Part shown: positions 1 through 64,000 of the stretch, piece by piece | Position numbering within the stretch: the first letter of the stretch is position 1 | Layout: the number at the start of each line of letters is the position of its first letter | DNA from: Pontibacter vulgaris | Lineage (GTDB): Bacteria; Bacteroidota; Bacteroidia; Cytophagales; Hymenobacteraceae | DNA length: 64,000 nucleotides | Assembly (NCBI RefSeq): GCF_022758145.1 | Contig: NZ_JAJVDH010000003.1 | Span: forward strand, 310,001-374,000 | Reading direction: 5' to 3' | Notes under the pieces: generated by a model | Seen by the model: the letters and a program-made list of their open reading frames with translations, nothing else | Databases searched by the model: none | Told to the model about the DNA's origin: nothing | Translations under genes and position numbers: made by a program

Positions 1-1063
1 ACTGGTAAGCTCCTAACAACTCGTAGCGGCGTGTGTAAACCGATTCGCCGTAAATGCTGTCGCCACCACGGTAGGCCGGCGACCACTGCAACTCGCCCCC
101 AAACCTGTCTTCGTAATAATAGCGTGCTGCCAGTTCTGCTGTGCGCTTGCTTTGCCTGTTAAAGCTCCATTTGTTAAAAAGTGAGATCCGGTGCTGCAGC
201 GGGATATCCGTAAAATTGTCATCGTTTACATCGCGCCTGTCCTGGTAGCGGAAGTAGTTGGCACTAAGGATAGTAGAGGCCGATTTAAAACGCTGGCTTA
301 TTCCAAAATCTGCATTCAGCTCCTTCTGCGAAGTATAAAAAACATCTGCGGCCAGCCGTGGCGCTTTTGCAGGGCTTTTAGTGATCACGTTTATTAAACC
401 GGCAACAGCTTCGGATCCATACAAAGTTGAGGCAGGACCTTTTACAACTTCTACCCGCTCTATCAAACTGTTAGGGATGCTGTTCAGACCATAAACCGTA
501 GCCAGCGCGCTAACTATAGGCATGCCATCTATCAACACCATGGTATAAGCGCCTTCCATGCCATTTATGTGTATATCGCCGGTGCCACACACATTGCAGT
601 TTATTTGCGGCTGCACGCCATTCACTACCTCCAAGGCTTCGAACAAAGCTGGCGTTGGGTTTTTCTGAAAATACTTCGGGGTATAGATCTCCACCGCAAC
701 CGGCGACTCCAGCAAGTATGTTTCGCGCATGGTACCGGTTACAACCACCTCCTGCAGCCGAGATGTACTCTCCTCCAGCTCAGCTTTTATACTTACTACC
801 TCTCCATCGTTAACGGTTATACTTTTAGAAAATGGCTTATAGCCAACTGCCGTAACTATTAACTTATACATGCCAGGTGGCACTTGCTGCATTTCAAAGT
901 GGCCGTTTGCTCCTGCAGTGGCTCCTAAGCTTGTACCCTCCAAACCTATACTTGCATACGGCAAGGGCTGGCCTTTACTCCTCACTTCCCCTTTTATACT
1001 TCCCTGCTGTGCAAATACGGCTAAAGGAAAAATCAATAATAATACGAGATACAATTGCTGCAT
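1..1063 (-). CDS. TonB-dependent outer-membrane receptor, C-terminus cut by window edge
   Basis: The first 354 codons of a TonB-dependent receptor that runs off the left edge of the window. A signal peptide (about residues 1-19, ending VFAQ) is followed by a carboxypeptidase-D-like regulatory domain (about 20-100) and a plug domain containing CNVCGTGDIHINGMEG and VVKGPASTLYGSEA, then the start of the beta barrel. Such receptors import metal chelates or other large solutes across the outer membrane using TonB energy; the Cys-x2-Cys in the plug is shared by a recognisable Bacteroidota subgroup. The ATG at 1061-1063 was chosen because it leads directly into the signal peptide. A DtxR-like operator lies 47 bp upstream, suggesting regulation by iron or manganese. 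Substrate is inferred only. Confidence 0.9.
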   Translation of the reverse strand, partial: MQQLYLVLLLIFPLAVFAQQGSIKGEVRSKGQPLPYASIGLEGTSLGATAGANGHFEMQQVPPGMYKLIVTAVGYKPFSKSITVNDGEVVSIKAELEESTSRLQEVVVTGTMRETYLLESPVAVEIYTPKYFQKNPTPALFEALEVVNGVQPQINCNVCGTGDIHINGMEGAYTMVLIDGMPIVSALATVYGLNSIPNSLIERVEVVKGPASTLYGSEAVAGLINVITKSPAKAPRLAADVFYTSQKELNADFGISQRFKSASTILSANYFRYQDRRDVNDDNFTDIPLQHRISLFNKWSFNRQSKRTAELAARYYYEDRFGGELQWSPAYRGGDSIYGESVYTRRYELLGAYQ

Positions 1064-1109
1064 ATTTAAATCATTTTAAAAATATATACGCAACATTACG
1101 AAATTAAAG

Positions 1110-1125
1110 TTTAGGTTAGTCTAAA
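1110..1125. promoter_or_regulatory. DtxR/MntR-family-like operator upstream of the TonB receptor
   Basis: The 16-mer TTTAGGTTAGTCTAAA is an imperfect palindrome resembling the known DtxR-family consensus TTAGGTTAGCCTAACCTAA. It sits 47 bp upstream of the receptor start. On the minus strand a near-consensus -7 box (TAATGTTG) lies between it and the gene, so a repressor bound here would cover the -33 region. Metal-dependent repression is an inference. Confidence 0.5.
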
Positions 1126-1399
1126 TTTTAATTTAAATAAATTTTAATATTCTATATTCAGAACTGAATTTCAAACAATTGCCTGCTGACAATGAAAGAT
1201 TTATGAAAGTATAATCAAATCGAGAAACCAACTTGGGCAGATATGGTGTTGCCTATTTTCAGGGAGCTGAAATTGGCAGGTTACTGAGATTAAAGGCAAT
1301 CAGTTATCCTTCTTGTTTATTAGGACTTTTCGGGGCTTATACTTAGTTTTATGATATAGCACATAAAATTCAGGACAGAAGCCATAAGTATAAATATAT
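1126..1399. other. Intergenic region, divergent promoters
   Basis: AT-rich spacer between the divergent TonB receptor and the ABC ATPase gene. Apart from the DtxR-like site at its left edge I see no gene, repeat or RNA; it contains three copies of the AAGTATA word. Confidence 0.5.
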
Positions 1400-2161
1400 A
1401 TGAGCATACAAATAGACGGATTATCGAAAGCGTTTGGAAAGCGAAAGGTGTTGCAGGAGCTTAACCTTACTATTGAAAAAGGCCAGTGTTACTGCCTTCT
1501 GGGTAAGAACGGGGTAGGAAAAAGTACTTTCCTGAATTGTATACTGGATCTGATAAAGCCTGATGCCGGCACTGTAAGCTTATTTGGCAAAGACTATGCT
1601 ACAAACAGCCTGGAACTGAAGCAAAACCTGGGCGCCCTGTGCGAAGATAATCCGCTGATAGAAGAATTTACCGGCCTTGAGTACCTGAACTTTGTTGCCA
1701 AACTATACCGTTTACCGCAGCACGAAGCCGACCAGCGCATCAGCAGCCTTACGGGCTACTTTTTTTCGGATAAAGAATCGCTTCACAAAAATATAGCCGG
1801 CTACTCTACCGGCATGAAAAAAAAGATCGGCATTGCAGCCGCTATACTTCATAAACCCAGCGTACTGATACTGGATGAGCCTTTTACCGGCCTTGACCCT
1901 ATTGCAGCGCAGTTACTTGTGCAACTAATACGAAATTATGCATCGCCAAACCGGGTTATACTTATCTCATCTCATGACCTGAACTATGTTGAGCGCGTGG
2001 CTACACATATTGGTGTACTAAACGATGGCCAGCTGATGTACCACGGATCGGTGCAGGAGTTTACCATGAACGGCGAGAGCCTCATAGACCAGGCCCTGTT
2101 TCAGTTGCTGCTGCCACACCACAATACTACAGAAGCAAACATCGACTGGATGTTAAATTAG
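1400..2161 (+). CDS. ABC transporter ATP-binding protein
   Basis: A 253-residue ABC ATPase. Walker A is GKNGVGKST (about residues 36-44), the signature loop is the variant YSTGMKKK (about 134-141), and Walker B is VLILDEPFTGLD (about 155-166), followed by a switch histidine in SSHD. It should power a membrane export or efflux complex at the cytoplasmic face. The next gene, 81 bp downstream on the same strand, encodes a polytopic membrane protein that is the likely permease, so the two form an operon. The short spacer holds an 8-bp inverted repeat (2180-2187/2203-2210). Substrate cannot be told from sequence. Confidence 0.92.
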   Translation: MSIQIDGLSKAFGKRKVLQELNLTIEKGQCYCLLGKNGVGKSTFLNCILDLIKPDAGTVSLFGKDYATNSLELKQNLGALCEDNPLIEEFTGLEYLNFVAKLYRLPQHEADQRISSLTGYFFSDKESLHKNIAGYSTGMKKKIGIAAAILHKPSVLILDEPFTGLDPIAAQLLVQLIRNYASPNRVILISSHDLNYVERVATHIGVLNDGQLMYHGSVQEFTMNGESLIDQALFQLLLPHHNTTEANIDWMLN

Positions 2162-2242
2162 TGAAAAGTTAAAAGGTACAAGGTAAGCACCGGTTTGCAG
2201 TACTTACCTTAACTCATAACTCTAAACTCTTAACCGAATTAA

Positions 2243-3604
2243 ATGGATCTGATCTTATTTTCCTGCAAAGCAAGGCTACAGAGCTATTTCCGGCAGAAGC
2301 GTACCCAACGCATACTGTTGCTGCTGCTGGGCATTGCGATGTCGGTGTTTTATAGCTGGATGTTCTCTTACCTGCTGCAGAAGGCACATGAGGGCGGCAT
2401 AAACCCAAGCGTTGAAAAAGTGCTGGGCTATACCAATCTTTTTATACTTGCCATAACAATTATGCGCAGTTTTTTCCCGGCCTACATTCCTAAAACAGAA
2501 TTCATACATCGTATTTACCCGATTAAGCCGATGCAGAAATTCTGGGTTGAGTTGGTGGTGGAACTGGCCTCGCCTTTCTACTTTGTGCTGGTCAGCTTTT
2601 TACTCATGCTGTTTATACTTTCTCCGGATTATGGAGTAGGTCATTTGCTGCAGAGTTTAATGGTTTTCCTGACGGCCCACATTACACGCCGGTCGCTGCA
2701 ACTGCTGGTAGAGCGCCGTATTAAATGGCGCCAAAGTGCTTTTATAACGGCAGCTATAATGGCCGGTGCCTTCGTAGCACTGCAGGTTCGGGAGCCCATG
2801 TATGAGCCTATTACCTCGCCTTTACTTCTGATTGTTCACCTGGCGGCTTTAGGCTTCTTTACGGCATCGAGTTACTTTTTAGAGCAGGCTGCATTCGAGC
2901 CGAAACAAAAAGTTGTGAGCTACAGCCAGAATTCGCGCCGCAGCCTGGCCTGGCGCCTGTTCAAAAACAACAAAATAGCCAAACAGCTCATCTTGTTCGG
3001 GCTGGCTTTTAAAGTACTTATGCTGGCTGCCGATGCAGGTGCTTATACCACTAAAGGCGTGCATCTGTACGATCAGAACATCAGCATCTGGATGTTTGTA
3101 GGCCCACTGGTACTCTATACTTATGTATTCAATAATGTCTGGGGCTTTTATAAAACGCTGTGGCTAACAACAGAGCGCGCCAGCGGCAATATCATCGATT
3201 TCCTGAAAGCCAGCCTGATGCCTTTGCGTGTGCCTTTGCTGCTGGATGCCGGTTTGGTAGTGCTGTATGTAGCCTTTTTTAACAAGGAGCACGCCGTATT
3301 TATTTTACTCATGTACTTTACCTCGGTGCTGGTGCTTACGCCAATTGGTATTATCGCTTCATTCCTGAGCCCGAAAGTAGTGCGCGGAGGTGTTATGAGT
3401 TTCGGGGCCAAAACCTCCTACCTGTATACTTTCATTTCTATTCTGCTGATAGGTTTATTGTTTCTGCCCTTACTGCACCCGCTTTTATACCTGGTATATC
3501 CGGTTGTAATCGGAATAACGATTTTTGCAGTAGTTGCTGTGCTTAAAGAATATCCGAAGTATAAATACCAGTTGTTTGAGCGCTTGTATAAAACAGAAGT
3601 ATAA
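2243..3604 (+). CDS. ABC-type export permease, polytopic membrane protein
   Basis: A 453-residue protein with about ten to twelve hydrophobic segments, beginning with a short basic cytoplasmic stretch (RQKRTQR) and a first membrane span near residues 25-45. It lacks an ATPase and follows the ABC ATPase gene, so it is the probable membrane half of the exporter. Length and layout resemble the ABC-2-like permeases of Bacteroidota, but no diagnostic motif is visible. A strong terminator follows 17 bp after the stop codon, closing the two-gene operon. Confidence 0.75.
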   Translation: MDLILFSCKARLQSYFRQKRTQRILLLLLGIAMSVFYSWMFSYLLQKAHEGGINPSVEKVLGYTNLFILAITIMRSFFPAYIPKTEFIHRIYPIKPMQKFWVELVVELASPFYFVLVSFLLMLFILSPDYGVGHLLQSLMVFLTAHITRRSLQLLVERRIKWRQSAFITAAIMAGAFVALQVREPMYEPITSPLLLIVHLAALGFFTASSYFLEQAAFEPKQKVVSYSQNSRRSLAWRLFKNNKIAKQLILFGLAFKVLMLAADAGAYTTKGVHLYDQNISIWMFVGPLVLYTYVFNNVWGFYKTLWLTTERASGNIIDFLKASLMPLRVPLLLDAGLVVLYVAFFNKEHAVFILLMYFTSVLVLTPIGIIASFLSPKVVRGGVMSFGAKTSYLYTFISILLIGLLFLPLLHPLLYLVYPVVIGITIFAVVAVLKEYPKYKYQLFERLYKTEV

Positions 3605-3620
3605 GCAGGATTTATACTTA

Positions 3621-3666
3621 AACAGAAAGCCCCGGTACTGCCATGCAGGCCGGGGCTTTCTGTTTT
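3621..3666 (+). terminator. Rho-independent terminator of the ABC operon
   Basis: Perfect 15-bp stem AACAGAAAGCCCCGG (3621-3635) with CCGGGGCTTTCTGTT (3650-3664), 14-nt loop, followed by T's. It lies directly after the permease gene. Confidence 0.85.
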
Positions 3667-3716
3667 CAGCAGCTTTTGACTACTACTAAAATCACGACTT
3701 GAAAAGTATAAGCATA

Positions 3717-3742
3717 AAAAAAACCACTCTTGTTGGAGTGGC
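3717..3742 (-). terminator. Terminator of tRNA-Lys copy 1
   Basis: On the minus strand CCACTC and GAGTGG form a stem followed by a run of eight T's, 10 nt beyond the 3' end of the tRNA. Confidence 0.75.
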
Positions 3743-3750
3743 TTTTGAAG

Positions 3751-3823
3751 TGATCCCGCTGGGATTCGAACCCAGGACCCATACATTAAAAGTGTATTGC
3801 TCTACCAGCTGAGCTACAGAATC
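3751..3823 (-). tRNA. tRNA-Lys (TTT), copy 1
   Basis: 73-nt cloverleaf on the minus strand. Acceptor GATTCTG pairs with CGGGATC (with wobble), D arm GCTC/GAGC, anticodon stem ATACA/TGTAT with loop CTTTTAA (anticodon TTT), T arm CTGGG-TTCGAAT-CCCAG and discriminator A. The 3' CCA is not encoded. It is identical to the copy at 3974-4046. Confidence 0.95.
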
Positions 3824-3852
3824 GGTACTATTTATTTCCTTGTTAGGGAGGG

Positions 3853-3860
3853 CAAAATTA
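3853..3860 (-). promoter_or_regulatory. -7 promoter box for tRNA-Lys copy 1
   Basis: TAATTTTG on the minus strand matches the Bacteroidota -7 consensus TAnnTTTG and lies 30 nt upstream of the mature tRNA 5' end. Together with the private terminator this makes copy 1 its own transcription unit. Confidence 0.55.
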
Positions 3861-3933
3861 AAAGCTTTTTTCTAATTAGCAAAAAATTAATTCCTCTTTT
3901 TTTTCACTGTCTCCCGGTAAAAGGAGAAGAAAG

Positions 3934-3960
3934 AAAAAGCCTTCTCTCGTTGAAAAGGCC
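3934..3960 (-). terminator. Terminator of tRNA-Lys copy 2
   Basis: On the minus strand GCCTT...AAGGC forms a short stem followed by TTTTTC, 14 nt beyond the tRNA 3' end. Confidence 0.55.
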
Positions 3961-3973
3961 TGTGCTTTCATTG

Positions 3974-4046
3974 TGATCCCGCTGGGATTCGAACCCAGGA
4001 CCCATACATTAAAAGTGTATTGCTCTACCAGCTGAGCTACAGAATC
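3974..4046 (-). tRNA. tRNA-Lys (TTT), copy 2
   Basis: 73-nt tRNA identical over its full length to the copy at 3751-3823, with anticodon TTT. The spacers flanking the two copies differ, so this is an old or gene-converted tandem duplication rather than a recent block duplication. Confidence 0.95.
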
Positions 4047-4092
4047 TTTTTACTAACTTGCGTACTCTGGGGCGTTTCCCTCAATCGCGATG

Positions 4093-4100
4093 CAAAAGTA
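4093..4100 (-). promoter_or_regulatory. -7 promoter box for tRNA-Lys copy 2
   Basis: TACTTTTG on the minus strand fits TAnnTTTG and is 47 nt upstream of the mature tRNA. Confidence 0.5.
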
Positions 4101-4116
4101 ACAGCAATCTGATTAA

Positions 4117-4854
4117 ATGCAAAACATCTGGTTCAAAATATCTGCTTTTTTAATCGTTTTTTTACTCCTTTTTACCAAACCTGTTTATAGTCAGGGAGAT
4201 AAATTTACGCTTGCTCAGGCAGATTCTTTATTCAATAAACAACAATACACCCAAGCCCTGGAAGTATACGAAACTATACTTACGCAAAAGAAGCTTTACT
4301 CGCCGCAAATGCTTTTGAAAATGGCTTATATTAAAGAAGGCCTGCGCGATTATACAGGTGCACTCTATTACCTTCACCTCTTTTATACGAAGCAACCCAG
4401 CCGCTCTGTCCTGAAAAAAATGGAAGAACTGGCACAAGCCCACCGCCTGAACGGGTATGAGTACAACGATCTGCAGTTCTTTAAAACCCAGTTCAGCAAA
4501 CACTATATGCGCATTCTGGAGCTGATGCTGATTACGGCTGTAGTTACGGTAACGGTTATGTTCCTGAGCTGGCGCAAAGGCCACAAATTTACCAAGACCT
4601 TTAAAGCGGGATTTATATTTTACCTGCTGTTTATACTTTACTACATTAATTTCCTGAACCTGGGCGATGCAGGTATTATTAAGCAGAACCAGGTCGCTAT
4701 TATGTCGGCGCCCTCGGCGGGTGCTACGTGGCTGGCAACGGCATCAGAAGGCCACAAAGTACCTATTACCGGCGAACAGGATATCTGGTACGAGATAAAG
4801 TGGAAAGGCGAAAAAGCTTATATCCGGAAAAACAACCTGCTGGAGCTTCCTTAA
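4117..4854 (+). CDS. TPR and SH3-like domain membrane protein
   Basis: A 245-residue envelope protein. It starts with a signal peptide (about 1-25, ending VYSQ), followed by two TPR-like helical hairpins (about 30-115), two membrane spans near 130-150 and 162-180, and a C-terminal SH3-like module (about 190-245, with the conserved pattern GEQDIWYEIKWKGEKAYI). This domain order resembles the BatE-type proteins of Bacteroidota, which accompany MoxR/Bat gene clusters, but no bat genes are adjacent here. It probably scaffolds protein contacts in the periplasm. Exact role unknown. Confidence 0.75.
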   Translation: MQNIWFKISAFLIVFLLLFTKPVYSQGDKFTLAQADSLFNKQQYTQALEVYETILTQKKLYSPQMLLKMAYIKEGLRDYTGALYYLHLFYTKQPSRSVLKKMEELAQAHRLNGYEYNDLQFFKTQFSKHYMRILELMLITAVVTVTVMFLSWRKGHKFTKTFKAGFIFYLLFILYYINFLNLGDAGIIKQNQVAIMSAPSAGATWLATASEGHKVPITGEQDIWYEIKWKGEKAYIRKNNLLELP

Positions 4855-4895
4855 CCCCAAAAGGCATGGTTTAAAATGTAGTGAAAATTAGAAAC

Positions 4896-4939
4896 AAATT
4901 CTTTAATTATATATAGTTATTATTATATTTAAAGAATTT
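4896..4939. promoter_or_regulatory. AT-rich inverted repeat between two genes
   Basis: AAATTCTTTAA (4896-4906) is repeated inverted as TTAAAGAATTT (4929-4939) around an AT-only spacer. It may be a weak terminator for the upstream gene or a regulatory site for the gene starting at 4979; it has no T-tail. Confidence 0.3.
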
Positions 4940-4978
4940 AATTAATTCACTGGCCCTTTAAACCAAATTTGCCTTTGT

Positions 4979-6253
4979 ATGAAAACATTCTTCAGCCTGA
5001 TACTTATATGGCTATGCATCAGCACCGCGCAGGCAAAAACACCTGACACCAAACCTGAAAACCTGCGTGTGTTTGTTGATTGCCAGGCTTACTGCGACCT
5101 GGATTATGTGAAACGCGAAATCACGTTTGTAGATTATGTGAACGACAGATTTCAGGCGAATGTATACTTGCTGATTACTTCACAAACCACAGGAAGCGGT
5201 GGGCGCGAGTATAAATTACAGTTCGAAGGCCAGCAGAATTTTGCAGGTATAACCGAGACTAAAAGCTACATCCGGCAGGCAACCGCCACCGACGACGAAG
5301 ACCGCAAGCAAGCTATCGAGATTATAAAGTTGGGTTTGCTGCCCTACATCCTGAAAACTGAAAAGGCGAAAGAAATGGTGATATCTTTTAAAGACGCCAA
5401 TAACCAAACGCCTGAAATTGCCACAAAACCGGGCGAAGACCCCTGGAATTTCTGGGTATTTAACCTGAATATGCGCGGCTATTTTAGCGGCGACAAAAAC
5501 TACTCCAGCAACAGCCTTACCGGTGGCATCAGCGCCTCTCGTGTAACAGATAAGTTAAAAACAAACTTCTCTGCTGATGTTAACCAAAACCAAAACCGCT
5601 ATGGCGAAGGCGACGAAGAATTTAAGTATACCAACAAGCGCTACAACTTTAATAACACAACGGTCTGGTCTCTGAGCAACCACTTATCTGCAGGAGGTTT
5701 CATCAGCGCCGAGAAATCTGATTACAGCAACTATGACCTGAACCTAGCTGTAACACCAGCTATAGAGTATAACTTTTATCCTTATTCCGAATCGAATAAC
5801 AAGTATATCGGGCTGATGTATAAAGCCGGACCCAGGTATTTTGATTACATGGAAGAAACCATTTATCTGGAAAAGGAGGAATTACGGTTTCAGCAAAGCC
5901 TGGCGTTGGACATGAGTTTCAACCAGAAATGGGGGCAGTTAAGCGGCTCTACCTCCTATAGCCACTATTTCCATGATTTTTCGAAAAAGCGGGTTTCTTT
6001 TTCCGGCTACGCTGATGTGCGGCTGTTTAAAGGTTTATCGTTTAATATAGGTGGGTATTACGCCATACAGCGCGACCAGCTTAACATTATTAAAGGCGAA
6101 GTAACCGACCAGGATTTACTGACCAGGCGCCGGCAACTGGACTCCAGCTATGATTTCTTTTTTAATTTCGGTGTACGGTACAGGTTTGGGTCGCTGTTTA
6201 ACAATGTGGTTAACCCAAGGTTTGGCGGAGGCGCCACTTATTTCTACTTCTAA
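4979..6253 (+). CDS. Outer-membrane beta-barrel protein of unknown function
   Basis: A 424-residue secreted protein with a clear signal peptide (about 1-19, ending AQA). The N-terminal part (about 25-130) contains VDCQAYCDLDYV and looks like a periplasmic globular domain. From about residue 150 the sequence alternates aromatic and polar residues in barrel-like strands and ends in an aromatic residue (GGGATYFYF), as expected of an outer-membrane barrel inserted by Bam. I recognise the type as common in Bacteroidota but not a named family. It stands alone between an inverted repeat and a strong terminator. Confidence 0.7.
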   Translation: MKTFFSLILIWLCISTAQAKTPDTKPENLRVFVDCQAYCDLDYVKREITFVDYVNDRFQANVYLLITSQTTGSGGREYKLQFEGQQNFAGITETKSYIRQATATDDEDRKQAIEIIKLGLLPYILKTEKAKEMVISFKDANNQTPEIATKPGEDPWNFWVFNLNMRGYFSGDKNYSSNSLTGGISASRVTDKLKTNFSADVNQNQNRYGEGDEEFKYTNKRYNFNNTTVWSLSNHLSAGGFISAEKSDYSNYDLNLAVTPAIEYNFYPYSESNNKYIGLMYKAGPRYFDYMEETIYLEKEELRFQQSLALDMSFNQKWGQLSGSTSYSHYFHDFSKKRVSFSGYADVRLFKGLSFNIGGYYAIQRDQLNIIKGEVTDQDLLTRRRQLDSSYDFFFNFGVRYRFGSLFNNVVNPRFGGGATYFYF

Positions 6254-6260
6254 AAGAAAA

Positions 6261-6288
6261 GGCTTCGTTTACCACGAAGCCTTTTTTA
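6261..6288. terminator. Bidirectional terminator between convergent genes
   Basis: GGCTTCGT (6261-6268) pairs with ACGAAGCC (6274-6281), flanked by A's on one side and T's on the other, so it can end both the barrel gene and the convergent SDR gene. Confidence 0.8.
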
Positions 6289-6298
6289 TACTTTATAC

Positions 6299-7111
6299 TT
6301 AGCTTTTCTTCAGCGGCGAGTCTTTCTCTTTTGCCATTACATTGTAAACCAGCTTATCGGCCAGGCTCGGGAAGAGTTTATTTACCCAAACCGCCATTTT
6401 GCCTTGCAATGTCATTACCAGGTCGCGTTTACGTTGAATAGTCGCTTTCAGAATTCTGTCTGCAACTTCTTCGGCGCTCATCATCTTTTCTTCCTCGCGA
6501 GGTGTCTCGCCCTGCTGCTGTCCGTTTGCTGCCAAAGCCGTATTCCGGATGTTAGAAGCTGTAAAACCCGGACACGCCAGCAGTACGTGTACGCCTTTAT
6601 AAAGTAGCTCAGTCCGAAGCGTCTCCAGGAAACCGTGCATGGCAAATTTAGAAGCTGAATACCCTGTACGGGCAGGCAACCCACGATAACCTGCAACAGA
6701 AGAAATTCCGATAACAGAGCCTTTCGCTTTCTCAATGTATGGCAGCGCATACTTGGTACTGTACACGGTTCCCCAGAAGTTAATGTCCATCACCTTACGG
6801 AGCACATCCAGCTCCACATCCTGGAAAAGGGCCCGCATAGAAATACCGGCATTATTTATCAGGATATCCAGGCGGCCATACTTTGTAACCGTTTCCTGCA
6901 CCATCCGCTCGCAATGCTGTTCTATACTTACATCTGCGTTAATGGCCAGGTTATCGATGCCGGCAGCAGTCAGCTCTTGAGCTGTCTGGTCCAGGTTTTG
7001 TTGGTTACGGCCCGAAAAAGCCACCTTTGCCCCTGCCCTGCCAAATGCAAATGCGCATGCTTTACCAATCCCCGAGGTGCCACCCGTTATCAATACTACT
7101 TTATCTTTCAT
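6299..7111 (-). CDS. Short-chain dehydrogenase/reductase (SDR)
   Basis: A 270-residue classical SDR oxidoreductase that uses NAD(P)H. The Rossmann motif TGGTSGIG is at residues 8-15, NNAG near 86-89, the catalytic serine in GISSVAG, and the YxxxK pair in YSASKFA near 155. An upstream in-frame ATG at 7159 would add 16 residues without SDR similarity, so the ATG at 7111, directly before KDKVVLITGG, is preferred. The C-terminal tail (VWVNKLFPSLADKLV) could associate with membrane. Substrate unknown. It is a single gene facing the terminator at 6261. Confidence 0.88.
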   Translation of the reverse strand: MKDKVVLITGGTSGIGKACAFAFGRAGAKVAFSGRNQQNLDQTAQELTAAGIDNLAINADVSIEQHCERMVQETVTKYGRLDILINNAGISMRALFQDVELDVLRKVMDINFWGTVYSTKYALPYIEKAKGSVIGISSVAGYRGLPARTGYSASKFAMHGFLETLRTELLYKGVHVLLACPGFTASNIRNTALAANGQQQGETPREEEKMMSAEEVADRILKATIQRKRDLVMTLQGKMAVWVNKLFPSLADKLVYNVMAKEKDSPLKKS

Positions 7112-7334
7112 TGCTGTAATTTCTGATCTGTTCTGCAACTCATGTAATTGCATCAACAAAACTACTATTTCTGAAGAAATTGTAAGCGTAAATATTGGTT
7201 TGTTAATTCTAGCTTCTCTTGATTAAGGAGCTGTGTTACAATTCTCCAACCACCCCTACCCCTCCAAAGGAGGAGAGCTACAAGGCTCTTTGCAAACGTC
7301 AAGTTCCATTTCAACTGCTTTGCTTTAATTAAGC

Positions 7335-7473
7335 TTTCGCCTCGCCGGCTGGGCCTCACTTTTCTCCTTGATGAGAAAAGTCTAAAAGGGGCCCCTGCAC
7401 CCCTGTAAGCAAAAGAATCAAGAAAATTCGTTTATCGAGGGCCCCTACCCCCACTCGCTGAACGCTCAAACAT
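7335..7473 (+). repeat. Dispersed repeat A, copy 1
   Basis: This segment starts TTTCGCCTCGCCGGCTGGGC and ends GCTGAACGCTCAAACAT. It matches 63863-64000 in direct orientation with only a few differences (one A missing, GGGG versus GGAG, AAGAA versus AAGAC). It is not coding in either place. The right-hand copy is cut by the window end, so the full repeat is probably longer. Confidence 0.85.
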
Positions 7474-7523
7474 CGAATCGTCAGTAAGTGCACCTGGCTA
7501 AGGTCTTTGCTTTGTAGCTATTG

Positions 7524-7758
7524 CTTTAACACCCCCATAGTCCCCTCAAGCGGACACTTGGTTTCCATTTGCATCGCTGCCTACTAAGCAGTATTATTCC
7601 CAGTCCTTGGGTTGAGCGCCTTTGATTTGTTGCGGTGCCCGGAAGGGCAGCATGCAGGCGCAGCCGATGGCAGCTTCAAATCATCAGCGCGATGCCCGAG
7701 GACGAGGCCGCCCGGCCTGAGGGCACCAAAGTATAAAATGAAACAAATAGGCAGATAA
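7524..7758 (+). repeat. Dispersed repeat B, copy 1
   Basis: Three blocks recur in the same order but inverted at 16191-16412: ACACCCCCATAGTCCCCTCA, then CCAGTCCTTGGGTTGAGCGC, then GACGAGGCCGCCCGGCCTGA and its flank up to GTATAAAATGAAACAA. The spacer between blocks is more diverged. It is non-coding. Confidence 0.85.
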
Positions 7759-7903
7759 AGCTTCCAGGATTAGAGGAAGTTTGAAAGTATGGCCTGCTTA
7801 CCAATTGTACAGGCTTCAACTATAAAACCACAGTTAAACACAAAAGATGAGTTTGTATCAACCTTCCACTCCTACTAACACCATCTTAATCCCAAAAATT
7901 GAT

Positions 7904-7911
7904 TAATTTTG
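7904..7911 (+). promoter_or_regulatory. -7 promoter box of rlmD
   Basis: TAATTTTG matches TAnnTTTG. It ends 8 nt before the GTG start of rlmD, which would give a leaderless or nearly leaderless mRNA if this is the promoter. Confidence 0.45.
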
Positions 7912-7918
7912 CAGTATC

Positions 7919-9325
7919 GTGAGAAAGAAGAACAAACCAGTCGAGATACTCGAGCATATCAGAATTGAAGAGATGGTGGCTGAAGGCAAATGCCTGGCGC
8001 GCCATAACAATATGGTTATTTTTGTGGGAGGCGTTGCACCCGGAGATGTGGTAGACCTGCGCATTACCCGCAAAAAAAAGAGCTTTATGGAAGGCCAGGC
8101 CATTCGTTTCCATGAATATTCTGAACAGCGTGTACAGCCATTCTGCGAGCATTTTGGCATTTGCGGTGGCTGCAAATGGCAGCACATTGGCTACGACACC
8201 CAATTGCTTTACAAGCAGAAGCAGGTAAAAGATAACCTGGAACGTATCGGAAAAGTAGCGCTTCCGGAGTTCGACCCTATACTTGGCTCGGCTGAAGACA
8301 GATACTACCGCAATAAACTGGAGTTCACCTTCTCTGGCAACGGCTGGCTCACCAACGAGCAGATACAATCGGGGCAGGAATTTGAGCGCCGGGCTTTAGG
8401 TTTCCACATACCGGGCCGATTCGATAAAATCCTGGATATACAACACTGTTACCTGCAGCCAGATCCGTCTAATGCTATTCGCCTGGCGGTGCGCGATTAT
8501 GCACGGGCAAATAACTTTGAGTTTTACGATGCTGTCCGCCAGGAAGGCTTTGTGCGCAACCTTATTATCCGCACAGCCAATACAGGCGAACTGATGGTTA
8601 TACTGCTGGTGAAGTATGATGACCAGGAAGCTATACTTGGCATTATGAAGCACCTGGAAATTAATTTCCCGGAGATAACTTCGCTGCAGTATGTGGTAAA
8701 CACCAAAATGAACGATACTTTCCATGACATGGAAGTGGTTTGCTACAAAGGCCTGCCATACATTCATGAGGAAATGGAAGGCATACGTTTTCGGGTTGGC
8801 CCGAAATCTTTTTACCAGACCAACGCAGACCAGGCCTACGAACTATACAGAATTACCCGCGAATTTGCCGGTTTAACAGGCAACGAACTGGTTTACGATT
8901 TGTATACAGGCGCCGGAACTATCGCAAACTTTGTGGCAAAACAGAGCCGCGAAGTGATTGGTATTGAGTATGTACCAAGCGCCATAGAAGATGCTAAGAT
9001 CAACTCACAGATCAACAACATCAGCAATACCACATTTTATGCCGGCGATATGAAAGACATACTTTCTGATGAACTGATAGCCCAACATGGCAGGCCGGAT
9101 GTAGTAATTACCGACCCGCCGCGTGCCGGTATGCACCCTGATGTAGTGGAGAAGCTGTTGCAGGTGCACCCTGACCGTATTGTTTATGTAAGCTGCAACC
9201 CAGCCACCCAAGCACGTGACCTGGAGTTGATGTCGGAGAAGTATGATGTAGCGCGTGTGCAGCCAGTGGATATGTTCCCGCAGACGCACCATGTAGAAAA
9301 TATAGTATTGTTAACCGCTAAATAA
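7919..9325 (+). CDS. rlmD: 23S rRNA (uracil-C5)-methyltransferase RlmD/RumA family
   Basis: A 468-residue TrmA/RlmD-family RNA methyltransferase that makes 5-methyluridine in 23S rRNA. An N-terminal TRAM-like RNA-binding domain (about 8-62) is followed by an iron-sulfur cysteine set (C76, C82, C85 in CEHFGICGGC, and a fourth Cys in IQHCYLQPD near 178), a SAM-binding motif (VYDLYTGAGTIANF near 325) and the catalytic cysteine in VSCNPATQARDL near 424. The start is GTG; the next ATG is at codon 19, inside the TRAM region, so GTG is preferred. Bacteroidota carry two to three TrmA-like paralogues, so the exact uridine target is uncertain. Confidence 0.9.
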   Translation: MRKKNKPVEILEHIRIEEMVAEGKCLARHNNMVIFVGGVAPGDVVDLRITRKKKSFMEGQAIRFHEYSEQRVQPFCEHFGICGGCKWQHIGYDTQLLYKQKQVKDNLERIGKVALPEFDPILGSAEDRYYRNKLEFTFSGNGWLTNEQIQSGQEFERRALGFHIPGRFDKILDIQHCYLQPDPSNAIRLAVRDYARANNFEFYDAVRQEGFVRNLIIRTANTGELMVILLVKYDDQEAILGIMKHLEINFPEITSLQYVVNTKMNDTFHDMEVVCYKGLPYIHEEMEGIRFRVGPKSFYQTNADQAYELYRITREFAGLTGNELVYDLYTGAGTIANFVAKQSREVIGIEYVPSAIEDAKINSQINNISNTTFYAGDMKDILSDELIAQHGRPDVVITDPPRAGMHPDVVEKLLQVHPDRIVYVSCNPATQARDLELMSEKYDVARVQPVDMFPQTHHVENIVLLTAK

Positions 9326-9415
9326 GACACAGGATTTCAGACACAAGATTTTTTGTATAAGTATAGTTTTGCAGAAAATCATGCGTCTTATGTCTTGTGA
9401 CCTAAAGTATAACGT

Positions 9416-9784
9416 ATGGAAAACGACCCGGAATTAAACGGAAAATACCTCGGCACCATTTCCAAGGACTTTGTAGTGGTAGCTGAGACTCTGAAAGAAG
9501 CAGCTTACCAGGTGCGTAAGCGCAAAATTTCTGAATACCCGATCTTCGTATTCAGCCGCACGCAGGTGCCGGTTGGTTCTAATTTCCTGGCTAAAGAAGA
9601 ACTGGCGCTGGAGTGGAATATTAATGCCTCTTACCTGGAAGATTTTGTGCAGCGCAACCTAATTCTGGAAGATCGTGCGGAGGACTTTAAAGCTGCCTAC
9701 AAAGACCCGGACGAGTTCTGCTGCCTGTTTGTTGTGGATGGCGATTTCCAGAACTTTGTGTTTATACCTTATCCGGAAGATTAA
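9416..9784 (+). CDS. Conserved hypothetical protein
   Basis: A 122-residue soluble acidic protein (ends FVFIPYPED) with no signal peptide or membrane span and no motif I recognise. Its composition and codon use match the neighbours. It follows rlmD on the same strand after 90 bp and precedes a strong terminator, so it may be cotranscribed with rlmD. The spacer holds imperfectly matched GACACAAGA/TCTTGTGA arms. Function unknown. Confidence 0.7.
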   Translation: MENDPELNGKYLGTISKDFVVVAETLKEAAYQVRKRKISEYPIFVFSRTQVPVGSNFLAKEELALEWNINASYLEDFVQRNLILEDRAEDFKAAYKDPDEFCCLFVVDGDFQNFVFIPYPED

Positions 9785-9820
9785 TCTGAAAGTATAAGAA
9801 ATTTACATACCATTAAAACT

Positions 9821-9850
9821 AAAAAGGGAAGCGTTATTGCTTCCCTTTTT
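9821..9850. terminator. Bidirectional terminator between convergent genes
   Basis: AAAAAGGGAAGC (9821-9832) pairs with GCTTCCCTTTTT (9839-9850) around a 6-nt loop. It serves the gene ending at 9784 and thiL from the other side. Confidence 0.85.
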
Positions 9851-9896
9851 AGTTTTATAAGCTACAAACCAGCGTTTTGCACACTGTGTCTCCAGC

Positions 9897-10928
9897 TTAA
9901 AAATGTTTCCAGCCCTGCGCTTTTAACGGGAAAGCCTGCCCGTGTTTGTTGGCCAGGTTTATACCTTCGCTCTTATCCGTTATCTTACCAATAATACTGA
10001 TATCCGGGTGGTTCTTTACTTTATCATAATCTGAAAGCGGCACTGTAAACAGCAGCTCATAATCTTCGCCACCGTTAAGAATGCAGGTGATCGGGTCCAG
10101 GTTAAACTCCAAGGCTGCTTCCAGCATCTGTTCATCGGCTGGCAGGTTGTCTTTGTAAATAGTAGCCCCAACACCAGACTGCGCACAGATATGGAAAAGC
10201 TCAGAAGCCAGTCCATCCGATACATCGATCATGGCAGTTGGTTTCACATCGCGTTCTTTCAGATCATGTATCACATCCATACGTGCCTCCGGGCGAAGCT
10301 GGCGGCCTACAATATACTCTTTACCTTCGAGCTGCGGCTGCATTTCAGGGTCGGCCATAAACGCCTGCTTTTCGCGTTCCAGCACCTGAAGGCCTAGGTA
10401 AGCAGCGCCAAGGTCGCCGGTAACGCAGATAAGATCATTTACCTGAGCACCGCTTCTCAGGGCAGCCTCGCCTTTTGCTACTTCGCCAATAGCTGTTATA
10501 CTAATAATAAGGCCTGTGCTCGATGAAGTTGTATCGCCACCAACCAGGTCTACTTTATAGTTTTCGCAGGCAAGGCGCATACCTTCATATAATTCTTCAA
10601 CGGCTTCTACGGTATACTTTGCTCCCAGCGCAATATTCACTACAATCTGGGTAGGCTTGGCATTCATAGCAGCAATATCAGACACGTTCACAGCTACGGC
10701 CTTATACCCAACATGCTTTAAAGGACAAAAGGTCAGGTCGAAATGTACACCTTCCAGAAGCATATCGCTGGATACGACTATTTGTTTTTCGCCAGGCTCT
10801 ATAATAGCAGCATCGTCGCCGATGCCTTTAATGGTAGATTCCTGGTGCAGTTCTACTTTATCTTTTATCAGCTTGATCAGGCCAAATTCGCCTACTTCGC
10901 TTAATGGGGTATAGCCACTCATATTCAT
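9897..10928 (-). CDS. thiL: Thiamine-monophosphate kinase
   Basis: A 343-residue ThiL that phosphorylates thiamine monophosphate to the active cofactor thiamine diphosphate with ATP. It has the AIR-synthase-like fold: the N-terminal EVGEFGLI helix, the metal/ATP segment KGIGDDAAI (about 35-43), SSDMLLEGVHFD (about 53-64), VGGDTTSS (about 129-136) and NGGEDYELLFTVP in the C-terminal domain. Start at 10928; a second ATG two codons later is equally possible. A -7 box lies 18-25 bp upstream. No thiamine riboswitch is visible, as is usual for thiL outside thi operons. Confidence 0.95.
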   Translation of the reverse strand: MNMSGYTPLSEVGEFGLIKLIKDKVELHQESTIKGIGDDAAIIEPGEKQIVVSSDMLLEGVHFDLTFCPLKHVGYKAVAVNVSDIAAMNAKPTQIVVNIALGAKYTVEAVEELYEGMRLACENYKVDLVGGDTTSSSTGLIISITAIGEVAKGEAALRSGAQVNDLICVTGDLGAAYLGLQVLEREKQAFMADPEMQPQLEGKEYIVGRQLRPEARMDVIHDLKERDVKPTAMIDVSDGLASELFHICAQSGVGATIYKDNLPADEQMLEAALEFNLDPITCILNGGEDYELLFTVPLSDYDKVKNHPDISIIGKITDKSEGINLANKHGQAFPLKAQGWKHF

Positions 10929-10945
10929 TTCGTATTTAGGAAATG

Positions 10946-10953
10946 CAAAGGTA
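10946..10953 (-). promoter_or_regulatory. -7 promoter box of thiL
   Basis: TACCTTTG on the minus strand matches TAnnTTTG and is well placed for a short leader before thiL. No clear -33 element is seen. Confidence 0.5.
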
Positions 10954-11040
10954 AGAAATTAAGAAGATATGCTATTTAAGAGGCCATAAAGTATAGCCAT
11001 AACCTGCAGGTGCATTTTCTACCGAAGAGCACAAAGCATG

Positions 11041-13158
11041 TTAAAAATCAGCCACAAAAGCGCCTTTTTCGGCTACATCATATACAGGCAGGTTGCTATT
11101 GCTTAACAGTTCTTTTAGCCGTTTACGGTACCAGGGGCTGTTAGAGGCATCCAATATAAGTTGCCTGAAACGGAATGCCTGCAATTGCTCCGGCCATACT
11201 TTAGCGTTATCTTTCAGCAATACATATTCTACATTAAGCTCTGTTTTTGGCTGTATTTTCAGTGGTTTAGAGAGCACCAGTATACTTTTATTGCGCCACA
11301 CATACAGGCTGTTGCTATCGGGCAGCAGCTCATGCGATATAGCTTCCTGATTAGACGCAGCACTTCCGAAAGGTATAAAGCGAGGTTGCGCTACGCCATG
11401 GTACCAGAGTTGCGGCAGTATGTTATAGGTAAGTGTATTGTCGTCGTGTTGCAGCTCTTGGTTGCCCACAAGTATAGCCTGTTGACCCTGCAGAAAAGAA
11501 AAAGCCGAGGCATTGCGCAAACTATAAACTGAGAGCTTTTGCTGAGATGATTGACTTATAGTTTCCAGAATTTCCTGTAAGGCAAGTATAGCCACCAGCC
11601 CTGTAGCAATTGTAAAGTACCGTAGCTTTTTAAGTGCAAAAAACAGGATCAGCGCAAACATCAAACCATAAAGAAGTAAGGCCTGCGTTATACTTATATC
11701 GATGCCGTTGATAATAGCTAGCGGGAGTTTAGTAAGAGCAATATTGAACTCATTCATTCCCCAGATTATCCAGGTGTGCATCATAAATAGCAGCTTGCCG
11801 ATCAGAGGAAGCCAAGCGAAAGTTATACTGGCCAAGCCGGTATAAAGCACCAGCGTAGAAAGCGGCACCACTACCATATTGGCTACCCAGAAGTATAACG
11901 GAAACTGGTGGAAGTATAAAAGCCCCAGTGGCAACGTAATCAGCTGCGCTGCCAGCGACACAGCCAATAAAGCCCAAAGTTTATCGCCAAGCCAGTTATT
12001 GACTTCAAACCAGTTATAGATCTTGGGTTGCAGGTATACAATGCCCAGCACGGCCAGAAACGAAAGCTGAAAACCTACATCAAACAGGAAGTACGGATTG
12101 TAGAACAACAGCCCAAATGCAGCAATGGCCAGCGTGTTGTAAATATTATGCTGCCGCTGCACCGCTCCTGCTATAGTTACCAGGCTAAACATAACCACTG
12201 CCCGCAGCACCGAAGGCGATAAACCCGTCATGATGGCATACAACCAAAGCACAGCCAATACCAGTATGGCCGTAAGCTGCCTGCGGCGCTGTGTAGAACC
12301 CAACCTGCCCAGAAACAACATCAGAACACCATAGATCAGGCCAACATGCAAACCCGAAACGGCCAGCACATGCATGGTTCCGGTTTGGGCATACACGTTC
12401 CGGATGCTATTATCCAGGTCATCTTTCACACCAAGTATAAGGGCAGATGAAATGCCGTACTCACGTTTCGGAACTATGTTTTCGCGCAGCAGATTATCCA
12501 GTTTCCGGCGCAGCTTTATGCTAATGTATAAAAGGTAGTTCTGAGGCTCCGCTCCTATTTTCTGAAACTGAAACTCGCGCAGCGAGTGCCGGTGATAGAT
12601 GTTTTTATTGTTCAGGTATTGCCGGTAGTCGAACTGTCTGGGGTTTGCGGGTGCAGGTAATAATTGCGGCGCACCTTTTATCAGCAAGTTGTCGCCATAA
12701 CTCAGTTCGTATTCCTGCTCCGAGTCATGTGGCACCGAGATCTGAATATTGCCGCTTGCCTTTTGCCACTTCCCGTTAACACGCACCTGCTGCAGGCGTA
12801 GCACCGAACTATGGTAACCGGGTTTTTGCACTACAAAATCATCTACCACACCTGCATAATGCGTTGGTGCGTTTTTTATGTTCAATAGATGGTCAGGTTT
12901 AAAATATTCTGTGCGGAGTTCTGTTACCCAACTGCCTGCAGCCATAAAGCACAACAGACCCAAAACACCAGCTATACTTGTGAGCTCAGCAGCTTTAAAG
13001 CGCCTGGCAAGAATAAATGCTAGTATAAATCCGGAAAAGAAAAAGGCAAAGAGCTCCGGGTTATACCTGAACTCTTTGCCTGAAAGTATAAACAGGAGTA
13101 TTCCTGCTATAAAGCTTAACGCAATGCGCACAAATGGGTATGGTGCCCAACGCAGCAT
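11041..13158 (-). CDS. comEC: ComEC/Rec2-family competence DNA channel protein
   Basis: A 705-residue polytopic membrane protein. An N-terminal pair of membrane spans and an OB-like soluble domain (DUF4131 type, about 60-190) is followed by the ComEC competence core (about 230-500) with the hallmark AVSGLHVGLIYG. A short soluble C-terminal tail (about 545-705) replaces the full metallo-beta-lactamase domain of the Bacillus protein, as in many Bacteroidota. ComEC forms the inner-membrane channel for single-stranded DNA during natural transformation. Its ATG overlaps the stop of the upstream GNAT gene (TGATG), so the two are translationally coupled. Presence alone does not prove the strain is competent. 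Confidence 0.92.
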   Translation of the reverse strand: MLRWAPYPFVRIALSFIAGILLFILSGKEFRYNPELFAFFFSGFILAFILARRFKAAELTSIAGVLGLLCFMAAGSWVTELRTEYFKPDHLLNIKNAPTHYAGVVDDFVVQKPGYHSSVLRLQQVRVNGKWQKASGNIQISVPHDSEQEYELSYGDNLLIKGAPQLLPAPANPRQFDYRQYLNNKNIYHRHSLREFQFQKIGAEPQNYLLYISIKLRRKLDNLLRENIVPKREYGISSALILGVKDDLDNSIRNVYAQTGTMHVLAVSGLHVGLIYGVLMLFLGRLGSTQRRRQLTAILVLAVLWLYAIMTGLSPSVLRAVVMFSLVTIAGAVQRQHNIYNTLAIAAFGLLFYNPYFLFDVGFQLSFLAVLGIVYLQPKIYNWFEVNNWLGDKLWALLAVSLAAQLITLPLGLLYFHQFPLYFWVANMVVVPLSTLVLYTGLASITFAWLPLIGKLLFMMHTWIIWGMNEFNIALTKLPLAIINGIDISITQALLLYGLMFALILFFALKKLRYFTIATGLVAILALQEILETISQSSQQKLSVYSLRNASAFSFLQGQQAILVGNQELQHDDNTLTYNILPQLWYHGVAQPRFIPFGSAASNQEAISHELLPDSNSLYVWRNKSILVLSKPLKIQPKTELNVEYVLLKDNAKVWPEQLQAFRFRQLILDASNSPWYRKRLKELLSNSNLPVYDVAEKGAFVADF

Positions 13159-13586
13159 CAGCCTTTAAAAATCATTTTATAATGTTTGATATCGCATTCT
13201 GTAAACATATCGCCTTCTTCTACGAAACCGTGCCGTTTATAAAAATTAACAGCCGGTAATTGTGCATTCAGGTATACTTCCTTTTCCGGGTTAGCAGCCT
13301 TCACATCTTCCAATACAGCTTTCAGTATTTGCTCGCCTACCTGCTTGTTTCGGTAATTTTGTAATACGGCGAACCGCTCCAGTTTTATACCATTTTCGGT
13401 CTGGCGCCAACGGGCTGCACCGCATGGTACGCCATCATACGTAGCCAGGTAATGTTTGGCGATGTTTTCATACTGATCGCGCTCTGCATCGCGGGGTACT
13501 TTTTGCTCCTGCACAAATACCTGCTCCCGTATGTTAAAAGCTGCATCCAAATCCTGCTCACTTTTAACCCTGATAACTTCTGTCAT
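13158..13586 (-). CDS. GNAT-family N-acetyltransferase
   Basis: A 142-residue GNAT enzyme. The acetyl-CoA loop region is in the segment FAVLQNYRNKQVGEQIL (about 90-106) and the C-terminal strand-helix has AVNFYKRHGFVEEGDMF. Residues REQVFVQEQKVPRDAE near the N-terminus are typical of the ElaA-like subfamily. Acceptor substrate unknown. It is the first gene of a two-gene unit with comEC, overlapping by one base. Confidence 0.88.
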   Translation of the reverse strand: MTEVIRVKSEQDLDAAFNIREQVFVQEQKVPRDAERDQYENIAKHYLATYDGVPCGAARWRQTENGIKLERFAVLQNYRNKQVGEQILKAVLEDVKAANPEKEVYLNAQLPAVNFYKRHGFVEEGDMFTECDIKHYKMIFKG

Positions 13587-13624
13587 TTGTAAACTTAATT
13601 GCTTTACGCAAATATTTTGAAACG

Positions 13625-13665
13625 GAAAGGGATAAAACCAGCAGCTTTATCCCTTTCTTTTTTAT
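13625..13665. terminator. Hairpin between phoH and the GNAT-comEC unit
   Basis: GAAAGGGATAAA (13625-13636) pairs with TTTATCCCTTTC (13646-13657). The T-tract is on the plus strand only although both neighbours are on the minus strand, so its use as the phoH terminator relies on the stem alone. Confidence 0.55.
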
Positions 13666-13700
13666 ACCTAATGTTTCAGACCAAACCCTGAAAAGCCTGT

Positions 13701-14747
13701 TTATACTTTGCTTTTGCGGGCGCCATTTACACGTGGTTTAGGCATGGTGTTATCCTTGCCATCTTCTTCTTTCATGGCTTCCAGCTTAGCCGCCTGGCGC
13801 TCTTCCTCCACTTTAGTATAAGCATCTACAATGTCTTTTACCAAGCGGTGGCGCATTACGTCTTCTGCCTTCATCTCTACAAAGCCGATGCCCGGTATAT
13901 CGCGCAGAATGTGCAGTGCATCTGCCAGGCCGGAGCGCTGGTTACGCGGCAAGTCTATCTGCGAGCGGTCACCATTAATCATAACTTTAGAAGTAGGTCC
14001 CATACGTGTCAGGAACATCTTGATCTGGGCCGGCGTCGTGTTCTGTGCCTCATCCAGCAACACAAAGGCATTGCTCAGAGTACGGCCACGCATATATGCC
14101 AGTGGCGCAATCTCGATGATCTTGTTTTCCTGGTAATACTTCAGTTTTTCGATCGGGATCATATCTTCCAGGGCATCGTAGATCGGGCGCAGATACGGGT
14201 CAACTTTCTCCTTCATATCACCCGGAAGGAAACCTAAGCTTTCGCCTGCCTCTACTACCGGCCTTGAGATGATGATCTTTTTGACCTCCTTGTTTTTAAG
14301 CGCACGCACTGCCAAGGCCACGGAAATATAAGTTTTACCCGTACCGGCCGGCCCAAGTGCAAACACCAGGTCGTTCTTCTCCACGGCATCTACAAGCTTC
14401 TGCTGGTTAGCCGTTTTGGCTTTAATAACACCGCCCTTAGTGCCGTACACAATTACGTCCGGTGAGGTAACAATTACTTCCTCATCTGTAAAAGAATCAG
14501 AAGAAAGGTATCTGTTTACGCTGTTATGCGTAATCTTACCGAATTTGTGATAGTGATCGATCAGTGATGAAAGTATTTCGTGGATCTTTGTGATCTCGGG
14601 CGTCTGGCCCTGAATCTTGATCTCGTTGCCTCTGGATATGATTTTGCTGCTCGGAAAAGCTGCTGCCAGTTGCTTTATGTTCTGATTCTCTGTCCCCAGA
14701 AAATCAATCAGAGATATATTCTCTAATGTTATTATTTTCTCTACCAA
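13701..14747 (-). CDS. phoH: PhoH-family ATPase (YbeZ type)
   Basis: A 348-residue PhoH-like protein. An N-terminal KH-like RNA-binding part (about 1-100) precedes a RecA-like ATPase with Walker A LGPAGTGKTY (about 131-140), SRPVVEAGESLGFLPGDM and the Walker B region AFVLLDEAQNTTP (about 229-241). The C-terminus is basic (NGARKSK). PhoH/YbeZ proteins associate with the endoribonuclease YbeY and act in ribosome and RNA metabolism. It is divergent from the SAM-hydrolysing enzyme gene at 14846, sharing an AT-rich promoter region. Confidence 0.93.
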   Translation of the reverse strand: MVEKIITLENISLIDFLGTENQNIKQLAAAFPSSKIISRGNEIKIQGQTPEITKIHEILSSLIDHYHKFGKITHNSVNRYLSSDSFTDEEVIVTSPDVIVYGTKGGVIKAKTANQQKLVDAVEKNDLVFALGPAGTGKTYISVALAVRALKNKEVKKIIISRPVVEAGESLGFLPGDMKEKVDPYLRPIYDALEDMIPIEKLKYYQENKIIEIAPLAYMRGRTLSNAFVLLDEAQNTTPAQIKMFLTRMGPTSKVMINGDRSQIDLPRNQRSGLADALHILRDIPGIGFVEMKAEDVMRHRLVKDIVDAYTKVEEERQAAKLEAMKEEDGKDNTMPKPRVNGARKSKV

Positions 14748-14845
14748 ATGCTTATCTTGTATATAGTCTGTTGGTAATATATTCTTGAATTTAAATAAAT
14801 TTGTTACATATAGATTACAAATCTACTCAAATTATAGTTCGGACT

Positions 14846-15622
14846 ATGGCTGTAATTACCCTTACCTCCGATTTTGGACATACCGACCATTATGTGGCCG
14901 CCGTAAAAGCCAGGATCCTTTCGCAAGAGCCACAAGCCGCTATTGTGGACATCTCGCATGCTGTTGAACCCTATAACATACCACAGGCAGAATATGTTCT
15001 CGGATCCGTTTTTCAGGATTTTCCGGAAGGAACCGTGCACCTTGTTGCCGTGGATACGCATGGTAGTAAAACAGGCAAATATCATGCGGCAAAGTATAAA
15101 GGTCATTATTTTTTATTAGCCGACAACGGCCTGCTCTCGCTGCTGACTGACGGGAAGCCTGACCTGGTAGTGGAACTACATACCGATAACGGCTTTACGT
15201 CTTTCCCGGCTAAAGAACTGCTTGCCCCGGCGGCTGTTTTCCTGGCCAAAGGCGGCGACATAGAAGTGCTGGGCGAGCAAACTACAGACTTTAAACAGCT
15301 CCTGAACCGCCAGCTTCGCCTGAACGACCACTCTGTTACAGGCCATGTTATACACGTAGACCACTACGGCAACCTGATCACGAACATTACCCGCGACTGT
15401 GTGGACACCATTGCCCATGGCCGCAACTTTACCATTCATTTTGCCCGCGAAACTGTGGGCCGCATACATGCCAACTATAGCCAGGTAGACGACGGCGATT
15501 GCTGCTGCATTTACAATAACCTGGGCCAGTTAAGTATAGGTATAAACAAAGGCAACGCATCTGAGTTATTGGGCCTGGGCTTCGATTCCCAGATAGATAT
15601 CCGCTTTTACCCGGGGAGTTAG
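14846..15622 (+). CDS. SAM hydroxide adenosyltransferase family (DUF62)
   Basis: A 258-residue protein of the SAM hydroxide adenosyltransferase / fluorinase-like family, which splits S-adenosylmethionine to adenosine and methionine using water or hydroxide. Recognisable family segments are TLTSDFGHTDHYVAAVK (about 5-21), DISHAVEPYNI, VHLVAVDTHG and the C-terminal YNNLGQLSIGINKGNAS. An in-frame ATG at 14801 would add 15 residues with no family similarity, so 14846 is taken as the start. Role in the cell is unclear; it may remove excess SAM. Confidence 0.88.
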   Translation: MAVITLTSDFGHTDHYVAAVKARILSQEPQAAIVDISHAVEPYNIPQAEYVLGSVFQDFPEGTVHLVAVDTHGSKTGKYHAAKYKGHYFLLADNGLLSLLTDGKPDLVVELHTDNGFTSFPAKELLAPAAVFLAKGGDIEVLGEQTTDFKQLLNRQLRLNDHSVTGHVIHVDHYGNLITNITRDCVDTIAHGRNFTIHFARETVGRIHANYSQVDDGDCCCIYNNLGQLSIGINKGNASELLGLGFDSQIDIRFYPGS

Positions 15623-15631
15623 GTTAATTTT

Positions 15632-15710
15632 GAATTTTGAATAACTGAATGACTAAATAAGGCAGGTATAAAAACTTAACTTTACTTTTACATTCAGTTA
15701 TTCAAAATTC
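15632..15710. repeat. 20-bp perfect inverted repeat element
   Basis: GAATTTTGAATAACTGAATG (15632-15651) is repeated exactly inverted at 15691-15710, with a 39-bp AT-rich spacer. It fills the gap between two plus-strand genes. It could fold as a long hairpin in RNA (terminator or stabiliser) or be a small palindromic repeat. Confidence 0.7.
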
Positions 15711-15724
15711 AATTATTCATAATT

Positions 15725-16015
15725 ATGCTTATTCGCATCGTCAGGATGACCTTCCAGCCGGAGAAGACCAGGGATTTCCTGGAGATATTCCGCAGCTCGA
15801 AAGACAAGATCAGAGCTTTTGAAGGCTGCAACCATGTAGAGCTGCTGCAGGACCTGAACCACCCCAATGTATACAGCACCTATAGCCTCTGGGACTCTGA
15901 AGAACACCTGAACAACTACCGCGACTCCGAGCTGTTTGGCCAGGTATGGAAAGCCACCAAAGCGCTTTTTGCTGATAAGCCGCAGGCCTGGTCTAATGTG
16001 CAGGTTAAAGTATAA
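15725..16015 (+). CDS. Antibiotic-biosynthesis-monooxygenase-fold (ABM) protein
   Basis: A 96-residue dimeric alpha-beta barrel (ABM superfamily) protein: MLIRIVRMTF strand, a long helix, EGCNHVELLQD, YSTYSLWDSEEHLNNYR and a final helix-strand. Members include quinol monooxygenases and heme-degrading enzymes, but most small ones are uncharacterised. It starts immediately after the inverted repeat, with no obvious ribosome-binding site. Confidence 0.85.
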   Translation: MLIRIVRMTFQPEKTRDFLEIFRSSKDKIRAFEGCNHVELLQDLNHPNVYSTYSLWDSEEHLNNYRDSELFGQVWKATKALFADKPQAWSNVQVKV

Positions 16016-16659
16016 GATCTATATACCTAGCAGTGTGCGCAGCTCCTGCAAGCGTCTTTCTACAATCTAGCGCTTTTCTACAATATTGTCATTTCGAGCG
16101 TTAGCCGAGAAATCTTATGTGTCTTATAGTTTAAGTTTATACTTCCTGCTAACAAGCTATACTTCTAAGTATACTTTCTTCCTCAGTCTTATTTGCCTAT
16201 TGTTTCATTTTATACTTTGGTTCCCTCAGGCCGGGCGGCCTCGTCCTTTGGCATCGCGCTGTGTTCCCTCCTGCCTCCGCTGCGCTGCGGCTGCCCTTAA
16301 CGGGCACCGGATCCCACAAGGCGCTCAACCCAAGGACTGGAAAGGATACTTCTTCGTAGACGACAATGCAGCTAAAAACCAAGCGTCCCCTTGAGGGGAC
16401 TATAGGGGTGTAAGCGTCTCCTATGATTCTATACCTGGAAACATCAAAGCAATGCCAGGCTCCCCGCCTTAGACAAGGAGGGGTTGGAGGTGGTTAGACC
16501 ACTTATATTAAAAAACTAAAAGATAGACACTCGCAGGACCTACACATGTTACAATGTCTTAGACATTGAATTAAACAAACTATAGCCTTTTACTGTACCT
16601 TTGTAAGGTATAAAACACATGCTTTTACCGCTACAGGAAAAGGCTGACAACAACTAACT
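16016..16659. repeat. Repeat-rich gene-free region
   Basis: Contains the motif GTCATTTCGAGCGTTAGCCG (16088-16107), echoed as CCGAGCGTTAGCCGAG at 63826-63841, the inverted copy of repeat B (16191-16412) and a pyrimidine/purine patch at 16459-16498 (CTCCCCGCC...GGTTGGAGGTGG) similar to the inverse of 7247-7280. A 102-codon open frame here is built out of the repeats and is not protein-like. The last 100 bp are the hscB promoter region. Confidence 0.6.
16191..16412 (-). repeat. Dispersed repeat B, copy 2 (inverted)
   Basis: Reverse complement of 7524-7758 with the same block order. The best block, TCAGGCCGGGCGGCCTCGTC, and GGCGCTCAACCCAAGGACTGG match copy 1 closely. The two copies bracket about 8.4 kb that includes rlmD, thiL, comEC and phoH. 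Confidence 0.85.
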
Positions 16660-17190
16660 ATGAATTATTTCGAATTTTATACTTTACCAGAGAGCTTTAT
16701 ACTTGACGAAAAGGCGCTGAAAGCAAAATACTACCAGCTTAGCCGCGAGTACCACCCAGACTTTTACGCCAATGAAATACCTGAAAAGCAGGAGGAAATT
16801 CTGCAGCTATCTACCCAAAACACCAACGCCTACCGCACTCTCTCCGACCCCGACCTGCGCATGCAGTACATACTTAAACAGCATGGCCTCTTAGAGGAAG
16901 GAAAGAACGAGCTGCCGTCAGATTTTTTAATGAATATGATGGAGCTGAACGAGGAGTTGATGGAGCTGGAGTTTGATTTTGATGCAGCCAGATTGCACCA
17001 GGTTGGAGAAAAAAGCACCGGAATTATGGCAACACTGGACGCCGACATTTTGCCTGTTTTGCAGCGATACCCTGAGCTACACGGAGTTACAAAAGATGAG
17101 GCCCTGGACGAAGTAAAAACCTATTACCTTAAGAAAAAATACCTGTTGCGTATTCAGGAAACTTTATCTAAGTTTGCAGCACGTTCCTGA
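16660..17190 (+). CDS. hscB: Fe-S cluster co-chaperone HscB
   Basis: A 176-residue J-domain protein. The J domain (about 1-75) carries the HPD motif at residues 32-34 and is followed by the HscB C-terminal helical bundle (about 85-172, with FLMNMMELNEELMELE), which binds the scaffold IscU/SufU. It stimulates the Hsp70 partner to transfer iron-sulfur clusters. In Bacteroidota the gene often stands away from isc genes, as here. Start chosen at the ATG that opens the J domain. Confidence 0.9.
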   Translation: MNYFEFYTLPESFILDEKALKAKYYQLSREYHPDFYANEIPEKQEEILQLSTQNTNAYRTLSDPDLRMQYILKQHGLLEEGKNELPSDFLMNMMELNEELMELEFDFDAARLHQVGEKSTGIMATLDADILPVLQRYPELHGVTKDEALDEVKTYYLKKKYLLRIQETLSKFAARS

Positions 17191-17213
17191 TAGCTGTTCA
17201 GGATAATCGTAAT

Positions 17214-17300
17214 GCCCAGATGGCGGAATTGGTAGACGCGTTGGTCTCAAACACCAATAACTTCACGGTTGTGCCGGTTCGACCCCGGCTCTGGGTACCA
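17214..17300 (+). tRNA. tRNA-Leu (CAA)
   Basis: 87-nt class II tRNA with encoded CCA. Acceptor GCCCAGA pairs with TCTGGGT, the anticodon stem TTGGT/ACCAA holds loop CTCAAAC (anticodon CAA), there is a long variable arm (AACTTCACGGTT) and T arm GCCGG-TTCGACC-CCGGC. It lies 24 bp after hscB and borders the AT-rich HEPN-TIR island, a typical landing place for mobile DNA. Confidence 0.95.
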
Positions 17301-17309
17301 CCAAAGTAT

Positions 17310-17346
17310 AAAAAGCCTTGCAGATGAAAATTTGCAAGGCTTTTTT
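17310..17346 (+). terminator. Terminator after tRNA-Leu
   Basis: AAAAAGCCTTGCA pairs with TGCAAGGCTTTTT, followed by further T's. It also faces the convergent TIR gene and can serve both. Confidence 0.85.
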
Positions 17347-17381
17347 ATTTTTAGGAGACAGTACAGGGGATGAAATAATAA

Positions 17382-18203
17382 TTAATTCTTCCAATAAACG
17401 TCTCCAACTCTTACTGGAAGAGCTTTTAAAACCTCGCGTAACGCTTCCAAATCATTTTGTGGCTCTTTCCAAACATATCGGTGCAACAAATCAGGTACTA
17501 AACCTTTTTTATCACCTTCCCCTAAAACAAGGGTAATAATAGCAAACCTTTCACCCTTTTTACGTTTCTCTTGGATTGCGTAGTCAATTTCAGAAGCAAG
17601 GTAGTTCTCATCTTTATAATTAGGTGTGACAAAAAATACTGCTGCGCATGAGTCATTAAATCCTTTTAATAAGCTTCTTTCTAACTCTGCCCCTGCATGC
17701 ATGGCATCTTCATCTAACCAAGGATCAAACCCTAAAAATTCTAGTGTTTTTTTAAATTCTCTTACTAAAGGCTTATCAGCTCCTTTATGACTTAGAAAAA
17801 TTTTCATTGGTGTCATACCCATGGCATATTCATGCTTCTGTAACATAATTTGAATTTCATCATCCAACCAACCCGTTGGATCTACAAAAATAATGGCATC
17901 TGTTGCTTTAAGTGTAAAATGCTTTTCCAAACGTTTGCGAACCAATTCCTTGTTTGTTTTATCAATGGATGAAACACCCAAAATAGATGCAGAAATCTCT
18001 CCAATCCCATTAGTAGAGACCATCCCCTTTATTCCAGTATGTGTCAGTATAATTATTAGCCACCCTTGGAAGCTTCCCATTTTAACATTGTAACCGGATA
18101 AGACAGGCCAAGAACCTACATGATTAGCATATTTTGCTTTGACTCTTGGCTCATAAAATGTTAAAATATGTTCTGCTGGACTTTTTCCCCTATTTGGATT
18201 CAT
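17382..18203 (-). CDS. TIR-domain protein, probable NAD-consuming effector of a two-gene system
   Basis: A 273-residue protein. Residues 1-130 form an N-terminal domain I do not recognise, with alternating strands (GWLIIILTHTGIKG, ATDAIIFVDPTG) and no membrane span. Residues 133-273 are a TIR domain: MKIFLSHKGADK opens it, GFDPWLDEDAMHAGAELE is the BB-loop region, and E205 in YLASEIDYAI aligns with the catalytic glutamate of bacterial TIR NADases. Bacterial TIR proteins usually deplete NAD or make signalling nucleotides during phage defence. It follows the HEPN-like gene by 21 bp, same strand, so they form an operon. AT-rich relative to neighbours, suggesting transfer. Domain call is firm; defence role is inference. 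Confidence 0.85.
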   Translation of the reverse strand: MNPNRGKSPAEHILTFYEPRVKAKYANHVGSWPVLSGYNVKMGSFQGWLIIILTHTGIKGMVSTNGIGEISASILGVSSIDKTNKELVRKRLEKHFTLKATDAIIFVDPTGWLDDEIQIMLQKHEYAMGMTPMKIFLSHKGADKPLVREFKKTLEFLGFDPWLDEDAMHAGAELERSLLKGFNDSCAAVFFVTPNYKDENYLASEIDYAIQEKRKKGERFAIITLVLGEGDKKGLVPDLLHRYVWKEPQNDLEALREVLKALPVRVGDVYWKN

Positions 18204-18224
18204 AACTATACTTGTTTATTTTTC

Positions 18225-18944
18225 TTATTTTATCAACTCCGCAAATCTTTCATGCATCAGTTCAATAAGATTATCAAAAAAAGCTTGAGAATCAGTTAAT
18301 AATTTCTCGACATAATCAGGTTTAGCTATAGTGAGTATATGATTCTTACCGTAAGAAGTAACTTTCAAACCAGGAGTTTGCCGTACTAATTGTATCCTGT
18401 TCTCATCTATTTTAGAATTATTATGAGCGATCTTGTTTCTAAAATATTTTTGTTGTTTGATAGGTGTATAAAATGGTTCTAGTTTAGAAGTATCTAGGCA
18501 AAATACTTTATCTAAGTATACCCAATACTTTTGTATATCATCTGAACCACCCAAATCGTTTACTTTAATCTTAAAGTTGAACTCCCCTTCTACAAGATTA
18601 CATAATGCTTTAAGATTACCTTCTACAAGCGAAAATATTGATAAAACTGATGCATTTCTTTGGTTTTGAAGCACTTGATTTATAATTAATTCTGTATGCC
18701 CATAAAAATGATCATAATATTGTGCTTGATAAGCTTCTTCTTGTTCATCTAAAGCTTTTTTTTGTAGCTCACTATCACTTTTCACTTTTAGTTTTAAGTC
18801 ATTATCTAGCCCCTTAATAAATTGCTCAGCATTCTCAATAATTTTTCTTTCAGCAAAAAAAATTAAATCAAACTCTTCCTGAAAGTAATATAAGTCAGGC
18901 CAACCAACTTTTGAACTATTCTCAAATAAGTTCTCTAAATCCAT
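18225..18944 (-). CDS. HEPN-like protein, partner of the TIR gene
   Basis: A 239-residue mostly helical protein. R169 to H174 reads RNKIAH, the R-x4-H motif of HEPN domains, preceded by a helix SIFSLVEGNLKALCNLV typical of HEPN families. HEPN proteins are often metal-independent RNases in toxin-antitoxin and abortive-infection systems; here no separate antitoxin is evident. An upstream in-frame ATG at 19061 would add a basic, AT-driven leader of 39 residues, so the ATG at 18944 (MDLENLFENS) is preferred; an AGGAGGTGG sequence sits about 21 nt upstream of it, unusually like a Shine-Dalgarno site for this phylum but distant. It is the first gene of the pair. RNase activity is inferred. Confidence 0.65.
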   Translation of the reverse strand: MDLENLFENSSKVGWPDLYYFQEEFDLIFFAERKIIENAEQFIKGLDNDLKLKVKSDSELQKKALDEQEEAYQAQYYDHFYGHTELIINQVLQNQRNASVLSIFSLVEGNLKALCNLVEGEFNFKIKVNDLGGSDDIQKYWVYLDKVFCLDTSKLEPFYTPIKQQKYFRNKIAHNNSKIDENRIQLVRQTPGLKVTSYGKNHILTIAKPDYVEKLLTDSQAFFDNLIELMHERFAELIK

Positions 18945-19090
18945 AATATATCTGATTTTATTCCACCTCCTTTTTCGTTTTGAATATTTGTATATTAAGA
19001 TTTTTGGTAGTATGATAGATTTATTTTTAAAATTATAATTTCCTGCATTTAATATAAACAAAAAGAACCGGTTAACACCGGTCCTTCAAT

Positions 19091-19506
19091 TTATAGTTGT
19101 CCTATTTCTAGTATTGCTGAGTACTCCTCACAATTAGGGCAATACAAAAACCCCTGCTCTTTCGAATTTGCAATCCGAAAGTAACCATAATCTCGGATTT
19201 GTAATCCGCCATAAAGGCAGTTGCAAATAGAACGTAAGCGGATTGCAAATCCGCAAAGTATAAAGTTCTTGATTACAAATCCGAAACAGCAGTGTTTTTT
19301 TCTAGTGGGATAAGGTAAAATGTACAGTACTCAAGCGGTACTTCTTTTATTTCATCCTTCTTAAGCTTCTGTAGCCCTTCTAAAAAGCTATAGTTCGTAT
19401 AGAAGTCGGTATAAAGCGCAGAGACAGATTTAGAGCAGTCCCAGACCAAGTACCTCCTAGATACCGAAAATAATCCAGCCTCTACCTGCCATTCTCCTAC
19501 ACTGCA
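19091..19506 (-). pseudogene. Decayed gene interrupted by palindromic repeats
   Basis: Two protein-like pieces on the minus strand lie in different frames. The first, 19276-19506, is an open frame of 77 codons with no ATG (it includes VWDCSKSVSALYTDFYTN and YCTFYLIPLEKN) preceded by a stop. The second ends at 19091-19093 and reads EQGFLYCPNCEEYSAILEIG, with a C-x2-C pair. The palindromic repeat cluster (19164-19284) sits exactly between them. The simplest reading is one gene that lost its start and was split by the repeat. I cannot name the family. Confidence 0.45.
19164..19284. repeat. Cluster of GGATTnnnAATCC palindromic repeats
   Basis: Four related units: GAATTTGCAATCCG (19164-19177), CGGATTTGTAATCCGCC (19194-19210), GCGGATTGCAAATCCGC (19238-19254, a perfect 17-bp palindrome) and GATTACAAATCCGA (19271-19284). 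Spacing is irregular (about 16-28 bp), so this is not a CRISPR array. Similar palindromic clusters are dispersed in many Bacteroidota genomes. Confidence 0.8.
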
Positions 19507-19634
19507 TTATTCAGCACGGGCACAGCAATTATCAGGCATCTCACATCATTTCCATTGTCCTCCCGCTGCAGGCAAGGCATCTTTGCACAGGTTCTATCAC
19601 AACCGAACACTACCATTCCTAAAACTGATAAACT
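19507..19634. other. Intergenic, TonB-linked receptor promoter region
   Basis: Spacer before the receptor gene at 19635. I see no RNA or repeat here. Short open frames on either strand are not protein-like. Confidence 0.4.
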
Positions 19635-22070
19635 ATGAAAAAACGAGTAACCACTATTATCCTTCTTGTGCTGCTGCAGTTGGTGAAGGCACAGGCGCAA
19701 CAAGCACCTGCTATACATGGCAGCGTGGTAAATGTAGAGGGCAAGGCCATAGAGTATGCGAATGTTATACTTTTGCAGGAAAAGGATTCTGCTGCCGTTG
19801 GAAGTACCTTAGCAGATGAGACAGGCAAATTCCATTTCACCTCCGTTAAGGCCGGTACTTACCTTATCTCTGTTAAACAACTGGGGTATCAACAGGCATT
19901 CAGCCAAGGTATAACAGTAACAGCACAGTCAGTTACTGTTGAGCCTATCATACTTACACCAACTGTAAACCAGTTGGCAGAAGTAACGGTGCAGGGGCAA
20001 AAGCCATTGCTGGAAGTACAGGAAGACAAGCTGGTGCTGGATGTAGCCCAGAGTATAACGGCAAGCGGAGGCAACGGACTGGAGGTACTAGAGAAGCTCC
20101 CGGGTGTAAGTATAGATCAGGATGGCGGCATTACACTGAACGGGAGAACAGGCGTATTGGTAACCATTAACGGGAAACAGACAAATTTACCCGCAGCCGA
20201 GGTGGCAAACCTGCTCCGCAACATGAGTGCCAATACCATGGAAAAAGTGGAGCTCATCACGCATGCTTCTGCAAAGTATGATGCCGCCGGCAATGCAGGT
20301 ATCATCAACATCAGGCTTAAAAAAGGGCTGGCCGACGGCACCAACGGAAGTATAACCGCAGGCACAGGCTACGGCAAGTATGGCAAAGCCAATGCAGGCA
20401 TCAACCTAAATACCCGTGGCGATAACTTTAACCTCTTCGGAAACTATAACTACCTGTACAATAAACGCTTTACAACACTTGATCTGAAAAGGAGTGTAAC
20501 GCATGAGGGCCAGACAACTTATTTCGATCAGTTTAACCACAGACCTTCATTTTCGCATAGCCATACTTACCAGGCCGGGGCAGACTTTACTTTAAGCAAA
20601 AACGATCAGCTAGGCATACTTTTCAATGGCAATAACTACATCATGGAAGTAGATCCCAGAAATACCACAGACTTCAGAAGTAACCCGACTGCCGCGCCAG
20701 ACTCCGCTTTGCGATTGAAAAACCACATCGATACGAAATGGTTTAACTACACGCTAAATGCTAATTACAAGCACAGTTTTGCACAAAAAGGTCATGAGAT
20801 AACCGCTGATGTAGATTACTCAAGTTTCGGTTTCCAGCAGAACGATAACATTACCACGAACTTTACTTTCGCGAACCCGGCCAAACCAACTTACAGCCAG
20901 ACCCTGAGAAGCGATGTGCCTGCCGATATTTCCATACTTGTGTTTAAAAGCGATTATGCATTGCCACTCGGCCAGGGCACGCAACTGGAAACAGGTGTAA
21001 AAGTGAGCCATGTAAAAACCAAAACCGATATTTTGTATGAAGAACTACACGATAACATTTGGAGAACAGACGAGACCAGGACAAACGATTTCCTTTATAC
21101 CGAGCGCATTAGTGCAGCATACATAAACTTTACAAAACAGATCAGCAAGTTTAGCATACAGGCAGGCTTACGCGCCGAGCATACGTTAGCCGAAGGAGAA
21201 TCTGAAAGAGCCGAAAGCGAAGACAAAAGAGACTACCTGGAGTTTTTCCCGAGCATTTCGGTAAGGCAGCAACTAAGCGACAAGTATAATATTGGCTTAT
21301 CGTACAGCCGCCGCGTGGATCGCCCGGTTTACCGCGACCTGTTCCCGTTCATCTTCTTTATGGACCCTTATACTTATGTGCAGGGCAACCCATACCTGCA
21401 GCCGCAGTTTACCAATACCATACAGTTGTCGGGTAACTACAACAGCAGCTATACTTTAACCCTGGGCTACAGCCATACAAAAGACTTCTTTACAAACATT
21501 ACCCACCAGGATGATGAAACAGGGATAGGGTATGCCTCCAAAGAAAATTTCAAGGACTTCTACAATTATAACCTGAGCCTGGTAGCCCCGATCGTGGTAA
21601 CAAACTGGTGGGTGAGCAACAACAACGTAAGCGTGTTCTATAACAAGTTCAACACTGTGTTCCTGGGCGAGAAACTTGATATCGGGCAGTTGAGTACGAC
21701 TATAAACTCCAGCAACTCCTTTAAATTACCAAATAGCTTATCGATGGAGCTGAGCGCCCTCTACCAGTCTCCTACCGTGATGGGAGCCTATCATGTAAGA
21801 TCTAATTACAACGTGAACCTGGGCATACAAAAACAGGTCTTGCAGCAGCGTGGCAGCATCCGTTTAAGTATAACGGATATCTTTAAAACCAGCAGGATGA
21901 GCAATACCATAAACTTCGCGAACATGAACATGGACATGGATAGCCGCTGGGAAAGCCGCCAGGTGCGCCTGAACTTTACCTACAACTTCGGCAACAAGGA
22001 CCTGAAACCGCTACGCCGAAGAAGCTCCGTTTCGGAAGAGGAACAACGCAGAGCCAGCCAGTCGAATTAG
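19635..22070 (+). CDS. TonB-linked outer-membrane beta-barrel receptor (OMP_b-brl_3 type)
   Basis: An 811-residue outer-membrane protein. Signal peptide about 1-22 (ending AQAQ), carboxypeptidase-D-like domain about 25-110 (IHGSVVNVEGKAIEYANV), plug about 115-225 (LEKLPGVSIDQDGGITLNG and VELITHASAKYDAAGNAGI), then a barrel with FPSISVRQQLSDKYNIGLSY and the characteristic SRRVDRPVYRDLFPF block. This subgroup has a shorter plug than SusC and often lies apart from a SusD partner, as here. Substrate unknown. The C-terminus is basic and charged (RRRSSVSEEEQRR) rather than ending in the barrel aromatic. Confidence 0.9.
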   Translation: MKKRVTTIILLVLLQLVKAQAQQAPAIHGSVVNVEGKAIEYANVILLQEKDSAAVGSTLADETGKFHFTSVKAGTYLISVKQLGYQQAFSQGITVTAQSVTVEPIILTPTVNQLAEVTVQGQKPLLEVQEDKLVLDVAQSITASGGNGLEVLEKLPGVSIDQDGGITLNGRTGVLVTINGKQTNLPAAEVANLLRNMSANTMEKVELITHASAKYDAAGNAGIINIRLKKGLADGTNGSITAGTGYGKYGKANAGINLNTRGDNFNLFGNYNYLYNKRFTTLDLKRSVTHEGQTTYFDQFNHRPSFSHSHTYQAGADFTLSKNDQLGILFNGNNYIMEVDPRNTTDFRSNPTAAPDSALRLKNHIDTKWFNYTLNANYKHSFAQKGHEITADVDYSSFGFQQNDNITTNFTFANPAKPTYSQTLRSDVPADISILVFKSDYALPLGQGTQLETGVKVSHVKTKTDILYEELHDNIWRTDETRTNDFLYTERISAAYINFTKQISKFSIQAGLRAEHTLAEGESERAESEDKRDYLEFFPSISVRQQLSDKYNIGLSYSRRVDRPVYRDLFPFIFFMDPYTYVQGNPYLQPQFTNTIQLSGNYNSSYTLTLGYSHTKDFFTNITHQDDETGIGYASKENFKDFYNYNLSLVAPIVVTNWWVSNNNVSVFYNKFNTVFLGEKLDIGQLSTTINSSNSFKLPNSLSMELSALYQSPTVMGAYHVRSNYNVNLGIQKQVLQQRGSIRLSITDIFKTSRMSNTINFANMNMDMDSRWESRQVRLNFTYNFGNKDLKPLRRRSSVSEEEQRRASQSN

Positions 22071-22103
22071 TTATTGGTTATCAGTTATTGGTTATTAGTA
22101 AAT

Positions 22104-22254
22104 GAAGCTGTTTAGAGTTTTGATTATAGTGCCTAAACCCGCCATTGTTGGTGTTTTCCACCAACAATCAAATGGCAGAGGCTATTAATCTTGCTGGTGA
22201 AAAACACGCAGCAAGGGCAGGCAGTGTAGATTTTAATAAACTCTAAACAGCTTC
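22104..22254. mobile_element. MITE-like non-autonomous element
   Basis: 151-bp segment with perfect 17-bp terminal inverted repeats (GAAGCTGTTTAGAGTTT at 22104-22120, inverted at 22238-22254) and a flanking AAT on both sides (22101-22103 and 22255-22257) that fits a 3-bp target duplication. Inside is a second hairpin, ATTGTTGGTG...CACCAACAAT. It has no coding capacity. A 3-bp ANT duplication would fit an IS5-family parent of the ISL2 group, but that is a guess. Confidence 0.7.
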
Positions 22255-22370
22255 AATAAAAACCACATTTTACCGCATTGAAGTGGCGGATACTAAAATT
22301 TATACTGTCGTTAGTCATTTAAAAACTTTCTGATAACTTTCCTATAATTTTAACAACACACCAAAGTATA

Positions 22371-23453
22371 ATGCCCCTTAAAAGCGAAATCTTACACAAG
22401 TATAAATGGCCTGCCAGCCTGCTATTCTGGCTTTTTGTGGGAATTCTGTATGTTTTATACACTACGCTGCTGGACCTGCATGCGTCAACTCCTCCCGTTG
22501 TATGGTATCAGCATAGCAGCTATAAAATTGCCGTTCACATTGTCTGGGGTGTTATAACGGTACCTTACCTGCAATTGCTTAACAAAGCGGGGGCGCCAAA
22601 TAAGTGGGTTAAATACATTTTATTAACTATTGCTGCCGCCGCCATTCATGCTTCTGTAAGTGTAATAAGCTATGGGTTACTGGCATCCATCATATCTTTT
22701 GATACCACATTTGAGGCAGGGCGCTACTGGGATGGTGGATTCTACCATTTCTCCAGACTGTTCTTTATCAGCTGGCTTACAACAATCGTCATCTTTATAG
22801 CCTGGCTTGGCTGGGAAAACCTTCAGGCAAATCAAAGACAGGCCAAGCTTAATGCCGAACTGCAGTCGCAACTGGTACAAACCCAATTGCAGATGCTGCG
22901 CATGCAGCTAAACCCTCACTTTATCTTCAACACATTTAATACCATTTCAATGATGGTGCGGGCCAATAAAAACGAAGAAGCAACCGACATGCTGGCAAAA
23001 CTGGCCGAGCTGCTGCGCATCAGCCTTTATAAAAATGAAAAGCAACTAATTCCCCTGCACACAGAACTGGAGTATTGCCGCCACTACCTAGACATTGAAC
23101 TGGTTCGGTTTAAAGACAGGTTAAAAGTTGAATTTGATGTGCAGCCGGAAACCGAAAAGATACTGGTGCCCGGTATGATTTTACAGCCTCTGCTGGAGAA
23201 CGCATTTAAACATGGCCTGATGAATTCCTTAGACTCTTCTCCTATTCTTAGGATTGAAAGCCATCAGCTGGAAAATGATTTAATCATCAGCATTAAAAAT
23301 ACCGGTAAATTAGATACTACAGAGTTTAACGGAAATGGCATTGGGTTACAGAATGTACGGGAACGCTTAAAACTACATTACGGCGATAAAGCACATTTTG
23401 CCTTAGAGCAGCAAAATGGTTTGGTGTTGGCAAGTATAAGTATAGCCTCATGA
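22371..23453 (+). CDS. LytS-like sensor histidine kinase
   Basis: A 360-residue membrane sensor kinase of the His_kinase (LytS/YehU) type. About four membrane spans fill residues 15-150, a short coiled coil follows, then the phosphoacceptor region MQLNPHFIFNTFNTIS (H about 183) and an ATPase domain with LLENAFKHGLM (N box) and GIGLQNVRERL. It passes phosphate to the LytTR regulator encoded next: the stop codon overlaps the regulator start in ATGA, so they are translationally coupled. Input signal unknown. Confidence 0.92.
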   Translation: MPLKSEILHKYKWPASLLFWLFVGILYVLYTTLLDLHASTPPVVWYQHSSYKIAVHIVWGVITVPYLQLLNKAGAPNKWVKYILLTIAAAAIHASVSVISYGLLASIISFDTTFEAGRYWDGGFYHFSRLFFISWLTTIVIFIAWLGWENLQANQRQAKLNAELQSQLVQTQLQMLRMQLNPHFIFNTFNTISMMVRANKNEEATDMLAKLAELLRISLYKNEKQLIPLHTELEYCRHYLDIELVRFKDRLKVEFDVQPETEKILVPGMILQPLLENAFKHGLMNSLDSSPILRIESHQLENDLIISIKNTGKLDTTEFNGNGIGLQNVRERLKLHYGDKAHFALEQQNGLVLASISIAS

Positions 23454-24247
23454 GCAAGTATAAAACCATAGTTGTTGACGATGAGCCGGCTGCTCGCGAA
23501 GGTTTGGCTGTACTACTACAAGCAGATGCTGAGGTAGAGGTGATCGGTATCTGCGCAAACGCTTTAGAAGCCATAGATCTGATGCAGCACACGACACCCG
23601 ATATACTTTTCCTGGATATCCAGATGCCTGAAGTTAATGGCTTTGAACTGCTTCGGTCACTCTCTGTGACTCCTCCTGCCGTAGCTTTTGTTACCGCTTA
23701 CGATCAATATGCCATTGCAGCTTTTGAGCACCACGCGATAGACTACCTTCTAAAGCCATTCACGAACGATCGCTTCCGCAACTGCCTTGCCAAGTGCAAA
23801 AGTGTAGTAGAGCAAAAGAACCAGGGAGACCTAAGCGAAAAAATCCGGCAATTGCTGCAGGAGCAGACAACGCAGAAAGAAGAAAAACTGATTAGTCCGG
23901 TTACGTCCATTAATGCCCTGAACAAGCTAAGTATAAAAGCCAACGGCAAGATCCTTCTCCTGGACCTAAACGACATCTGGTACTTTGAGGCGGAAGACTA
24001 TTATGTAAACATCCACTATAAATCACAGCGCATTCTTATCCGGGACAGCATTAAAAACCTGGAGCAGCTGCTGGCAGAAAAGCAGTTTTGCAGAATTCAT
24101 AAATCGTCGCTGGTGAATCTGCAAAAGGTAACGGAACTGGAAAACCACTTCAACGGCGGCTTAATTATGAAACTGCAGAACAACACGGAGCTTAAAGTAA
24201 GCAAGAACCACAAACAAGCGCTCCTGGAGCGTTTTGGGCTAGGATAG
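23450..24247 (+). CDS. LytTR-family response regulator
   Basis: A 265-residue regulator. The receiver domain (about 1-120) has the acidic pair DDEP near 8-11, the phosphoacceptor Asp in DILFLDIQMP (about 56) and the conserved Lys in LLKPF. A LytTR DNA-binding domain (about 160-265) includes DIWYFEAEDYYVNIHY and FCRIHKSSLVNL. It is the partner of the kinase gene it overlaps by 4 bp. Such pairs typically control envelope or adhesion genes. Confidence 0.93.
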   Translation: MSKYKTIVVDDEPAAREGLAVLLQADAEVEVIGICANALEAIDLMQHTTPDILFLDIQMPEVNGFELLRSLSVTPPAVAFVTAYDQYAIAAFEHHAIDYLLKPFTNDRFRNCLAKCKSVVEQKNQGDLSEKIRQLLQEQTTQKEEKLISPVTSINALNKLSIKANGKILLLDLNDIWYFEAEDYYVNIHYKSQRILIRDSIKNLEQLLAEKQFCRIHKSSLVNLQKVTELENHFNGGLIMKLQNNTELKVSKNHKQALLERFGLG

Positions 24248-24404
24248 CCAGTATGTGATGGAATGAGCCTGTGTACTTATTCCATAGTGATCTGGAAAGC
24301 AGGAACCTTATTGAAAGCTGCAGCAAAGGCAGGGCTACTCACCGCTAGGGCTGTACATCATAGGTTGTTGGTGAGACCTCCAGTAGCGAACTGATAAATC
24401 TCTT

Positions 24405-24773
24405 TTATACTTCCCTTAACTTCCCTTTCGTCTCTCCCAGGTTCCGGCCCCATTTGGCAATAGCATCCAGCACAGGCACCAGCGACTTTCCGAAATCAGT
24501 CAGCGAATACTCTACCCGCAAGGGCACTTCGGGGTAAACATCACGTTTTACAAGGCCATCTTCTTCCAGCGCTTTCAGCTGCAGGCTCAGCATTTTTTCA
24601 GTGATGTCCGGGATCTGTTTCTTCAGCTCGCCAAACCGGAGCGTCTTGTTGCGCAGGTACCATAAAACTACGGTCTTCCATTTACCACCTATAAAATGCA
24701 TGGTCACATCCATGGCGCAATGGAAAGTTTTATCATTCAAATCAAACACGTATTCCTTGTCCTTGATAATCAT
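24405..24773 (-). CDS. HxlR-family transcriptional regulator
   Basis: A 122-residue winged-helix regulator of the HxlR type, with the family block MHFIGGKWKTVVLWYLRN (about 26-43) and LKALEEDGLVKRDVYPEVPLRVEYSLT. A single cysteine at residue 19 sits where redox-sensing HxlR proteins carry their reactive Cys. It is divergent from the reductase gene at 24891, and an 18-bp palindrome just upstream overlaps its likely transcription start, suggesting autoregulation and control of the neighbour. Confidence 0.92.
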   Translation of the reverse strand: MIIKDKEYVFDLNDKTFHCAMDVTMHFIGGKWKTVVLWYLRNKTLRFGELKKQIPDITEKMLSLQLKALEEDGLVKRDVYPEVPLRVEYSLTDFGKSLVPVLDAIAKWGRNLGETKGKLREV

Positions 24774-24798
24774 AAGCCGTTTAATAAAATAATTTCAT

Positions 24799-24816
24799 AC
24801 TGTCAGGTTTGACAGT
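24799..24816. promoter_or_regulatory. Probable HxlR operator
   Basis: ACTGTCA-GGTT-TGACAGT is a perfect 7-bp inverted repeat with 4-bp spacer in the divergent HxlR/reductase promoter. It lies 6 bp downstream of the minus-strand -7 box TACCTTTG and next to the -33 region of the plus-strand promoter, so one bound dimer could repress both genes. Confidence 0.65.
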
Positions 24817-24821
24817 TATTG

Positions 24822-24829
24822 CAAAGGTA
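24822..24829 (-). promoter_or_regulatory. -7 promoter box of the HxlR gene
   Basis: TACCTTTG on the minus strand, matching TAnnTTTG, directly upstream of the palindromic operator. Confidence 0.5.
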
Positions 24830-24841
24830 AGTAGCTATACT

Positions 24842-24849
24842 TAATTTTG
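24842..24849 (+). promoter_or_regulatory. -7 promoter box of the reductase gene
   Basis: TAATTTTG on the plus strand with a TTG about 21 bp upstream (24818-24820, TTATTG context) in the -33 position. Confidence 0.45.
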
Positions 24850-24890
24850 CTACTATACTTTTTACACTAACTATAAATCAATATATTAAG

Positions 24891-25544
24891 ATGAAAAAGA
24901 TAGCAGTTTTGGGCACGGGCATGGTAGGCAACACCATCGGCACCAAATTAATAAACCTGGGTTACGAAGTTAAAATGGGCAGCAGAACAGCCAACAATGA
25001 GAAAGCACTGGCTTGGGTAAATGCAAATGGCGCCAATGCTTCCGCGGGCACTTTTACCGATGCAGCGGCCTTTGGCGAGATTATTTTTAACTGCACAAAA
25101 GGCGACGCCTCACTGAATGTTTTTAAAATGGCTGGCATAGAAAACTTCAATGGTAAAACCATTATCGACATTGCCAACCCGCTGGATTTCTCCCACGGCA
25201 TGCCCCCATCCCTTATTCCTTCTTTATCCAACACTAATTCACTTGGCGAGGAAATACAGAAGCTGCTACCGGAAGCCAACGTGGTAAAAACCCTCAACAT
25301 CGTGAACTGCGAGGTAATGGTGGATGCCAAAAAGAGCGGTGGAGACCCGACCATGTTCGTGAGCGGAAATAATGCCGAAGCAAAAGAAGAAGCAAAGGAA
25401 ATTTTAAAGCAGTTTAACTGGACAGATATTATTGACCTGGGCGATATTACCACTGCCCGTGGCACTGAAATGTTACTGCCTATCTGGCTCAGAACCTGGA
25501 TGGCAACAGGAAATGGTTACTTTGCATTTAAGATTGTGCAATAG
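24891..25544 (+). CDS. NADP-dependent oxidoreductase (F420-dependent reductase-like fold)
   Basis: A 217-residue reductase of the NADP oxidoreductase, coenzyme-F420-dependent family. The Rossmann motif GTGMVGNTIGTKL is at residues 8-20, followed by the NADP 2'-phosphate-binding SRT and the segments TIIDIANPLDFS, VVKTLNIVNCEVM and MFVSGNNAEAK. Bacteroidota lack F420, so NADP is the likely cofactor. Divergent from and probably controlled by the HxlR regulator. A strong terminator follows. Confidence 0.88.
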   Translation: MKKIAVLGTGMVGNTIGTKLINLGYEVKMGSRTANNEKALAWVNANGANASAGTFTDAAAFGEIIFNCTKGDASLNVFKMAGIENFNGKTIIDIANPLDFSHGMPPSLIPSLSNTNSLGEEIQKLLPEANVVKTLNIVNCEVMVDAKKSGGDPTMFVSGNNAEAKEEAKEILKQFNWTDIIDLGDITTARGTEMLLPIWLRTWMATGNGYFAFKIVQ

Positions 25545-25563
25545 TTCTTTCAGTACACATTAG

Positions 25564-25597
25564 AAAACCTGCGGAAAGTAATTTCCGCAGGTTTTTG
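25564..25597 (+). terminator. Terminator of the reductase gene
   Basis: AAAACCTGCGGAAA pairs perfectly with TTTCCGCAGGTTTT around a GTAA loop, then T's. Confidence 0.85.
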
Positions 25598-25682
25598 GTG
25601 TTTGAAGAAAAATTAAATCGCCGTAAAACGTAAGTAAATTGGCCCGGAAAGTATAACTGAACAGACCTACATTCGCCTGAAA

Positions 25683-26090
25683 ATGAAACAAACTGATAAT
25701 AAAACAGAAAAACGGCCCGAAGAAATTACCGCTGCTTTTTATGCCGAACTCGATAAGCACCTAACTGAATTAGAAGCCGGGCAAGCTGAGAGCACTTTTA
25801 AAATAAATGACCTGGCCGGTTTACTGCACGTTCATCCCACACACCTGAGCAACACCCTGAAAGCGGTAACCGGGTTTTCGCCCTGCGATATTTATGAAAA
25901 CAAGCTGATGGATATCGCCCGCAGGCTGCTAACTGAAACCAATAAACCGGTAGCTGAAATTGCCCGCCAGCTTACCTACGATCCTTCTAATTTCTCGAAG
26001 TTTTTTAAGCACTTTCAGGGGCAAACGCCTAAGCAATTCCGGGATACATTCGCAGTGGAAATCAAAACACCCAGACCCGAAAAAAACTGA
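25683..26090 (+). CDS. AraC-type helix-turn-helix regulator, DNA-binding domain only
   Basis: A 135-residue protein that is essentially one AraC DNA-binding domain: first HTH in FKINDLAGLLHVHPTHLSNT (about 39-58) and second in PVAEIARQLTYDPSNFSKFFK with the end block GQTPKQFRD. The N-terminal 35 residues are a charged helix, too short for a sensor domain. It lies 67 bp before an SDR gene on the same strand and may control it. Confidence 0.9.
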   Translation: MKQTDNKTEKRPEEITAAFYAELDKHLTELEAGQAESTFKINDLAGLLHVHPTHLSNTLKAVTGFSPCDIYENKLMDIARRLLTETNKPVAEIARQLTYDPSNFSKFFKHFQGQTPKQFRDTFAVEIKTPRPEKN

Positions 26091-26157
26091 AGTTCTCACC
26101 ATAATACCCAGGCAACCAGCCCCGAAATTTGTAGCGTAAACTTTTAAGAAATTTGAA

Positions 26158-26919
26158 ATGGAACAGAATAAAATAGCTTTAATAACAGGCGGCAGCCGTG
26201 GCTTGGGTAAAAATGCAGCCTTGCGCCTTGCTCAAAAAGGTGTAGACGTTATCATTACATACCTTACACAGAAGGATGAAGCTGCAAAGGTTGTTTCTGA
26301 GATCGAGGAATTAGGGCAAAAGGCAGTGGCTTTACAGTTGGATGTGGCTACTACAGGCTCATTTGATGCTTTCTTTCAGCGTGTAGCGCAGGCTTTGCAG
26401 GACAAATGGCAGACCGATAAGTTCGATTTCCTGATCAATAATGCAGGTATAGGCGCCACTATTCCGATAGAGCAGTCAACCGAAGAAGATTTTGATAATC
26501 TTATGAACATCCATTTTAAGGGTGTATACTTCCTCACGCAGAAAGCGCTGCCTTTGCTTAACGATGGTGGCCGTATCATTAATTTATCAACTGGCACTAC
26601 CAGGTTCTGCGTGCCGGGCTATTCTATGTATGCATCCATGAAAGGTGCCATCGAAACCTTTACCAAGTACCTAGCAAAAGAACTCGGCCCGAGAGGTATA
26701 ACGGCAAACGTACTGGCACCCGGCGCTATTGAAACAGACTTTAATAATGCCGCCATTCGTAACAACCCTCAGGTTAAAGGTTTCCTGGCATCCCAAACGG
26801 CACTTGGCAGAGTGGGCGAAGCCGAAGATATTGGTGGCATTATCGCCTTTTTATGCTCGGATGATGCCCGCTGGATAAATGCACAGCGCATTGAGGCTTC
26901 AGGTGGAATGTTTCTGTAA
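26158..26919 (+). CDS. Short-chain dehydrogenase/reductase (SDR)
   Basis: A 253-residue classical SDR: TGGSRGLGKNAA at residues 10-21, NNAG at about 92-95, catalytic serine in INLSTG, YxxxK in YSMYASMKGA (about 158-167), and the PGAIETDF loop after it. It is closest in feel to 3-oxoacyl-ACP-reductase-like oxidoreductases, probably NADP-dependent, but substrate cannot be told. It follows the AraC-type regulator and ends in a perfect terminator. Confidence 0.92.
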   Translation: MEQNKIALITGGSRGLGKNAALRLAQKGVDVIITYLTQKDEAAKVVSEIEELGQKAVALQLDVATTGSFDAFFQRVAQALQDKWQTDKFDFLINNAGIGATIPIEQSTEEDFDNLMNIHFKGVYFLTQKALPLLNDGGRIINLSTGTTRFCVPGYSMYASMKGAIETFTKYLAKELGPRGITANVLAPGAIETDFNNAAIRNNPQVKGFLASQTALGRVGEAEDIGGIIAFLCSDDARWINAQRIEASGGMFL

Positions 26920-26979
26920 GTATAACTTCAGGTTATAATCAGCTGCTATACCAGGGATAGCGCAGATAATGTAAAGTAT

Positions 26980-27014
26980 AAAAGCCCTGCAGATCAAAAT
27001 CTGCAGGGCTTTTG
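26980..27014 (+). terminator. Terminator of the SDR gene
   Basis: AAAAGCCCTGCAGAT pairs perfectly with ATCTGCAGGGCTTTT. It also faces the convergent lipoprotein gene. Confidence 0.85.
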
Positions 27015-27048
27015 TTTAACCACATAAACTGGCAGGAGCTTAATAAAA

Positions 27049-27531
27049 TTACATTCTGTCAAATAAAGTAGTTCTTCTTACGCCATTTGTAGTAACCTCC
27101 GTTAACATCTGGCTACCACTGTTCTGGCAGGTAAAGGTTATAGAATAATTTCCTGTTGGTACGTTTGGCCGCCCCTGGTTTTTACCGCTGCAGATAACAT
27201 CATCTGTTTTAGTGTAAGTATAAGAAATTGTATTCCCACTAACGGTATACCTGAAGTGGAACCTTAATGGGGTGCAAATGCCATTACAATCAGGGTTTTC
27301 TGCATAACCTTCGCCATTGCTGCCAAAGTAATAGATAAGCGTGCCGCCTCCATTACAGGTAGTTGTCCCCCATTTCCCTACAGGGCAGGAGCCTGAACCG
27401 GAACCGCCATCAGGACCAGCCGCTATCTTTTCAGCAATAATCATAAACTCTTCTTCAGCATCGCTAACGCAACCAAAGAAAGTTAATGTTAATAAAAGCG
27501 ACAGCAGATAAAGTATAGACTTATTTCTCAT
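27049..27531 (-). CDS. Putative lipoprotein of unknown function
   Basis: A 160-residue protein with a lipoprotein signal peptide: hydrophobic stretch then LTFFGC with the lipidated Cys at 21. The mature part has a Gly/Ser-rich linker (about 39-48) and a beta-rich domain with several cysteines (CPVGKWG, TTTCNGGG, NPDCNGIC), likely disulfide-bonded. No known family recognised. It is the second gene of a pair, 11 bp after the barrel protein gene, so the two products may act together in the outer membrane. Confidence 0.75.
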   Translation of the reverse strand: MRNKSILYLLSLLLTLTFFGCVSDAEEEFMIIAEKIAAGPDGGSGSGSCPVGKWGTTTCNGGGTLIYYFGSNGEGYAENPDCNGICTPLRFHFRYTVSGNTISYTYTKTDDVICSGKNQGRPNVPTGNYSITFTCQNSGSQMLTEVTTNGVRRTTLFDRM

Positions 27532-27542
27532 TTCTAGATTAA

Positions 27543-28418
27543 TTAAAAGCTTAAAGAAAGATTAGCACCCAGGGTACCATTGGAACTCGACATGATAAAG
27601 ATATCCCAACCCAGGCGGAGCAAATAATCAGGTTGGCCTTCTTTTGATTTGGTAAGAGATTTTTGAGCAAAAAGACCTAAATGTGCTCCTCCGCTAAAGT
27701 TGCCTGCTGATTCTCCCGGATTAACCTGGTTGTTTTCATCGGCTGTGGCGCGGGTATAGCACATGCCGCCACCTGCAAGCCCCCCAAGTGTAACTATACT
27801 TTTTATTGATTTTTCTCTGAAAAGATAAGCCGTTACATAATGCCTGGAGCCGGTATATACTTCTGAACCTATCGTTTCGGAGTATCCAAAATAGTTGTTC
27901 GATGCCAGACCTATACCTTTGTCTGGTGCGCGGTGCTCTTTACCGGCTTTTGGGCGGAAGTGCTTTTCGTACATAAAACTGAAACCATACACCGGGGTAT
28001 AAACAAACTCCGATACATCTTCAGTAGAAGATGTTATCTGTTTTGAGTAAATAAAGCCAATGAAAGCACGTGGCTTTATAACCGGCTGAACAGGAATACT
28101 ATCCTGAGTAGCTATGGCCTGGCTGGCGTTTTTCAAATTAGCGAGTAAGGCAGTTGCCGTAATGGCAGGCGTATTTTTCTCTCCGCTGTATACTTCTTCC
28201 TTGCCGTTTGCATAAACAATCTTATTTACTTCAGACCTTTTAATGTTGTAAACAGGGCCATTCTGAAAATCGAATTGTTTATACTTGATTGTCTCATCAG
28301 ATATTTCCAGCACGGTTGATTTTATCTCTGATTGGTCAGTTTTGATAATTATATCCTGGGCTTGAATTGATAATGTGGCCAGAAAAGCGAAAAACAGTAA
28401 GTAGAATTTTTTCATCAT
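27543..28418 (-). CDS. Outer-membrane barrel-like protein of unknown function
   Basis: A 291-residue secreted protein. Signal peptide about 1-21 (ending IQAQ), a small beta domain (about 22-80: IIIKTDQSEIKSTVLEISDETI, the pattern of a repeat found in many Bacteroidota secreted proteins), a linker, then an eight-strand-like barrel region (about 117-291) ending in SLSF. It heads a two-gene unit with the lipoprotein. Function unknown. Confidence 0.72.
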   Translation of the reverse strand: MMKKFYLLFFAFLATLSIQAQDIIIKTDQSEIKSTVLEISDETIKYKQFDFQNGPVYNIKRSEVNKIVYANGKEEVYSGEKNTPAITATALLANLKNASQAIATQDSIPVQPVIKPRAFIGFIYSKQITSSTEDVSEFVYTPVYGFSFMYEKHFRPKAGKEHRAPDKGIGLASNNYFGYSETIGSEVYTGSRHYVTAYLFREKSIKSIVTLGGLAGGGMCYTRATADENNQVNPGESAGNFSGGAHLGLFAQKSLTKSKEGQPDYLLRLGWDIFIMSSSNGTLGANLSLSF

Positions 28419-28826
28419 GCAGTATTAAATCAGGGTTTAGTATAGTATAAAGTGGTATTATGAAATCAAATGGAAAGGACAGCCCACTTAGGGCTAATCA
28501 CTTTATATTAAGCGTTTTCGGAAGCAGAGGAAAGCCAAGCACACAGTAAGAGTCCAGGCATTAGTTTCGGAAGTATAGTTGATTAATGGACTTTATATAA
28601 ACTGCGCTAAAACAGCTCTGCACCAGAAAAATCAACCATACAGTATTGATACTTCAATGGTAGATTAACACTATAAATTTGCATTCTGCAAAATAGGAAC
28701 AGGCAAAAATAGATATTATACTATATATAATCCTATACCTACAAATAGGTATTTTATAGTTGAATTAAAATGATGAGAGGTCTTGTTAAAATCTATAAAA
28801 AAGGAGAAAAGTATAACTGGGAGGTG
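28419..28826. other. Gene-poor spacer
   Basis: About 400 bp of AT-rich sequence upstream of the barrel gene. I see no RNA, repeat or terminator. A 38-codon plus-strand open frame at 28772-28888 reads through into the opposite gene and is not convincing. Confidence 0.4.
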
Positions 28827-29129
28827 CTACACCCGCTCAATTATGATATACCGGGCAGAGTAACCGTTGCTCTTGTAGAGCACTTGTAAGGCTGTTATAA
28901 GTGATTGAGTTGCTGAGACCCGCGCATTTAGGCTGTAGATTGGCTCCAGGTAATTCTTGTATCCTTTACCGTTTATGCGTCCTACGTAGCTTCGGGCTTC
29001 TTCTTCCTGTACTTCAGTTAATCCTTTTGCCAGTACTACGCGCTGCATGTATGGCATAGCCGATTTCATACTTCGGTAGTTAGAAAAAGCGTAGAGGCGG
29101 TAATAAGAGCTCAGTTTAATAGAGTTCAT
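28827..29129 (-). CDS. Small hypothetical protein
   Basis: A 100-residue, basic, tyrosine-rich protein (14 or so Tyr) without signal peptide or membrane span. The middle part (VLAKGLTEVQEEEARSYVGRI) is predicted helical and the C-terminus ends in hydrophobic IIIERV. No family recognised. It stands alone with AT-rich flanks; coding is supported by length, composition and lack of a better frame. Confidence 0.5.
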   Translation of the reverse strand: MNSIKLSSYYRLYAFSNYRSMKSAMPYMQRVVLAKGLTEVQEEEARSYVGRINGKGYKNYLEPIYSLNARVSATQSLITALQVLYKSNGYSARYIIIERV

Positions 29130-29224
29130 ACTTACAAATATAGTACGTACCGCTGGTAAGTATACCTGGTCTGGTATGTAAGTTCTGGCAAAACAGGCGT
29201 ATGGGGCAGCTGTTTAAAGTTCTT

Positions 29225-29671
29225 CTAAGCCTGTAAACGTTGTGTTATTTCGTCAATAAGCTCATCGCTCCATTTGCCTGCCAGCATTTCGTATTCAGCT
29301 TGCTCCCAGCGCTGCATGTATTCTTTTTCGAGCCAGGTAGTATTTTTATCGGTGCCTATAGTATAGCTGCTGTATTCGAGTTTTAACAGTAAGTCTTTGG
29401 CAATGTCAAACGGTTCTACGCCGACTTTATTAAAGCCTTCCAGCCGCAGCCTGAGCCCCAGTTGTTGTATGTTGCCGTTTTCTATACTTATCTCCTTGTC
29501 CGGGTTGGCAGGGTCTTTGGTCCAGGTATCGAGCAGGCGCTCCAGCACAAAGTTTTCGAATAAAGGTAAGAGAGGTGCTAAGTTTTTATGAATGTGCTGC
29601 GCCAGCACGGGTAACACATCGTTATATAGTTGCTGAATTGCATTTTTGTCGCGCAGGTTGCGTTCTTCCAT
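29225..29671 (-). CDS. Hypothetical protein
   Basis: A 148-residue soluble, mostly helical acidic protein (starts MEERNLRDKNAIQQ) with no recognised motif. It lies 65 bp downstream of the receiver-kinase gene on the same strand, so it may be the last gene of the signalling operon. Function unknown. Confidence 0.6.
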   Translation of the reverse strand: MEERNLRDKNAIQQLYNDVLPVLAQHIHKNLAPLLPLFENFVLERLLDTWTKDPANPDKEISIENGNIQQLGLRLRLEGFNKVGVEPFDIAKDLLLKLEYSSYTIGTDKNTTWLEKEYMQRWEQAEYEMLAGKWSDELIDEITQRLQA

Positions 29672-29736
29672 TTCTGATGCAGCATTGCTGGCTGCCTTTA
29701 AATTATTTGGTTAGCCAGGCTGTTGATTAAACCGGA

Positions 29737-30939
29737 TTATTTGAGGTAAACTTTAAAAACAGAGCCTTTGCCCAGCTCGCTTTCAAATTCAATTTTGCCA
29801 TCGCAGTTCTCAACTATACTTTTAACAATGGCCAAGCCTACTCCCGTACCTTCTACGTGGGCGTGCAGCCTTGTAAACATACCGAAAGCTTTTTCGTGGT
29901 CTTCTTTTTTGAGGCCAAGACCATTGTCACGCACGGTTAAAAGTGTGTAAACATCTTCAACGGATGCGGTGATCTCTATTTCAGGCTTACGGCCGGGAGC
30001 ACTATACTTGATAGAATTGGAAACCAGGTTGTAAATAATGCTACGCAGGTTCTTTCTTGAGAAAATGATTTCCGGTGCCTGCGAAAAATCTGCCTTTATA
30101 GTTGCGTCGTAGCGTTTTATCAGGTCTTTGATATTCAGTTCAACGTCTTCCAGAATTTCCTCAAAGCTTACCGTGTCTTTTTCATGGCCTTCGTTATGCT
30201 GTACTTTAGCCACCTCAGTAAGATCAAGCAAGGTGTTTTTAAAACGGCTGATAGAGCCATTGATCATCCCGAGAATAGGTTCTACATCTTTCAGGTCGAG
30301 TTGCTTTTCCTGCAATGTTTCATGCAGCGCTACCATCAGGCCTTCTATGTTGTTTATAGGTGCTTTCAGGTCATGCGATGCCGTATACACAAAATTATCG
30401 AGGTCTTTATTAACGCGGGTGAGCTCTTTGGTTCGTTCCTTTACCCGTTCTTCCAGCTCTTGGTTAATTTCTAGGGTAAGCTTGTTTACTTTTTCCAGCT
30501 CTTTTTTCTGGAGATAAAAACGCACAAACGTGGATACCTTGGCTTTGGTAATGTAGGGGTGCAATGGCTTAAACAGGAAGTCAACGGCGCCAGCCTCAAA
30601 ACCTTCGATAACGTGCGCATCCTGTTCGTTAATGGCCGTAACAAATATGATCGGAATATCCCGGGTTTTGGAAATATCGCGCAGGTAGCGGGCCACCTCG
30701 TACCCATTCATGCCGGGCATTTGCACATCCAGCAAAACCAGGGCAAGTTCTTCCTGCAGGGCAATCTTTAAAGCCTCTTCTCCTGAGTTGGCAAAAAGAT
30801 ACGTAATATTGTCAGCTTCCCCGGTCAGCAGGCTTTCCAGGCTCACCAGGTTTTCGACCTTGTCATCAACTAAAAGTATCTTTACCTGTTGCACTTCAGC
30901 CGCTAATGCAGGTGGGTTAAGGTGGTGGTCAATGATCAT
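29737..30939 (-). CDS. Receiver domain-histidine kinase fusion
   Basis: A 400-residue cytoplasmic protein. An N-terminal receiver (about 18-140; phosphoacceptor Asp in LVLLDVQMPG) is joined by a coiled coil to a HisKA domain with H about 190 in YTASHDLKAPINNIEG and an ATPase domain (NLVSNSIKYS, DNGLGLKKED, GTGVGLAIVK). No sensor or membrane part, so it probably takes phosphate from, or is controlled by, the giant hybrid kinase upstream. Its start overlaps the end of cheB by 11 bp. Very similar kinase block (SHDLKAPI, NIEGLM) is present in the gene at 48692. Confidence 0.9.
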   Translation of the reverse strand: MIIDHHLNPPALAAEVQQVKILLVDDKVENLVSLESLLTGEADNITYLFANSGEEALKIALQEELALVLLDVQMPGMNGYEVARYLRDISKTRDIPIIFVTAINEQDAHVIEGFEAGAVDFLFKPLHPYITKAKVSTFVRFYLQKKELEKVNKLTLEINQELEERVKERTKELTRVNKDLDNFVYTASHDLKAPINNIEGLMVALHETLQEKQLDLKDVEPILGMINGSISRFKNTLLDLTEVAKVQHNEGHEKDTVSFEEILEDVELNIKDLIKRYDATIKADFSQAPEIIFSRKNLRSIIYNLVSNSIKYSAPGRKPEIEITASVEDVYTLLTVRDNGLGLKKEDHEKAFGMFTRLHAHVEGTGVGLAIVKSIVENCDGKIEFESELGKGSVFKVYLK

Positions 30940-31501
30940 GTAAGGAAAGTAAAAATGCTTGTATTTGCTCTAAATTCAGTACACTGCAGCCGGGTATACT
31001 ATGTATAGCTGCAAGCGGCATGGTATCTATTTCAGCTTCTTCAGGGTCCTGCACTATGGCTGTACCTCTTTTCTCAAAGATATACTTTAATCCTGAACTT
31101 CCGTCCTTGCTGGCGCCGCTTAACAAAATCCCTATTGTTCGGTCCTTAAATACTTCGGCAGCACTGGTAAATGTAACGTCTATAGATGGCCGGGAGTAAT
31201 TTTCGAGTTCAGAATCATCCAACGAAAAAGTATGGTCTTTTTCTATCAGCACATGGTAATTGGCAGGCGCCAGGTATACGTAGCCCGGCAATAAGGCCTC
31301 CTTCTCCTCTATTTCCACAGCTTTTAAGGCCAGTCGCTTTCCAAAAACTTCCTGTAAGTTGCCTTCTGTGGTCCGGAGCCGGTGCAGCACCAGTATAATT
31401 GGAATGCTATAGTTTGCCGGTAGATTTTTAAGTATAGTAAGCGATGCCTGTATACCACCCCACGAGCCCCCTATTACTATTACGTTGGATGCTGCTGCCA
31501 T
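30929..31501 (-). CDS. cheB: CheB-like methylesterase domain protein
   Basis: A 190-residue stand-alone CheB catalytic domain with no receiver. The Ser-His-Asp triad is visible as S13 (IGGSWGG), H40 (LVLHRL) and D133 (LSGASKDGSSG). CheB normally removes methyl esters from chemoreceptors; here there is no receptor gene nearby. It overlaps cheR upstream by 1 bp and the kinase gene downstream by 11 bp. Likely target is an unlinked receptor or another protein in the same signalling system. Confidence 0.9.
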   Translation of the reverse strand: MAAASNVIVIGGSWGGIQASLTILKNLPANYSIPIILVLHRLRTTEGNLQEVFGKRLALKAVEIEEKEALLPGYVYLAPANYHVLIEKDHTFSLDDSELENYSRPSIDVTFTSAAEVFKDRTIGILLSGASKDGSSGLKYIFEKRGTAIVQDPEEAEIDTMPLAAIHSIPGCSVLNLEQIQAFLLSLHDH

Positions 31502-32331
31502 CAGTTTGCTTTGCGGTAAATTCTGTTACTCTTATCCACCAGGTTATAGTTGCTGCTGATACCCGACATGGCCAGGGTTTCTTTTTTCCCAAGACCCAGG
31601 TACCCGAGGCTCACCATACTCTCATCAAACAACCTGAAAACACGCTCCTGCAATTCACGATTAAAGTATATGAGCACATTACGGCACAGGATCAGGTGAA
31701 ACTCATTAAAGGACGAGTCGGTTGCCAGGTTATGCGGATAGATGACCACATTTTTAACCAGCGACGAGTCGAACTTGGCACTGCCGTAATTGCTCCGGTA
31801 ATAGCTCGAAAACTCCTGCTTGCCGCCTGCTGCGTAATAACCCGAAGTATAAGCCGGCATGTTCGTAGCCGAAAATATACCTTCTTTCGCCTGCTTCAGC
31901 ACCTTTTGGTTTATATCGGTAGCGTAAATTTTGGTACGGTCCAGCAGCCCTTCTTCTTTTAAAAGTATAGCCAGCGAAAAAAGCTCCTCGCCGGTAGAGC
32001 AACCAGCATCCCATATCTTTATAAACGGATACGTAGAAAGTATAGGCAACACATTGGTACGCAACGACAAAAAGAAGGTCGGGTCGCGAAACATTTCGGT
32101 TACATTCACTGTCACTTCCTGCAGGAAATTCTCAAAAAAGAAACTATCCGAAAACAGGCCTTTCCGCAGATCGTCTAAAGAGTTCAGGTGCTTTTGCGAC
32201 AAAAACCTTTTTATCCTTCTGTACACAGAAGCACGCGCATAACCGCTGAAATCATAGCCATATTGCGCATGAATTTCCCGGATAAGCGCTTCAACGTCCT
32301 GCTCAAAAAGGGCATCGTTATTAAGCTTCAT
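31501..32331 (-). CDS. cheR: CheR-like protein methyltransferase
   Basis: A 276-residue SAM-dependent methyltransferase of the CheR family. N-terminal helical domain (about 1-75, DFSGYARASVYRRIKRFL), EMFRDPTFF, SAM motif IWDAGCSTGEELFSLA (about 108-123), ATDINQKVL, and LILCRNVLIYFN (about 215-226). It adds methyl esters to glutamates of receptors. Its start lies inside the 3' end of the hybrid kinase gene (11-bp overlap). Confidence 0.93.
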   Translation of the reverse strand: MKLNNDALFEQDVEALIREIHAQYGYDFSGYARASVYRRIKRFLSQKHLNSLDDLRKGLFSDSFFFENFLQEVTVNVTEMFRDPTFFLSLRTNVLPILSTYPFIKIWDAGCSTGEELFSLAILLKEEGLLDRTKIYATDINQKVLKQAKEGIFSATNMPAYTSGYYAAGGKQEFSSYYRSNYGSAKFDSSLVKNVVIYPHNLATDSSFNEFHLILCRNVLIYFNRELQERVFRLFDESMVSLGYLGLGKKETLAMSGISSNYNLVDKSNRIYRKAN

Positions 32332-35300
32332 ACAGCCAGACCCGCATTAACGTCAGTAATTTATCTGTATCTACTGGCTTAGGTATATAATCTGAGGCGC
32401 CGGCTTCTATGCACTTCTCTTTATCTTCTTTCATGGCTTTTGCGGTTAGAGCAATTATAGGCAGTTGCTTAAAACGAGCATTTTGCCTAATTCGTTTTGT
32501 TGCTTCTATACCATCCATTTCAGGCATCATCACATCCATCAGCACCATGTCTACCCCGTCTTCCGATTGCAGTTTTTCCAGGGCTTCTTTACCGTCGTAG
32601 GCAACTATTACCTCCATTCCATTCAGTTCGAGCAAACTACTCAGGGAATAAATATTGCGCACATCATCATCCACTACCAGTACTTTTTTATTTCGAAGTA
32701 TTTCTTCCGGCACGTGCAGCTTCATCTTAAAATCGTTGCCGGCAGGTAGCTTCTGATTTACCTTATGCAGGAACAGTTGCACTTCATCCAGCAGGCGCAG
32801 GTACGAGTATTCATTTTTGATGATGATGGTATTGGCAAACTCCTTCAGGGCATTTTCCTCATCTTCGCTCAGGTCTTTACCGGAATAAATGATGATCGGA
32901 ATATCTGCCAGGCCGGTCTGGGATTTGATCTTCTTCATCCAGTCGTAGCCTTTCATGCCCGGCAGGTTCAGGTCAAGTATAATGCAGTCTACTTTCTGCT
33001 TGGCCAGTATCTGTTCGGCTTCTTCAGCAGAGTATGCGGAAGTAGATTTCAGATTATGCGCCAGCAGTAACTCCGCCACTGCTTTGTTTTCTACTTCGTT
33101 GTCCTCTACAATCAGGATATTCTCGATCGAATTATCTGAGATTCCGGAGATGGACGTAAAGGCTTTGTTCAGCATCTCGAGTGTTACCGGCTTAGGCAGG
33201 TATTCTTCGTTCTCGGCATGCTCCCCGATCACTTCCTTATCGTAAGCCGACATGATGTGCACATTTGTATGGCGCAGTTCTTTGTCTTCCCTTATCTCTT
33301 TCAGAACATCCCAGCCTGTCGTATCCGGCAAGTGAATATCAAGTAGCATGGCATCCGGTTTTTCTTCCCGAGCCAGGCGCAGGCCATCTTTACCGGTATA
33401 AGCCTGGTGCACTTTAAAGTTTTTGGCCGCAGCAAAGTCAGCCAGAATATCACTGAAGCCTTTATCGTCTTCCACGATCAGCACTGTAATATCCTTTTTA
33501 TCCTTTTGCTCCATCCTGTCAAAAACATGGCTCACTGTTTCTGCCTTGCTGATAGAAGTACCATTTACTGCTGCCTTAACCACAGGGGCTGCTTTCTTAA
33601 CCTCTGCAAAAGGTACCCGTGGTAAGTATAGCGTAAAGGTGCTGCCTTTGCCGGCTTCGCTTTCAAGTATAATTTCTCCGCCAAGCAGGTTTGCCAGTTC
33701 TTTGCTGATGGTAAGGCCCAGGCCAGTACCGCCATACTTGCGGGTAGTAGATGTATCGGCTTGCTGGAATGCTTCAAAAACAACATCCAGCTTATCTTTT
33801 GGAATGCCGATGCCCGTATCGCGCACCGAGAATGCAATGATATCGGATTGTTCGCGCAGCTGCTCTGATTTAAATTTAGGCTTGCGCATTACCGGGTAAA
33901 CAGAAAGTTCTACTTCGCCGCCTTCGTTGGTAAACTTAATAGCATTGCCTATAAAATTTTTCAGTATTTGCTCCAGCCTGAATCGGTCGGTAGTTATAGT
34001 ATCCAGGCTACCTGCCGTAACGTGCTCACTGAAACGGATCTTCTTTTTAGATGCCAATTCACGGAACATAGGCTCCAGCGAAATATCTTCGAGCTTTATT
34101 TCATCGGTTTCCAGCCTGATCATACCTGACTCGATTTTAGACAGGTCCAGAATTTCATTGATCAGTTTGAGCAGGTCGTTACCGGAATTATGGATGATGT
34201 TGGCATGATCGATCTGCTTGGTAGATAATGTATTTTCTGTATTATCTGCCAGCAACCTCGAAAGTATAAGTATAGAGTTTAGCGGTGTGCGCAGCTCATG
34301 CGACATGTTTGCCAGGAAATCACTCTTATACTTACTAACCGCTTCTACCTGCTGTATTTTCAGCTCAATGGCTTCGCGGGCATCCTGCAGGGCCTTGTTT
34401 TTGCCATGCAATGTTTCGTACTGCTCTTCCAGTAACTGGGCTTTTTCTTCCAGCTCGGCATTTTTTTCCTGCAGTTCTTCCTGGTTTACACGCAACTCCT
34501 CTTCCGATGCTTTCAGCTCGGCGTTCAGCTGGCGTAATTCTTCCTGCTGCGTTTCCAGTTCTTCGGCCTGGTTCTGCGTTTCGTACAGTAATTCCTGGGT
34601 TTGCAGGTGGGCTTTCAACGTATAGATCAACACCGAAATGCGTTCTGAGGCAGAGTCGAGCAGGCGGCGTTTCACTTCGTTGTAAGGTTGCCGAGACGCA
34701 AGCTCCAGGGCTCCGACAATGGTATTGCCAAAGTATAGCGGTAAAATGATAACGGTAGCAGGCTCAATATCCGAAAGGCCTGTCCTGATGCGGAGATATT
34801 CATCCGGCACCTGCCCCAGTATCTTTACTTTTCTTTCGCTTACCGCCTCACCTACTTTTCCGGTGCCTATCTCGAAGACAGGTAGCTGTTCGCTGTTTTG
34901 CTGCAAACCATAACTGGCAGCCGGCTGTAGTTTGCCGCTATCGTTGTGCAGGTATAATACGCCTGCATCAGAATCGGTATAATTGCAAAGGTAGGATAGC
35001 GCATGCGCTGATACTTTTTCAAGGGAGTTCTCACCGCCAATCAGGTTGCTAAGTTCAGCCACACCTGTCAGTATCCAGTTACGGTTAGCATTTTCGGTAG
35101 TGAAGGTCTGAAGGTTATCCTTCATGTCTTTTATGGCATAGCTGAGCACATCTTCTTCGCTCTGCACTGCCACCTCCATATTATAGTTTCCTTTGCCTAT
35201 CGCCTGGGCTACTTCAGAAAGCATAATCGTTTTATCGAGCACACCTCTGAAAGATTCTGCAACACTGCCTATTTCATCTTTACTGTCAATATCGATCTCA

Positions 35301-36337
35301 ACATCAGTTGCTCCTAGTTTAATGCGGTCGGCAGCTGTTTTTAAGGTAGAAAGCGAACCGGAAATCAGGTTAATGATGTAGATAGAAAGTGTGCCTGTTA
35401 ATATTAGAATCAGGGTAATCGCAATAATCAGTAAGGTCAGGTTTTGCTGCTTATGTCTTATCTCCTCATCTAACTGCTCCTTTATACGGTTTATCAGTTT
35501 ACCTTCTGCAGATCTTAGCTCTTCTATACTTATAGTAAAAGTATTGAATGTGGTAGTCGGGTTGTATTTTGAAGTTTGGAGCTCCGGATTATTTTCAATT
35601 TCCTGCAGTATGCCGGCTACCTTATTATAGTTGCCCGATTGCAGGATTTGCTGCATTTCCCTCACCGACTCCGCATCAGAATACCGCATGAAATCATTCA
35701 AAGACCTGTTATAAAAGTCTAGCTGAGATTTGGCCTGAGCGAAATCGATTGCTGAAAATTCTCCTGACTGACTTACTCTCATCATCAGGCTTCGCAATCT
35801 GGCTAATTGTATCTTGGCCTCCGCCAGGTCTCTGAAACTAGCTAGTTGCCTGCTGATTTCAGCATTGCTTATACCTTCTGCATTAGCATCTAACTTATCC
35901 AGAAAAGTAAAGATCAGATTAGTGGAATATTGCCTGAACTCGGCTACGTCCAGCTTATTCTGATCCAGATCGTTGCGGTATTTTTTCAGGTTGTTTAATA
36001 AAGCCAGGTCAGGAAAAGGGCGCCCTGAACTAACAATAAAACCCTTGATCTCAGTTTCTGCCGCATCCGTTATACTTCTCAGCGCCTTGGCTTCTACCAT
36101 AAATGCCGAATCACCGCCGGCAGCTGCCAGAATACGCGCCCGTTCCTTCTGAAAAGCGTGAATCAGGGTAGATAATTTTTCAGATTCTTCTAACTGAATG
36201 GCTTCCTGCTTCAGTTTATCGTTTTCTACTATCTCCGACCTGGTGGTTGTTAAAACAAAGTAGATGAGTGGAAATAAAAGCAGCGAAAGCAATAAGAATA
36301 GCTTATCTCTGATCTTTAAATTCTTAATGGTATTCAT
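32321..36337 (-). CDS. Giant hybrid sensor histidine kinase with three receivers
   Basis: A 1338-residue membrane sensor. TM1 about 12-30, a helical periplasmic domain resembling nitrate/nitrite-sensing (NIT) domains up to about 300, TM2 about 303-328, HAMP (about 329-380), GAF (about 420-570), a long coiled coil rich in E/Q/L (about 575-660), HisKA with H about 680 (MSHELRTPLN), ATPase domain, then three receiver domains starting near 952, 1074 and 1220 (VLIVEDD, ILIVEDN, VLVVDDD). It is the first gene of a four-gene overlapping unit with cheR, cheB and a receiver-kinase. The ligand of the input domain is unknown. Confidence 0.93.
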   Translation of the reverse strand: MNTIKNLKIRDKLFLLLSLLLFPLIYFVLTTTRSEIVENDKLKQEAIQLEESEKLSTLIHAFQKERARILAAAGGDSAFMVEAKALRSITDAAETEIKGFIVSSGRPFPDLALLNNLKKYRNDLDQNKLDVAEFRQYSTNLIFTFLDKLDANAEGISNAEISRQLASFRDLAEAKIQLARLRSLMMRVSQSGEFSAIDFAQAKSQLDFYNRSLNDFMRYSDAESVREMQQILQSGNYNKVAGILQEIENNPELQTSKYNPTTTFNTFTISIEELRSAEGKLINRIKEQLDEEIRHKQQNLTLLIIAITLILILTGTLSIYIINLISGSLSTLKTAADRIKLGATDVEIDIDSKDEIGSVAESFRGVLDKTIMLSEVAQAIGKGNYNMEVAVQSEEDVLSYAIKDMKDNLQTFTTENANRNWILTGVAELSNLIGGENSLEKVSAHALSYLCNYTDSDAGVLYLHNDSGKLQPAASYGLQQNSEQLPVFEIGTGKVGEAVSERKVKILGQVPDEYLRIRTGLSDIEPATVIILPLYFGNTIVGALELASRQPYNEVKRRLLDSASERISVLIYTLKAHLQTQELLYETQNQAEELETQQEELRQLNAELKASEEELRVNQEELQEKNAELEEKAQLLEEQYETLHGKNKALQDAREAIELKIQQVEAVSKYKSDFLANMSHELRTPLNSILILSRLLADNTENTLSTKQIDHANIIHNSGNDLLKLINEILDLSKIESGMIRLETDEIKLEDISLEPMFRELASKKKIRFSEHVTAGSLDTITTDRFRLEQILKNFIGNAIKFTNEGGEVELSVYPVMRKPKFKSEQLREQSDIIAFSVRDTGIGIPKDKLDVVFEAFQQADTSTTRKYGGTGLGLTISKELANLLGGEIILESEAGKGSTFTLYLPRVPFAEVKKAAPVVKAAVNGTSISKAETVSHVFDRMEQKDKKDITVLIVEDDKGFSDILADFAAAKNFKVHQAYTGKDGLRLAREEKPDAMLLDIHLPDTTGWDVLKEIREDKELRHTNVHIMSAYDKEVIGEHAENEEYLPKPVTLEMLNKAFTSISGISDNSIENILIVEDNEVENKAVAELLLAHNLKSTSAYSAEEAEQILAKQKVDCIILDLNLPGMKGYDWMKKIKSQTGLADIPIIIYSGKDLSEDEENALKEFANTIIIKNEYSYLRLLDEVQLFLHKVNQKLPAGNDFKMKLHVPEEILRNKKVLVVDDDVRNIYSLSSLLELNGMEVIVAYDGKEALEKLQSEDGVDMVLMDVMMPEMDGIEATKRIRQNARFKQLPIIALTAKAMKEDKEKCIEAGASDYIPKPVDTDKLLTLMRVWLYEA

Positions 36338-36465
36338 TTAGTAGGCTTAGGGTATGGGCTAATGGGAAATCAAAACGCAAATTATGAATTTATACTTAAA
36401 GTCCTTTTCATTATATGATTACGGTGAGGTAGTAAAGTATAAAAGTTGCCAAAGTTCTGATAAAC

Positions 36466-36510
36466 AAAAAGCAGAGGCCGCTAATGTATGAATAGCGGCC
36501 TCTGCTTTTT
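36466..36510. terminator. Terminator of the cupin gene
   Basis: AAAAAGCAGAGGCCGCTA (36466-36483) pairs perfectly with TAGCGGCCTCTGCTTTTT (36493-36510). It lies just past the 3' end of the cupin gene on the minus strand and insulates the hybrid kinase operon. Confidence 0.85.
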
Positions 36511-36530
36511 ACAAAGTATAACAGGTAAGT

Positions 36531-37070
36531 CTAGCGGCCAAAATCGTCCTGCACTCTTACAATATCTTCTTCGTCTGATGGTTTGTTTGCATCGGTGTGT
36601 TGCCAGATCTCAGCCAGCACGCCCCAGCCGTTAAGGCCTACCAGGCGATGGCGTTCGCCCTGCTGCAGTTTTATTTGATCGCCGGGATGCAGTGTTTTGC
36701 GCTCACCTTCTTCATCGGTATTGCTGGTTACTACGCCAACAGTTCCTTTAATTACCTGCCATATTTCAGCCCTGCGGTGGTGATACTGCCACGACAATCT
36801 TTTCTCCGGAGCAACTACCAGAATTTTAGGGCTTAATTTTCCTGAAATCTTCAATTCATCAATAGAGATCCCATCAAAATAAGTATCGGCAAAGCGCTGT
36901 GCCTGGCTCTCGTCAATTACAAAAAAACCACCCCACGGGCGTGTCTGGTCCTGTTTATTTATACCAAAGCCTTTTGCTTTAAGCTCCTGTTCTAATTCAC
37001 TAAAAAGTGTAGCCTTTTTCTCTTCTTCAGACACCTTGTCAGATATGTATATATTTTCTTCGATGTTCAT
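36531..37070 (-). CDS. Cupin protein, mannose-6-phosphate isomerase type II-like
   Basis: A 179-residue protein. An N-terminal part (about 35-95, RPWGGFFVIDE) precedes a cupin barrel with SWQYHHRRAEIWQVIKGTV (about 92-110), where the His pair and Glu are metal ligands, and LHPGDQIKLQQGERHRLVG. The family is the C-terminal cupin of type II phosphomannose isomerases, often seen as free-standing proteins in Bacteroidota. Catalytic activity of the free domain is uncertain. Confidence 0.82.
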   Translation of the reverse strand: MNIEENIYISDKVSEEEKKATLFSELEQELKAKGFGINKQDQTRPWGGFFVIDESQAQRFADTYFDGISIDELKISGKLSPKILVVAPEKRLSWQYHHRRAEIWQVIKGTVGVVTSNTDEEGERKTLHPGDQIKLQQGERHRLVGLNGWGVLAEIWQHTDANKPSDEEDIVRVQDDFGR

Positions 37071-37290
37071 ATGTATAAGCCCGAAATATCAGAATAAATT
37101 TTAAAAAAGGAGAGTTTCTAAATCAGTAATTTGAAATTTTAAACCCTTGCCAATTAATGTGGAATAACTAGTTGATGTAGCTTTTTTGAAACTATATTAG
37201 TAATAAACAATATAGTATACTTAAAACGCACTGATCTGTTTTGTATAATATCTGGAAAGTATGATACTATAATCAGAAAGTAAATATCTA

Positions 37291-37542
37291 TTAAGATTCC
37301 AACATCTCTAACAGGTTAATTTTATCAAGGTAAGGCTCCAATGCTTTTTTGCTTTTATAGCCTCTTACCAGTGCAATAACATTGTTTTCCGGGTTATACC
37401 ATACCTCTGAAAAAAAACTCCCCAGGTCATATAGTTCTATCCGGTATCCTCTTCTACCCCTGCAGGCTATAAAGGTACCATGCTCCCAAACAATCTCAAA
37501 TCTTGCAGCAGTGGAATACGTGTTGAATAGGGTAAGCTCCAT
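37291..37542 (-). CDS. Small hypothetical protein
   Basis: An 83-residue protein with a beta-rich N-terminal half (FEIVWEHGTFIACRGRRGYRIELYDLG) and helical C-terminus. No signal peptide. Composition is protein-like and the frame has no competitor; no family recognised. Flanked by AT-rich spacers. Confidence 0.6.
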   Translation of the reverse strand: MELTLFNTYSTAARFEIVWEHGTFIACRGRRGYRIELYDLGSFFSEVWYNPENNVIALVRGYKSKKALEPYLDKINLLEMLES

Positions 37543-37836
37543 AATTTTCTATACGAAGCTAAGAGGAAAAAGAGTTGACCTATACCAATGACTTTCTTTA
37601 ATTAAAACATTGCGTTTATACTTGTATATCCATAGCAGCGCTTACAGGTGTTTTTTATGAAGTATACAGGCTTACTAAAGCTAACAAAATATAAAGTATA
37701 AAAAGGGGTTATTTATCACGTGTTGTATTGCAATTCCTCTGATACAACCTAATTTCCCATATTTTCTCTATCTTGTGTTATCATTCGTTTAAGGGTGCTC
37801 AGGCACATTAAATATTTTCATTCTCTTTTAAAACCT

Positions 37837-40032
37837 ATGGCAAATAAAATCATAGCAACCGGTACAAAATCCGGCTTAATGGCATTGCTGGCATTGGCAA
37901 GCTGTACAACTACTCCAACACAACAATCACAGCAAACACCAACTGCCGTGGAACAAAAGAAATCAGAAACTAACCCGCTGCTAGCCAAATGGACAGGCCC
38001 TTACGGTGGAGTACCAGCCTTCGATAAAATGAACCTGGCCGACCTGAAGCCGGCTATGGAAAGAGGGATGGAGCTGCAGTTAGCTGAAATAGAAGCAATT
38101 GCCAATAACACGGCTCCTGCCACTTTCGAGAATACCATCGAAGCAATGGAAAAAGCCGGCGAAGAATTAAACCGCGCCTTTGTATACTATGGCATCTGGG
38201 GCAGCAATTTGTCTACGCCGGAGTTCAGAACCATACAGGCTGAGCTTGCTCCAAAAATCTCGGAATTCAGCTCTAAAATATCCCAGAACGAGAAGCTGTT
38301 CCAACGTATTAAAACGGTGTATGAGAATGCTCAGAAAAACCCACTGCCTGCAGATCAGCAGCGCGTGGTGCAGCTGGTGTATGAGAACTTTGCCATGGAA
38401 GGCGCTGATTTAAGCCCGGAAGCAAAAAAGCGTTATGCCGAAATTAACAAAGAGCTTTCGTCGCTTTATACAGCCTTTTCTAACAACGTATTGGCCGACG
38501 AGGAAAACTATGTTACATACCTGACAAAAGACCAGCTGAGCGGTTTGCCGGAGTCGTTTGTAAAAGCAGCTGCCAAAGCCGCCACCGATCGTGGCAAAGA
38601 AGGTATGTATGCTGTTACCAACACCCGCTCCAGTATGGACCAGTTCCTGACTTATTCAAACGAGAGAGCATTACGTGAGAAAGTATGGAATACATACTAC
38701 TCGCGCGGCGATAACGGCAACGCTACCGACAACAACGAGAACATAGCCAAAATACTGAAGCTGCGCAGCGAGCGTGTAAAATTGATGGGTTACAAAAACT
38801 ATGCAGAATGGCGCTTGCAGAACCGTATGGCTAAAACGCCTGAAAATGCGATGGCACTGATGAACGCTGTCTGGCCGGCTGCCATTGCCCGCGTAAAAGA
38901 AGAAGTAGCCGACATGCAAAAAGTAGCCAACTCTACAAGCAAAACTAAAATAACCATAGCCCCCTGGGATTATCGCTACTACGCCGAAAAAGTGCGCAAG
39001 CAAAAGTATGACCTGAACTCTGACGAGGTAAAACAATACCTGGAGCTGGGCAACCTGACTCAGGCTATGTTCTATACGGCTGGCGAGCTGTTCAATTTTA
39101 AATTTACGCCAGTAGCAGAAGGAACTGTACCGGTATTCCATGAGGATGTGAAAGTATGGGAAGTAACAGATAAAACTACCGGCCAACACATCGGCCTTTG
39201 GTATCTTGATGCTTTTGCTCGCCAGGGCAAGCGTTCTGGTGCGTGGGCATCGCCTTACCGCAGCTTTACTACCTTTAAAGGTAAAGAAACGGTGCTGGCA
39301 TCCAACAACTCCAACTTCGTAAAGCCTGCGCCGGGCGAGCCTGTGCTTGTGTCTTGGGACGATGCGAATACTTTCTTCCATGAGTTTGGCCATGCGCTGC
39401 ACTTCCTGTCTGCTAACGTAAAGTACCCGACCCTGAACAGTGGCGTTCGTGATTACACTGAGTTCCAGTCGCAGTTGCTGGAGCGCTGGCTGTCTACTGA
39501 CAAGGTGATAAACCAGTTCCTGAAGCACCACAAAACCGGTGAGGTGATGCCTGCTGCGCTGGTAGCTAAGCTTAAAAAAGCGGCAACGTTTAACCAGGGC
39601 TTTGAGACAACAGAATACCTGGCATCTGCCCTGATCGATATGAAACTGCACCTGGCTGACCCGAATGGTTTAGACCCGGATAAGTTTGAGCGCGAAACGC
39701 TGGCTGCCATGAACATGCCTAAAGAGATTGTGATGCGCCACCGTACGCCGCACTTCACGCACGTATTCTCTGGCGAGGGTTATGCTACAGCATATTATGG
39801 TTACATGTGGGCCGATGTACTGACCTCTGATGCTGCCGAAGCATTTGAAGAAGCGCCAGGAGGTTTCTACGATAAAGAGGTTGCTGCCCGTTTGGTGAAG
39901 TATTTGTTTGCCCCGCGCAACGCCATGAACCCTGCTGAAGCTTACAGAAAATTCCGTGGCCGCGACGCCAAAATTGATGCGCTGATGCGTGACCGTGGTT
40001 TCCCGGTTCCGGTTAACAGCTCTAAAAAGTAA
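37837..40032 (+). CDS. dcp: M3-family zinc metallopeptidase, dipeptidyl-carboxypeptidase type, lipoprotein
   Basis: A 731-residue peptidase. It starts with a lipoprotein signal (LLALASC, lipidated Cys about 23) and a Thr/Gln-rich linker, then the long helical M3 fold with the zinc site FFHEFGHALHF (about residue 514) and a third ligand in ESQ-like region TEFQSQLLERW. M3 enzymes of this type trim dipeptides from peptide C-termini. A GTG at 37795 could add 14 residues, but the ATG at 37837 starts the lipoprotein signal directly and is preferred. A perfect terminator follows. Confidence 0.92.
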   Translation: MANKIIATGTKSGLMALLALASCTTTPTQQSQQTPTAVEQKKSETNPLLAKWTGPYGGVPAFDKMNLADLKPAMERGMELQLAEIEAIANNTAPATFENTIEAMEKAGEELNRAFVYYGIWGSNLSTPEFRTIQAELAPKISEFSSKISQNEKLFQRIKTVYENAQKNPLPADQQRVVQLVYENFAMEGADLSPEAKKRYAEINKELSSLYTAFSNNVLADEENYVTYLTKDQLSGLPESFVKAAAKAATDRGKEGMYAVTNTRSSMDQFLTYSNERALREKVWNTYYSRGDNGNATDNNENIAKILKLRSERVKLMGYKNYAEWRLQNRMAKTPENAMALMNAVWPAAIARVKEEVADMQKVANSTSKTKITIAPWDYRYYAEKVRKQKYDLNSDEVKQYLELGNLTQAMFYTAGELFNFKFTPVAEGTVPVFHEDVKVWEVTDKTTGQHIGLWYLDAFARQGKRSGAWASPYRSFTTFKGKETVLASNNSNFVKPAPGEPVLVSWDDANTFFHEFGHALHFLSANVKYPTLNSGVRDYTEFQSQLLERWLSTDKVINQFLKHHKTGEVMPAALVAKLKKAATFNQGFETTEYLASALIDMKLHLADPNGLDPDKFERETLAAMNMPKEIVMRHRTPHFTHVFSGEGYATAYYGYMWADVLTSDAAEAFEEAPGGFYDKEVAARLVKYLFAPRNAMNPAEAYRKFRGRDAKIDALMRDRGFPVPVNSSKK

Positions 40033-40051
40033 AATACCAATACCGTTAAAT

Positions 40052-40093
40052 AAAAACGCCTTGCAGGTAAATATCTGCAAGGCGTTTTTTTAT
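40052..40093 (+). terminator. Terminator of the M3 peptidase gene
   Basis: AAAAACGCCTTGCAG (40052-40066) pairs perfectly with CTGCAAGGCGTTTTT (40075-40089), then T's. Confidence 0.85.
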
Positions 40094-40122
40094 GATTTAA
40101 GTTTATACTTGTTGATGTGGTT

Positions 40123-40566
40123 TTATTTTGATTTCAGCCAGGTTAACGCTGTTTCGTAGTCAGTAAAAACCTCATGCTCTGTAGTGCCAAAAAGCTTATA
40201 GTTATTTTGGGCATTTTGGGTAAAGTCGGTGAGGGTAATAAGGCCACTATAAAAAGATGCCGGGATGTAAACCGCAATCTTCGCTATTCCAGAACCGGCA
40301 ACAATTTTAGTCCATTCGCTCTCAATCCATTCCCTCTCAGCGGTTGTAATGATGTATATTTCTTCATCATCTATCAGCCAGTTCTTTACCTGATTATCAA
40401 TCGAGAATTGGTAGGCCCACAAAAAAGTTTCTTTACGTTCATCAAAATCAATTTGCCGCAGCCACTTTAACAGGATGAGTGAATCTGCTTTAAACCAAGT
40501 TATTGTTACATAATCATTATGAAGTACTTCTACTGCTATCTCTTCAGAGTTTTCTGGTAAATCCAT
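40123..40566 (-). CDS. STAS/SpoIIAA-like hypothetical protein
   Basis: A 147-residue soluble protein with alternating strands and helices: VTITWFKADSLILLKWLR, KETFLWAYQFSIDNQVKNW, EWTKIVAGSGIAKIAVYIPA and HEVFTDYETALTWLKS. The last block (phenylalanine-threonine-aspartate before EALxWL) is typical of the SpoIIAA/STAS-like proteins common in Bacteroidota. Function unknown; some act in phosphorylation-linked signalling. Confidence 0.65.
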   Translation of the reverse strand: MDLPENSEEIAVEVLHNDYVTITWFKADSLILLKWLRQIDFDERKETFLWAYQFSIDNQVKNWLIDDEEIYIITTAEREWIESEWTKIVAGSGIAKIAVYIPASFYSGLITLTDFTQNAQNNYKLFGTTEHEVFTDYETALTWLKSK

Positions 40567-40715
40567 CTTATATTCAGCATGATATACTTTATAAACCTAC
40601 GGATATTCTTCTAAATAACAGCGTGAAAAACTGGTTAATTAAAACACCAGAATCAACGTTAAAACATTATACTATTGTGGCTTCCTCCCCTCATACCTTT
40701 TATAGCAGGTAATAC

Positions 40716-41852
40716 TTAAGCTGTTGCCAGTTCTTTCTGTTTTACCTCCGCTTTCACATAAGGGAAGTACTTTTTATACTTGTTGAGTTTACTTTCAAAA
40801 AAGTGCCAGAAGAAAGCGCTTACCAGTAGCAACACCAAAGTATGAATCAGCAGCATTCCGTTTGGTCCAAAAGTTTCGGAAGCAGCTATACCTGTTCTTT
40901 GGAAAAATTCAGAAGTAAAATAAGGCACAAAGTTATGAATCAAGTATAAACCATAGCTGATCTGGCCGATATACACCATTGGCTTTGCAGATAACAACCT
41001 GCCGGCTATGCCTTTATAACCATAAGCTGCGCCCATTGTAAGGCTTATAAACAAGCTTATTATAGCGAATTCCTGTAGTACGGGAATAGAAGGATTTACT
41101 TTTAGCAGCTGCGGAAATATGCGAAGTATGGCAAAAACCAAAAGCCCTGCAATACCTGAAAACTTAACCCTTGAAGCCACAAGATCTTGCCAACGGATGT
41201 CATTTTTATACTTGCTGCTCTTTTCAAGTATAGCCAAAAGTGCACCTGATCCTAAATAATGAAACGAACTGATAGGCAGCACTCCGATCCTGCTTCCGCC
41301 TAGTTCAAAATAACCGCAAACCAGCTTAAACAATGGAGCCAGAAGTATAAATCTGATTACAGTAGCCGTAAGGTAGCGCCGGGGTGTGAAAAGTATAACA
41401 AAGGGCCATAGCAGGTAAAACTGCTCTTCCACGGCCAGCGACCAAAGGTGTGAGGCCTCTCCTATCCATTCACTTTTCATGAAGATGGCAATGTTTGTGA
41501 GGTAGCCCAGGTGCCACGGCAGGTATAACTGGATGTTAGCAGAGCCAAGCCAAAATGTAAGCCCTATAACAAGGTAGTATAACGGGAAAATGCGTAGGAA
41601 CCTGCGTGCATAAAAACTTTTCACGATCTGCCCTTTACTGGCAGTTATGTTTTCTGCTTTTGTACGAGCTTCGAGTAAAATGCCGGTAATCAGGTAGCCA
41701 CTTAGAACAAAGAAAAGCTGCACGCCCAGGCCGCCTAATGCCAATTGTTTTACTTCAGGTGTCCAGTGGAAAAGCACAACCATAGTTACTGCAATCGCCC
41801 TGAGCCCATCTAGCTGCACCATATAACCAGGTGCTATCTGTTTTGTATTCAT
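40716..41852 (-). CDS. Acyltransferase 3 (OafA/YrhL) family membrane protein
   Basis: A 378-residue integral membrane acyltransferase with about ten spans. The family motif YMVQLDGLRAIAVTMVVLFHW gives the conserved Arg and His near residues 15 and 25, with FYARRFLRIFPLYYL and SHLWSLAVEEQFYLLWP later. It modifies sugars of LPS, exopolysaccharide or other glycans with O-acyl groups. An upstream ATG at 41918 would extend into the hairpin terminator, so 41852 is preferred; a TACTTTTG -7 box (41908-41915, minus) supports this start. Confidence 0.88.
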   Translation of the reverse strand: MNTKQIAPGYMVQLDGLRAIAVTMVVLFHWTPEVKQLALGGLGVQLFFVLSGYLITGILLEARTKAENITASKGQIVKSFYARRFLRIFPLYYLVIGLTFWLGSANIQLYLPWHLGYLTNIAIFMKSEWIGEASHLWSLAVEEQFYLLWPFVILFTPRRYLTATVIRFILLAPLFKLVCGYFELGGSRIGVLPISSFHYLGSGALLAILEKSSKYKNDIRWQDLVASRVKFSGIAGLLVFAILRIFPQLLKVNPSIPVLQEFAIISLFISLTMGAAYGYKGIAGRLLSAKPMVYIGQISYGLYLIHNFVPYFTSEFFQRTGIAASETFGPNGMLLIHTLVLLLVSAFFWHFFESKLNKYKKYFPYVKAEVKQKELATA

Positions 41853-41907
41853 TAAAATTGTACTTAATATTTGCCGCCTCAATAGATAGTGCATTAAGCG
41901 CAGCACG

Positions 41908-41915
41908 CAAAAGTA
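41908..41915 (-). promoter_or_regulatory. -7 promoter box of the acyltransferase gene
   Basis: TACTTTTG on the minus strand, 56 nt upstream of the chosen ATG and just after the preceding terminator stem. Confidence 0.45.
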
Positions 41916-41916
41916 C

Positions 41917-41962
41917 AAAAAGGAGTGTTAATTGGTTCAGAAACCGTTTAACACTCCTTTAG
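41917..41962 (-). terminator. Terminator of the T9SS propeller protein gene
   Basis: AAAGGAGTGTTAA pairs with TTAACACTCCTTT around a 16-nt loop, followed on the minus strand by TTTTG. It sits 130 bp beyond the stop of the gene ending at 42093. Confidence 0.75.
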
Positions 41963-42092
41963 AATTGATAATGATAAGTGGATTTATTTTTATAACATAA
42001 AAGTATGTGGCATTAAGTCGTTTGTATACTTAGTTTTACAAAAACACATGCCACCAAATCTGCTTAAGTAAATACTTTGTTTAAAACTTCTT

Positions 42093-44948
42093 TTACTGAA
42101 TTACCAGTTTTTTATACTTCAGATTACCATCCGGAGTCCGGGCCTGAATGACATAAACTCCGCTATTAGGGCGTTTCTCAAGTATGATGGTTGTACTGCC
42201 TGTTCCCTGTTTATCCAGTTCAATTGATTTTGAGTAGACAAGCCGGCCTGCCATATCTACCATTGTTAGCTCAACTTTTCCTTGCTTTCCAAATCCCTGC
42301 ATACTTACAGCTATATTGTTCCCGGCATTGGGGTTAGGGTATACTACCAGCTCAGAATCGAATACTTCTGATGCTGGTGCCGCAGCAAGAGTTTGTGCAA
42401 CTGTGGCGGTGGCAGGATCATTGGCTTTCAGCAACGTCAGATAGGGCTTGCCTTTTCCATTTCCATCATAATATTCGGTGATATACAGGTTACCTGTTTT
42501 AACATCTTCTACAATATCCAGCGGGTTCGCGAATGGTTTACGGAGGCCGGGTATCTGGCTACCAAGTACAGCACCAATTATATCTTTAGAAGTACCGCCT
42601 GGCTGCAATACTATAATGTCGTCGCCTCCGCTAAAGCGGCATACCAGTATTCTGCCTTTCAATTTACCATCAAAGGCATTGCTTTTGTACTCTATTACAC
42701 CATTTGGTGAGATATTGGTACCAAAGTCATATGTCCAGCCCCTGAAGTTAGGTTCTTTGGGCGTGCCAACCGGATATCCATAAGTTTTGCCATTTGCAGT
42801 CCAAACAACTTCGCCTGGGTCCCGACTGCTGGTTGGGTTTCCGCCGTTCAGTATATATTCGTTCCGCAAGGTATTAGGATGGCCATAATAACCGCCTTTC
42901 TGCACCCGGTACATGTAATCGTTTTGTGTATCGCGCACATCTGTCATGGCTGGTATGTCTGGCCCGGTATACTTCTGCCCGTTCGACCAAATAGCCCCTG
43001 ATTTAAGAGCCGGCGTACTTCCTCCGGCCGCTGATCCGTTGGTAGGCACATACAATTGCCCGTTGGAGTGCCATATCAGGTCATAAGCATTTCTTAGCCC
43101 TTTGGCATAGATGGTAAGGGGCGCCCCCGAAGCATACGGATCATAGGTTCCGCCCCCATCTCGGGTCTTGGCGTTTATTGGCAAGGTTAGTTGCTGTGCC
43201 CGGGCAATGTCTAAACGTAAAACAGCGGCTGTCAGCAGTCTTTCGGGCCTGTTACCCCAGGCAGCATCGGGTGCTCCCATAGCCGTATTGCTGCCCTGTG
43301 TAAAGTATAAAGCACCATCCGGTCCAAAATCTATAGAGTTGGTAGAGTGGTCTTTATAGGAACGCGGCAGGTTGATCACATAATCTTTAAGCTGTGGGCT
43401 GGATGGGTTATTTAAGTTGATTCGTGTGATCTTTCCGGACCAGTCGGGAGCGCTGCTAAACACCCCGGAAGAGTGGCTCATCCAGGCGATAAGATTGGTA
43501 GATGTGGCAGCAGGATCGAAATGAAAGCCTATTAACAAACGTGTTGTAGAACCAAAGGGAGAAATGGTAACATGATTACGTATGGTACCATCAGAATTAA
43601 TATCCCAACGCTCTATCTTTCCGCCGGATGAAACGGCATAAAGCCTATGGTCAGGGCCAATTACAAGAGTCGTAAAACCATAACTCCCGAAGCTGTTATC
43701 TACAAGGGTTTTTATAGTGAAAGATACTCCTTCCAAATCTGACGGGGTATCGGTTGTGGAGCTAGTGGTAGTAAAACGGGATTTAAAAGGGATCAGGGCG
43801 TACCCGTTCAAGTCTTTTACCTGATCAGAAATTTGAAATTCATAGGTAGTACTGGTTTTAAGCGTAGCTGAAAGTGTAATGGCATCACCTGCGGCCGTAG
43901 AATTAACAGCTGTTCCTGAAACCTGGCTTAAGCCTGTACTTGTTACAATAAACAACTTAACCGTATTCGTATTTACGGTGCTGCCATCTAAAGACTTACC
44001 ACTCGGAAATTCCAGATCAACAGAAACAGATTGGTCCAGGGGCACATTGGTAGCTCCATTTGCAGGTCGCACCGCTGTTACATACGGCCTTAAAGATGTA
44101 GTGGTAAGCGCCTTAACAGAAAAATTATCGAAAGTATACGTTACTGCCATACTTGAATTCCGGTGAGTCACAAATATACCTGCATAGGCTGTGCTCGATG
44201 TTAAACCCATGTTTGCTATGCTCAGGCCTTTAGTGGAGTAAGCGGCTCCTACATTCAAATAAGTTGTACCATCTGTGGAGTAAAAACCTTCTGCCGTACT
44301 TGTAGCCGGATCTATTATCAGGCGTAACCTGACATACTGGTTATTTAGCCCGGTAATGGCGGAAGTAATACGCTGATCAGACGTTCCGGACACATCATTT
44401 AACTCCCTCCTTAGTTCTACTTTATTGGCAATTACAACCAGTTTCAGGTATGTTTTATCGTTCAGGCCAAACCAAAGCCCTGCTTGCTGCCCTGAAGTAC
44501 CGTAGTATGGATTGAGAAGTATAACTTCTACCTGCAATTTGCCCCGCGAATCAACTTTTACCCCAAGCGCATTAAGCTGATTGTTATTGGTTAGCCAGGC
44601 AATACCTTTATTGGTAACCACTTTTAAAGTACCTGAACTGACTGTTAGTTTTGATTGCTCATACCCAGGCACCGACGTATTGCTTGGTGTACCATCCGCC
44701 GACAGGCGCGTGCCCGAGTAAGTGTTTATCATTCTGAACCCTGTTCCTACTGCATTTTTATCGATTACGGTACCTGTAACGCTACTGCCAAAAGTAAGGC
44801 TTACCGGAAGTGGTGCCTGCACCTGATCACAAGGTAAAGGACTGATAGGAGGACATCCCTGTGCAGCTATTTTATAGTTTACACTTATAAAAGCTATAAG
44901 TAACAGCACATAATGCCACAATGAACCAGAAGTAATTGAATAGCGCAT
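42093..44948 (-). CDS. T9SS-secreted multidomain protein with glucose/sorbosone-dehydrogenase-like propeller
   Basis: A 951-residue exported protein. Signal peptide about 1-30 (ending IAAQ), a beta-sandwich region (about 60-275), an Ig-like Big_5 domain (about 280-390, VRPANGATNVPLDQSVSV), a propeller-like region related to glucose/sorbosone dehydrogenases (about 410-840; IDFGPDGALYFTQG, KGLRNAYDLIWHSNGQLYVP, NPLDIVEDVKTGNLYITEY) and a T9SS type A sorting tail (about 870-951; VYPNPNAGN, GRLVYSK, YKKLVIQ). The tail directs export through the type IX system and cell-surface attachment or release. An in-frame ATG at 45053 gives no better signal peptide. Enzyme activity untested. Confidence 0.85.
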   Translation of the reverse strand: MRYSITSGSLWHYVLLLIAFISVNYKIAAQGCPPISPLPCDQVQAPLPVSLTFGSSVTGTVIDKNAVGTGFRMINTYSGTRLSADGTPSNTSVPGYEQSKLTVSSGTLKVVTNKGIAWLTNNNQLNALGVKVDSRGKLQVEVILLNPYYGTSGQQAGLWFGLNDKTYLKLVVIANKVELRRELNDVSGTSDQRITSAITGLNNQYVRLRLIIDPATSTAEGFYSTDGTTYLNVGAAYSTKGLSIANMGLTSSTAYAGIFVTHRNSSMAVTYTFDNFSVKALTTTSLRPYVTAVRPANGATNVPLDQSVSVDLEFPSGKSLDGSTVNTNTVKLFIVTSTGLSQVSGTAVNSTAAGDAITLSATLKTSTTYEFQISDQVKDLNGYALIPFKSRFTTTSSTTDTPSDLEGVSFTIKTLVDNSFGSYGFTTLVIGPDHRLYAVSSGGKIERWDINSDGTIRNHVTISPFGSTTRLLIGFHFDPAATSTNLIAWMSHSSGVFSSAPDWSGKITRINLNNPSSPQLKDYVINLPRSYKDHSTNSIDFGPDGALYFTQGSNTAMGAPDAAWGNRPERLLTAAVLRLDIARAQQLTLPINAKTRDGGGTYDPYASGAPLTIYAKGLRNAYDLIWHSNGQLYVPTNGSAAGGSTPALKSGAIWSNGQKYTGPDIPAMTDVRDTQNDYMYRVQKGGYYGHPNTLRNEYILNGGNPTSSRDPGEVVWTANGKTYGYPVGTPKEPNFRGWTYDFGTNISPNGVIEYKSNAFDGKLKGRILVCRFSGGDDIIVLQPGGTSKDIIGAVLGSQIPGLRKPFANPLDIVEDVKTGNLYITEYYDGNGKGKPYLTLLKANDPATATVAQTLAAAPASEVFDSELVVYPNPNAGNNIAVSMQGFGKQGKVELTMVDMAGRLVYSKSIELDKQGTGSTTIILEKRPNSGVYVIQARTPDGNLKYKKLVIQ

Positions 44949-45178
44949 CTGTGTTAAATTTATAGTTCCCTGTCTAATCCAGATTGAAGAAAAGAAAAGT
45001 GGCCCTGAAGTGGCTGTGGAGGGTGAGGAATATGGCTTCTTTATGGAAACCATACATTGATTTTTTCATAAATAGCTGCGGTCTGCTTTTTTACATAACT
45101 TTATGTACCTGCTGCTTCAGGTATGCTTGTTTATCCGATAGCCGAAGTATAAAACCTAAAGTTGAGTACTATGAGGAA

Positions 45179-47620
45179 TTAATCAATTACCAGGTAAGAT
45201 TGGGCCTTGCCAGAGGCTGCCTGTGCTTTAAGCAGGTATATTCCTCGTGTCAGTTTTTTCTCCGGCTGCAAGTCAGTGTGGGCCGCTCCTTTTACATCAG
45301 TAACCAGCACACTATGCTGCAGTTGGCGGCCAACTAGATCATATAAGCTAACTACAACGGTTTCTTTACTGCCAAAACCAGACAGCTCAACATTCACCTT
45401 TTCGCCTTTGCCGGGATTAGGATATGCTTTCAATTGCGCCTTATGGGATGTTTCAGCGGTAATGGCTGAAGAACTGGTTGAGGTCAGGCTTGTTCCTGCT
45501 GGTGCTCTGTAAATTTCTACACCTGCAATGGCCAGTCGGTTAGCTGTCGGGTTAAATCTGATAGTGAGAACGCCATCTGTCACGCTCACTTTAAAATCCT
45601 TCACCAGCGCTGCCCTGTAGCCAACTTCACGGTAGATATCTAAACTCGGTAGCCGGAGCTGGTTTTCGATGTTAATATTGAACACACGGGCTCCTGTAGC
45701 AGAAAAGTAGTTTTCAACAAAGTGCATGCGCACAAAATAGCTGCCGTTGGAAACCGGAATCTCGTAGCGCGTTTCGGCCAGGTCAGTTGCCGCCGACAAG
45801 TATGTCTGGTAAAGCACATCATCATCCGTACTGGCGATAGGTCCTGCCACAACTTGTTTGTCTAACTTTATAGAGCCTTTCCGATAATTGATGTCCGCTT
45901 CCCAAACAACGCCGGCTATGGTTTTACTTGCATCTGCGGCACCCTTAATGCGTTTAGCAGCTGTGATAGTAAAACTACTGCTGTTGGCAATGCCATAGAG
46001 TGGTATCCGTAACGGTGAATCTGCATTATTATAGTGAACCAGCAGGGCTGCATTTTTAATACCCAGGCTGCCCGGCCTGAAACTTACCGAAATATTAGTT
46101 GTGCCTTGAGGGCCAAGTGTTGTAGTTGAGGGGGTTGTAGCTGAAAACTCCGATCTGTTAGGGCCTACTATCTCCACGCTTCTGATCTGGATAGCAGGAT
46201 CGTTGCCGCTGCTATACGTCTTACCCAGGTTCTTCAGGCTCACGCTTACACTTTTGCTTCCTCCTGTCAGTAGCGATCCAAAATTAACTGCTGATGGTGT
46301 AGCCGACAATTCTGAGTAATAGGCCGAGCCTGATTCGGGCCGCACATTGCTTATATAGTAGATGTTGTCCTGATAATCGTAATTGGTAAATTGTGTACCC
46401 AGGTAGTCTCCGCCAATAATGTAGGCATTAGGGATAATATTGCCAGCTGCATCAATGGCTTTCCAGATACGCATACCTATTTTACCCTGGTAGTTTCTGG
46501 TTCTGTCTGAGTAAGCTGAAGCCACCCTTAAACCGAAGGCACCACTCGGGCTGAATGTACCTGCTGCCACCTCCGTAGAAGAACCACTCCTTCTGGGAAG
46601 CAGCGACTGCCCATCCAGTGAGTTATGGGTAAACAATGTTGTAACGGTAGAAGAACCTTTGTAGTACCACCTGAAGCTTTCTGTGGAAGAACAGCAACCA
46701 TGATGTGCAGACATTTGAACAACAGAAACTGGCCTGCTGGGGTCTGCGCGAACAAAGAAGGCTGATAATATTTCGTCGGAGTTAGGGACCAAATCGTTGC
46801 CATCAATCACCCCGTCATTAGAGTTAAAACCGGTTCTGCTTAAAAAGCCGAAGGCTCTGATTACTTCTACAGCATAAGGCTCATTAATACCTTCGCCTTT
46901 ATACTGCCAGAGTCCGCTAAGTTTTATCTCTTTTGCAGGAGTTAAGGCATCATTGGAAGATATCGTGAGTCTGTCATTCAGTATTTTAACGCGGCCCCCT
47001 AAATCCTTTGCGATAAACTGTATAATCACCTCTATAGCAGCTCCTGTACCTAAGCTTTTTGGAAAAGATGTACTGGAGCTGTAAGCCGATCCATTTATCG
47101 AAACAATTTTCCAGGATACTGTATTAGAAAGTGTTAGTTTGCTAATTGTAAGTGTACCGGAGCCTCTGTTGCTGATTTTCAGTCTTACTTTGTCGTGGTT
47201 AGCATTATAAGGCGTGTAAGTGCCATCCTCATTTTTTCGGCGCCATGGTATTTGTATAGTAGAGAAATCCAAATGATCGGATGCCGGAAACCGATCTAAA
47301 TTCTCAACCACCATGTAGGGGCTGCTTGCAACTGATTGAAAAATACTATTCCTGGTGAAATTACTTCTTAAATTACTGAATGAGGAAATTCCCGATAACG
47401 CATTGGTGTTCCTGCTCTCTAAAGCCCCAGCATAACTGCTTATGCTTTTATTTGTACTATTATAAACTTTACCAGAGATTAATTTATCCTTAAGAACAGA
47501 TCGCTCTGGGGGCATTAACCCTGAAAATGAGATTAGCGCAAAAAGGATAATCAGCAGAAGTGCTAGCCGTATTAAATATTGCGAAGCAAAAGATCGGGAT
47601 GAAGTAAAGTTTCTTTGCAT
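45179..47620 (-). CDS. T9SS-secreted protein with malectin-like carbohydrate-binding domain
   Basis: An 813-residue exported protein. A hydrophobic N-terminal segment (about 15-35, LLIILFALISF) serves as signal, followed by beta-rich regions, an ASH-like domain (about 430-550, FGSLLTGGSKSVSVSLKNLG), a malectin-like di-glucose-binding domain (about 555-700, GSYFVRMHFVENYF, VTDGVLTIRFNP) and a T9SS tail (about 735-813, AYPNPGKGEKVNVELSGFG, GIYLLKAQ). It lies next to another T9SS gene on the same strand, 231 bp apart. Unlike most genes here it contains no AAGTATA word. Substrate polysaccharide unknown. Confidence 0.82.
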   Translation of the reverse strand: MQRNFTSSRSFASQYLIRLALLLIILFALISFSGLMPPERSVLKDKLISGKVYNSTNKSISSYAGALESRNTNALSGISSFSNLRSNFTRNSIFQSVASSPYMVVENLDRFPASDHLDFSTIQIPWRRKNEDGTYTPYNANHDKVRLKISNRGSGTLTISKLTLSNTVSWKIVSINGSAYSSSTSFPKSLGTGAAIEVIIQFIAKDLGGRVKILNDRLTISSNDALTPAKEIKLSGLWQYKGEGINEPYAVEVIRAFGFLSRTGFNSNDGVIDGNDLVPNSDEILSAFFVRADPSRPVSVVQMSAHHGCCSSTESFRWYYKGSSTVTTLFTHNSLDGQSLLPRRSGSSTEVAAGTFSPSGAFGLRVASAYSDRTRNYQGKIGMRIWKAIDAAGNIIPNAYIIGGDYLGTQFTNYDYQDNIYYISNVRPESGSAYYSELSATPSAVNFGSLLTGGSKSVSVSLKNLGKTYSSGNDPAIQIRSVEIVGPNRSEFSATTPSTTTLGPQGTTNISVSFRPGSLGIKNAALLVHYNNADSPLRIPLYGIANSSSFTITAAKRIKGAADASKTIAGVVWEADINYRKGSIKLDKQVVAGPIASTDDDVLYQTYLSAATDLAETRYEIPVSNGSYFVRMHFVENYFSATGARVFNINIENQLRLPSLDIYREVGYRAALVKDFKVSVTDGVLTIRFNPTANRLAIAGVEIYRAPAGTSLTSTSSSAITAETSHKAQLKAYPNPGKGEKVNVELSGFGSKETVVVSLYDLVGRQLQHSVLVTDVKGAAHTDLQPEKKLTRGIYLLKAQAASGKAQSYLVID

Positions 47621-48147
47621 AGTTTGGGAGGTTGTTATCGGGACATATAAACGTACTTTGAAGCTAAGGCCTTGGCTAGCCTTTAAGTCTATAAATAAGT
47701 TTTACTGGTAACAGTATCATGTAAAAGGGCAATAGCAACTTATTGGAAATGCAAACCTTTAATTTAACTTATTATAGAAACAATTAAACAATATTTATTA
47801 TACGAAAATTACTTTTCCCTGTATGAGTCCTATCATTTCTATAGTTGAGGTGGGTTAAAATTATTTGCAAACGCCAGAAATTCACGGATGAACAGCAAAT
47901 TTCGACAGCTTTACAGAAAGAAGTATAAGAGCAAAGAAACAATACTCAGGACTAGAAAAGGATTGCAAGTGGAAGTGACTACACTAAAGATGTTAACCGG
48001 GTGGTATAAAAAACTTTAGATTATAGAGGGTAAGAGTTTTGCAAGTAAGTAATTGAGTATAGATGAAATCAGGTTCAGCATTTACACTTAAAGGAGGGTA
48101 CAGCCTGGTATTTAAGAGCCTTTCAGCACTAAATCTCATATAAAAGC
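47621..48147. other. Gene-poor spacer with a possible tiny ORF
   Basis: About 530 bp of AT-rich sequence upstream of the malectin-domain gene. A 43-codon plus-strand frame (47888-48019, MNSKFRQLYRKKYKSKE) encodes a very basic peptide, but no ribosome-binding site or promoter supports it. Nothing else seen. Confidence 0.35.
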
Positions 48148-48183
48148 AAACCAGTGATGTATTTGATCATACATCACTGGTTT
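48148..48183 (-). terminator. Terminator of the response-regulator gene
   Basis: AAACCAGTGATGTAT (48148-48162) pairs perfectly with ATACATCACTGGTTT (48169-48183). On the minus strand it is followed by TGCTTTTA. Confidence 0.8.
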
Positions 48184-48217
48184 ACAAAAACTTATACTTT
48201 CAGCAAGCACAAAAAAA

Positions 48218-48646
48218 TCAGGAAGGTATTAAATGTTTTTCTAATAAGGAATGAAAGAGCTCTGATGTTAAGGGCTTGCTTACAAAGTCTTTTACAGAAC
48301 TTGCTTCTTTTATTCTTCTCAGATCTTTGGGGTTGAGCGAAGTACTGAGTATTACAATTATGGCTGTTTCTTTGCCTGGGCAATTCAAACGCTCAAAGGC
48401 ATCCAGAAAGCCAAACCCATCCATTACTGGCATGTTAATATCCAGGAAAATAAGCTTAGGAACAGTTTCGGCTCCATCATCCTGCAGCTTTGCATCACAA
48501 AATTGCTGGATCAGGTTTATGGCATCTTTACCGTTGCGGGCAACAAGTAATTCATCGGTAACATCATGTTTACGGATAAGTAACTGGTTGATAAAGTTTG
48601 TTGCCTCATCATCATCAATCAGCAGTATAGCATTAATCCTCTTCAT
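48218..48646 (-). CDS. Single-domain response regulator
   Basis: A 142-residue receiver domain alone: LLIDDDEATNF (acidic pair near 10-12), phosphoacceptor Asp in LIFLDINMPVMDGF (about 70), and the Lys in FVSKPL. It lacks an output domain, like CheY, so it likely acts by protein contact or as a phosphorelay intermediate. It follows the PAS/GAF kinase gene by 45 bp on the same strand and is its probable partner. Confidence 0.92.
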   Translation of the reverse strand: MKRINAILLIDDDEATNFINQLLIRKHDVTDELLVARNGKDAINLIQQFCDAKLQDDGAETVPKLIFLDINMPVMDGFGFLDAFERLNCPGKETAIIVILSTSLNPKDLRRIKEASSVKDFVSKPLTSELFHSLLEKHLIPS

Positions 48647-48691
48647 TATCAGACAGCTTAATTAAAGTATAGCCCTATACCTAACCATACT

Positions 48692-50815
48692 TTAATGTTT
48701 AAAAAATATTTTAAAAGTAGAACCCTTTCCTACTTCACTTTTTACTTCAATATAACCTCCGGCATTTTCTACAATCCGTTTTACAATATAAAGTCCTATG
48801 CCAGAACCCTCTACATGATCGTGCAACCGCTTAAACATCGAAAACATTTTGTTCTGATCTGTTTTGTCTACACCTAGGCCGTTATCTGTTACATATAAAC
48901 CTATATAACCTGGTACTTCTTCAGAAGTTATGCTGATATTAGGTTTACGATCAGGCGAACTGTATTTAAGTGCATTGCTTATAAGGTTGTATACGATGCT
49001 ACGTGCATTTTTAGCCGAAAATTGAATAACTGAATTTTGCACTAAATTTAGCTCGATCCGGGCACCCGTTTCAGCAATAGCGGACTCAAAATCAAGTATA
49101 ACTTCATCAACCACATCTGCCAGGTTAACCTGAGCTATATCTTCGCCTGCTTCACGTTGTATTTTAGCTACTTCGGCCAAATCGGTAACTGTTCGTTTAA
49201 ATCGGTCTACCGAAGCATGAATAAGCTCAATTAACTTCTTAACAATATCGGTTTGCAGCGTTTCGGCTGGCAGGTAGTCGATCAGCGCATTCATCAGCCC
49301 TTCGATATTAGAGATAGGAGCTTTCAGATCGTGTGAGGCAGAATACACAAAGTTGTCCAGGTCAGCGTTTATGGCCAGCAGTTCCTTGTTCATAGCTTCA
49401 ATATCGTGGCGTGCTGCTACCTGTTCACTTATATCAATTGCCACTGCAATAACCCCTCTTACCATGCCATAAGCATCGTACATGGGTTGGTACACAAAAT
49501 TGAGGTATACAGATTCCAGTTTGCCTTCCCGTTCCAGCACAACAGGCAATTCGTCTGCTACATAGGGCGTTCCTGAATAATATACGCTATCTAATAACTC
49601 CTTAATTCCCTGGTCGGCTATCTCAGGTAATGCTTCCAGTACAGGTTTGCCTAATACATCAGCCTGGCTTCGGCCCCATATTTCGCATACACCAGGGTTT
49701 GCCAGGTCAACTAAATAATCGGGCCCGCGCAGTATGGTTATACCTACAGGCGCTTGCTGAAAGATATCTTTCAGGTATTCTTCCTGTTTCAGAATTTCTT
49801 CGCGTGCCTGCACACTGGTTATAGTTGTGGCAATCTGCCCGATAAGCAGTTGATGAAAGCTGACATAGTCTGAATCATACTCCAGGTTAGAGCTCAGGCC
49901 CGAAATACAGAAACCGATAATGTGCTCCTGGCCAGGCCTGAAAACCGGAAGTATAACAGCTTTTACAGGCAGAGTAAAACCAGCCCCTATACTTGATGTT
50001 TCGTTATTCGAGGACGGGTGGTCGATAATCTGGGGTTGCTTTGTTTTTTGAACAATAGCAAGTGGACAATCAGGCGAATTTCCTGTTAATGGCAAAATAT
50101 CCGGTGCAGCTTCAGAGGCCACATTACCTGCCTTACCCGAGAGTATGGCTTCTGTTCCTGTTGCGTTCAACAGGTAGATCAGGTTAAACGGAATATCATA
50201 AGGGTTATCGCTGAGTATGTTACTAACCGTCTGGCAGGCTTGTTCCACTGTCTGTATCAGGGACGTAGCATCTGAAATAGCCTTTAACGTACTAAGGCGT
50301 CGTTGGCTCAGCACCGTTTTGGTTACTTCGGTACAGGCACAGAAAATGCCCGCTACCTGGCCTGTATCTCCGAAAGCCGGGCTATAAGAGAAAGTCCAAT
50401 ACGTTTCTTCCGGAAAGCCTTTGCGCTCTAATACAAGGTGCAGTTCTTCGGCATAAAAAGGGTTTCCGCCATTTAGAATATTCTCTACTACTACCCCGAT
50501 ATCTCCCCATATTTCAGACCACATAATGCGGGCACTGGCACCTAATGCCTCAGGGTGTTTATTACCTAAAGCCGGTAAATAGGCATCGTTATGAAACATG
50601 TAAAGATCCCGTGACCACCAGATAAACATAGGAAAACCGGAATTAAGCAGTAAGCGGATATTCGTTTTCAGGCCATCTGGCCATAAGGCAGGGTTACCCA
50701 GCGGGTGCGCATCCCAATCAAAGGCACGCATCATGGCACCCATTTCTCCCCCTCCCTGAAAAATACTTAATATCTCGTCCTGTGTTGCACTTTTACCTGC
50801 TTGCTTCATAACCAT
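48692..50815 (-). CDS. PAS/GAF sensor histidine kinase
   Basis: A 707-residue cytoplasmic sensor kinase. A PAS-like N-terminal domain (about 30-160, WSRDLYMFHNDAYLPALG), a GAF domain (about 170-330), a second PAS (about 335-465, IFQQAPVGITILRGPDYLVD), then HisKA with H about 497 (SASHDLKAPISNIEG) and an ATPase domain (NLISNALKYS, DNGLGVDKTD, GSGIGLYIVK). No membrane spans, so it senses a cytoplasmic cue. The kinase core is a close paralogue of the one at 29737. Paired with the receiver at 48218. Confidence 0.92.
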   Translation of the reverse strand: MVMKQAGKSATQDEILSIFQGGGEMGAMMRAFDWDAHPLGNPALWPDGLKTNIRLLLNSGFPMFIWWSRDLYMFHNDAYLPALGNKHPEALGASARIMWSEIWGDIGVVVENILNGGNPFYAEELHLVLERKGFPEETYWTFSYSPAFGDTGQVAGIFCACTEVTKTVLSQRRLSTLKAISDATSLIQTVEQACQTVSNILSDNPYDIPFNLIYLLNATGTEAILSGKAGNVASEAAPDILPLTGNSPDCPLAIVQKTKQPQIIDHPSSNNETSSIGAGFTLPVKAVILPVFRPGQEHIIGFCISGLSSNLEYDSDYVSFHQLLIGQIATTITSVQAREEILKQEEYLKDIFQQAPVGITILRGPDYLVDLANPGVCEIWGRSQADVLGKPVLEALPEIADQGIKELLDSVYYSGTPYVADELPVVLEREGKLESVYLNFVYQPMYDAYGMVRGVIAVAIDISEQVAARHDIEAMNKELLAINADLDNFVYSASHDLKAPISNIEGLMNALIDYLPAETLQTDIVKKLIELIHASVDRFKRTVTDLAEVAKIQREAGEDIAQVNLADVVDEVILDFESAIAETGARIELNLVQNSVIQFSAKNARSIVYNLISNALKYSSPDRKPNISITSEEVPGYIGLYVTDNGLGVDKTDQNKMFSMFKRLHDHVEGSGIGLYIVKRIVENAGGYIEVKSEVGKGSTFKIFFKH

Positions 50816-51063
50816 TTTTAACGGGCTGCACGTGTGAGCTTATACTTTAAAGATACCAAATAGATACCAATATAGAACACTTTGCCTATAAAGCTACCAA
50901 AGAATCGGCAGTAAAAGGCCATGCCTGTTAATTTATCTGAAGAAAACAGGATATTATACAAGTATAAAAACAGATAGATTCTTTTGTGCATCTGACAATA
51001 AAGATGCTCTGCCAACCGATAACATCCTTTTTATGAAGTATAAAGTGAAAACTGTTTGAGAAA
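50816..51063. other. Divergent promoter region
   Basis: Spacer between the kinase gene and the plus-strand genes. A 65-codon minus-strand frame here is rich in aromatic residues but lacks any support. Contains three AAGTATA words. Confidence 0.4.
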
Positions 51064-51165
51064 ATGAATCCGAAAAGAAGTTTGTTGACAGGCTTTTTAC
51101 TCATAACCTGCTGTATATTTGCATACCGATTTCCGGATTATAAAGTAAAATACGTCTTCCTATGA
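51064..51165 (+). CDS. Possible 33-residue membrane peptide overlapping the ElaA-like gene
   Basis: A short frame starting MNPKRSLLTGFLLITCCIFA, with a basic start and one hydrophobic segment, whose TGA stop overlaps the ATG of the next gene in ATGA. The coupling and the membrane-peptide composition are suggestive, but at this length it may be chance. Confidence 0.25.
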   Translation: MNPKRSLLTGFLLITCCIFAYRFPDYKVKYVFL

Positions 51166-51611
51166 CTTTTAATGTGCTCTGTTTACCTTTTTATGCCCTT
51201 ACTCCTGACCAGATGTATGACATGCTGAGGCTGCGCAGTGAGGTATTCGTGGTAGAGCAAAATTGCGTGTTCCTGGATATGGACAACAAAGACAAGAAAT
51301 GCCACCACCTGCTGTTTTATACTTCTGAAGGCGAGCTGGTAGCTTGTGCGCGGCTAGTGCCGCCAGGGCTGTCTTACCCTGAAACCTCTATCGGCCGCAT
51401 TGTAACCGGCCCTACCGTACGTGGCACGGGTGCAGGAAAACAGCTTGTAGAAGAAGCTATAAACCAGTGTTATAAACTTTATGGTAAAGGACCAATAAAA
51501 ATCGGGGCGCAGCTGTATGCCAAAGGGTTTTACGAAATGTTCGGGTTTGTGCAAACAAGCGAAGTATACGATGAAGACGGCATAGACCATATACTAATGG
51601 TGAAAGCTTAA
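51162..51611 (+). CDS. ElaA-like GNAT acetyltransferase
   Basis: A 149-residue GNAT enzyme of the ElaA subfamily: LRLRSEVFVVEQNCVFLDMDNKDKKCHHLL (typical ElaA N-terminal block), acetyl-CoA loop RIVTGPTVRGTGAGKQLVEEA (about 86-106) and GAQLYAKGFYEMFGFVQTSEVYDEDGI at the end. Substrate unknown. It is followed 56 bp later by a DUF3820 gene in the same direction and the two share one terminator. Confidence 0.93.
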   Translation: MTFNVLCLPFYALTPDQMYDMLRLRSEVFVVEQNCVFLDMDNKDKKCHHLLFYTSEGELVACARLVPPGLSYPETSIGRIVTGPTVRGTGAGKQLVEEAINQCYKLYGKGPIKIGAQLYAKGFYEMFGFVQTSEVYDEDGIDHILMVKA

Positions 51612-51667
51612 ATTGCAGTCAGCTATGCAGCACACATTAAAACCAGCAACAAGCGAAGTATAAAATC

Positions 51668-51904
51668 ATGGACGCGCCCGAACAACCCAATGCCAATATC
51701 CTGATTGACCTTGTAAAGCAGAAAATGCCATTTGGTAAGTATAAAGGCACCGTACTCTGCAATCTGCCTGTATCTTACCTCGAGTGGTTTTGCAGAGAAG
51801 GCTTTCCGGCTGGCAAACTTGGCATGCAGTTGGCAACAATTTACGAGATCAAAATGAACGGCCTGGAATACTTGCTGGATCCCATCAAAAGAAAGTATAA
51901 ATAA
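51668..51904 (+). CDS. DUF3820 family protein
   Basis: A 78-residue soluble protein of the DUF3820 family: MPFGKYKGTVLCNLPVSYLEW and GKLGMQLATIYEIKMNGLEYLL. The fold resembles exonuclease-associated small domains and family members are widespread, but the function is not established. Probably cotranscribed with the ElaA-like gene. Confidence 0.85.
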   Translation: MDAPEQPNANILIDLVKQKMPFGKYKGTVLCNLPVSYLEWFCREGFPAGKLGMQLATIYEIKMNGLEYLLDPIKRKYK

Positions 51905-51942
51905 AAAGGGCAGAACCTGTCCTTGCAAGCTCTGCCCTTTTT
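51904..51942. terminator. Bidirectional terminator
   Basis: AAAAAGGGCAGA pairs with TCTGCCCTTTTT around a 16-nt loop between convergent genes (DUF3820 and YceI). Confidence 0.85.
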
Positions 51943-51951
51943 ATAGTTATA

Positions 51952-52485
51952 TTACTGTTTAATAAGTTGGATTTCGCAGTGTAATCTGATCTCATCGCTC
52001 ACTACCACGCTGCCGGCTTCCGTTACGGCATCCCACATCAGCCCGAATTCCTTTCTGCTGATCTTTCCATTTACTTCAAAACCGGCTTTTGTTTGTCCGT
52101 AAGGGTCAACAACGGTGCCCTGATATTCTACTTGTACAGTTACAGGTTTTGTAGTTCCCCGGATAGTGAGGTCGCCTGAAAGATTTTCGATTCCCTCGCC
52201 TGTTTCATTAAAGTTCTTTCCCACAAACCGCAGTTCGCTATGGTTAGCCGCATCAAAAAAGTCAGCCGATTTCAGGTGGGTATCGCGTTGGGCATTATTT
52301 GTTTCTATTGAATCTATATCAGCGGTAAACACTATACTTGATGCACTTCTGAAATCGTCACCTTCCGTTTCTACTTCCAGGTTAAACTTCTTAAAATACC
52401 CGGTAACAGTCGTGATCATCAGGTGCTTTACTTTAAACTGTATTTCACTGTGTGCAGGGTCAATGATCCATTTGGTTTTTGCCAT
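51952..52485 (-). CDS. YceI-family lipocalin-like protein
   Basis: A 177-residue YceI-like beta-barrel protein (KWIIDPAHSEIQFKVKHLMI, GDLTIRGTTKPVTV, SRKEFGLMW). YceI proteins bind long polyisoprenoid or amide lipids. No signal peptide is present, so it is probably cytoplasmic, unlike the E. coli form. Upstream lies a 16-bp palindrome (52534-52549). Confidence 0.9.
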   Translation of the reverse strand: MAKTKWIIDPAHSEIQFKVKHLMITTVTGYFKKFNLEVETEGDDFRSASSIVFTADIDSIETNNAQRDTHLKSADFFDAANHSELRFVGKNFNETGEGIENLSGDLTIRGTTKPVTVQVEYQGTVVDPYGQTKAGFEVNGKISRKEFGLMWDAVTEAGSVVVSDEIRLHCEIQLIKQ

Positions 52486-52533
52486 AGTTTTATTGATTTG
52501 AAGTTAATGAAGTACCTGATTAGTAAGCAGAAG

Positions 52534-52549
52534 TATACTTTAAAGTATA
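52534..52549. promoter_or_regulatory. Palindrome TATACTTTAAAGTATA upstream of YceI gene
   Basis: A perfect 16-bp palindrome made of two head-to-head copies of the AAGTATA word, 49 bp upstream of the YceI start. It could be a regulator site or simply two chance neighbours of the over-represented word. Confidence 0.4.
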
Positions 52550-52735
52550 AACTCCCGGTGAACAAGTATAACTCATACCTATATCTACTTTTAATACAAT
52601 AAGTTACAAAGCTTACCAGATTTAAAATAAAACGGCTGCTATTGTATAATACGGAGTCATCTAAAACGGCTGCAATGCGTACATCAAGCAACAAATCCTG
52701 CAATCCAGCTACATCTTGGGGCTAATCTTATAACT

Positions 52736-54877
52736 ATGAAAGTAAAAGTATATCCTGGTAATTCTTCCCCGCTTGGCGCCACCTGGGACGGCGAGGGTGT
52801 AAACTTTGCGCTTTACGCCGACAATGCGACCACCGTAGAACTCTGCCTCTTCGAAAATCTGACAGATGAAGCCGAGTCTGCTAAAATAAAGATGGTGGAG
52901 CGCACGCACCAGGTTTGGCATGTTTACCTGCCAGGTATAAAACCAGGGCAACTATATGGCTACCGTGTGCATGGACCTTATGAGCCGGAAAATGGCCATC
53001 GTTTTAACCCGAACAAGCTCCTTATTGACCCCTATGCGAAAGCCATTTCAGGTACGATTGACTGGCACGATTCGCTTTTCGGCTACGAAGTTGGTAATGA
53101 GCAAGAAGACCTGAGTTTCAGTGAAACCGATAACGCACCTTACATCCCGAAAGCAGTAGTGGCAGACCCTAACTTCGACTGGGAAGGCGACAAACCACCA
53201 AAAATTCCGTACCACCGCACCATAATCTACGAGGCACATGTAAAAGGCTTTACCAAACTGCACCCCGATATACCCGAAAACATACGCGGCACTTATGCGG
53301 CGCTCGCACACCCCGTAACTATAAACTACCTGAAAGAGCTTGGCATTACGGCCATCGAGTTATTGCCCATTCACCATTTTATAACAGACCGCCACCTTGC
53401 TGAAAACAACCTGACCAATTACTGGGGCTATAACACCATCGGTTATTTCGCTCCTGATGTGCGCTACTCAAGCAGCGGCACGGAAGGCCAGCAGGTTATT
53501 GAGTTTAAAAATATGGTAAAGAAGTTGCATAAAGCAGGTATCGAAGTTATACTGGATGTAGTGTATAACCATACCGGCGAAGGTAACCACATGGGGCCAA
53601 CGCTCTCGTTCAGAGGCATCGATAACGCTAGTTACTACCGGCTTACCGAAGAAGACAAACGCTTTTACATGGATTATACCGGCACTGGCAATACACTGAA
53701 TGCCATGTTGCCCAACGTACTCCGCCTGATAATGGATAGCCTGCGCTACTGGATCTTGGAAATGCACGTAGACGGTTTCCGCTTTGACCTGGCCTCTACG
53801 CTTGCCCGCGAGCTGCACGAAGTAGACCGCCTGGGCTCCTTCTTCGATATCATTCACCAGGATCCGGTTATATCGCAGGTTAAGCTTATTGCAGAGCCCT
53901 GGGATATTGGCGAAGGCGGCTACCAGGTTGGCAATTTTCCGGCTGGCTGGGCCGAGTGGAACGGTAAGTACCGCGATTGTATACGCGATTACTGGCGCGG
54001 TGCCGATAGTATGCTGGCCGAATTTGCGGAACGATTTACCGGAAGTTCAGATCTTTATAAAGACGACAACCGCAAGCCCACAGCAAGTATAAATTTTATA
54101 ACAGCACACGATGGTTTTACCCTGCACGACCTTGTTTCTTATAACGAGAAGCACAACATGGCCAACGGCGAAAACAACAACGATGGCGAAAGCCACAACC
54201 GCTCCTGGAACTGTGGTGCTGAAGGAGAAACCGAAGACAAAGACATAATAGCCCTTCGCCAACAGCAGAAACGCAACTTCCTTACCACGCTGTTTTTATC
54301 GCAGGGGGTACCCATGCTGGTAGCCGGCGATGAGCTGAGCCGTACACAACAGGGTAATAACAACGCTTATTGCCAGGACAACGAAATATCCTGGCTGAAC
54401 TGGGAGCAAACCGACCAGGAATTGCTCAACTATACACGCCAGTTAATTCAGTTTGTAAAGAAACACCCGGTTTTTAACCGCAGGCGCTGGTTTCAGGGGC
54501 AGCGAATAAAAGGAACAGGCGTAGAAGATATTGCATGGTTCCTGCCTGAAGGCACCGAAATGACGGAGGAAAACTGGAATCATGATTTTGCCAAATCGTT
54601 GGGCGTGTTTTTAAATGGCCGCGGCCTGCACTGGATGGGACCTAAGGGCGAACAGATTATAGACGATGACTTTTACGTGATCTTTAACGCCCACCACGAG
54701 CCATTGGAGTATAAACTGCCGCCTGCAAAGTATGGCACCAACTGGACCAAATTAATTGATACAAGCCTGGCCAGTATAGCTGAAGATAAAACAACCATTG
54801 GTGCAGGTGAAAAGCTTAAAATAGAAGCACGGTCGGTAGTTTTATTACACCATCCGCATAAAAAACCCAACGTATAA
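52736..54877 (+). CDS. glgX: Glycogen debranching enzyme GlgX
   Basis: A 713-residue GH13 isoamylase-type enzyme that cleaves alpha-1,6 branches of glycogen. A CBM48 domain (about 5-100, SSPLGATWDGEGVNFALYA) precedes the TIM barrel with DVVYNHTGEGN, the nucleophile Asp in VDGFRFDLAST (about 350), acid/base Glu in LIAEPWDIG (about 386) and transition-state Asp in TAHDGFTLHD (about 458), then NGENNNDGESHNRSWNCG. It acts in glycogen mobilisation; no other glg gene is adjacent. Confidence 0.95.
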   Translation: MKVKVYPGNSSPLGATWDGEGVNFALYADNATTVELCLFENLTDEAESAKIKMVERTHQVWHVYLPGIKPGQLYGYRVHGPYEPENGHRFNPNKLLIDPYAKAISGTIDWHDSLFGYEVGNEQEDLSFSETDNAPYIPKAVVADPNFDWEGDKPPKIPYHRTIIYEAHVKGFTKLHPDIPENIRGTYAALAHPVTINYLKELGITAIELLPIHHFITDRHLAENNLTNYWGYNTIGYFAPDVRYSSSGTEGQQVIEFKNMVKKLHKAGIEVILDVVYNHTGEGNHMGPTLSFRGIDNASYYRLTEEDKRFYMDYTGTGNTLNAMLPNVLRLIMDSLRYWILEMHVDGFRFDLASTLARELHEVDRLGSFFDIIHQDPVISQVKLIAEPWDIGEGGYQVGNFPAGWAEWNGKYRDCIRDYWRGADSMLAEFAERFTGSSDLYKDDNRKPTASINFITAHDGFTLHDLVSYNEKHNMANGENNNDGESHNRSWNCGAEGETEDKDIIALRQQQKRNFLTTLFLSQGVPMLVAGDELSRTQQGNNNAYCQDNEISWLNWEQTDQELLNYTRQLIQFVKKHPVFNRRRWFQGQRIKGTGVEDIAWFLPEGTEMTEENWNHDFAKSLGVFLNGRGLHWMGPKGEQIIDDDFYVIFNAHHEPLEYKLPPAKYGTNWTKLIDTSLASIAEDKTTIGAGEKLKIEARSVVLLHHPHKKPNV

Positions 54878-54983
54878 ATGTAAGCTTGAGCTATGGATTA
54901 ACAGCCGGTATTTAACTACCTTGTTCAATCTAAAACTTTACGCACAGGTTTCAGTGTTTATATTAAAACAGCTTATTTAGATA

Positions 54984-55268
54984 ATGGATTTAGAAGTAAC
55001 ACACGATAAAGAATACCAGCAGTTTACAATAGAAATGGGAGGCGACGATGCTGAACTGGCGTATGCCACGCCGGAACAAAATGTTCTGGATTTTCAGCAT
55101 ACCTACGTACCTGAATCGGCACGCGGAAAAGGCGTTGCGAATAAACTGATTGCAGAAGGCCTGCGCTATGCCGAAGAAAACGGGCATTGTGTAATAGCCA
55201 GCTGCCCGGCAGTAGCCAAGTACATAGAGCGCCACCCGGAGCATCAGAAACTGCTGAAACAAGAGTAA
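54984..55268 (+). CDS. Small GNAT-like N-acetyltransferase (YjdJ type)
   Basis: A 94-residue protein of the small GNAT subfamily: VLDFQHTYVPESARGKGVANKLIAEGLRYAEENG (with the acetyl-CoA loop RGKGVA) and CPAVAKYIERHPE. Substrate unknown. It follows glgX by 106 bp and has its own terminator. Confidence 0.9.
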   Translation: MDLEVTHDKEYQQFTIEMGGDDAELAYATPEQNVLDFQHTYVPESARGKGVANKLIAEGLRYAEENGHCVIASCPAVAKYIERHPEHQKLLKQE

Positions 55269-55308
55269 TAATATTTTATACTTTCCGGCTTATTACTAAG
55301 TATAAATT

Positions 55309-55353
55309 AAAAAGAGAGCCGCCCCTAATAACTTCCGGGGCGGCTCTCTTTTT
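55309..55353. terminator. Bidirectional terminator
   Basis: AAAAAGAGAGCCGCCCC (55309-55325) pairs perfectly with GGGGCGGCTCTCTTTTT (55337-55353), between convergent genes. Confidence 0.9.
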
Positions 55354-55376
55354 ATGTAATGTTCAACCAAACTGGC

Positions 55377-55619
55377 TTAACTGCTTTTTACATCTATACT
55401 TTTTAGCGGCAGATATTTCATTAGCTCTTCGTATAGCTGCACTGCTTCCTGTTTTTCAAACATTTTCTGAGAAACGCCAAAATCAAGCGTCAGTTTTGCG
55501 GTTTGCTGGGCCGTTTCGGGTTTGTACGAGAGGTAGTAAACCTTGCTCACATCCATTATAAACACAGATTTCAGGTCGCCACTACCCAGCGGTATCATCA
55601 GTAAATTTGTATCAGCCAT
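55377..55619 (-). CDS. Small conserved-type hypothetical protein
   Basis: An 80-residue soluble protein (MADTNLLMIPLGSGDLKSVF..., QKMFEKQEAVQLYEELMKYL) with a beta-rich first half and a C-terminal helix. No family recognised. Convergent with the GNAT gene across the terminator; composition supports coding. Confidence 0.65.
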   Translation of the reverse strand: MADTNLLMIPLGSGDLKSVFIMDVSKVYYLSYKPETAQQTAKLTLDFGVSQKMFEKQEAVQLYEELMKYLPLKSIDVKSS

Positions 55620-55690
55620 ACTTGCATCATCATTTATGTATACTTTTTATGGTTCTACGTTTTATACATGCATAATGATAAGACAGTAAT

Positions 55691-57169
55691 TTATACTTTG
55701 GCTTCAGCTTTTTCCAAGGCCTCCTGCGCCAGCCTTTTCCGGATTACGCTGTTTTTGCGGCCATACGCCAGGTATATCACAACACCTAGCGCCATCCATA
55801 CAAACAAGCGCAACCATGTTTCCCAAGGCAGAAACGCCATCATACCCAAGCAAATTAAAATACCAAGTATAGGCACCAGCGGCACCAGCGGAGTTTTAAA
55901 ACTGCGGGGTAATTCAGGGTTTGTTTTACGAAGTATAATAACCCCGGCGCATACCATGGCAAAGGCCAACAGCGTACCAATGCTCGTCATTTCGCCAACT
56001 ACACGTATAGGCACCAGGGCTGCAAACAAACTTATAAAGCCGCAAAGTATAAGGTTCGATTTCCAGGGAGTGCGGAATTTTGGGTGAATCTCTGCAAAAA
56101 TCTTTGGCAGCAAACCGTCTTTAGACATGGAGTAAAATACCCGCGACTGCCCCAACAGATCGACCATGATAACGGAAGTATAACCGATAAGTATGGCCAT
56201 GATGATAAGCTGCGGCAACCAGGTATAAGGCGTGTTTTCGATGGCAACCGCAACTGGCGCAGCCGTATTCTGAAAAGCTGTGTAGGGTGCAAGACCCGTC
56301 ATAACGTGGGCAAACAACACGAACAGCACCGTGCAAAGCGCCAGCGAGCCAAGTATACCAATAGGCATGTTGCGCTGCGGATTCTTGGTTTCCTGCGCAG
56401 CCGTAGACACAATATCAAACCCAAGGAAAACGAAGAACACAACGCCCGCTCCCCTGATAATACCACTCCAGCCAAACTCGCCGAACGTACCAGTATTTTC
56501 CGGAATGTAAGGCTGATAGTTTGCAGGATCTATGTAGTTCCAGCCAAGTATAATGAACACCAGTACTACCAGCACTTTAAGCGATACCACAATAGCATTG
56601 AAGATAGCCGACTCTTTTGTGCCACGCATCAGCACCAGCGTCATGAGTATGATTACCAGAGTGGCAGGAAGGTTGAACAGGCCGTTTACAATGGTACCAT
56701 CAGCCAGTGTTATAGTTTCGAAAGGTGAGCGGGTGAGTTGTGGTGGCAAGTATAAGCCATAGTTTGCCAGGAACCTGGTCAGGTAATCGCTCCAGCTGAT
56801 GGCAACAGTAGCAGCGCCTACTGAAAACTCCAGAATCAGATCCCAGCCAATAATCCAGGCTACCCATTCGCCCAAGGTGGCATACGAGTAAGTATAAGCG
56901 CTACCTGCCACCGGTATCATAGAGGCAAATTCGGCGTAGCACAAGCCGGCAAAAGCACAGCCAGCGGCAGCTACTACAAATGAGAGTGTTACAGCTGGCC
57001 CGGCATTATTGGCAGCGGCTATACCTGTAAGCGAGAAAAGCCCGGCCCCGATGATCACACCCAGCCCCAGCATGATGAGCTGAAAGCCACTGAGCGAGCG
57101 TTTTAAAGTTCCTTCGCCTTGCTCGTTCGCATCCTGAACAAGCCACGCGATCGGTTTCTTGAATTGCAT
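55691..57169 (-). CDS. APC-family amino acid permease under SAM riboswitch control
   Basis: A 492-residue secondary transporter with about twelve to fourteen membrane spans. The APC signature is visible as GLGVIIGAGLFSLTGIAAANNAGPAVTLSF (about 35-64, quoted in part) and the loop GLCYAEFASMIPVAGSAYTY. It resembles cationic amino acid transporters (YfnA/CAT type). A SAM-I riboswitch lies upstream on the same strand, so the likely substrate is methionine or a sulfur amino acid precursor. A single gene unit. Confidence 0.9.
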   Translation of the reverse strand: MQFKKPIAWLVQDANEQGEGTLKRSLSGFQLIMLGLGVIIGAGLFSLTGIAAANNAGPAVTLSFVVAAAGCAFAGLCYAEFASMIPVAGSAYTYSYATLGEWVAWIIGWDLILEFSVGAATVAISWSDYLTRFLANYGLYLPPQLTRSPFETITLADGTIVNGLFNLPATLVIILMTLVLMRGTKESAIFNAIVVSLKVLVVLVFIILGWNYIDPANYQPYIPENTGTFGEFGWSGIIRGAGVVFFVFLGFDIVSTAAQETKNPQRNMPIGILGSLALCTVLFVLFAHVMTGLAPYTAFQNTAAPVAVAIENTPYTWLPQLIIMAILIGYTSVIMVDLLGQSRVFYSMSKDGLLPKIFAEIHPKFRTPWKSNLILCGFISLFAALVPIRVVGEMTSIGTLLAFAMVCAGVIILRKTNPELPRSFKTPLVPLVPILGILICLGMMAFLPWETWLRLFVWMALGVVIYLAYGRKNSVIRKRLAQEALEKAEAKV

Positions 57170-57376
57170 TAAAGTAATATTTAAAATTATTAGAGATAAG
57201 AAAACAAAGCGCTATGCCAGCCAAAACCTACTTTGGGGCACGCACTGGAAAATAATTCGGAATGGATTTATTGCCGGAATCAGCAACAACAGCACATAGC
57301 GGCGGCAGGCGCGGCCATTAACAAGGTGCTATCAGATATAAAAGCGGAAAATTGTTGCTGTAAGTACATCGCAAAA

Positions 57377-57490
57377 GTTTATATGTCCCAAAACTGGGCA
57401 GGAGTTAGCACCTTGCAGCATCAGCTGGTGGTTGCTAGAGGTTCGCGGAGCCTGCTCTCTTCCCTCTTCTTTATAAATCTTGATAAAGAT
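57377..57490 (-). ncRNA. SAM-I riboswitch (S-box) leader of the APC permease gene
   Basis: On the minus strand: CTTTATCAAGATTT (P1/P2 start), GAGGGAAGAGAGCAGGCTC, CGAACCTCTAGCAACC, then GGTGCTAACTCCTGCC, a small CCCA...TGGG hairpin (P4) and ATAAA closing P1. These are the conserved SAM-I blocks in the right order and spacing (about 114 nt). It starts a few nt after a well-formed promoter and ends about 207 nt before the permease ATG. Methionine sufficiency would repress the permease. Confidence 0.8.
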
Positions 57491-57494
57491 GCCA

Positions 57495-57527
57495 CAAAGG
57501 TAAGAGCACCTTCTTTACTTTTGCAAA
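57495..57527 (-). promoter_or_regulatory. Promoter of the SAM riboswitch-permease unit
   Basis: Minus-strand -33 TTTG (57524-57527) and -7 TACCTTTG (57495-57502) with a 21-bp spacer, the arrangement known for Bacteroidota sigma-70. Transcription would begin at the riboswitch 5' end. Confidence 0.65.
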
Positions 57528-57651
57528 TTTTTTATTTTCCTGATTAAAAATCAGCCCTCCTCCGAGGCTAAAGCATAGGGAGCTTACACAAACTTTACCT
57601 ATTTTTGTAGACCTTTACAGGCAGTACACAAAACAGTAGTATAGAAGAGGC

Positions 57652-58059
57652 ATGAAAGTAACTTTACACAAAGGCGAAACAATAAAAGAGGCTATTAAAA
57701 CGAGTGGCATAGCAGTAGGCATTGTAGCCGAAAAATTAGGAATCAGCAGAAAAACGCTTTATAATAAGTTTAAAGAAACCAGCATCCCTTCCAGTTTTAT
57801 ACTTAAGGTAGGTGAAGTTATTCACCACGATTTCTCACAGGAGTTTCCACATCTGAGTAAAAACATTAAGAAAGAAACTGCTGCCACTTTGCCGCAGAAC
57901 GCTAACCTGATGTTGCCGTTTGATGGTGAGCCGCAGCCGGCGTACAAACCAACTAATAATCAGAAGGACCTGGAAACCGAACTGGTAAACCTGCAGCGCA
58001 AATACATAGCCCTGCTGGAAAAATTTAATGAACTGCTGCTGAAAACGAACCAGAATTAA
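57652..58059 (+). CDS. Helix-turn-helix protein with C-terminal coiled coil
   Basis: A 135-residue protein. An N-terminal HTH (about 8-45) has GIAVGIVAEKLGISRKTLYNKF, a Fis/TetR-like recognition helix, followed by a Pro/Gln-rich linker and a C-terminal coiled coil (about 100-133, DLETELVNLQRKYIALLEKFNELLL) for dimerisation. Its target is unknown; it is transcribed alone, divergent from the permease leader. Confidence 0.78.
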   Translation: MKVTLHKGETIKEAIKTSGIAVGIVAEKLGISRKTLYNKFKETSIPSSFILKVGEVIHHDFSQEFPHLSKNIKKETAATLPQNANLMLPFDGEPQPAYKPTNNQKDLETELVNLQRKYIALLEKFNELLLKTNQN

Positions 58060-58079
58060 AGTATAAACCCACATACTTT

Positions 58080-58125
58080 AAAGCCTGAGATCATCCCCTA
58101 AAGTATGATCTCAGGCTTTTTTATT
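58080..58125. terminator. Bidirectional terminator
   Basis: AAAGCCTGAGATCAT (58080-58094) pairs perfectly with ATGATCTCAGGCTTT (58105-58119), then TTTTT, between the convergent HTH and META-domain genes. Confidence 0.85.
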
Positions 58126-58132
58126 TCAAACG

Positions 58133-58588
58133 CTATCGGTTTGTTTCGATACTGACATCGTCGGGGTTGCCGGACTGGAAGGTTGCAACAGCTTGTCCGT
58201 CTGCATACAGGGTAAGCAATTTATCGGCGATTTTATAACTATCAATCCGTTGGAGCAAGCCCAGCATTTTGTTTTCCTGCTCTATATTTGGGCACATCAT
58301 TCTGGTTGAGCCAATACCTGATAGGCGAAGCGTAGTGCCCTGCACAGTGTACTTCCCAAAAAAGTTATTACAGCCTGTGTAACCTTTCACCTCCCCTTTG
58401 CCTTCCTCGAACCGGATGTACGCCATGCGTGTATCTTTTGCAGTCTGCACGTCCTGCCCCTCCAACGACAATAATACCCAGTAAGAGCCTCCAATAGATG
58501 ATTGCTCGCCGGCAACGGTTGTTGTTTTGATAGTACAGGCACTGAAAAACAGGCAAAGTATTGTAAAAGCAAGTGCTGTATATTTCAT
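58133..58588 (-). CDS. META-domain (HslJ-like) lipoprotein
   Basis: A 151-residue lipoprotein with lipobox LFFSAC (Cys about 18) and a META domain: SYWVLLSLEGQ, YIRFEEGKGEVKGYTGCNNFFGKY, and RMMCPNIEQENKML. META/HslJ proteins are heat- or stress-associated envelope proteins. A longer frame from an ATG at 58720 would put a non-signal stretch before the lipoprotein signal, so 58588 is preferred. Confidence 0.88.
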   Translation of the reverse strand: MKYTALAFTILCLFFSACTIKTTTVAGEQSSIGGSYWVLLSLEGQDVQTAKDTRMAYIRFEEGKGEVKGYTGCNNFFGKYTVQGTTLRLSGIGSTRMMCPNIEQENKMLGLLQRIDSYKIADKLLTLYADGQAVATFQSGNPDDVSIETNR

Positions 58589-58700
58589 AGTTTCAGGAGT
58601 TTGGTTACGGTTTTGTGTAATTATACTTGCATACGTCTTTATGCTATTCAGGTATGGAACGAACAAAAGATTGGTTTTGCATTGGAAGTATAAAACAGAA

Positions 58701-58728
58701 AAAGCCTGCTGAATTACCAACAGGCTTT
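58701..58728 (-). terminator. Terminator of the disordered-protein gene
   Basis: AAAGCCTG (58701-58708) pairs with CAGGCTTT (58721-58728), followed on the minus strand by TTCTGTTTT. Confidence 0.65.
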
Positions 58729-58749
58729 CTGGTTTATACTTGCAGGCTG

Positions 58750-59673
58750 TTACCCTCGCATGTCGCTTTGGCCATAGTTGCTGATCGGGGAATGCTTGGA
58801 ATAATCTGGACCTGAACGCTGGCTTCTTTCGGAGTTACTGCGGCTCGGGAATTCATCGCTGCGGCGGTCGAACTGGCCTCTCTCACGGCTCTGGTCTGAT
58901 AAGTAAGCTCTGTTTGAGCTGTAACTGCCGGTTCCGTAATTATCGCTGCCCTGGTAACGGCGGCTGCTTCCATAGCCATCGTAGCCTTCGTTCTGGTAAC
59001 GCGATTGCTGACGGCCATAGTCGTTTTCGCTTTTGCTGCGGCCTGCATCAGATCGGTCGAAGTAACGGTCATCCAGGTTCTCGCTGTACTGCGATGTACG
59101 CTGGCCGCGGCTACCCCTGTCGTGCCCGTAATTATGCCGTTCGTCACGGCCAAACTCTGTAAATCTTCTGCCCTGTCCACCGGTACGGTAGCTGTTTTCC
59201 TGGCGTGCGTAATGGTCGGTTTCGCTGTAGTCAGGCTGGTTAAGGCCATAGTTTCCGCTGTTCATATAATCATCGCGTTCGCTGCGCCAGCCAGTGCCTC
59301 TGGTTCTGTCATAGCCGCCGTTGCGGTCGTAGTTCATGTATGGGTTAGGGTCGCCGTAGTGGTAATGGTCCTGGCGGTTTCTGTCCTGGTCGTAGTTGCT
59401 CTGGCCGCTTCTGTAGCTGCGGCCACCTCCCTGGCCTGCCATTGGTCCCATTGTGCCTTCATTAAAATCGCTGCGCTGCGTGCTTCTCACATCCCGATGC
59501 ATCTCTTCGTGGTGCGGCATGCCAAAATAATTTCCTCTCTCCGTATAGCGGGTCAGATGGCTCGATAAATCATTCTGTTCTCTACCACGGTGCTCACCAC
59601 GGTGTTCCTGGCCAAAATGTTCGTTGTCGCGTTCGTAATAACCGGTACCAAAATTTCTCTCAAATCTCTCCAT
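58750..59673 (-). CDS. Arg/Gly/Tyr/Asp/Ser-rich intrinsically disordered protein
   Basis: A 307-residue protein that is almost entirely low complexity: arginine, glycine, tyrosine, aspartate, serine, asparagine and glutamine dominate, with only two lysines, no cysteine and very few hydrophobic residues. Short patterns such as YDRNGGYDR, GQGRRF and RGSRGQR recur irregularly, giving alternating charge and many aromatic-arginine pairs. No domain recognised. It reads as a soluble, disordered, nucleic-acid- or condensate-type protein. An ATG at 59748 would add a hydrophobic leader from the promoter region, so 59673 (MERFERNFGTG) is chosen. The opposite strand also has long open frames, an effect of the skewed composition. 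Confidence 0.75.
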   Translation of the reverse strand: MERFERNFGTGYYERDNEHFGQEHRGEHRGREQNDLSSHLTRYTERGNYFGMPHHEEMHRDVRSTQRSDFNEGTMGPMAGQGGGRSYRSGQSNYDQDRNRQDHYHYGDPNPYMNYDRNGGYDRTRGTGWRSERDDYMNSGNYGLNQPDYSETDHYARQENSYRTGGQGRRFTEFGRDERHNYGHDRGSRGQRTSQYSENLDDRYFDRSDAGRSKSENDYGRQQSRYQNEGYDGYGSSRRYQGSDNYGTGSYSSNRAYLSDQSRERGQFDRRSDEFPSRSNSERSQRSGPDYSKHSPISNYGQSDMRG

Positions 59674-59796
59674 AGTTGTGGTTTTTAAATTGATAATCAC
59701 TCTGACTAATAAACGAATGAACGCCGCGAGTGTTAGCGCTACCACCAAAATGAACGAGAATTAACAGGTATATACCGGCTTATCGTACCTGCAGGT

Positions 59797-60492
59797 TTAT
59801 ACTTGCGCAGTACTTATTTCTGCAGCAGTTTGTGTTATACTATAGTTGTTAAAAGTGATGGTGTCTGAAGTTTTTCCTTCGAGTAAAACTTTAATAGGGC
59901 GCGCCATTGCCCTGTTTTGGGTCGGGAACCAGGGGCGCTGCTCCTGCACCACAATAAACATTCCGGTTGCATCGCCTACGGCTCCAAAAGTAGCGTTTCC
60001 AGTTTTCCATTGTTGTAGTTGCAAACGGGCTTTGAGTTCTTTTGTGAACGTTTGCACATCGGGCACAGGCAAACCAACTTCGGCAATATCCAGCACGGCA
60101 TCGGCGCTGAAGGCGGCTTCGGATCCGGGCGAACTTTGATGTGAAATCAGTTCCAGAATGTTAAAGTCAGTATCGTAGAAGTATAAAGCATGGGCTCCCC
60201 ATTCCTGGTGGTGCACAACCGGCGTACCACTGCCTGATTCGTACAGAAAGGCAGCTCTGTCGTTCAGCCAGATACGGGCTTCTTCGATCTTATCTGCAGG
60301 TATATTAAATGCAAAATGATAGGGACCTGGCGGTGCCCAGGAAGTATACTTAAAGCAAAGGCGCGAGCTCCCTGCTTTTACACAAAATTGTTTCTCATCC
60401 TCTGAAAGCAAAGCAAATCCAAGCACATTTGTATAAAATTGTTTCGTACCGGCTAAGTCGTTGGTTTCCAGTTCAAGTTCCTGTATTTTCAT
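59797..60492 (-). CDS. VOC-family (glyoxalase/bleomycin-resistance fold) protein
   Basis: A 231-residue protein with two glyoxalase-fold modules. The first (about 1-120) begins KIQELELETNDLAGTKQFYTNVLGF and ends GAHALYFYDTDFNILELI, the classic metal-binding barrel pattern. The second (about 130-230) is more diverged (VGLPVPDVQTFTKELKARL). Enzymatic role unknown; could be dioxygenase, isomerase or drug-binding. Confidence 0.85.
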   Translation of the reverse strand: MKIQELELETNDLAGTKQFYTNVLGFALLSEDEKQFCVKAGSSRLCFKYTSWAPPGPYHFAFNIPADKIEEARIWLNDRAAFLYESGSGTPVVHHQEWGAHALYFYDTDFNILELISHQSSPGSEAAFSADAVLDIAEVGLPVPDVQTFTKELKARLQLQQWKTGNATFGAVGDATGMFIVVQEQRPWFPTQNRAMARPIKVLLEGKTSDTITFNNYSITQTAAEISTAQV

Positions 60493-60771
60493 AGTTTAGG
60501 GTTAAGTGGTTTGTATAAGAAAGATACTACATTGGCAGGTTTACGGCTATTGCTAAAGCTATATTTTTCGATACTTTTTACTAGGCAAGCAAACCGGATC
60601 TGTTTCTGAAACGCTGGACTGAAATTATATCCTGTTTAACCCCTTTCTAAAAATCAGCTATTAAATCATCAGTGCAACTCTTACGTCGAGTTATTGAGGC
60701 TGTTCATCTATTTCTTACGGTTAAACAAACTGCATTTTATACTTTAGTAACTCTAACTCATAAATTAAACT
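60493..60771. other. Divergent intergenic region
   Basis: Promoter region between the VOC and M61 peptidase genes. No repeat or RNA seen. Confidence 0.4.
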
Positions 60772-62571
60772 ATGAAAAAAATTACTGTTGCCCTTGGCCT
60801 GTTTGCTGCACTCGCTTTTAGCCCCGCCGCTATGGCCGCTAAAAACCCTGAGCTAACGTACCAGGTAAACCTGAACGACCGTACCGACGATCGTTTCAAA
60901 GTAACACTGAATGTAAAAGGCCTGAAAGCCGACAATAACATTTACCAGTTTGCATCTACCGCACCCGGCACTTACCAGACCATGGATATCGGCCGCTTTG
61001 TAAGTGCGTTTAAAGCATTCGATAAAAAAGGCCGCGAGCTGGAAGTGAAGCAGATCAGCACCAACCAGTGGCAGTTAAGCAAGCCAGAGAAAGTACGAAA
61101 AATAACCTACCAGGTAGCCGAAACATGGGATACCAAAGTGGATAAGAACATGATCTACCGCATGTGCGGCACTTCTTTAGAGCAGGACCACGCGCTTATT
61201 AACGGGCAGGGTGTATTCGGTTATGTAAAAGGCCTGCAAGCTGCTCCTTTAAAAGTAAAGCTGGATTACCCGCAGGAATGGCTGATTGGCACCGCCCTTA
61301 AACCAGACACCAAAGGTTATTATACTGCTGATAATTACGACCAGATCGTGGATTCTCCTATACTTCTGGGTAACCTTACAAAAGCAGAAACCAAGTATAA
61401 AGGCACTACCATCGATATTTATACTTACTCTAAAACGGGTATGGTAAAGTCTGAGGACCTGATGGCCAACATGACTGCCATGCTGGGCGCCGCCAATGCC
61501 TTCGTAGTAAATTTCCCGGTAGACCGTTATACTTTCCTATACCATTTTGAAGACCAGGATTGGGGAGCATGGGAACATTCGTACAGCTCAGAGTATGTTT
61601 TTAAAGAAGCTCCGCTTACGCCTGAGTTTGCCAGCCGCATCACTGATGTTGCCGCGCACGAATTCTTTCACATTATCACCCCTCTCAACATCCATTCTGA
61701 GATCATAGAGCGCTTTAACTTCGAAACGCCAACTCCGTCGCAGCACCTTTGGCTGTATGAGGGCACAACCGAATGGGCTTCGGATATGATGCAGCTGCGT
61801 GGCCGCTTAATTGATCTGCCAACCTACCTCGGCGACCTGCGTGAAAAACTATACTTCGACGACCGCATGGACAAGAACTATAGCCTCCAAAAGCTCTCTT
61901 TAACTTCTTACACCCCTGAGGGCCAGAAGCAATATGGCAACATTTATAACCGCGGAGCACTAACTGCTGCATTACTTGATATCCGTTTGCTCGAATTATC
62001 GGGTGGTAAGCGTGGCCTGCGCGAGGTTATAAATGAGCTATCAAAAGAGTATGGCCCTAAAAAGGCTTTCCCTGAAAATAAATTCTTCGACCTTTTTACC
62101 GCTAAAACCTACCCTGAGATTGGCGACTTCTTTAACCGCTATGTAAAAAATGCGGAGCCGCTTCCTGTAGAAGAATATTATGGCAAACTGGGCATCTCTT
62201 ACAAACCATCTGTTAAAACCGGCAAAAAAGTACCGGCTCTGGGCTATGATTTTGGCTTTGAAGATGGCAAACTGATGTTCACTAAAGTAAGTGATGAAAT
62301 ACTAAAAGCAGGCCTGAAAGACGGTGATGTGCTTGTAGCCAAAGATGGCGTAAACATTACCCTGCAAAATGCACAACAGGAGCTTGGCAAGTTAATGGCC
62401 GCTAAACCAGGCGATACGCATACTTACACTGTGCTGCGTAATGGCAAAGAAGTACAGGTAAAAACTACTGTTCTTGAAAAAGAAGAAGAGAAAAAGCATT
62501 TGTTTGAGATAAACGAACAGGCAACCCCGCAACAGCTTGCTCTGCGCAACGCCTGGATGCAGAATTTATAA
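60772..62571 (+). CDS. M61-family glycyl aminopeptidase with PDZ domain
   Basis: A 599-residue exported peptidase. Signal peptide about 1-22 (ending AMAA), an N-terminal beta domain, the M61 catalytic domain with zinc motif VAAHEFFHIITP (HExxH about 296-300) and LWLYEGTTEWA (third ligand), then a PDZ domain (about 490-575, LKDGDVLVAKDG) for protein or peptide binding. It acts in the periplasm on Gly- or Ala-starting peptides in known members. A perfect-stem terminator follows. Confidence 0.92.
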   Translation: MKKITVALGLFAALAFSPAAMAAKNPELTYQVNLNDRTDDRFKVTLNVKGLKADNNIYQFASTAPGTYQTMDIGRFVSAFKAFDKKGRELEVKQISTNQWQLSKPEKVRKITYQVAETWDTKVDKNMIYRMCGTSLEQDHALINGQGVFGYVKGLQAAPLKVKLDYPQEWLIGTALKPDTKGYYTADNYDQIVDSPILLGNLTKAETKYKGTTIDIYTYSKTGMVKSEDLMANMTAMLGAANAFVVNFPVDRYTFLYHFEDQDWGAWEHSYSSEYVFKEAPLTPEFASRITDVAAHEFFHIITPLNIHSEIIERFNFETPTPSQHLWLYEGTTEWASDMMQLRGRLIDLPTYLGDLREKLYFDDRMDKNYSLQKLSLTSYTPEGQKQYGNIYNRGALTAALLDIRLLELSGGKRGLREVINELSKEYGPKKAFPENKFFDLFTAKTYPEIGDFFNRYVKNAEPLPVEEYYGKLGISYKPSVKTGKKVPALGYDFGFEDGKLMFTKVSDEILKAGLKDGDVLVAKDGVNITLQNAQQELGKLMAAKPGDTHTYTVLRNGKEVQVKTTVLEKEEEKKHLFEINEQATPQQLALRNAWMQNL

Positions 62572-62589
62572 GTTTAATTTTCCTGTTTT

Positions 62590-62626
62590 AAAGCCGCTGT
62601 AACGCTTGTTGCAGCGGCTTTTTTTA
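62590..62626 (+). terminator. Terminator of the M61 peptidase gene
   Basis: AAAGCCGCTG (62590-62599) pairs with CAGCGGCTTT (62612-62621), then T's. Confidence 0.85.
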
Positions 62627-62686
62627 TGGAATACATGGAATGATTTTTTACGTACCTGCGTCTACTAATGACACCTTGCGTTAAAG

Positions 62687-63727
62687 ATGAACAGAATTAC
62701 GTTATACTTGCTGCTGCCAATAATCGGGTTATTTCTCTCTGCCTCCTTATCCGGTTTTATTTCTGAAGCCCCGAAAAAGGATCATACCCGCATTGCTTTT
62801 GGCTCGTGTAACAACCAGAACGAGGCTCAGCCACTCTGGCCATCGGTGCTCGAATCCGATCCTGATTTATGGCTTTGGCTTGGCGATAATATTTATGCTG
62901 ATACCCAGGATACTGCCCGGCTCCGCAGCATGTATCAGCAGCAATTGCAAAACTCCGGCTATAGCAAACTGTTAAAGAAAGTACCAGTTACCGGCATCTG
63001 GGACGACCACGATTTTGGCTACGACAACGCCGGAAAAGAGTCTGCTATAAAAGTATACAGCCAGCAGCTTTTTCTTGATTTTATGAATGTGCCGAAAGAC
63101 GATTCTGTACGCACGCAGCAAGGCATTTACCGGACTTACACGTTAGGCAAAGGTGATAAGAAAGTGAAGATACTGTTACTGGATGTGCGCTATTTCCGGG
63201 ACAAACTAAAAACGATGCAGGGCTTATACTTGCGCAATAATACCGGCGATGTGCTGGGCGAAGCGCAGTGGAAATGGCTGGAAAAAGAACTTACAAATTC
63301 AGATGCCCGGGTACACATTATTGCCAGTGGTTTACAGATTTTACCCACAGGCATGGTCTATACTAACTGGTCTGCCTTTCCGGGAGCTCGCAAGCGCCTG
63401 CTCACATTACTTGAGAAAACAAAACCGGCTATTCCAGTGCTGCTTTCCGGTGATCGCCATGTTGGCGAACTTTCTAAAATCGAGCTGAAAGGCTATACTT
63501 CTCCGGTTTACGAAATCACCTCCAGCGGCATGACACACTTTCGCCAGCCTAAAAAAAGTGGTAATATTTTTCGTGTAGGCGAGCAAATAGGTGCCCTCAA
63601 TTTCGGTGTACTGGATATCGAATGGGAAAAAGATAAAACCATACTTACCATGCAGGTTAAGGGCCTGGAAAACAAAACGCTGCTGGAGAAAAAGATAGAG
63701 TATGATAAGGAGCAGCAGGCACTATGA
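62687..63727 (+). CDS. PhoD-like alkaline phosphatase/phosphodiesterase
   Basis: A 346-residue exported metallophosphatase of the PhoD type. Signal peptide about 1-24, then RIAFGSCNNQNEAQPLW, metal ligands in LWLGDNIYAD (about 64-73) and GIWDDHDFGYDNAGK (about 105-119), a long insert with RYFRDKL, and VLLSGDRHVGELSK (about 256-269). It likely hydrolyses phosphate esters or diesters in the periplasm with Fe/Ca-type metals. No pho box identified. Confidence 0.9.
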   Translation: MNRITLYLLLPIIGLFLSASLSGFISEAPKKDHTRIAFGSCNNQNEAQPLWPSVLESDPDLWLWLGDNIYADTQDTARLRSMYQQQLQNSGYSKLLKKVPVTGIWDDHDFGYDNAGKESAIKVYSQQLFLDFMNVPKDDSVRTQQGIYRTYTLGKGDKKVKILLLDVRYFRDKLKTMQGLYLRNNTGDVLGEAQWKWLEKELTNSDARVHIIASGLQILPTGMVYTNWSAFPGARKRLLTLLEKTKPAIPVLLSGDRHVGELSKIELKGYTSPVYEITSSGMTHFRQPKKSGNIFRVGEQIGALNFGVLDIEWEKDKTILTMQVKGLENKTLLEKKIEYDKEQQAL

Positions 63728-64000
63728 CGTATCTCTGACTAATACTTAATTTCTCCTAGCTGTAGAAAATTTATTTCAACTCCTTTTTCTGTTATGCCAC
63801 TGGTTTGTATTTCTTGCTGTCTTCCCGAGCGTTAGCCGAGTTATGTTGCTTTGATCAGGGCTTTTCGCCTCGCCGGCTGGGCCTCACTTTTCTCCTTGAT
63901 GAGAAAGTCTAAAAGGAGCCCCTGCACCCCTGTAAGCAAAAGAATCAAGACAATTCGTTTATCGAGGGCCCCTACCCCCACTCGCTGAACGCTCAAACAT
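63728..64000 (+). repeat. Repeat-rich end region, repeat A copy 2
   Basis: After a short spacer, CCGAGCGTTAGCCGAG (63826-63841) echoes the motif at 16094-16109, and 63863-64000 is a direct copy of repeat A at 7335-7473, continuing to the window end. No gene is seen; the repeat is cut by the edge. Confidence 0.85.

What the first reader, a model, noticed from the sequence alone, without database searches (positions are those of the whole stretch)
58750..59673. Arginine/tyrosine/glycine-rich disordered protein, condensate-like in composition
The protein is nearly devoid of hydrophobic residues and lysine, rich in Arg-Gly and Tyr-Asp pairs, and has no domain. Sequences of this kind in eukaryotes drive phase separation with RNA. 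A bacterial example of over 300 residues is uncommon and, to my knowledge, not characterised in this group.
Basis: partly seen in the sequence, partly recalled or inferred. Interest (0 to 1): 0.55.

Follow-up and report, generated by a model that had tools for sequence, protein, structure and literature searches.

The report
Stress-promoter disordered protein in Pontibacter
The bacterium Pontibacter carries a shapeless, arginine- and tyrosine-rich protein that evolution has kept across the genus behind a stress-type gene switch, so it is probably a protective protein that may thicken or condense the cell interior under drying or oxidative stress.

Summary
The ORF is real: minus strand, 59673 to 58750, 307 aa, GRAVY -1.96, no recognised domain. 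Substitution patterns show a selected protein (dN/dS 0.06-0.19 in the 14 closest orthologue pairs). All 50 genomes of its genus (Pontibacter) listed in a family sample have it; no other genus has a significant match. AlphaFold2 on 38 orthologues gives mean pLDDT 44 and no secondary structure. The orthologues keep near-zero net charge, arginine instead of lysine, no cysteine, evenly spaced aromatics and five short motifs. The new result is the promoter: AAC-N16-CGTT lies 37-48 bp before the ATG in 38 of 38 orthologues. The same element precedes the genus's DJ-1/PfpI gene (28 of 30; N17 in the other 2) and catalase (9+1 of 15), but 9 of 687 ORFs of this genome and 2 of 165 neighbouring gene-locus pairs. 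It resembles the alphaproteobacterial EcfG general-stress promoter without its GG. It has no genome-wide excess, so the regulon is small or ill-defined. The protein is most likely a stress-induced, hydrophilin-like disordered protectant that may self-associate. Condensation itself is untested.

The parts
58750..59673 (-). Gene for the 307-aa Arg/Tyr/Gly/Ser-rich disordered protein (ATG at 59673, stop 58752-58750)
   Evidence: orthologues in the Pontibacter genomes listed; dN/dS 0.06-0.19; AlphaFold2 pLDDT 43.9
59710..59734 (-). Promoter-like element AAC-N16-CGTTTA (AACACTCGCGGCGTTCATTCGTTTA); CGTT begins 42 bp before the ATG
   Evidence: AAC-N16-CGTT found in 38 of 38 orthologues when sought 25-70 bp before the ATG, always at 37-48 bp
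59515..59538 (-). Conserved motif 1, residues 46-53, RGNYFGMP (consensus RGNYYGMP)
59329..59370 (-). Conserved motif 2, residues 102-115, DHYHYGDPNPYMNY
59185..59211 (-). Conserved motif 3, residues 155-163, YARQENSYR
59161..59181 (-). Conserved motif 4, residues 165-171, GGQGRRF
58795..58821 (-). Conserved motif 5, residues 285-293, QRSGPDYSK (S287 G288 P289 invariant)
58699..58730 (-). Intrinsic-terminator-like hairpin (14 pairs, T-rich tail) 19 bp after the stop codon, between this gene and the META gene
   Evidence: 5 such sites in the scanned region, 4.1 expected from shuffles; a terminator-like hairpin between the two genes in 32 of 38 loci by my own looser scan
58133..58588 (-). META-domain gene with a lipobox-like N-terminus (lipobox recognised by eye): conserved downstream neighbour, probably separately transcribed
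   Evidence: Pfam META 7e-26; same strand, within 1.5 kb, 38 of 38 loci, start 32-161 bp after the stop; AAC-N16-CGTT before it in 1 of 37 loci

Best explanation
The gene makes a cytoplasmic, fully disordered, net-neutral polyampholyte that belongs to a stress regulon of Pontibacter. Under stress (oxidative stress, drying and radiation are the likely signals) an alternative, ECF-type sigma factor transcribes it from an AAC-N16-CGTT promoter, together with the DJ-1/PfpI stress protein and, in some species, catalase. The protein accumulates as a hydrophilin-like protectant. Its mixed charges keep it soluble and hydrated, and its evenly spaced Tyr and Arg residues give weak reversible contacts with itself and with clients, so that on crowding or drying it thickens into a condensate or gel that shields macromolecules. 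Shown by computation here: coding selection, predicted disorder, conservation, the promoter-like element and its sharing with stress genes. Inferred: the sigma factor, induction, protection, cytoplasmic location. Plausible but untested: condensation.
For: Orthologues in the 50 genus-g1 genomes listed, and no significant match outside the genus in a 150-genome family sample. Purifying selection. Disorder: AlphaFold2 pLDDT 43.9 with a 38-row alignment. Gly 13 % and GRAVY -1.96 against the hydrophilin criteria Gly>6 % and GRAVY<-1 (PMC4190154 passages). AAC-N16-CGTT at 37-48 bp before the ATG in 38 of 38; in an automated count with guessed starts, 34 of 36. Positions not used to select the sites are conserved too: 1.82 and 1.70 bits for two of the bases after CGTT, 0.66 mean in the spacer, 0.11 in the upstream flank. 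The same element 41-52 bp before the DJ-1/PfpI gene in 28 of 30 loci, and N17 in the other 2 (PF01965), and before catalase in 9 of 15 loci plus 1 with N17 (PF00199). Negative controls: 9 of 687 ORFs in this genome, this gene among the 9, and 2 of 165 gene-locus pairs over nine neighbouring genes. EcfG general-stress promoters are GGAAC-N16-CGTT with AAC nearly invariant (PMC7083833 passages). Sticker grammar: aromatics evenly spaced in 37 of 38, R/(R+K)>=0.83 in 38 of 38. Neutrality maintained: positive and negative fractions covary, r=0.73, and 0 of 10,000 permutations have as small a spread. P. korlensis catalases rise strongly after gamma radiation (PMC4460873 passages).
Against: No expression data were available. 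The GG of the EcfG -35 is absent. The element is not in excess genome-wide: 54 places against 96 for the reversed control in this genome. A stricter form has 39 places in 41 genomes against 42 control places; by coordinates 27 of the 39 are this gene's promoter, and 10 of the 41 genomes have no place of that form. So any regulon is small or loosely defined, and no sigma factor was identified. The one ECF-like gene looked at lacks the element. Five of 15 catalase genes lack it. Mean hydrophilicity is 0.58, below the >1 criterion. Codon usage does not mark the gene as highly expressed: rank 144 of 702. The orthologues are related, so shuffles and permutations overstate significance. The motifs are conserved more than a pure space-filler would need.
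Confidence: 0.6

Rival explanations
1. Soluble hydrophilin without condensation: it protects by hydration, crowding and weak chaperoning, and the Tyr/Arg bias is incidental. (This overlaps with the best explanation and differs in the last step.)
For: Very low GRAVY, net charge near zero, charges better mixed than shuffles (mean z -1.65), which disfavours strong electrostatic self-association; stress-type promoter.
Against: Tyr conservation (mean 0.60) is the highest of the abundant residues and Arg is next (0.47), while Glu (0.22), Gln (0.14) and Thr (0.21) drift. Classical hydrophilins are not, to my recollection, Tyr/Arg-rich. Mean hydrophilicity is below 1.
Confidence: 0.3
2. RNA-driven condensate protein: it binds RNA through Arg-Gly and forms granules with it.
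For: Arg 14.7 %, Gly 13 %, Tyr 9.4 %; Arg over Lys in 38 of 38.
Against: Net charge -3.0 to +0.8 % over 38 of 38; no RGG in the window protein, RG at about chance; no RNA-binding domain.
Confidence: 0.12
3. Disordered scaffold or adaptor: the five short motifs dock one or a few folded partners and the rest is linker.
For: Twelve of the fifteen invariant columns lie in five short blocks between linkers of variable length; a META-domain gene is adjacent in 38 of 38 loci.
Against: The whole protein keeps its composition and net neutrality. META is probably transcribed apart by the terminator and promoter evidence, looks exported while this protein has no signal sequence (both by eye), and occurs without it in other genera (9 loci).
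Confidence: 0.2
4. Spurious or untranslated frame (other frames here are open too).
For: Overlapping ORFs of 187 and 82 aa on the plus strand and 171 aa in another frame of the minus strand.
Against: Substitution pattern 308/238/1109 over codon positions and dN/dS 0.06-0.19 in this frame; aligned start Met in 38 of 38 (starts were partly chosen by rule).
Confidence: 0.01

Closest known systems
Hydrophilins / LEA-like stress proteins (definition read in PMC4190154 passages)
   Same: Gly >6 %, GRAVY < -1, disordered, stress-type promoter
   Different: Mean hydrophilicity 0.58 instead of >1; Tyr/Arg-rich with almost no Lys; no LEA Pfam domain; conserved Tyr motifs
Tyr/Arg sticker proteins of eukaryotic condensates (FET-type low-complexity domains; from general knowledge and the abstract start of PMC12677899 seen in the listing)
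   Same: Tyr and Arg rich, Gly/Ser/Asn spacers, evenly spaced aromatics
   Different: 16 % Asp+Glu, so net neutral; no RGG; no RNA-binding domain; no homologue among PDB sequences; condensation untested
EcfG/PhyR general stress response promoters of Alphaproteobacteria (PMC7083833 passages)
   Same: AAC, N16 spacer, CGTT; the promoter of stress-protein genes
   Different: No GG before AAC; different phylum; sigma factor not identified; EcfG is stated to be exclusive to Alphaproteobacteria (PMC3892343 abstract start)
Second Gly/Ser/Tyr-rich protein of the same genome (G000:C3:132406-133824)
   Same: Low-complexity, nearly Lys-free, AAC-N16-CGTTTA upstream
   Different: 59 % Gly+Ser, 473 aa, neither finds the other in the genome at E<=10

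Membership tests
Hydrophilin | Gly content above 6 % | tested here: met
   13.0 % in the window protein; 10.0-15.3 % over 38 of 38
Hydrophilin | GRAVY below -1 | tested here: met
   -1.96; -2.38 to -1.86 over 38 of 38
   0.58; 0.42-0.80 over 38 of 38. The hydrophilin pool in PMC4190154 spans -0.3 to 1. So 'hydrophilin-like', not filed as a hydrophilin
Hydrophilin | Induced by and protective against osmotic stress or drying | not testable with these tools
   Only promoter evidence
LEA protein families | Match to a LEA Pfam domain | tested here: not met
   0 Pfam families at E<=1
RGG-type RNA-binding condensate protein | RGG boxes and positive net charge | tested here: not met
   0 RGG in the window protein; net charge -3.0 to +0.8 % over 38 of 38
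Sticker-spacer condensate protein | Disordered, evenly spaced aromatic stickers | tested here: met
   pLDDT 43.9; aromatic gap variance below the shuffle mean in 37 of 38, mean z -1.53
Sticker-spacer condensate protein | Phase separates at physiological conditions | not testable with these tools
   No predictor or assay available
EcfG-type general stress promoter | AAC, 16-bp spacer, CGTT | tested here: met
   38 of 38
EcfG-type general stress promoter | GG before AAC in the -35 box | tested here: not met
   The base before AAC is A 17, C 12, T 6, G 3; the one before that is C 23, T 9, A 4, G 2 (38 rows, one of them, L054, taken at a wrong site)
EcfG-type general stress promoter | Recognised by EcfG with PhyR/NepR control | not tested
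   No search for the sigma factor family or PhyR was made

The most novel reading that the evidence does not exclude
Pontibacter has a stress-sigma regulon, built on an EcfG-like promoter in a phylum not known for EcfG, one of whose outputs is a dedicated net-neutral Tyr/Arg sticker protein (perhaps with a second, Gly/Ser/Tyr-rich one) that turns the cytoplasm into a protective condensate or gel during drying and oxidative stress: a bacterial counterpart of stress-granule or tardigrade-gel protection.
Probability: 0.27. Interest if true: 0.75.

Novelty: new variant of a known kind. Interest (0 to 1): 0.55.

Why it matters
Protective disordered proteins described from bacteria are, to my knowledge, few, and condensate grammar is known mostly from eukaryotes. 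This one is long, free of any recognised domain, under strong selection and genus-wide, with a promoter that ties it to stress genes. That makes a direct test possible: whether a net-neutral Tyr/Arg polyampholyte protects a bacterium by condensing. The promoter also gives a handle on what looks like an undescribed stress regulon in the Bacteroidota.

Tried and rejected
Considered and rejected: untranslated frame (codon evidence); mobile or phage protein (PHROGs 0 of 38; plasmids no match); operon with the META gene (terminator-like hairpin in 32 of 38; META carries the element in 1 of 37; in 6 of 38 no hairpin was seen, so read-through is not excluded there); diverged orthologue beside META in other genera (10 loci fetched; META ORF found in 9 of them, no such ORF beside it); structured RNA at the locus (57000-61000, found only a SAM riboswitch); very high constitutive expression by codon usage (rank 144 of 702).

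Led nowhere: genome-wide count of the promoter element (no excess over the reversed control); its sigma factor (one ECF-like gene noticed by eye, no element upstream; no family search for sigma factors was made); papers on a disordered protein in Pontibacter (5 papers, about curli, amyloid or biofilm matrix by title) or on disordered Arg/Tyr stress proteins in Bacteroidota (2 papers, unrelated by title). Weak profile hits in two genomes of another genus (E 0.18-1.1) were not followed.

Limits: gene starts in my scripts are first-ATG or rule-based guesses, and longest-ORF gene calling was used instead of a gene finder. In one search, 53 of the 54 element places of the genome were examined (the last was fetched but not examined). 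A first DJ-1 count with a motif string reached only 22 of the 30 loci (20 with N16) and was replaced. The catalase count uses only the 15 catalases found by a motif string within the 37 fetched loci. Paper searches list only the best few: one search listed 15 of 70, 10 of 12, 8 of 345, 12 of 122, 8 of 94.

Full report
The thing itself. The finding's coordinates hold one ORF of the described kind, on the minus strand: ATG at 59673, 307 codons, stop at 58752-58750. It is R 14.7, G 13.0, S 11.7, Y 9.4, D 9.1, E 7.2, N 7.2 %, with two lysines, no cysteine and 2.3 % I+L+V. In 864 kb of the same 4.19-Mb genome (window plus forty 20-kb stretches) it has the lowest GRAVY of 702 longest non-overlapping ORFs of at least 100 aa, and is second only to one other low-complexity ORF in lack of aliphatics and lysine. 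It has no Pfam, NCBIfam, PHROGs or PDB-sequence relative at the thresholds used.

Distribution. Record titles of 37 related loci name Pontibacter species, plus Botryobacter ruber (peptide patterns from close relatives, so not exhaustive). In a family sample of 150 genomes, the 50 genomes of the same genus that are listed all have it (E<=4.4e-41); outside the genus two genomes have weak hits (E 0.18-1.1) and no other genome has any at E<=10; 78 rows without a match were not shown. In an order sample of 390 genomes the 18 matching genomes are all of the same genus. It is single-copy in its own genome. Beside META-domain genes of other genera (10 loci, META ORF found in 9) no such ORF was seen.

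It is a selected protein. In the 14 closest orthologue pairs, which share sequences, differences fall 308/238/1109 on codon positions 1/2/3 and dN/dS is 0.06-0.19. At a median pair identity of 44 %, fifteen columns of a 38-row alignment are invariant; twelve of them lie in five blocks: RGNYFGMP, DHYHYGDPNPYMNY, YARQENSYR, GGQGRRF and QRSGPDYSK. Among residues with more than ten occurrences Tyr is the best conserved (mean 0.60), then Arg (0.47); Glu, Gln and Thr drift (0.14-0.22).

It is predicted disordered. AlphaFold2 with 38 orthologues: mean pLDDT 43.9, pTM 0.15, two residues above 70, no helix of 4 or more and no strand of 3 or more residues. FoldIndex is negative in 38 of 38.

Its physics is conserved. 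Net charge is -3.0 to +0.8 % over the 38, although charged residues make up about 31 %. Positive and negative fractions covary (r 0.73), and the spread of net charge is about half that of permuted pairings, 0 of 10,000 as small. Charges are better mixed than shuffles (z -3.01 to -0.54) and aromatics more evenly spaced (z<0 in 37 of 38). Relatedness of the sequences inflates all these statistics. Neutral charge and absence of RGG speak against RNA coacervation; even aromatic stickers with Arg instead of Lys are compatible with self-association, which no tool here could test.

Its promoter. AAC-N16-CGTT, sought 25-70 bp before the ATG, is found in 38 of 38 orthologues, always with CGTT at 37-48 bp. 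Those seven bases are invariant by the way the sites were chosen; the independent signs are the constant distance, the bases after CGTT (1.37, 1.82, 1.00, 1.70 bits) and the spacer (0.66 mean) against 0.11 bits in the upstream flank. With a free choice of spacer 15-17 over 400 bp, 32 of 38 orthologues match all nine bases of AAC/CGTTTA with spacer 16, against 4 of 760 base-shuffled upstreams. In an automated count with guessed starts it is 34 of 36. In 41 Pontibacter genomes the stricter AACRYW-N13-CGTTTATA occurs 39 times, in 31 genomes; compared by hand with the gene coordinates, 27 of the 39 are this gene's promoter. The reversed control occurs 42 times. So the other 12 are no excess, and in the own genome the looser AAC-N16-CGTTWA is not in excess either (54 against 96). 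The regulon evidence is therefore positional and comparative. In the own genome the element precedes, at promoter distance, a DJ-1/PfpI gene, a TerB-domain gene, the other low-complexity gene, an ADH_N-domain gene, an Xre-like-HTH gene and several unclassified ones (53 of 54 places examined). In 864 kb, spacer 16 gives 3 promoter-distance hits of 14 places, against 7 in total over twelve other spacers and 0 of 18 for the reversed pattern, a weak excess alone.

The decisive comparison is across species. The DJ-1/PfpI gene (PF01965) has AAC-N16-CGTT 41-52 bp before its ATG in 28 of 30 loci and AAC-N17-CGTT in the other 2 (30 of the 41 genomes' genes were fetched). The catalase gene (PF00199 in one of them) has it in 9 of 15 loci and N17 in 1, and lacks it in 5; the positive ones may be close relatives. 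Background: 9 of 687 ORFs of this genome, this gene among them; for each of nine neighbouring genes none or one of 10-37 loci, 2 of 165 in all. EcfG general-stress promoters of Alphaproteobacteria are GGAAC-N16-CGTT with the AAC nearly invariant (PMC7083833, passages); here the GG is missing. DJ-1/PfpI and catalase as stress genes rest on general knowledge and, for catalase in this genus, on PMC4460873 (passages), which reports strong catalase induction by gamma radiation in P. korlensis; whether this gene was induced there I could not see.

Neighbourhood. A META-domain gene with a lipobox-like start (by eye) follows on the same strand in 38 of 38 loci, 32-161 bp after the stop, with a terminator-like hairpin between in 32 of 38 (window hairpin 58730-58699, where such hairpins are not above shuffle expectation overall), and it lacks the promoter element in 36 of 37. 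The pair is inherited together but is probably not one operon in most species.

Interpretation. A cytoplasmic (no signal sequence seen by eye), stress-regulated, net-neutral disordered protein that meets two of three hydrophilin criteria (Gly, GRAVY; not mean hydrophilicity; definition in PMC4190154, passages). The most likely role is protection under oxidative or drying stress. The conserved Tyr/Arg pattern makes reversible self-association the preferred mechanism over pure hydration, at moderate confidence. The conserved motifs leave room for a docking role. Codon usage is unremarkable, which neither supports nor excludes an inducible gene.

Known or new. The library searches made (open-licence PMC papers only, lists capped) listed no paper on this protein or on such a regulon in Bacteroidota, judged by titles and abstract starts. 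The kind (stress-induced disordered protectant) is known; the Tyr/Arg net-neutral make-up with conserved motifs and an EcfG-like promoter outside Alphaproteobacteria is, as far as these searches go, a new variant.

Noticed in passing
G000:C3:132406-133824 (-), locus L151:12406-13824: A second low-complexity protein, 473 aa, 31 % Ser, 28 % Gly, 10 % Tyr, with AAC-N16-CGTTTA 52 bp before its ATG. It stands divergently to a cyanophycin-synthase-like gene (PF18921).
   Followed up: partly
L246-L275 (DJ-1/PfpI gene of Pontibacter genomes): An AAC-N16/17-CGTT element before the DJ-1/PfpI gene in 30 of 30 loci fetched points to an undescribed stress regulon in Pontibacter.
   Followed up: yes
window 57376-57479 (-): SAM riboswitch (RF00162, 68 bits) upstream of an amino-acid permease gene at 55691-57169 (-), perhaps a methionine-related transporter.
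   Followed up: no
window 57652-58059 (+): 135-aa protein with a Fis/HTH_8-type helix-turn-helix, convergent to the META gene; 21 matching ORFs in the 37 Pontibacter loci.
   Followed up: no
G000:C2 about 490887-491478 (+), locus L279: An ECF-like sigma factor gene followed by a short ORF, near the EF-Tu/ribosomal gene cluster (recognised by eye); no AAC-N16-CGTT in the 300 bp upstream.
   Followed up: partly
G000:C3:496585-496609 (-), locus L218: The AAC-N16-CGTTAA element 35 bp before a TerB-domain gene (PF05099), a further candidate of the stress regulon.
   Followed up: partly
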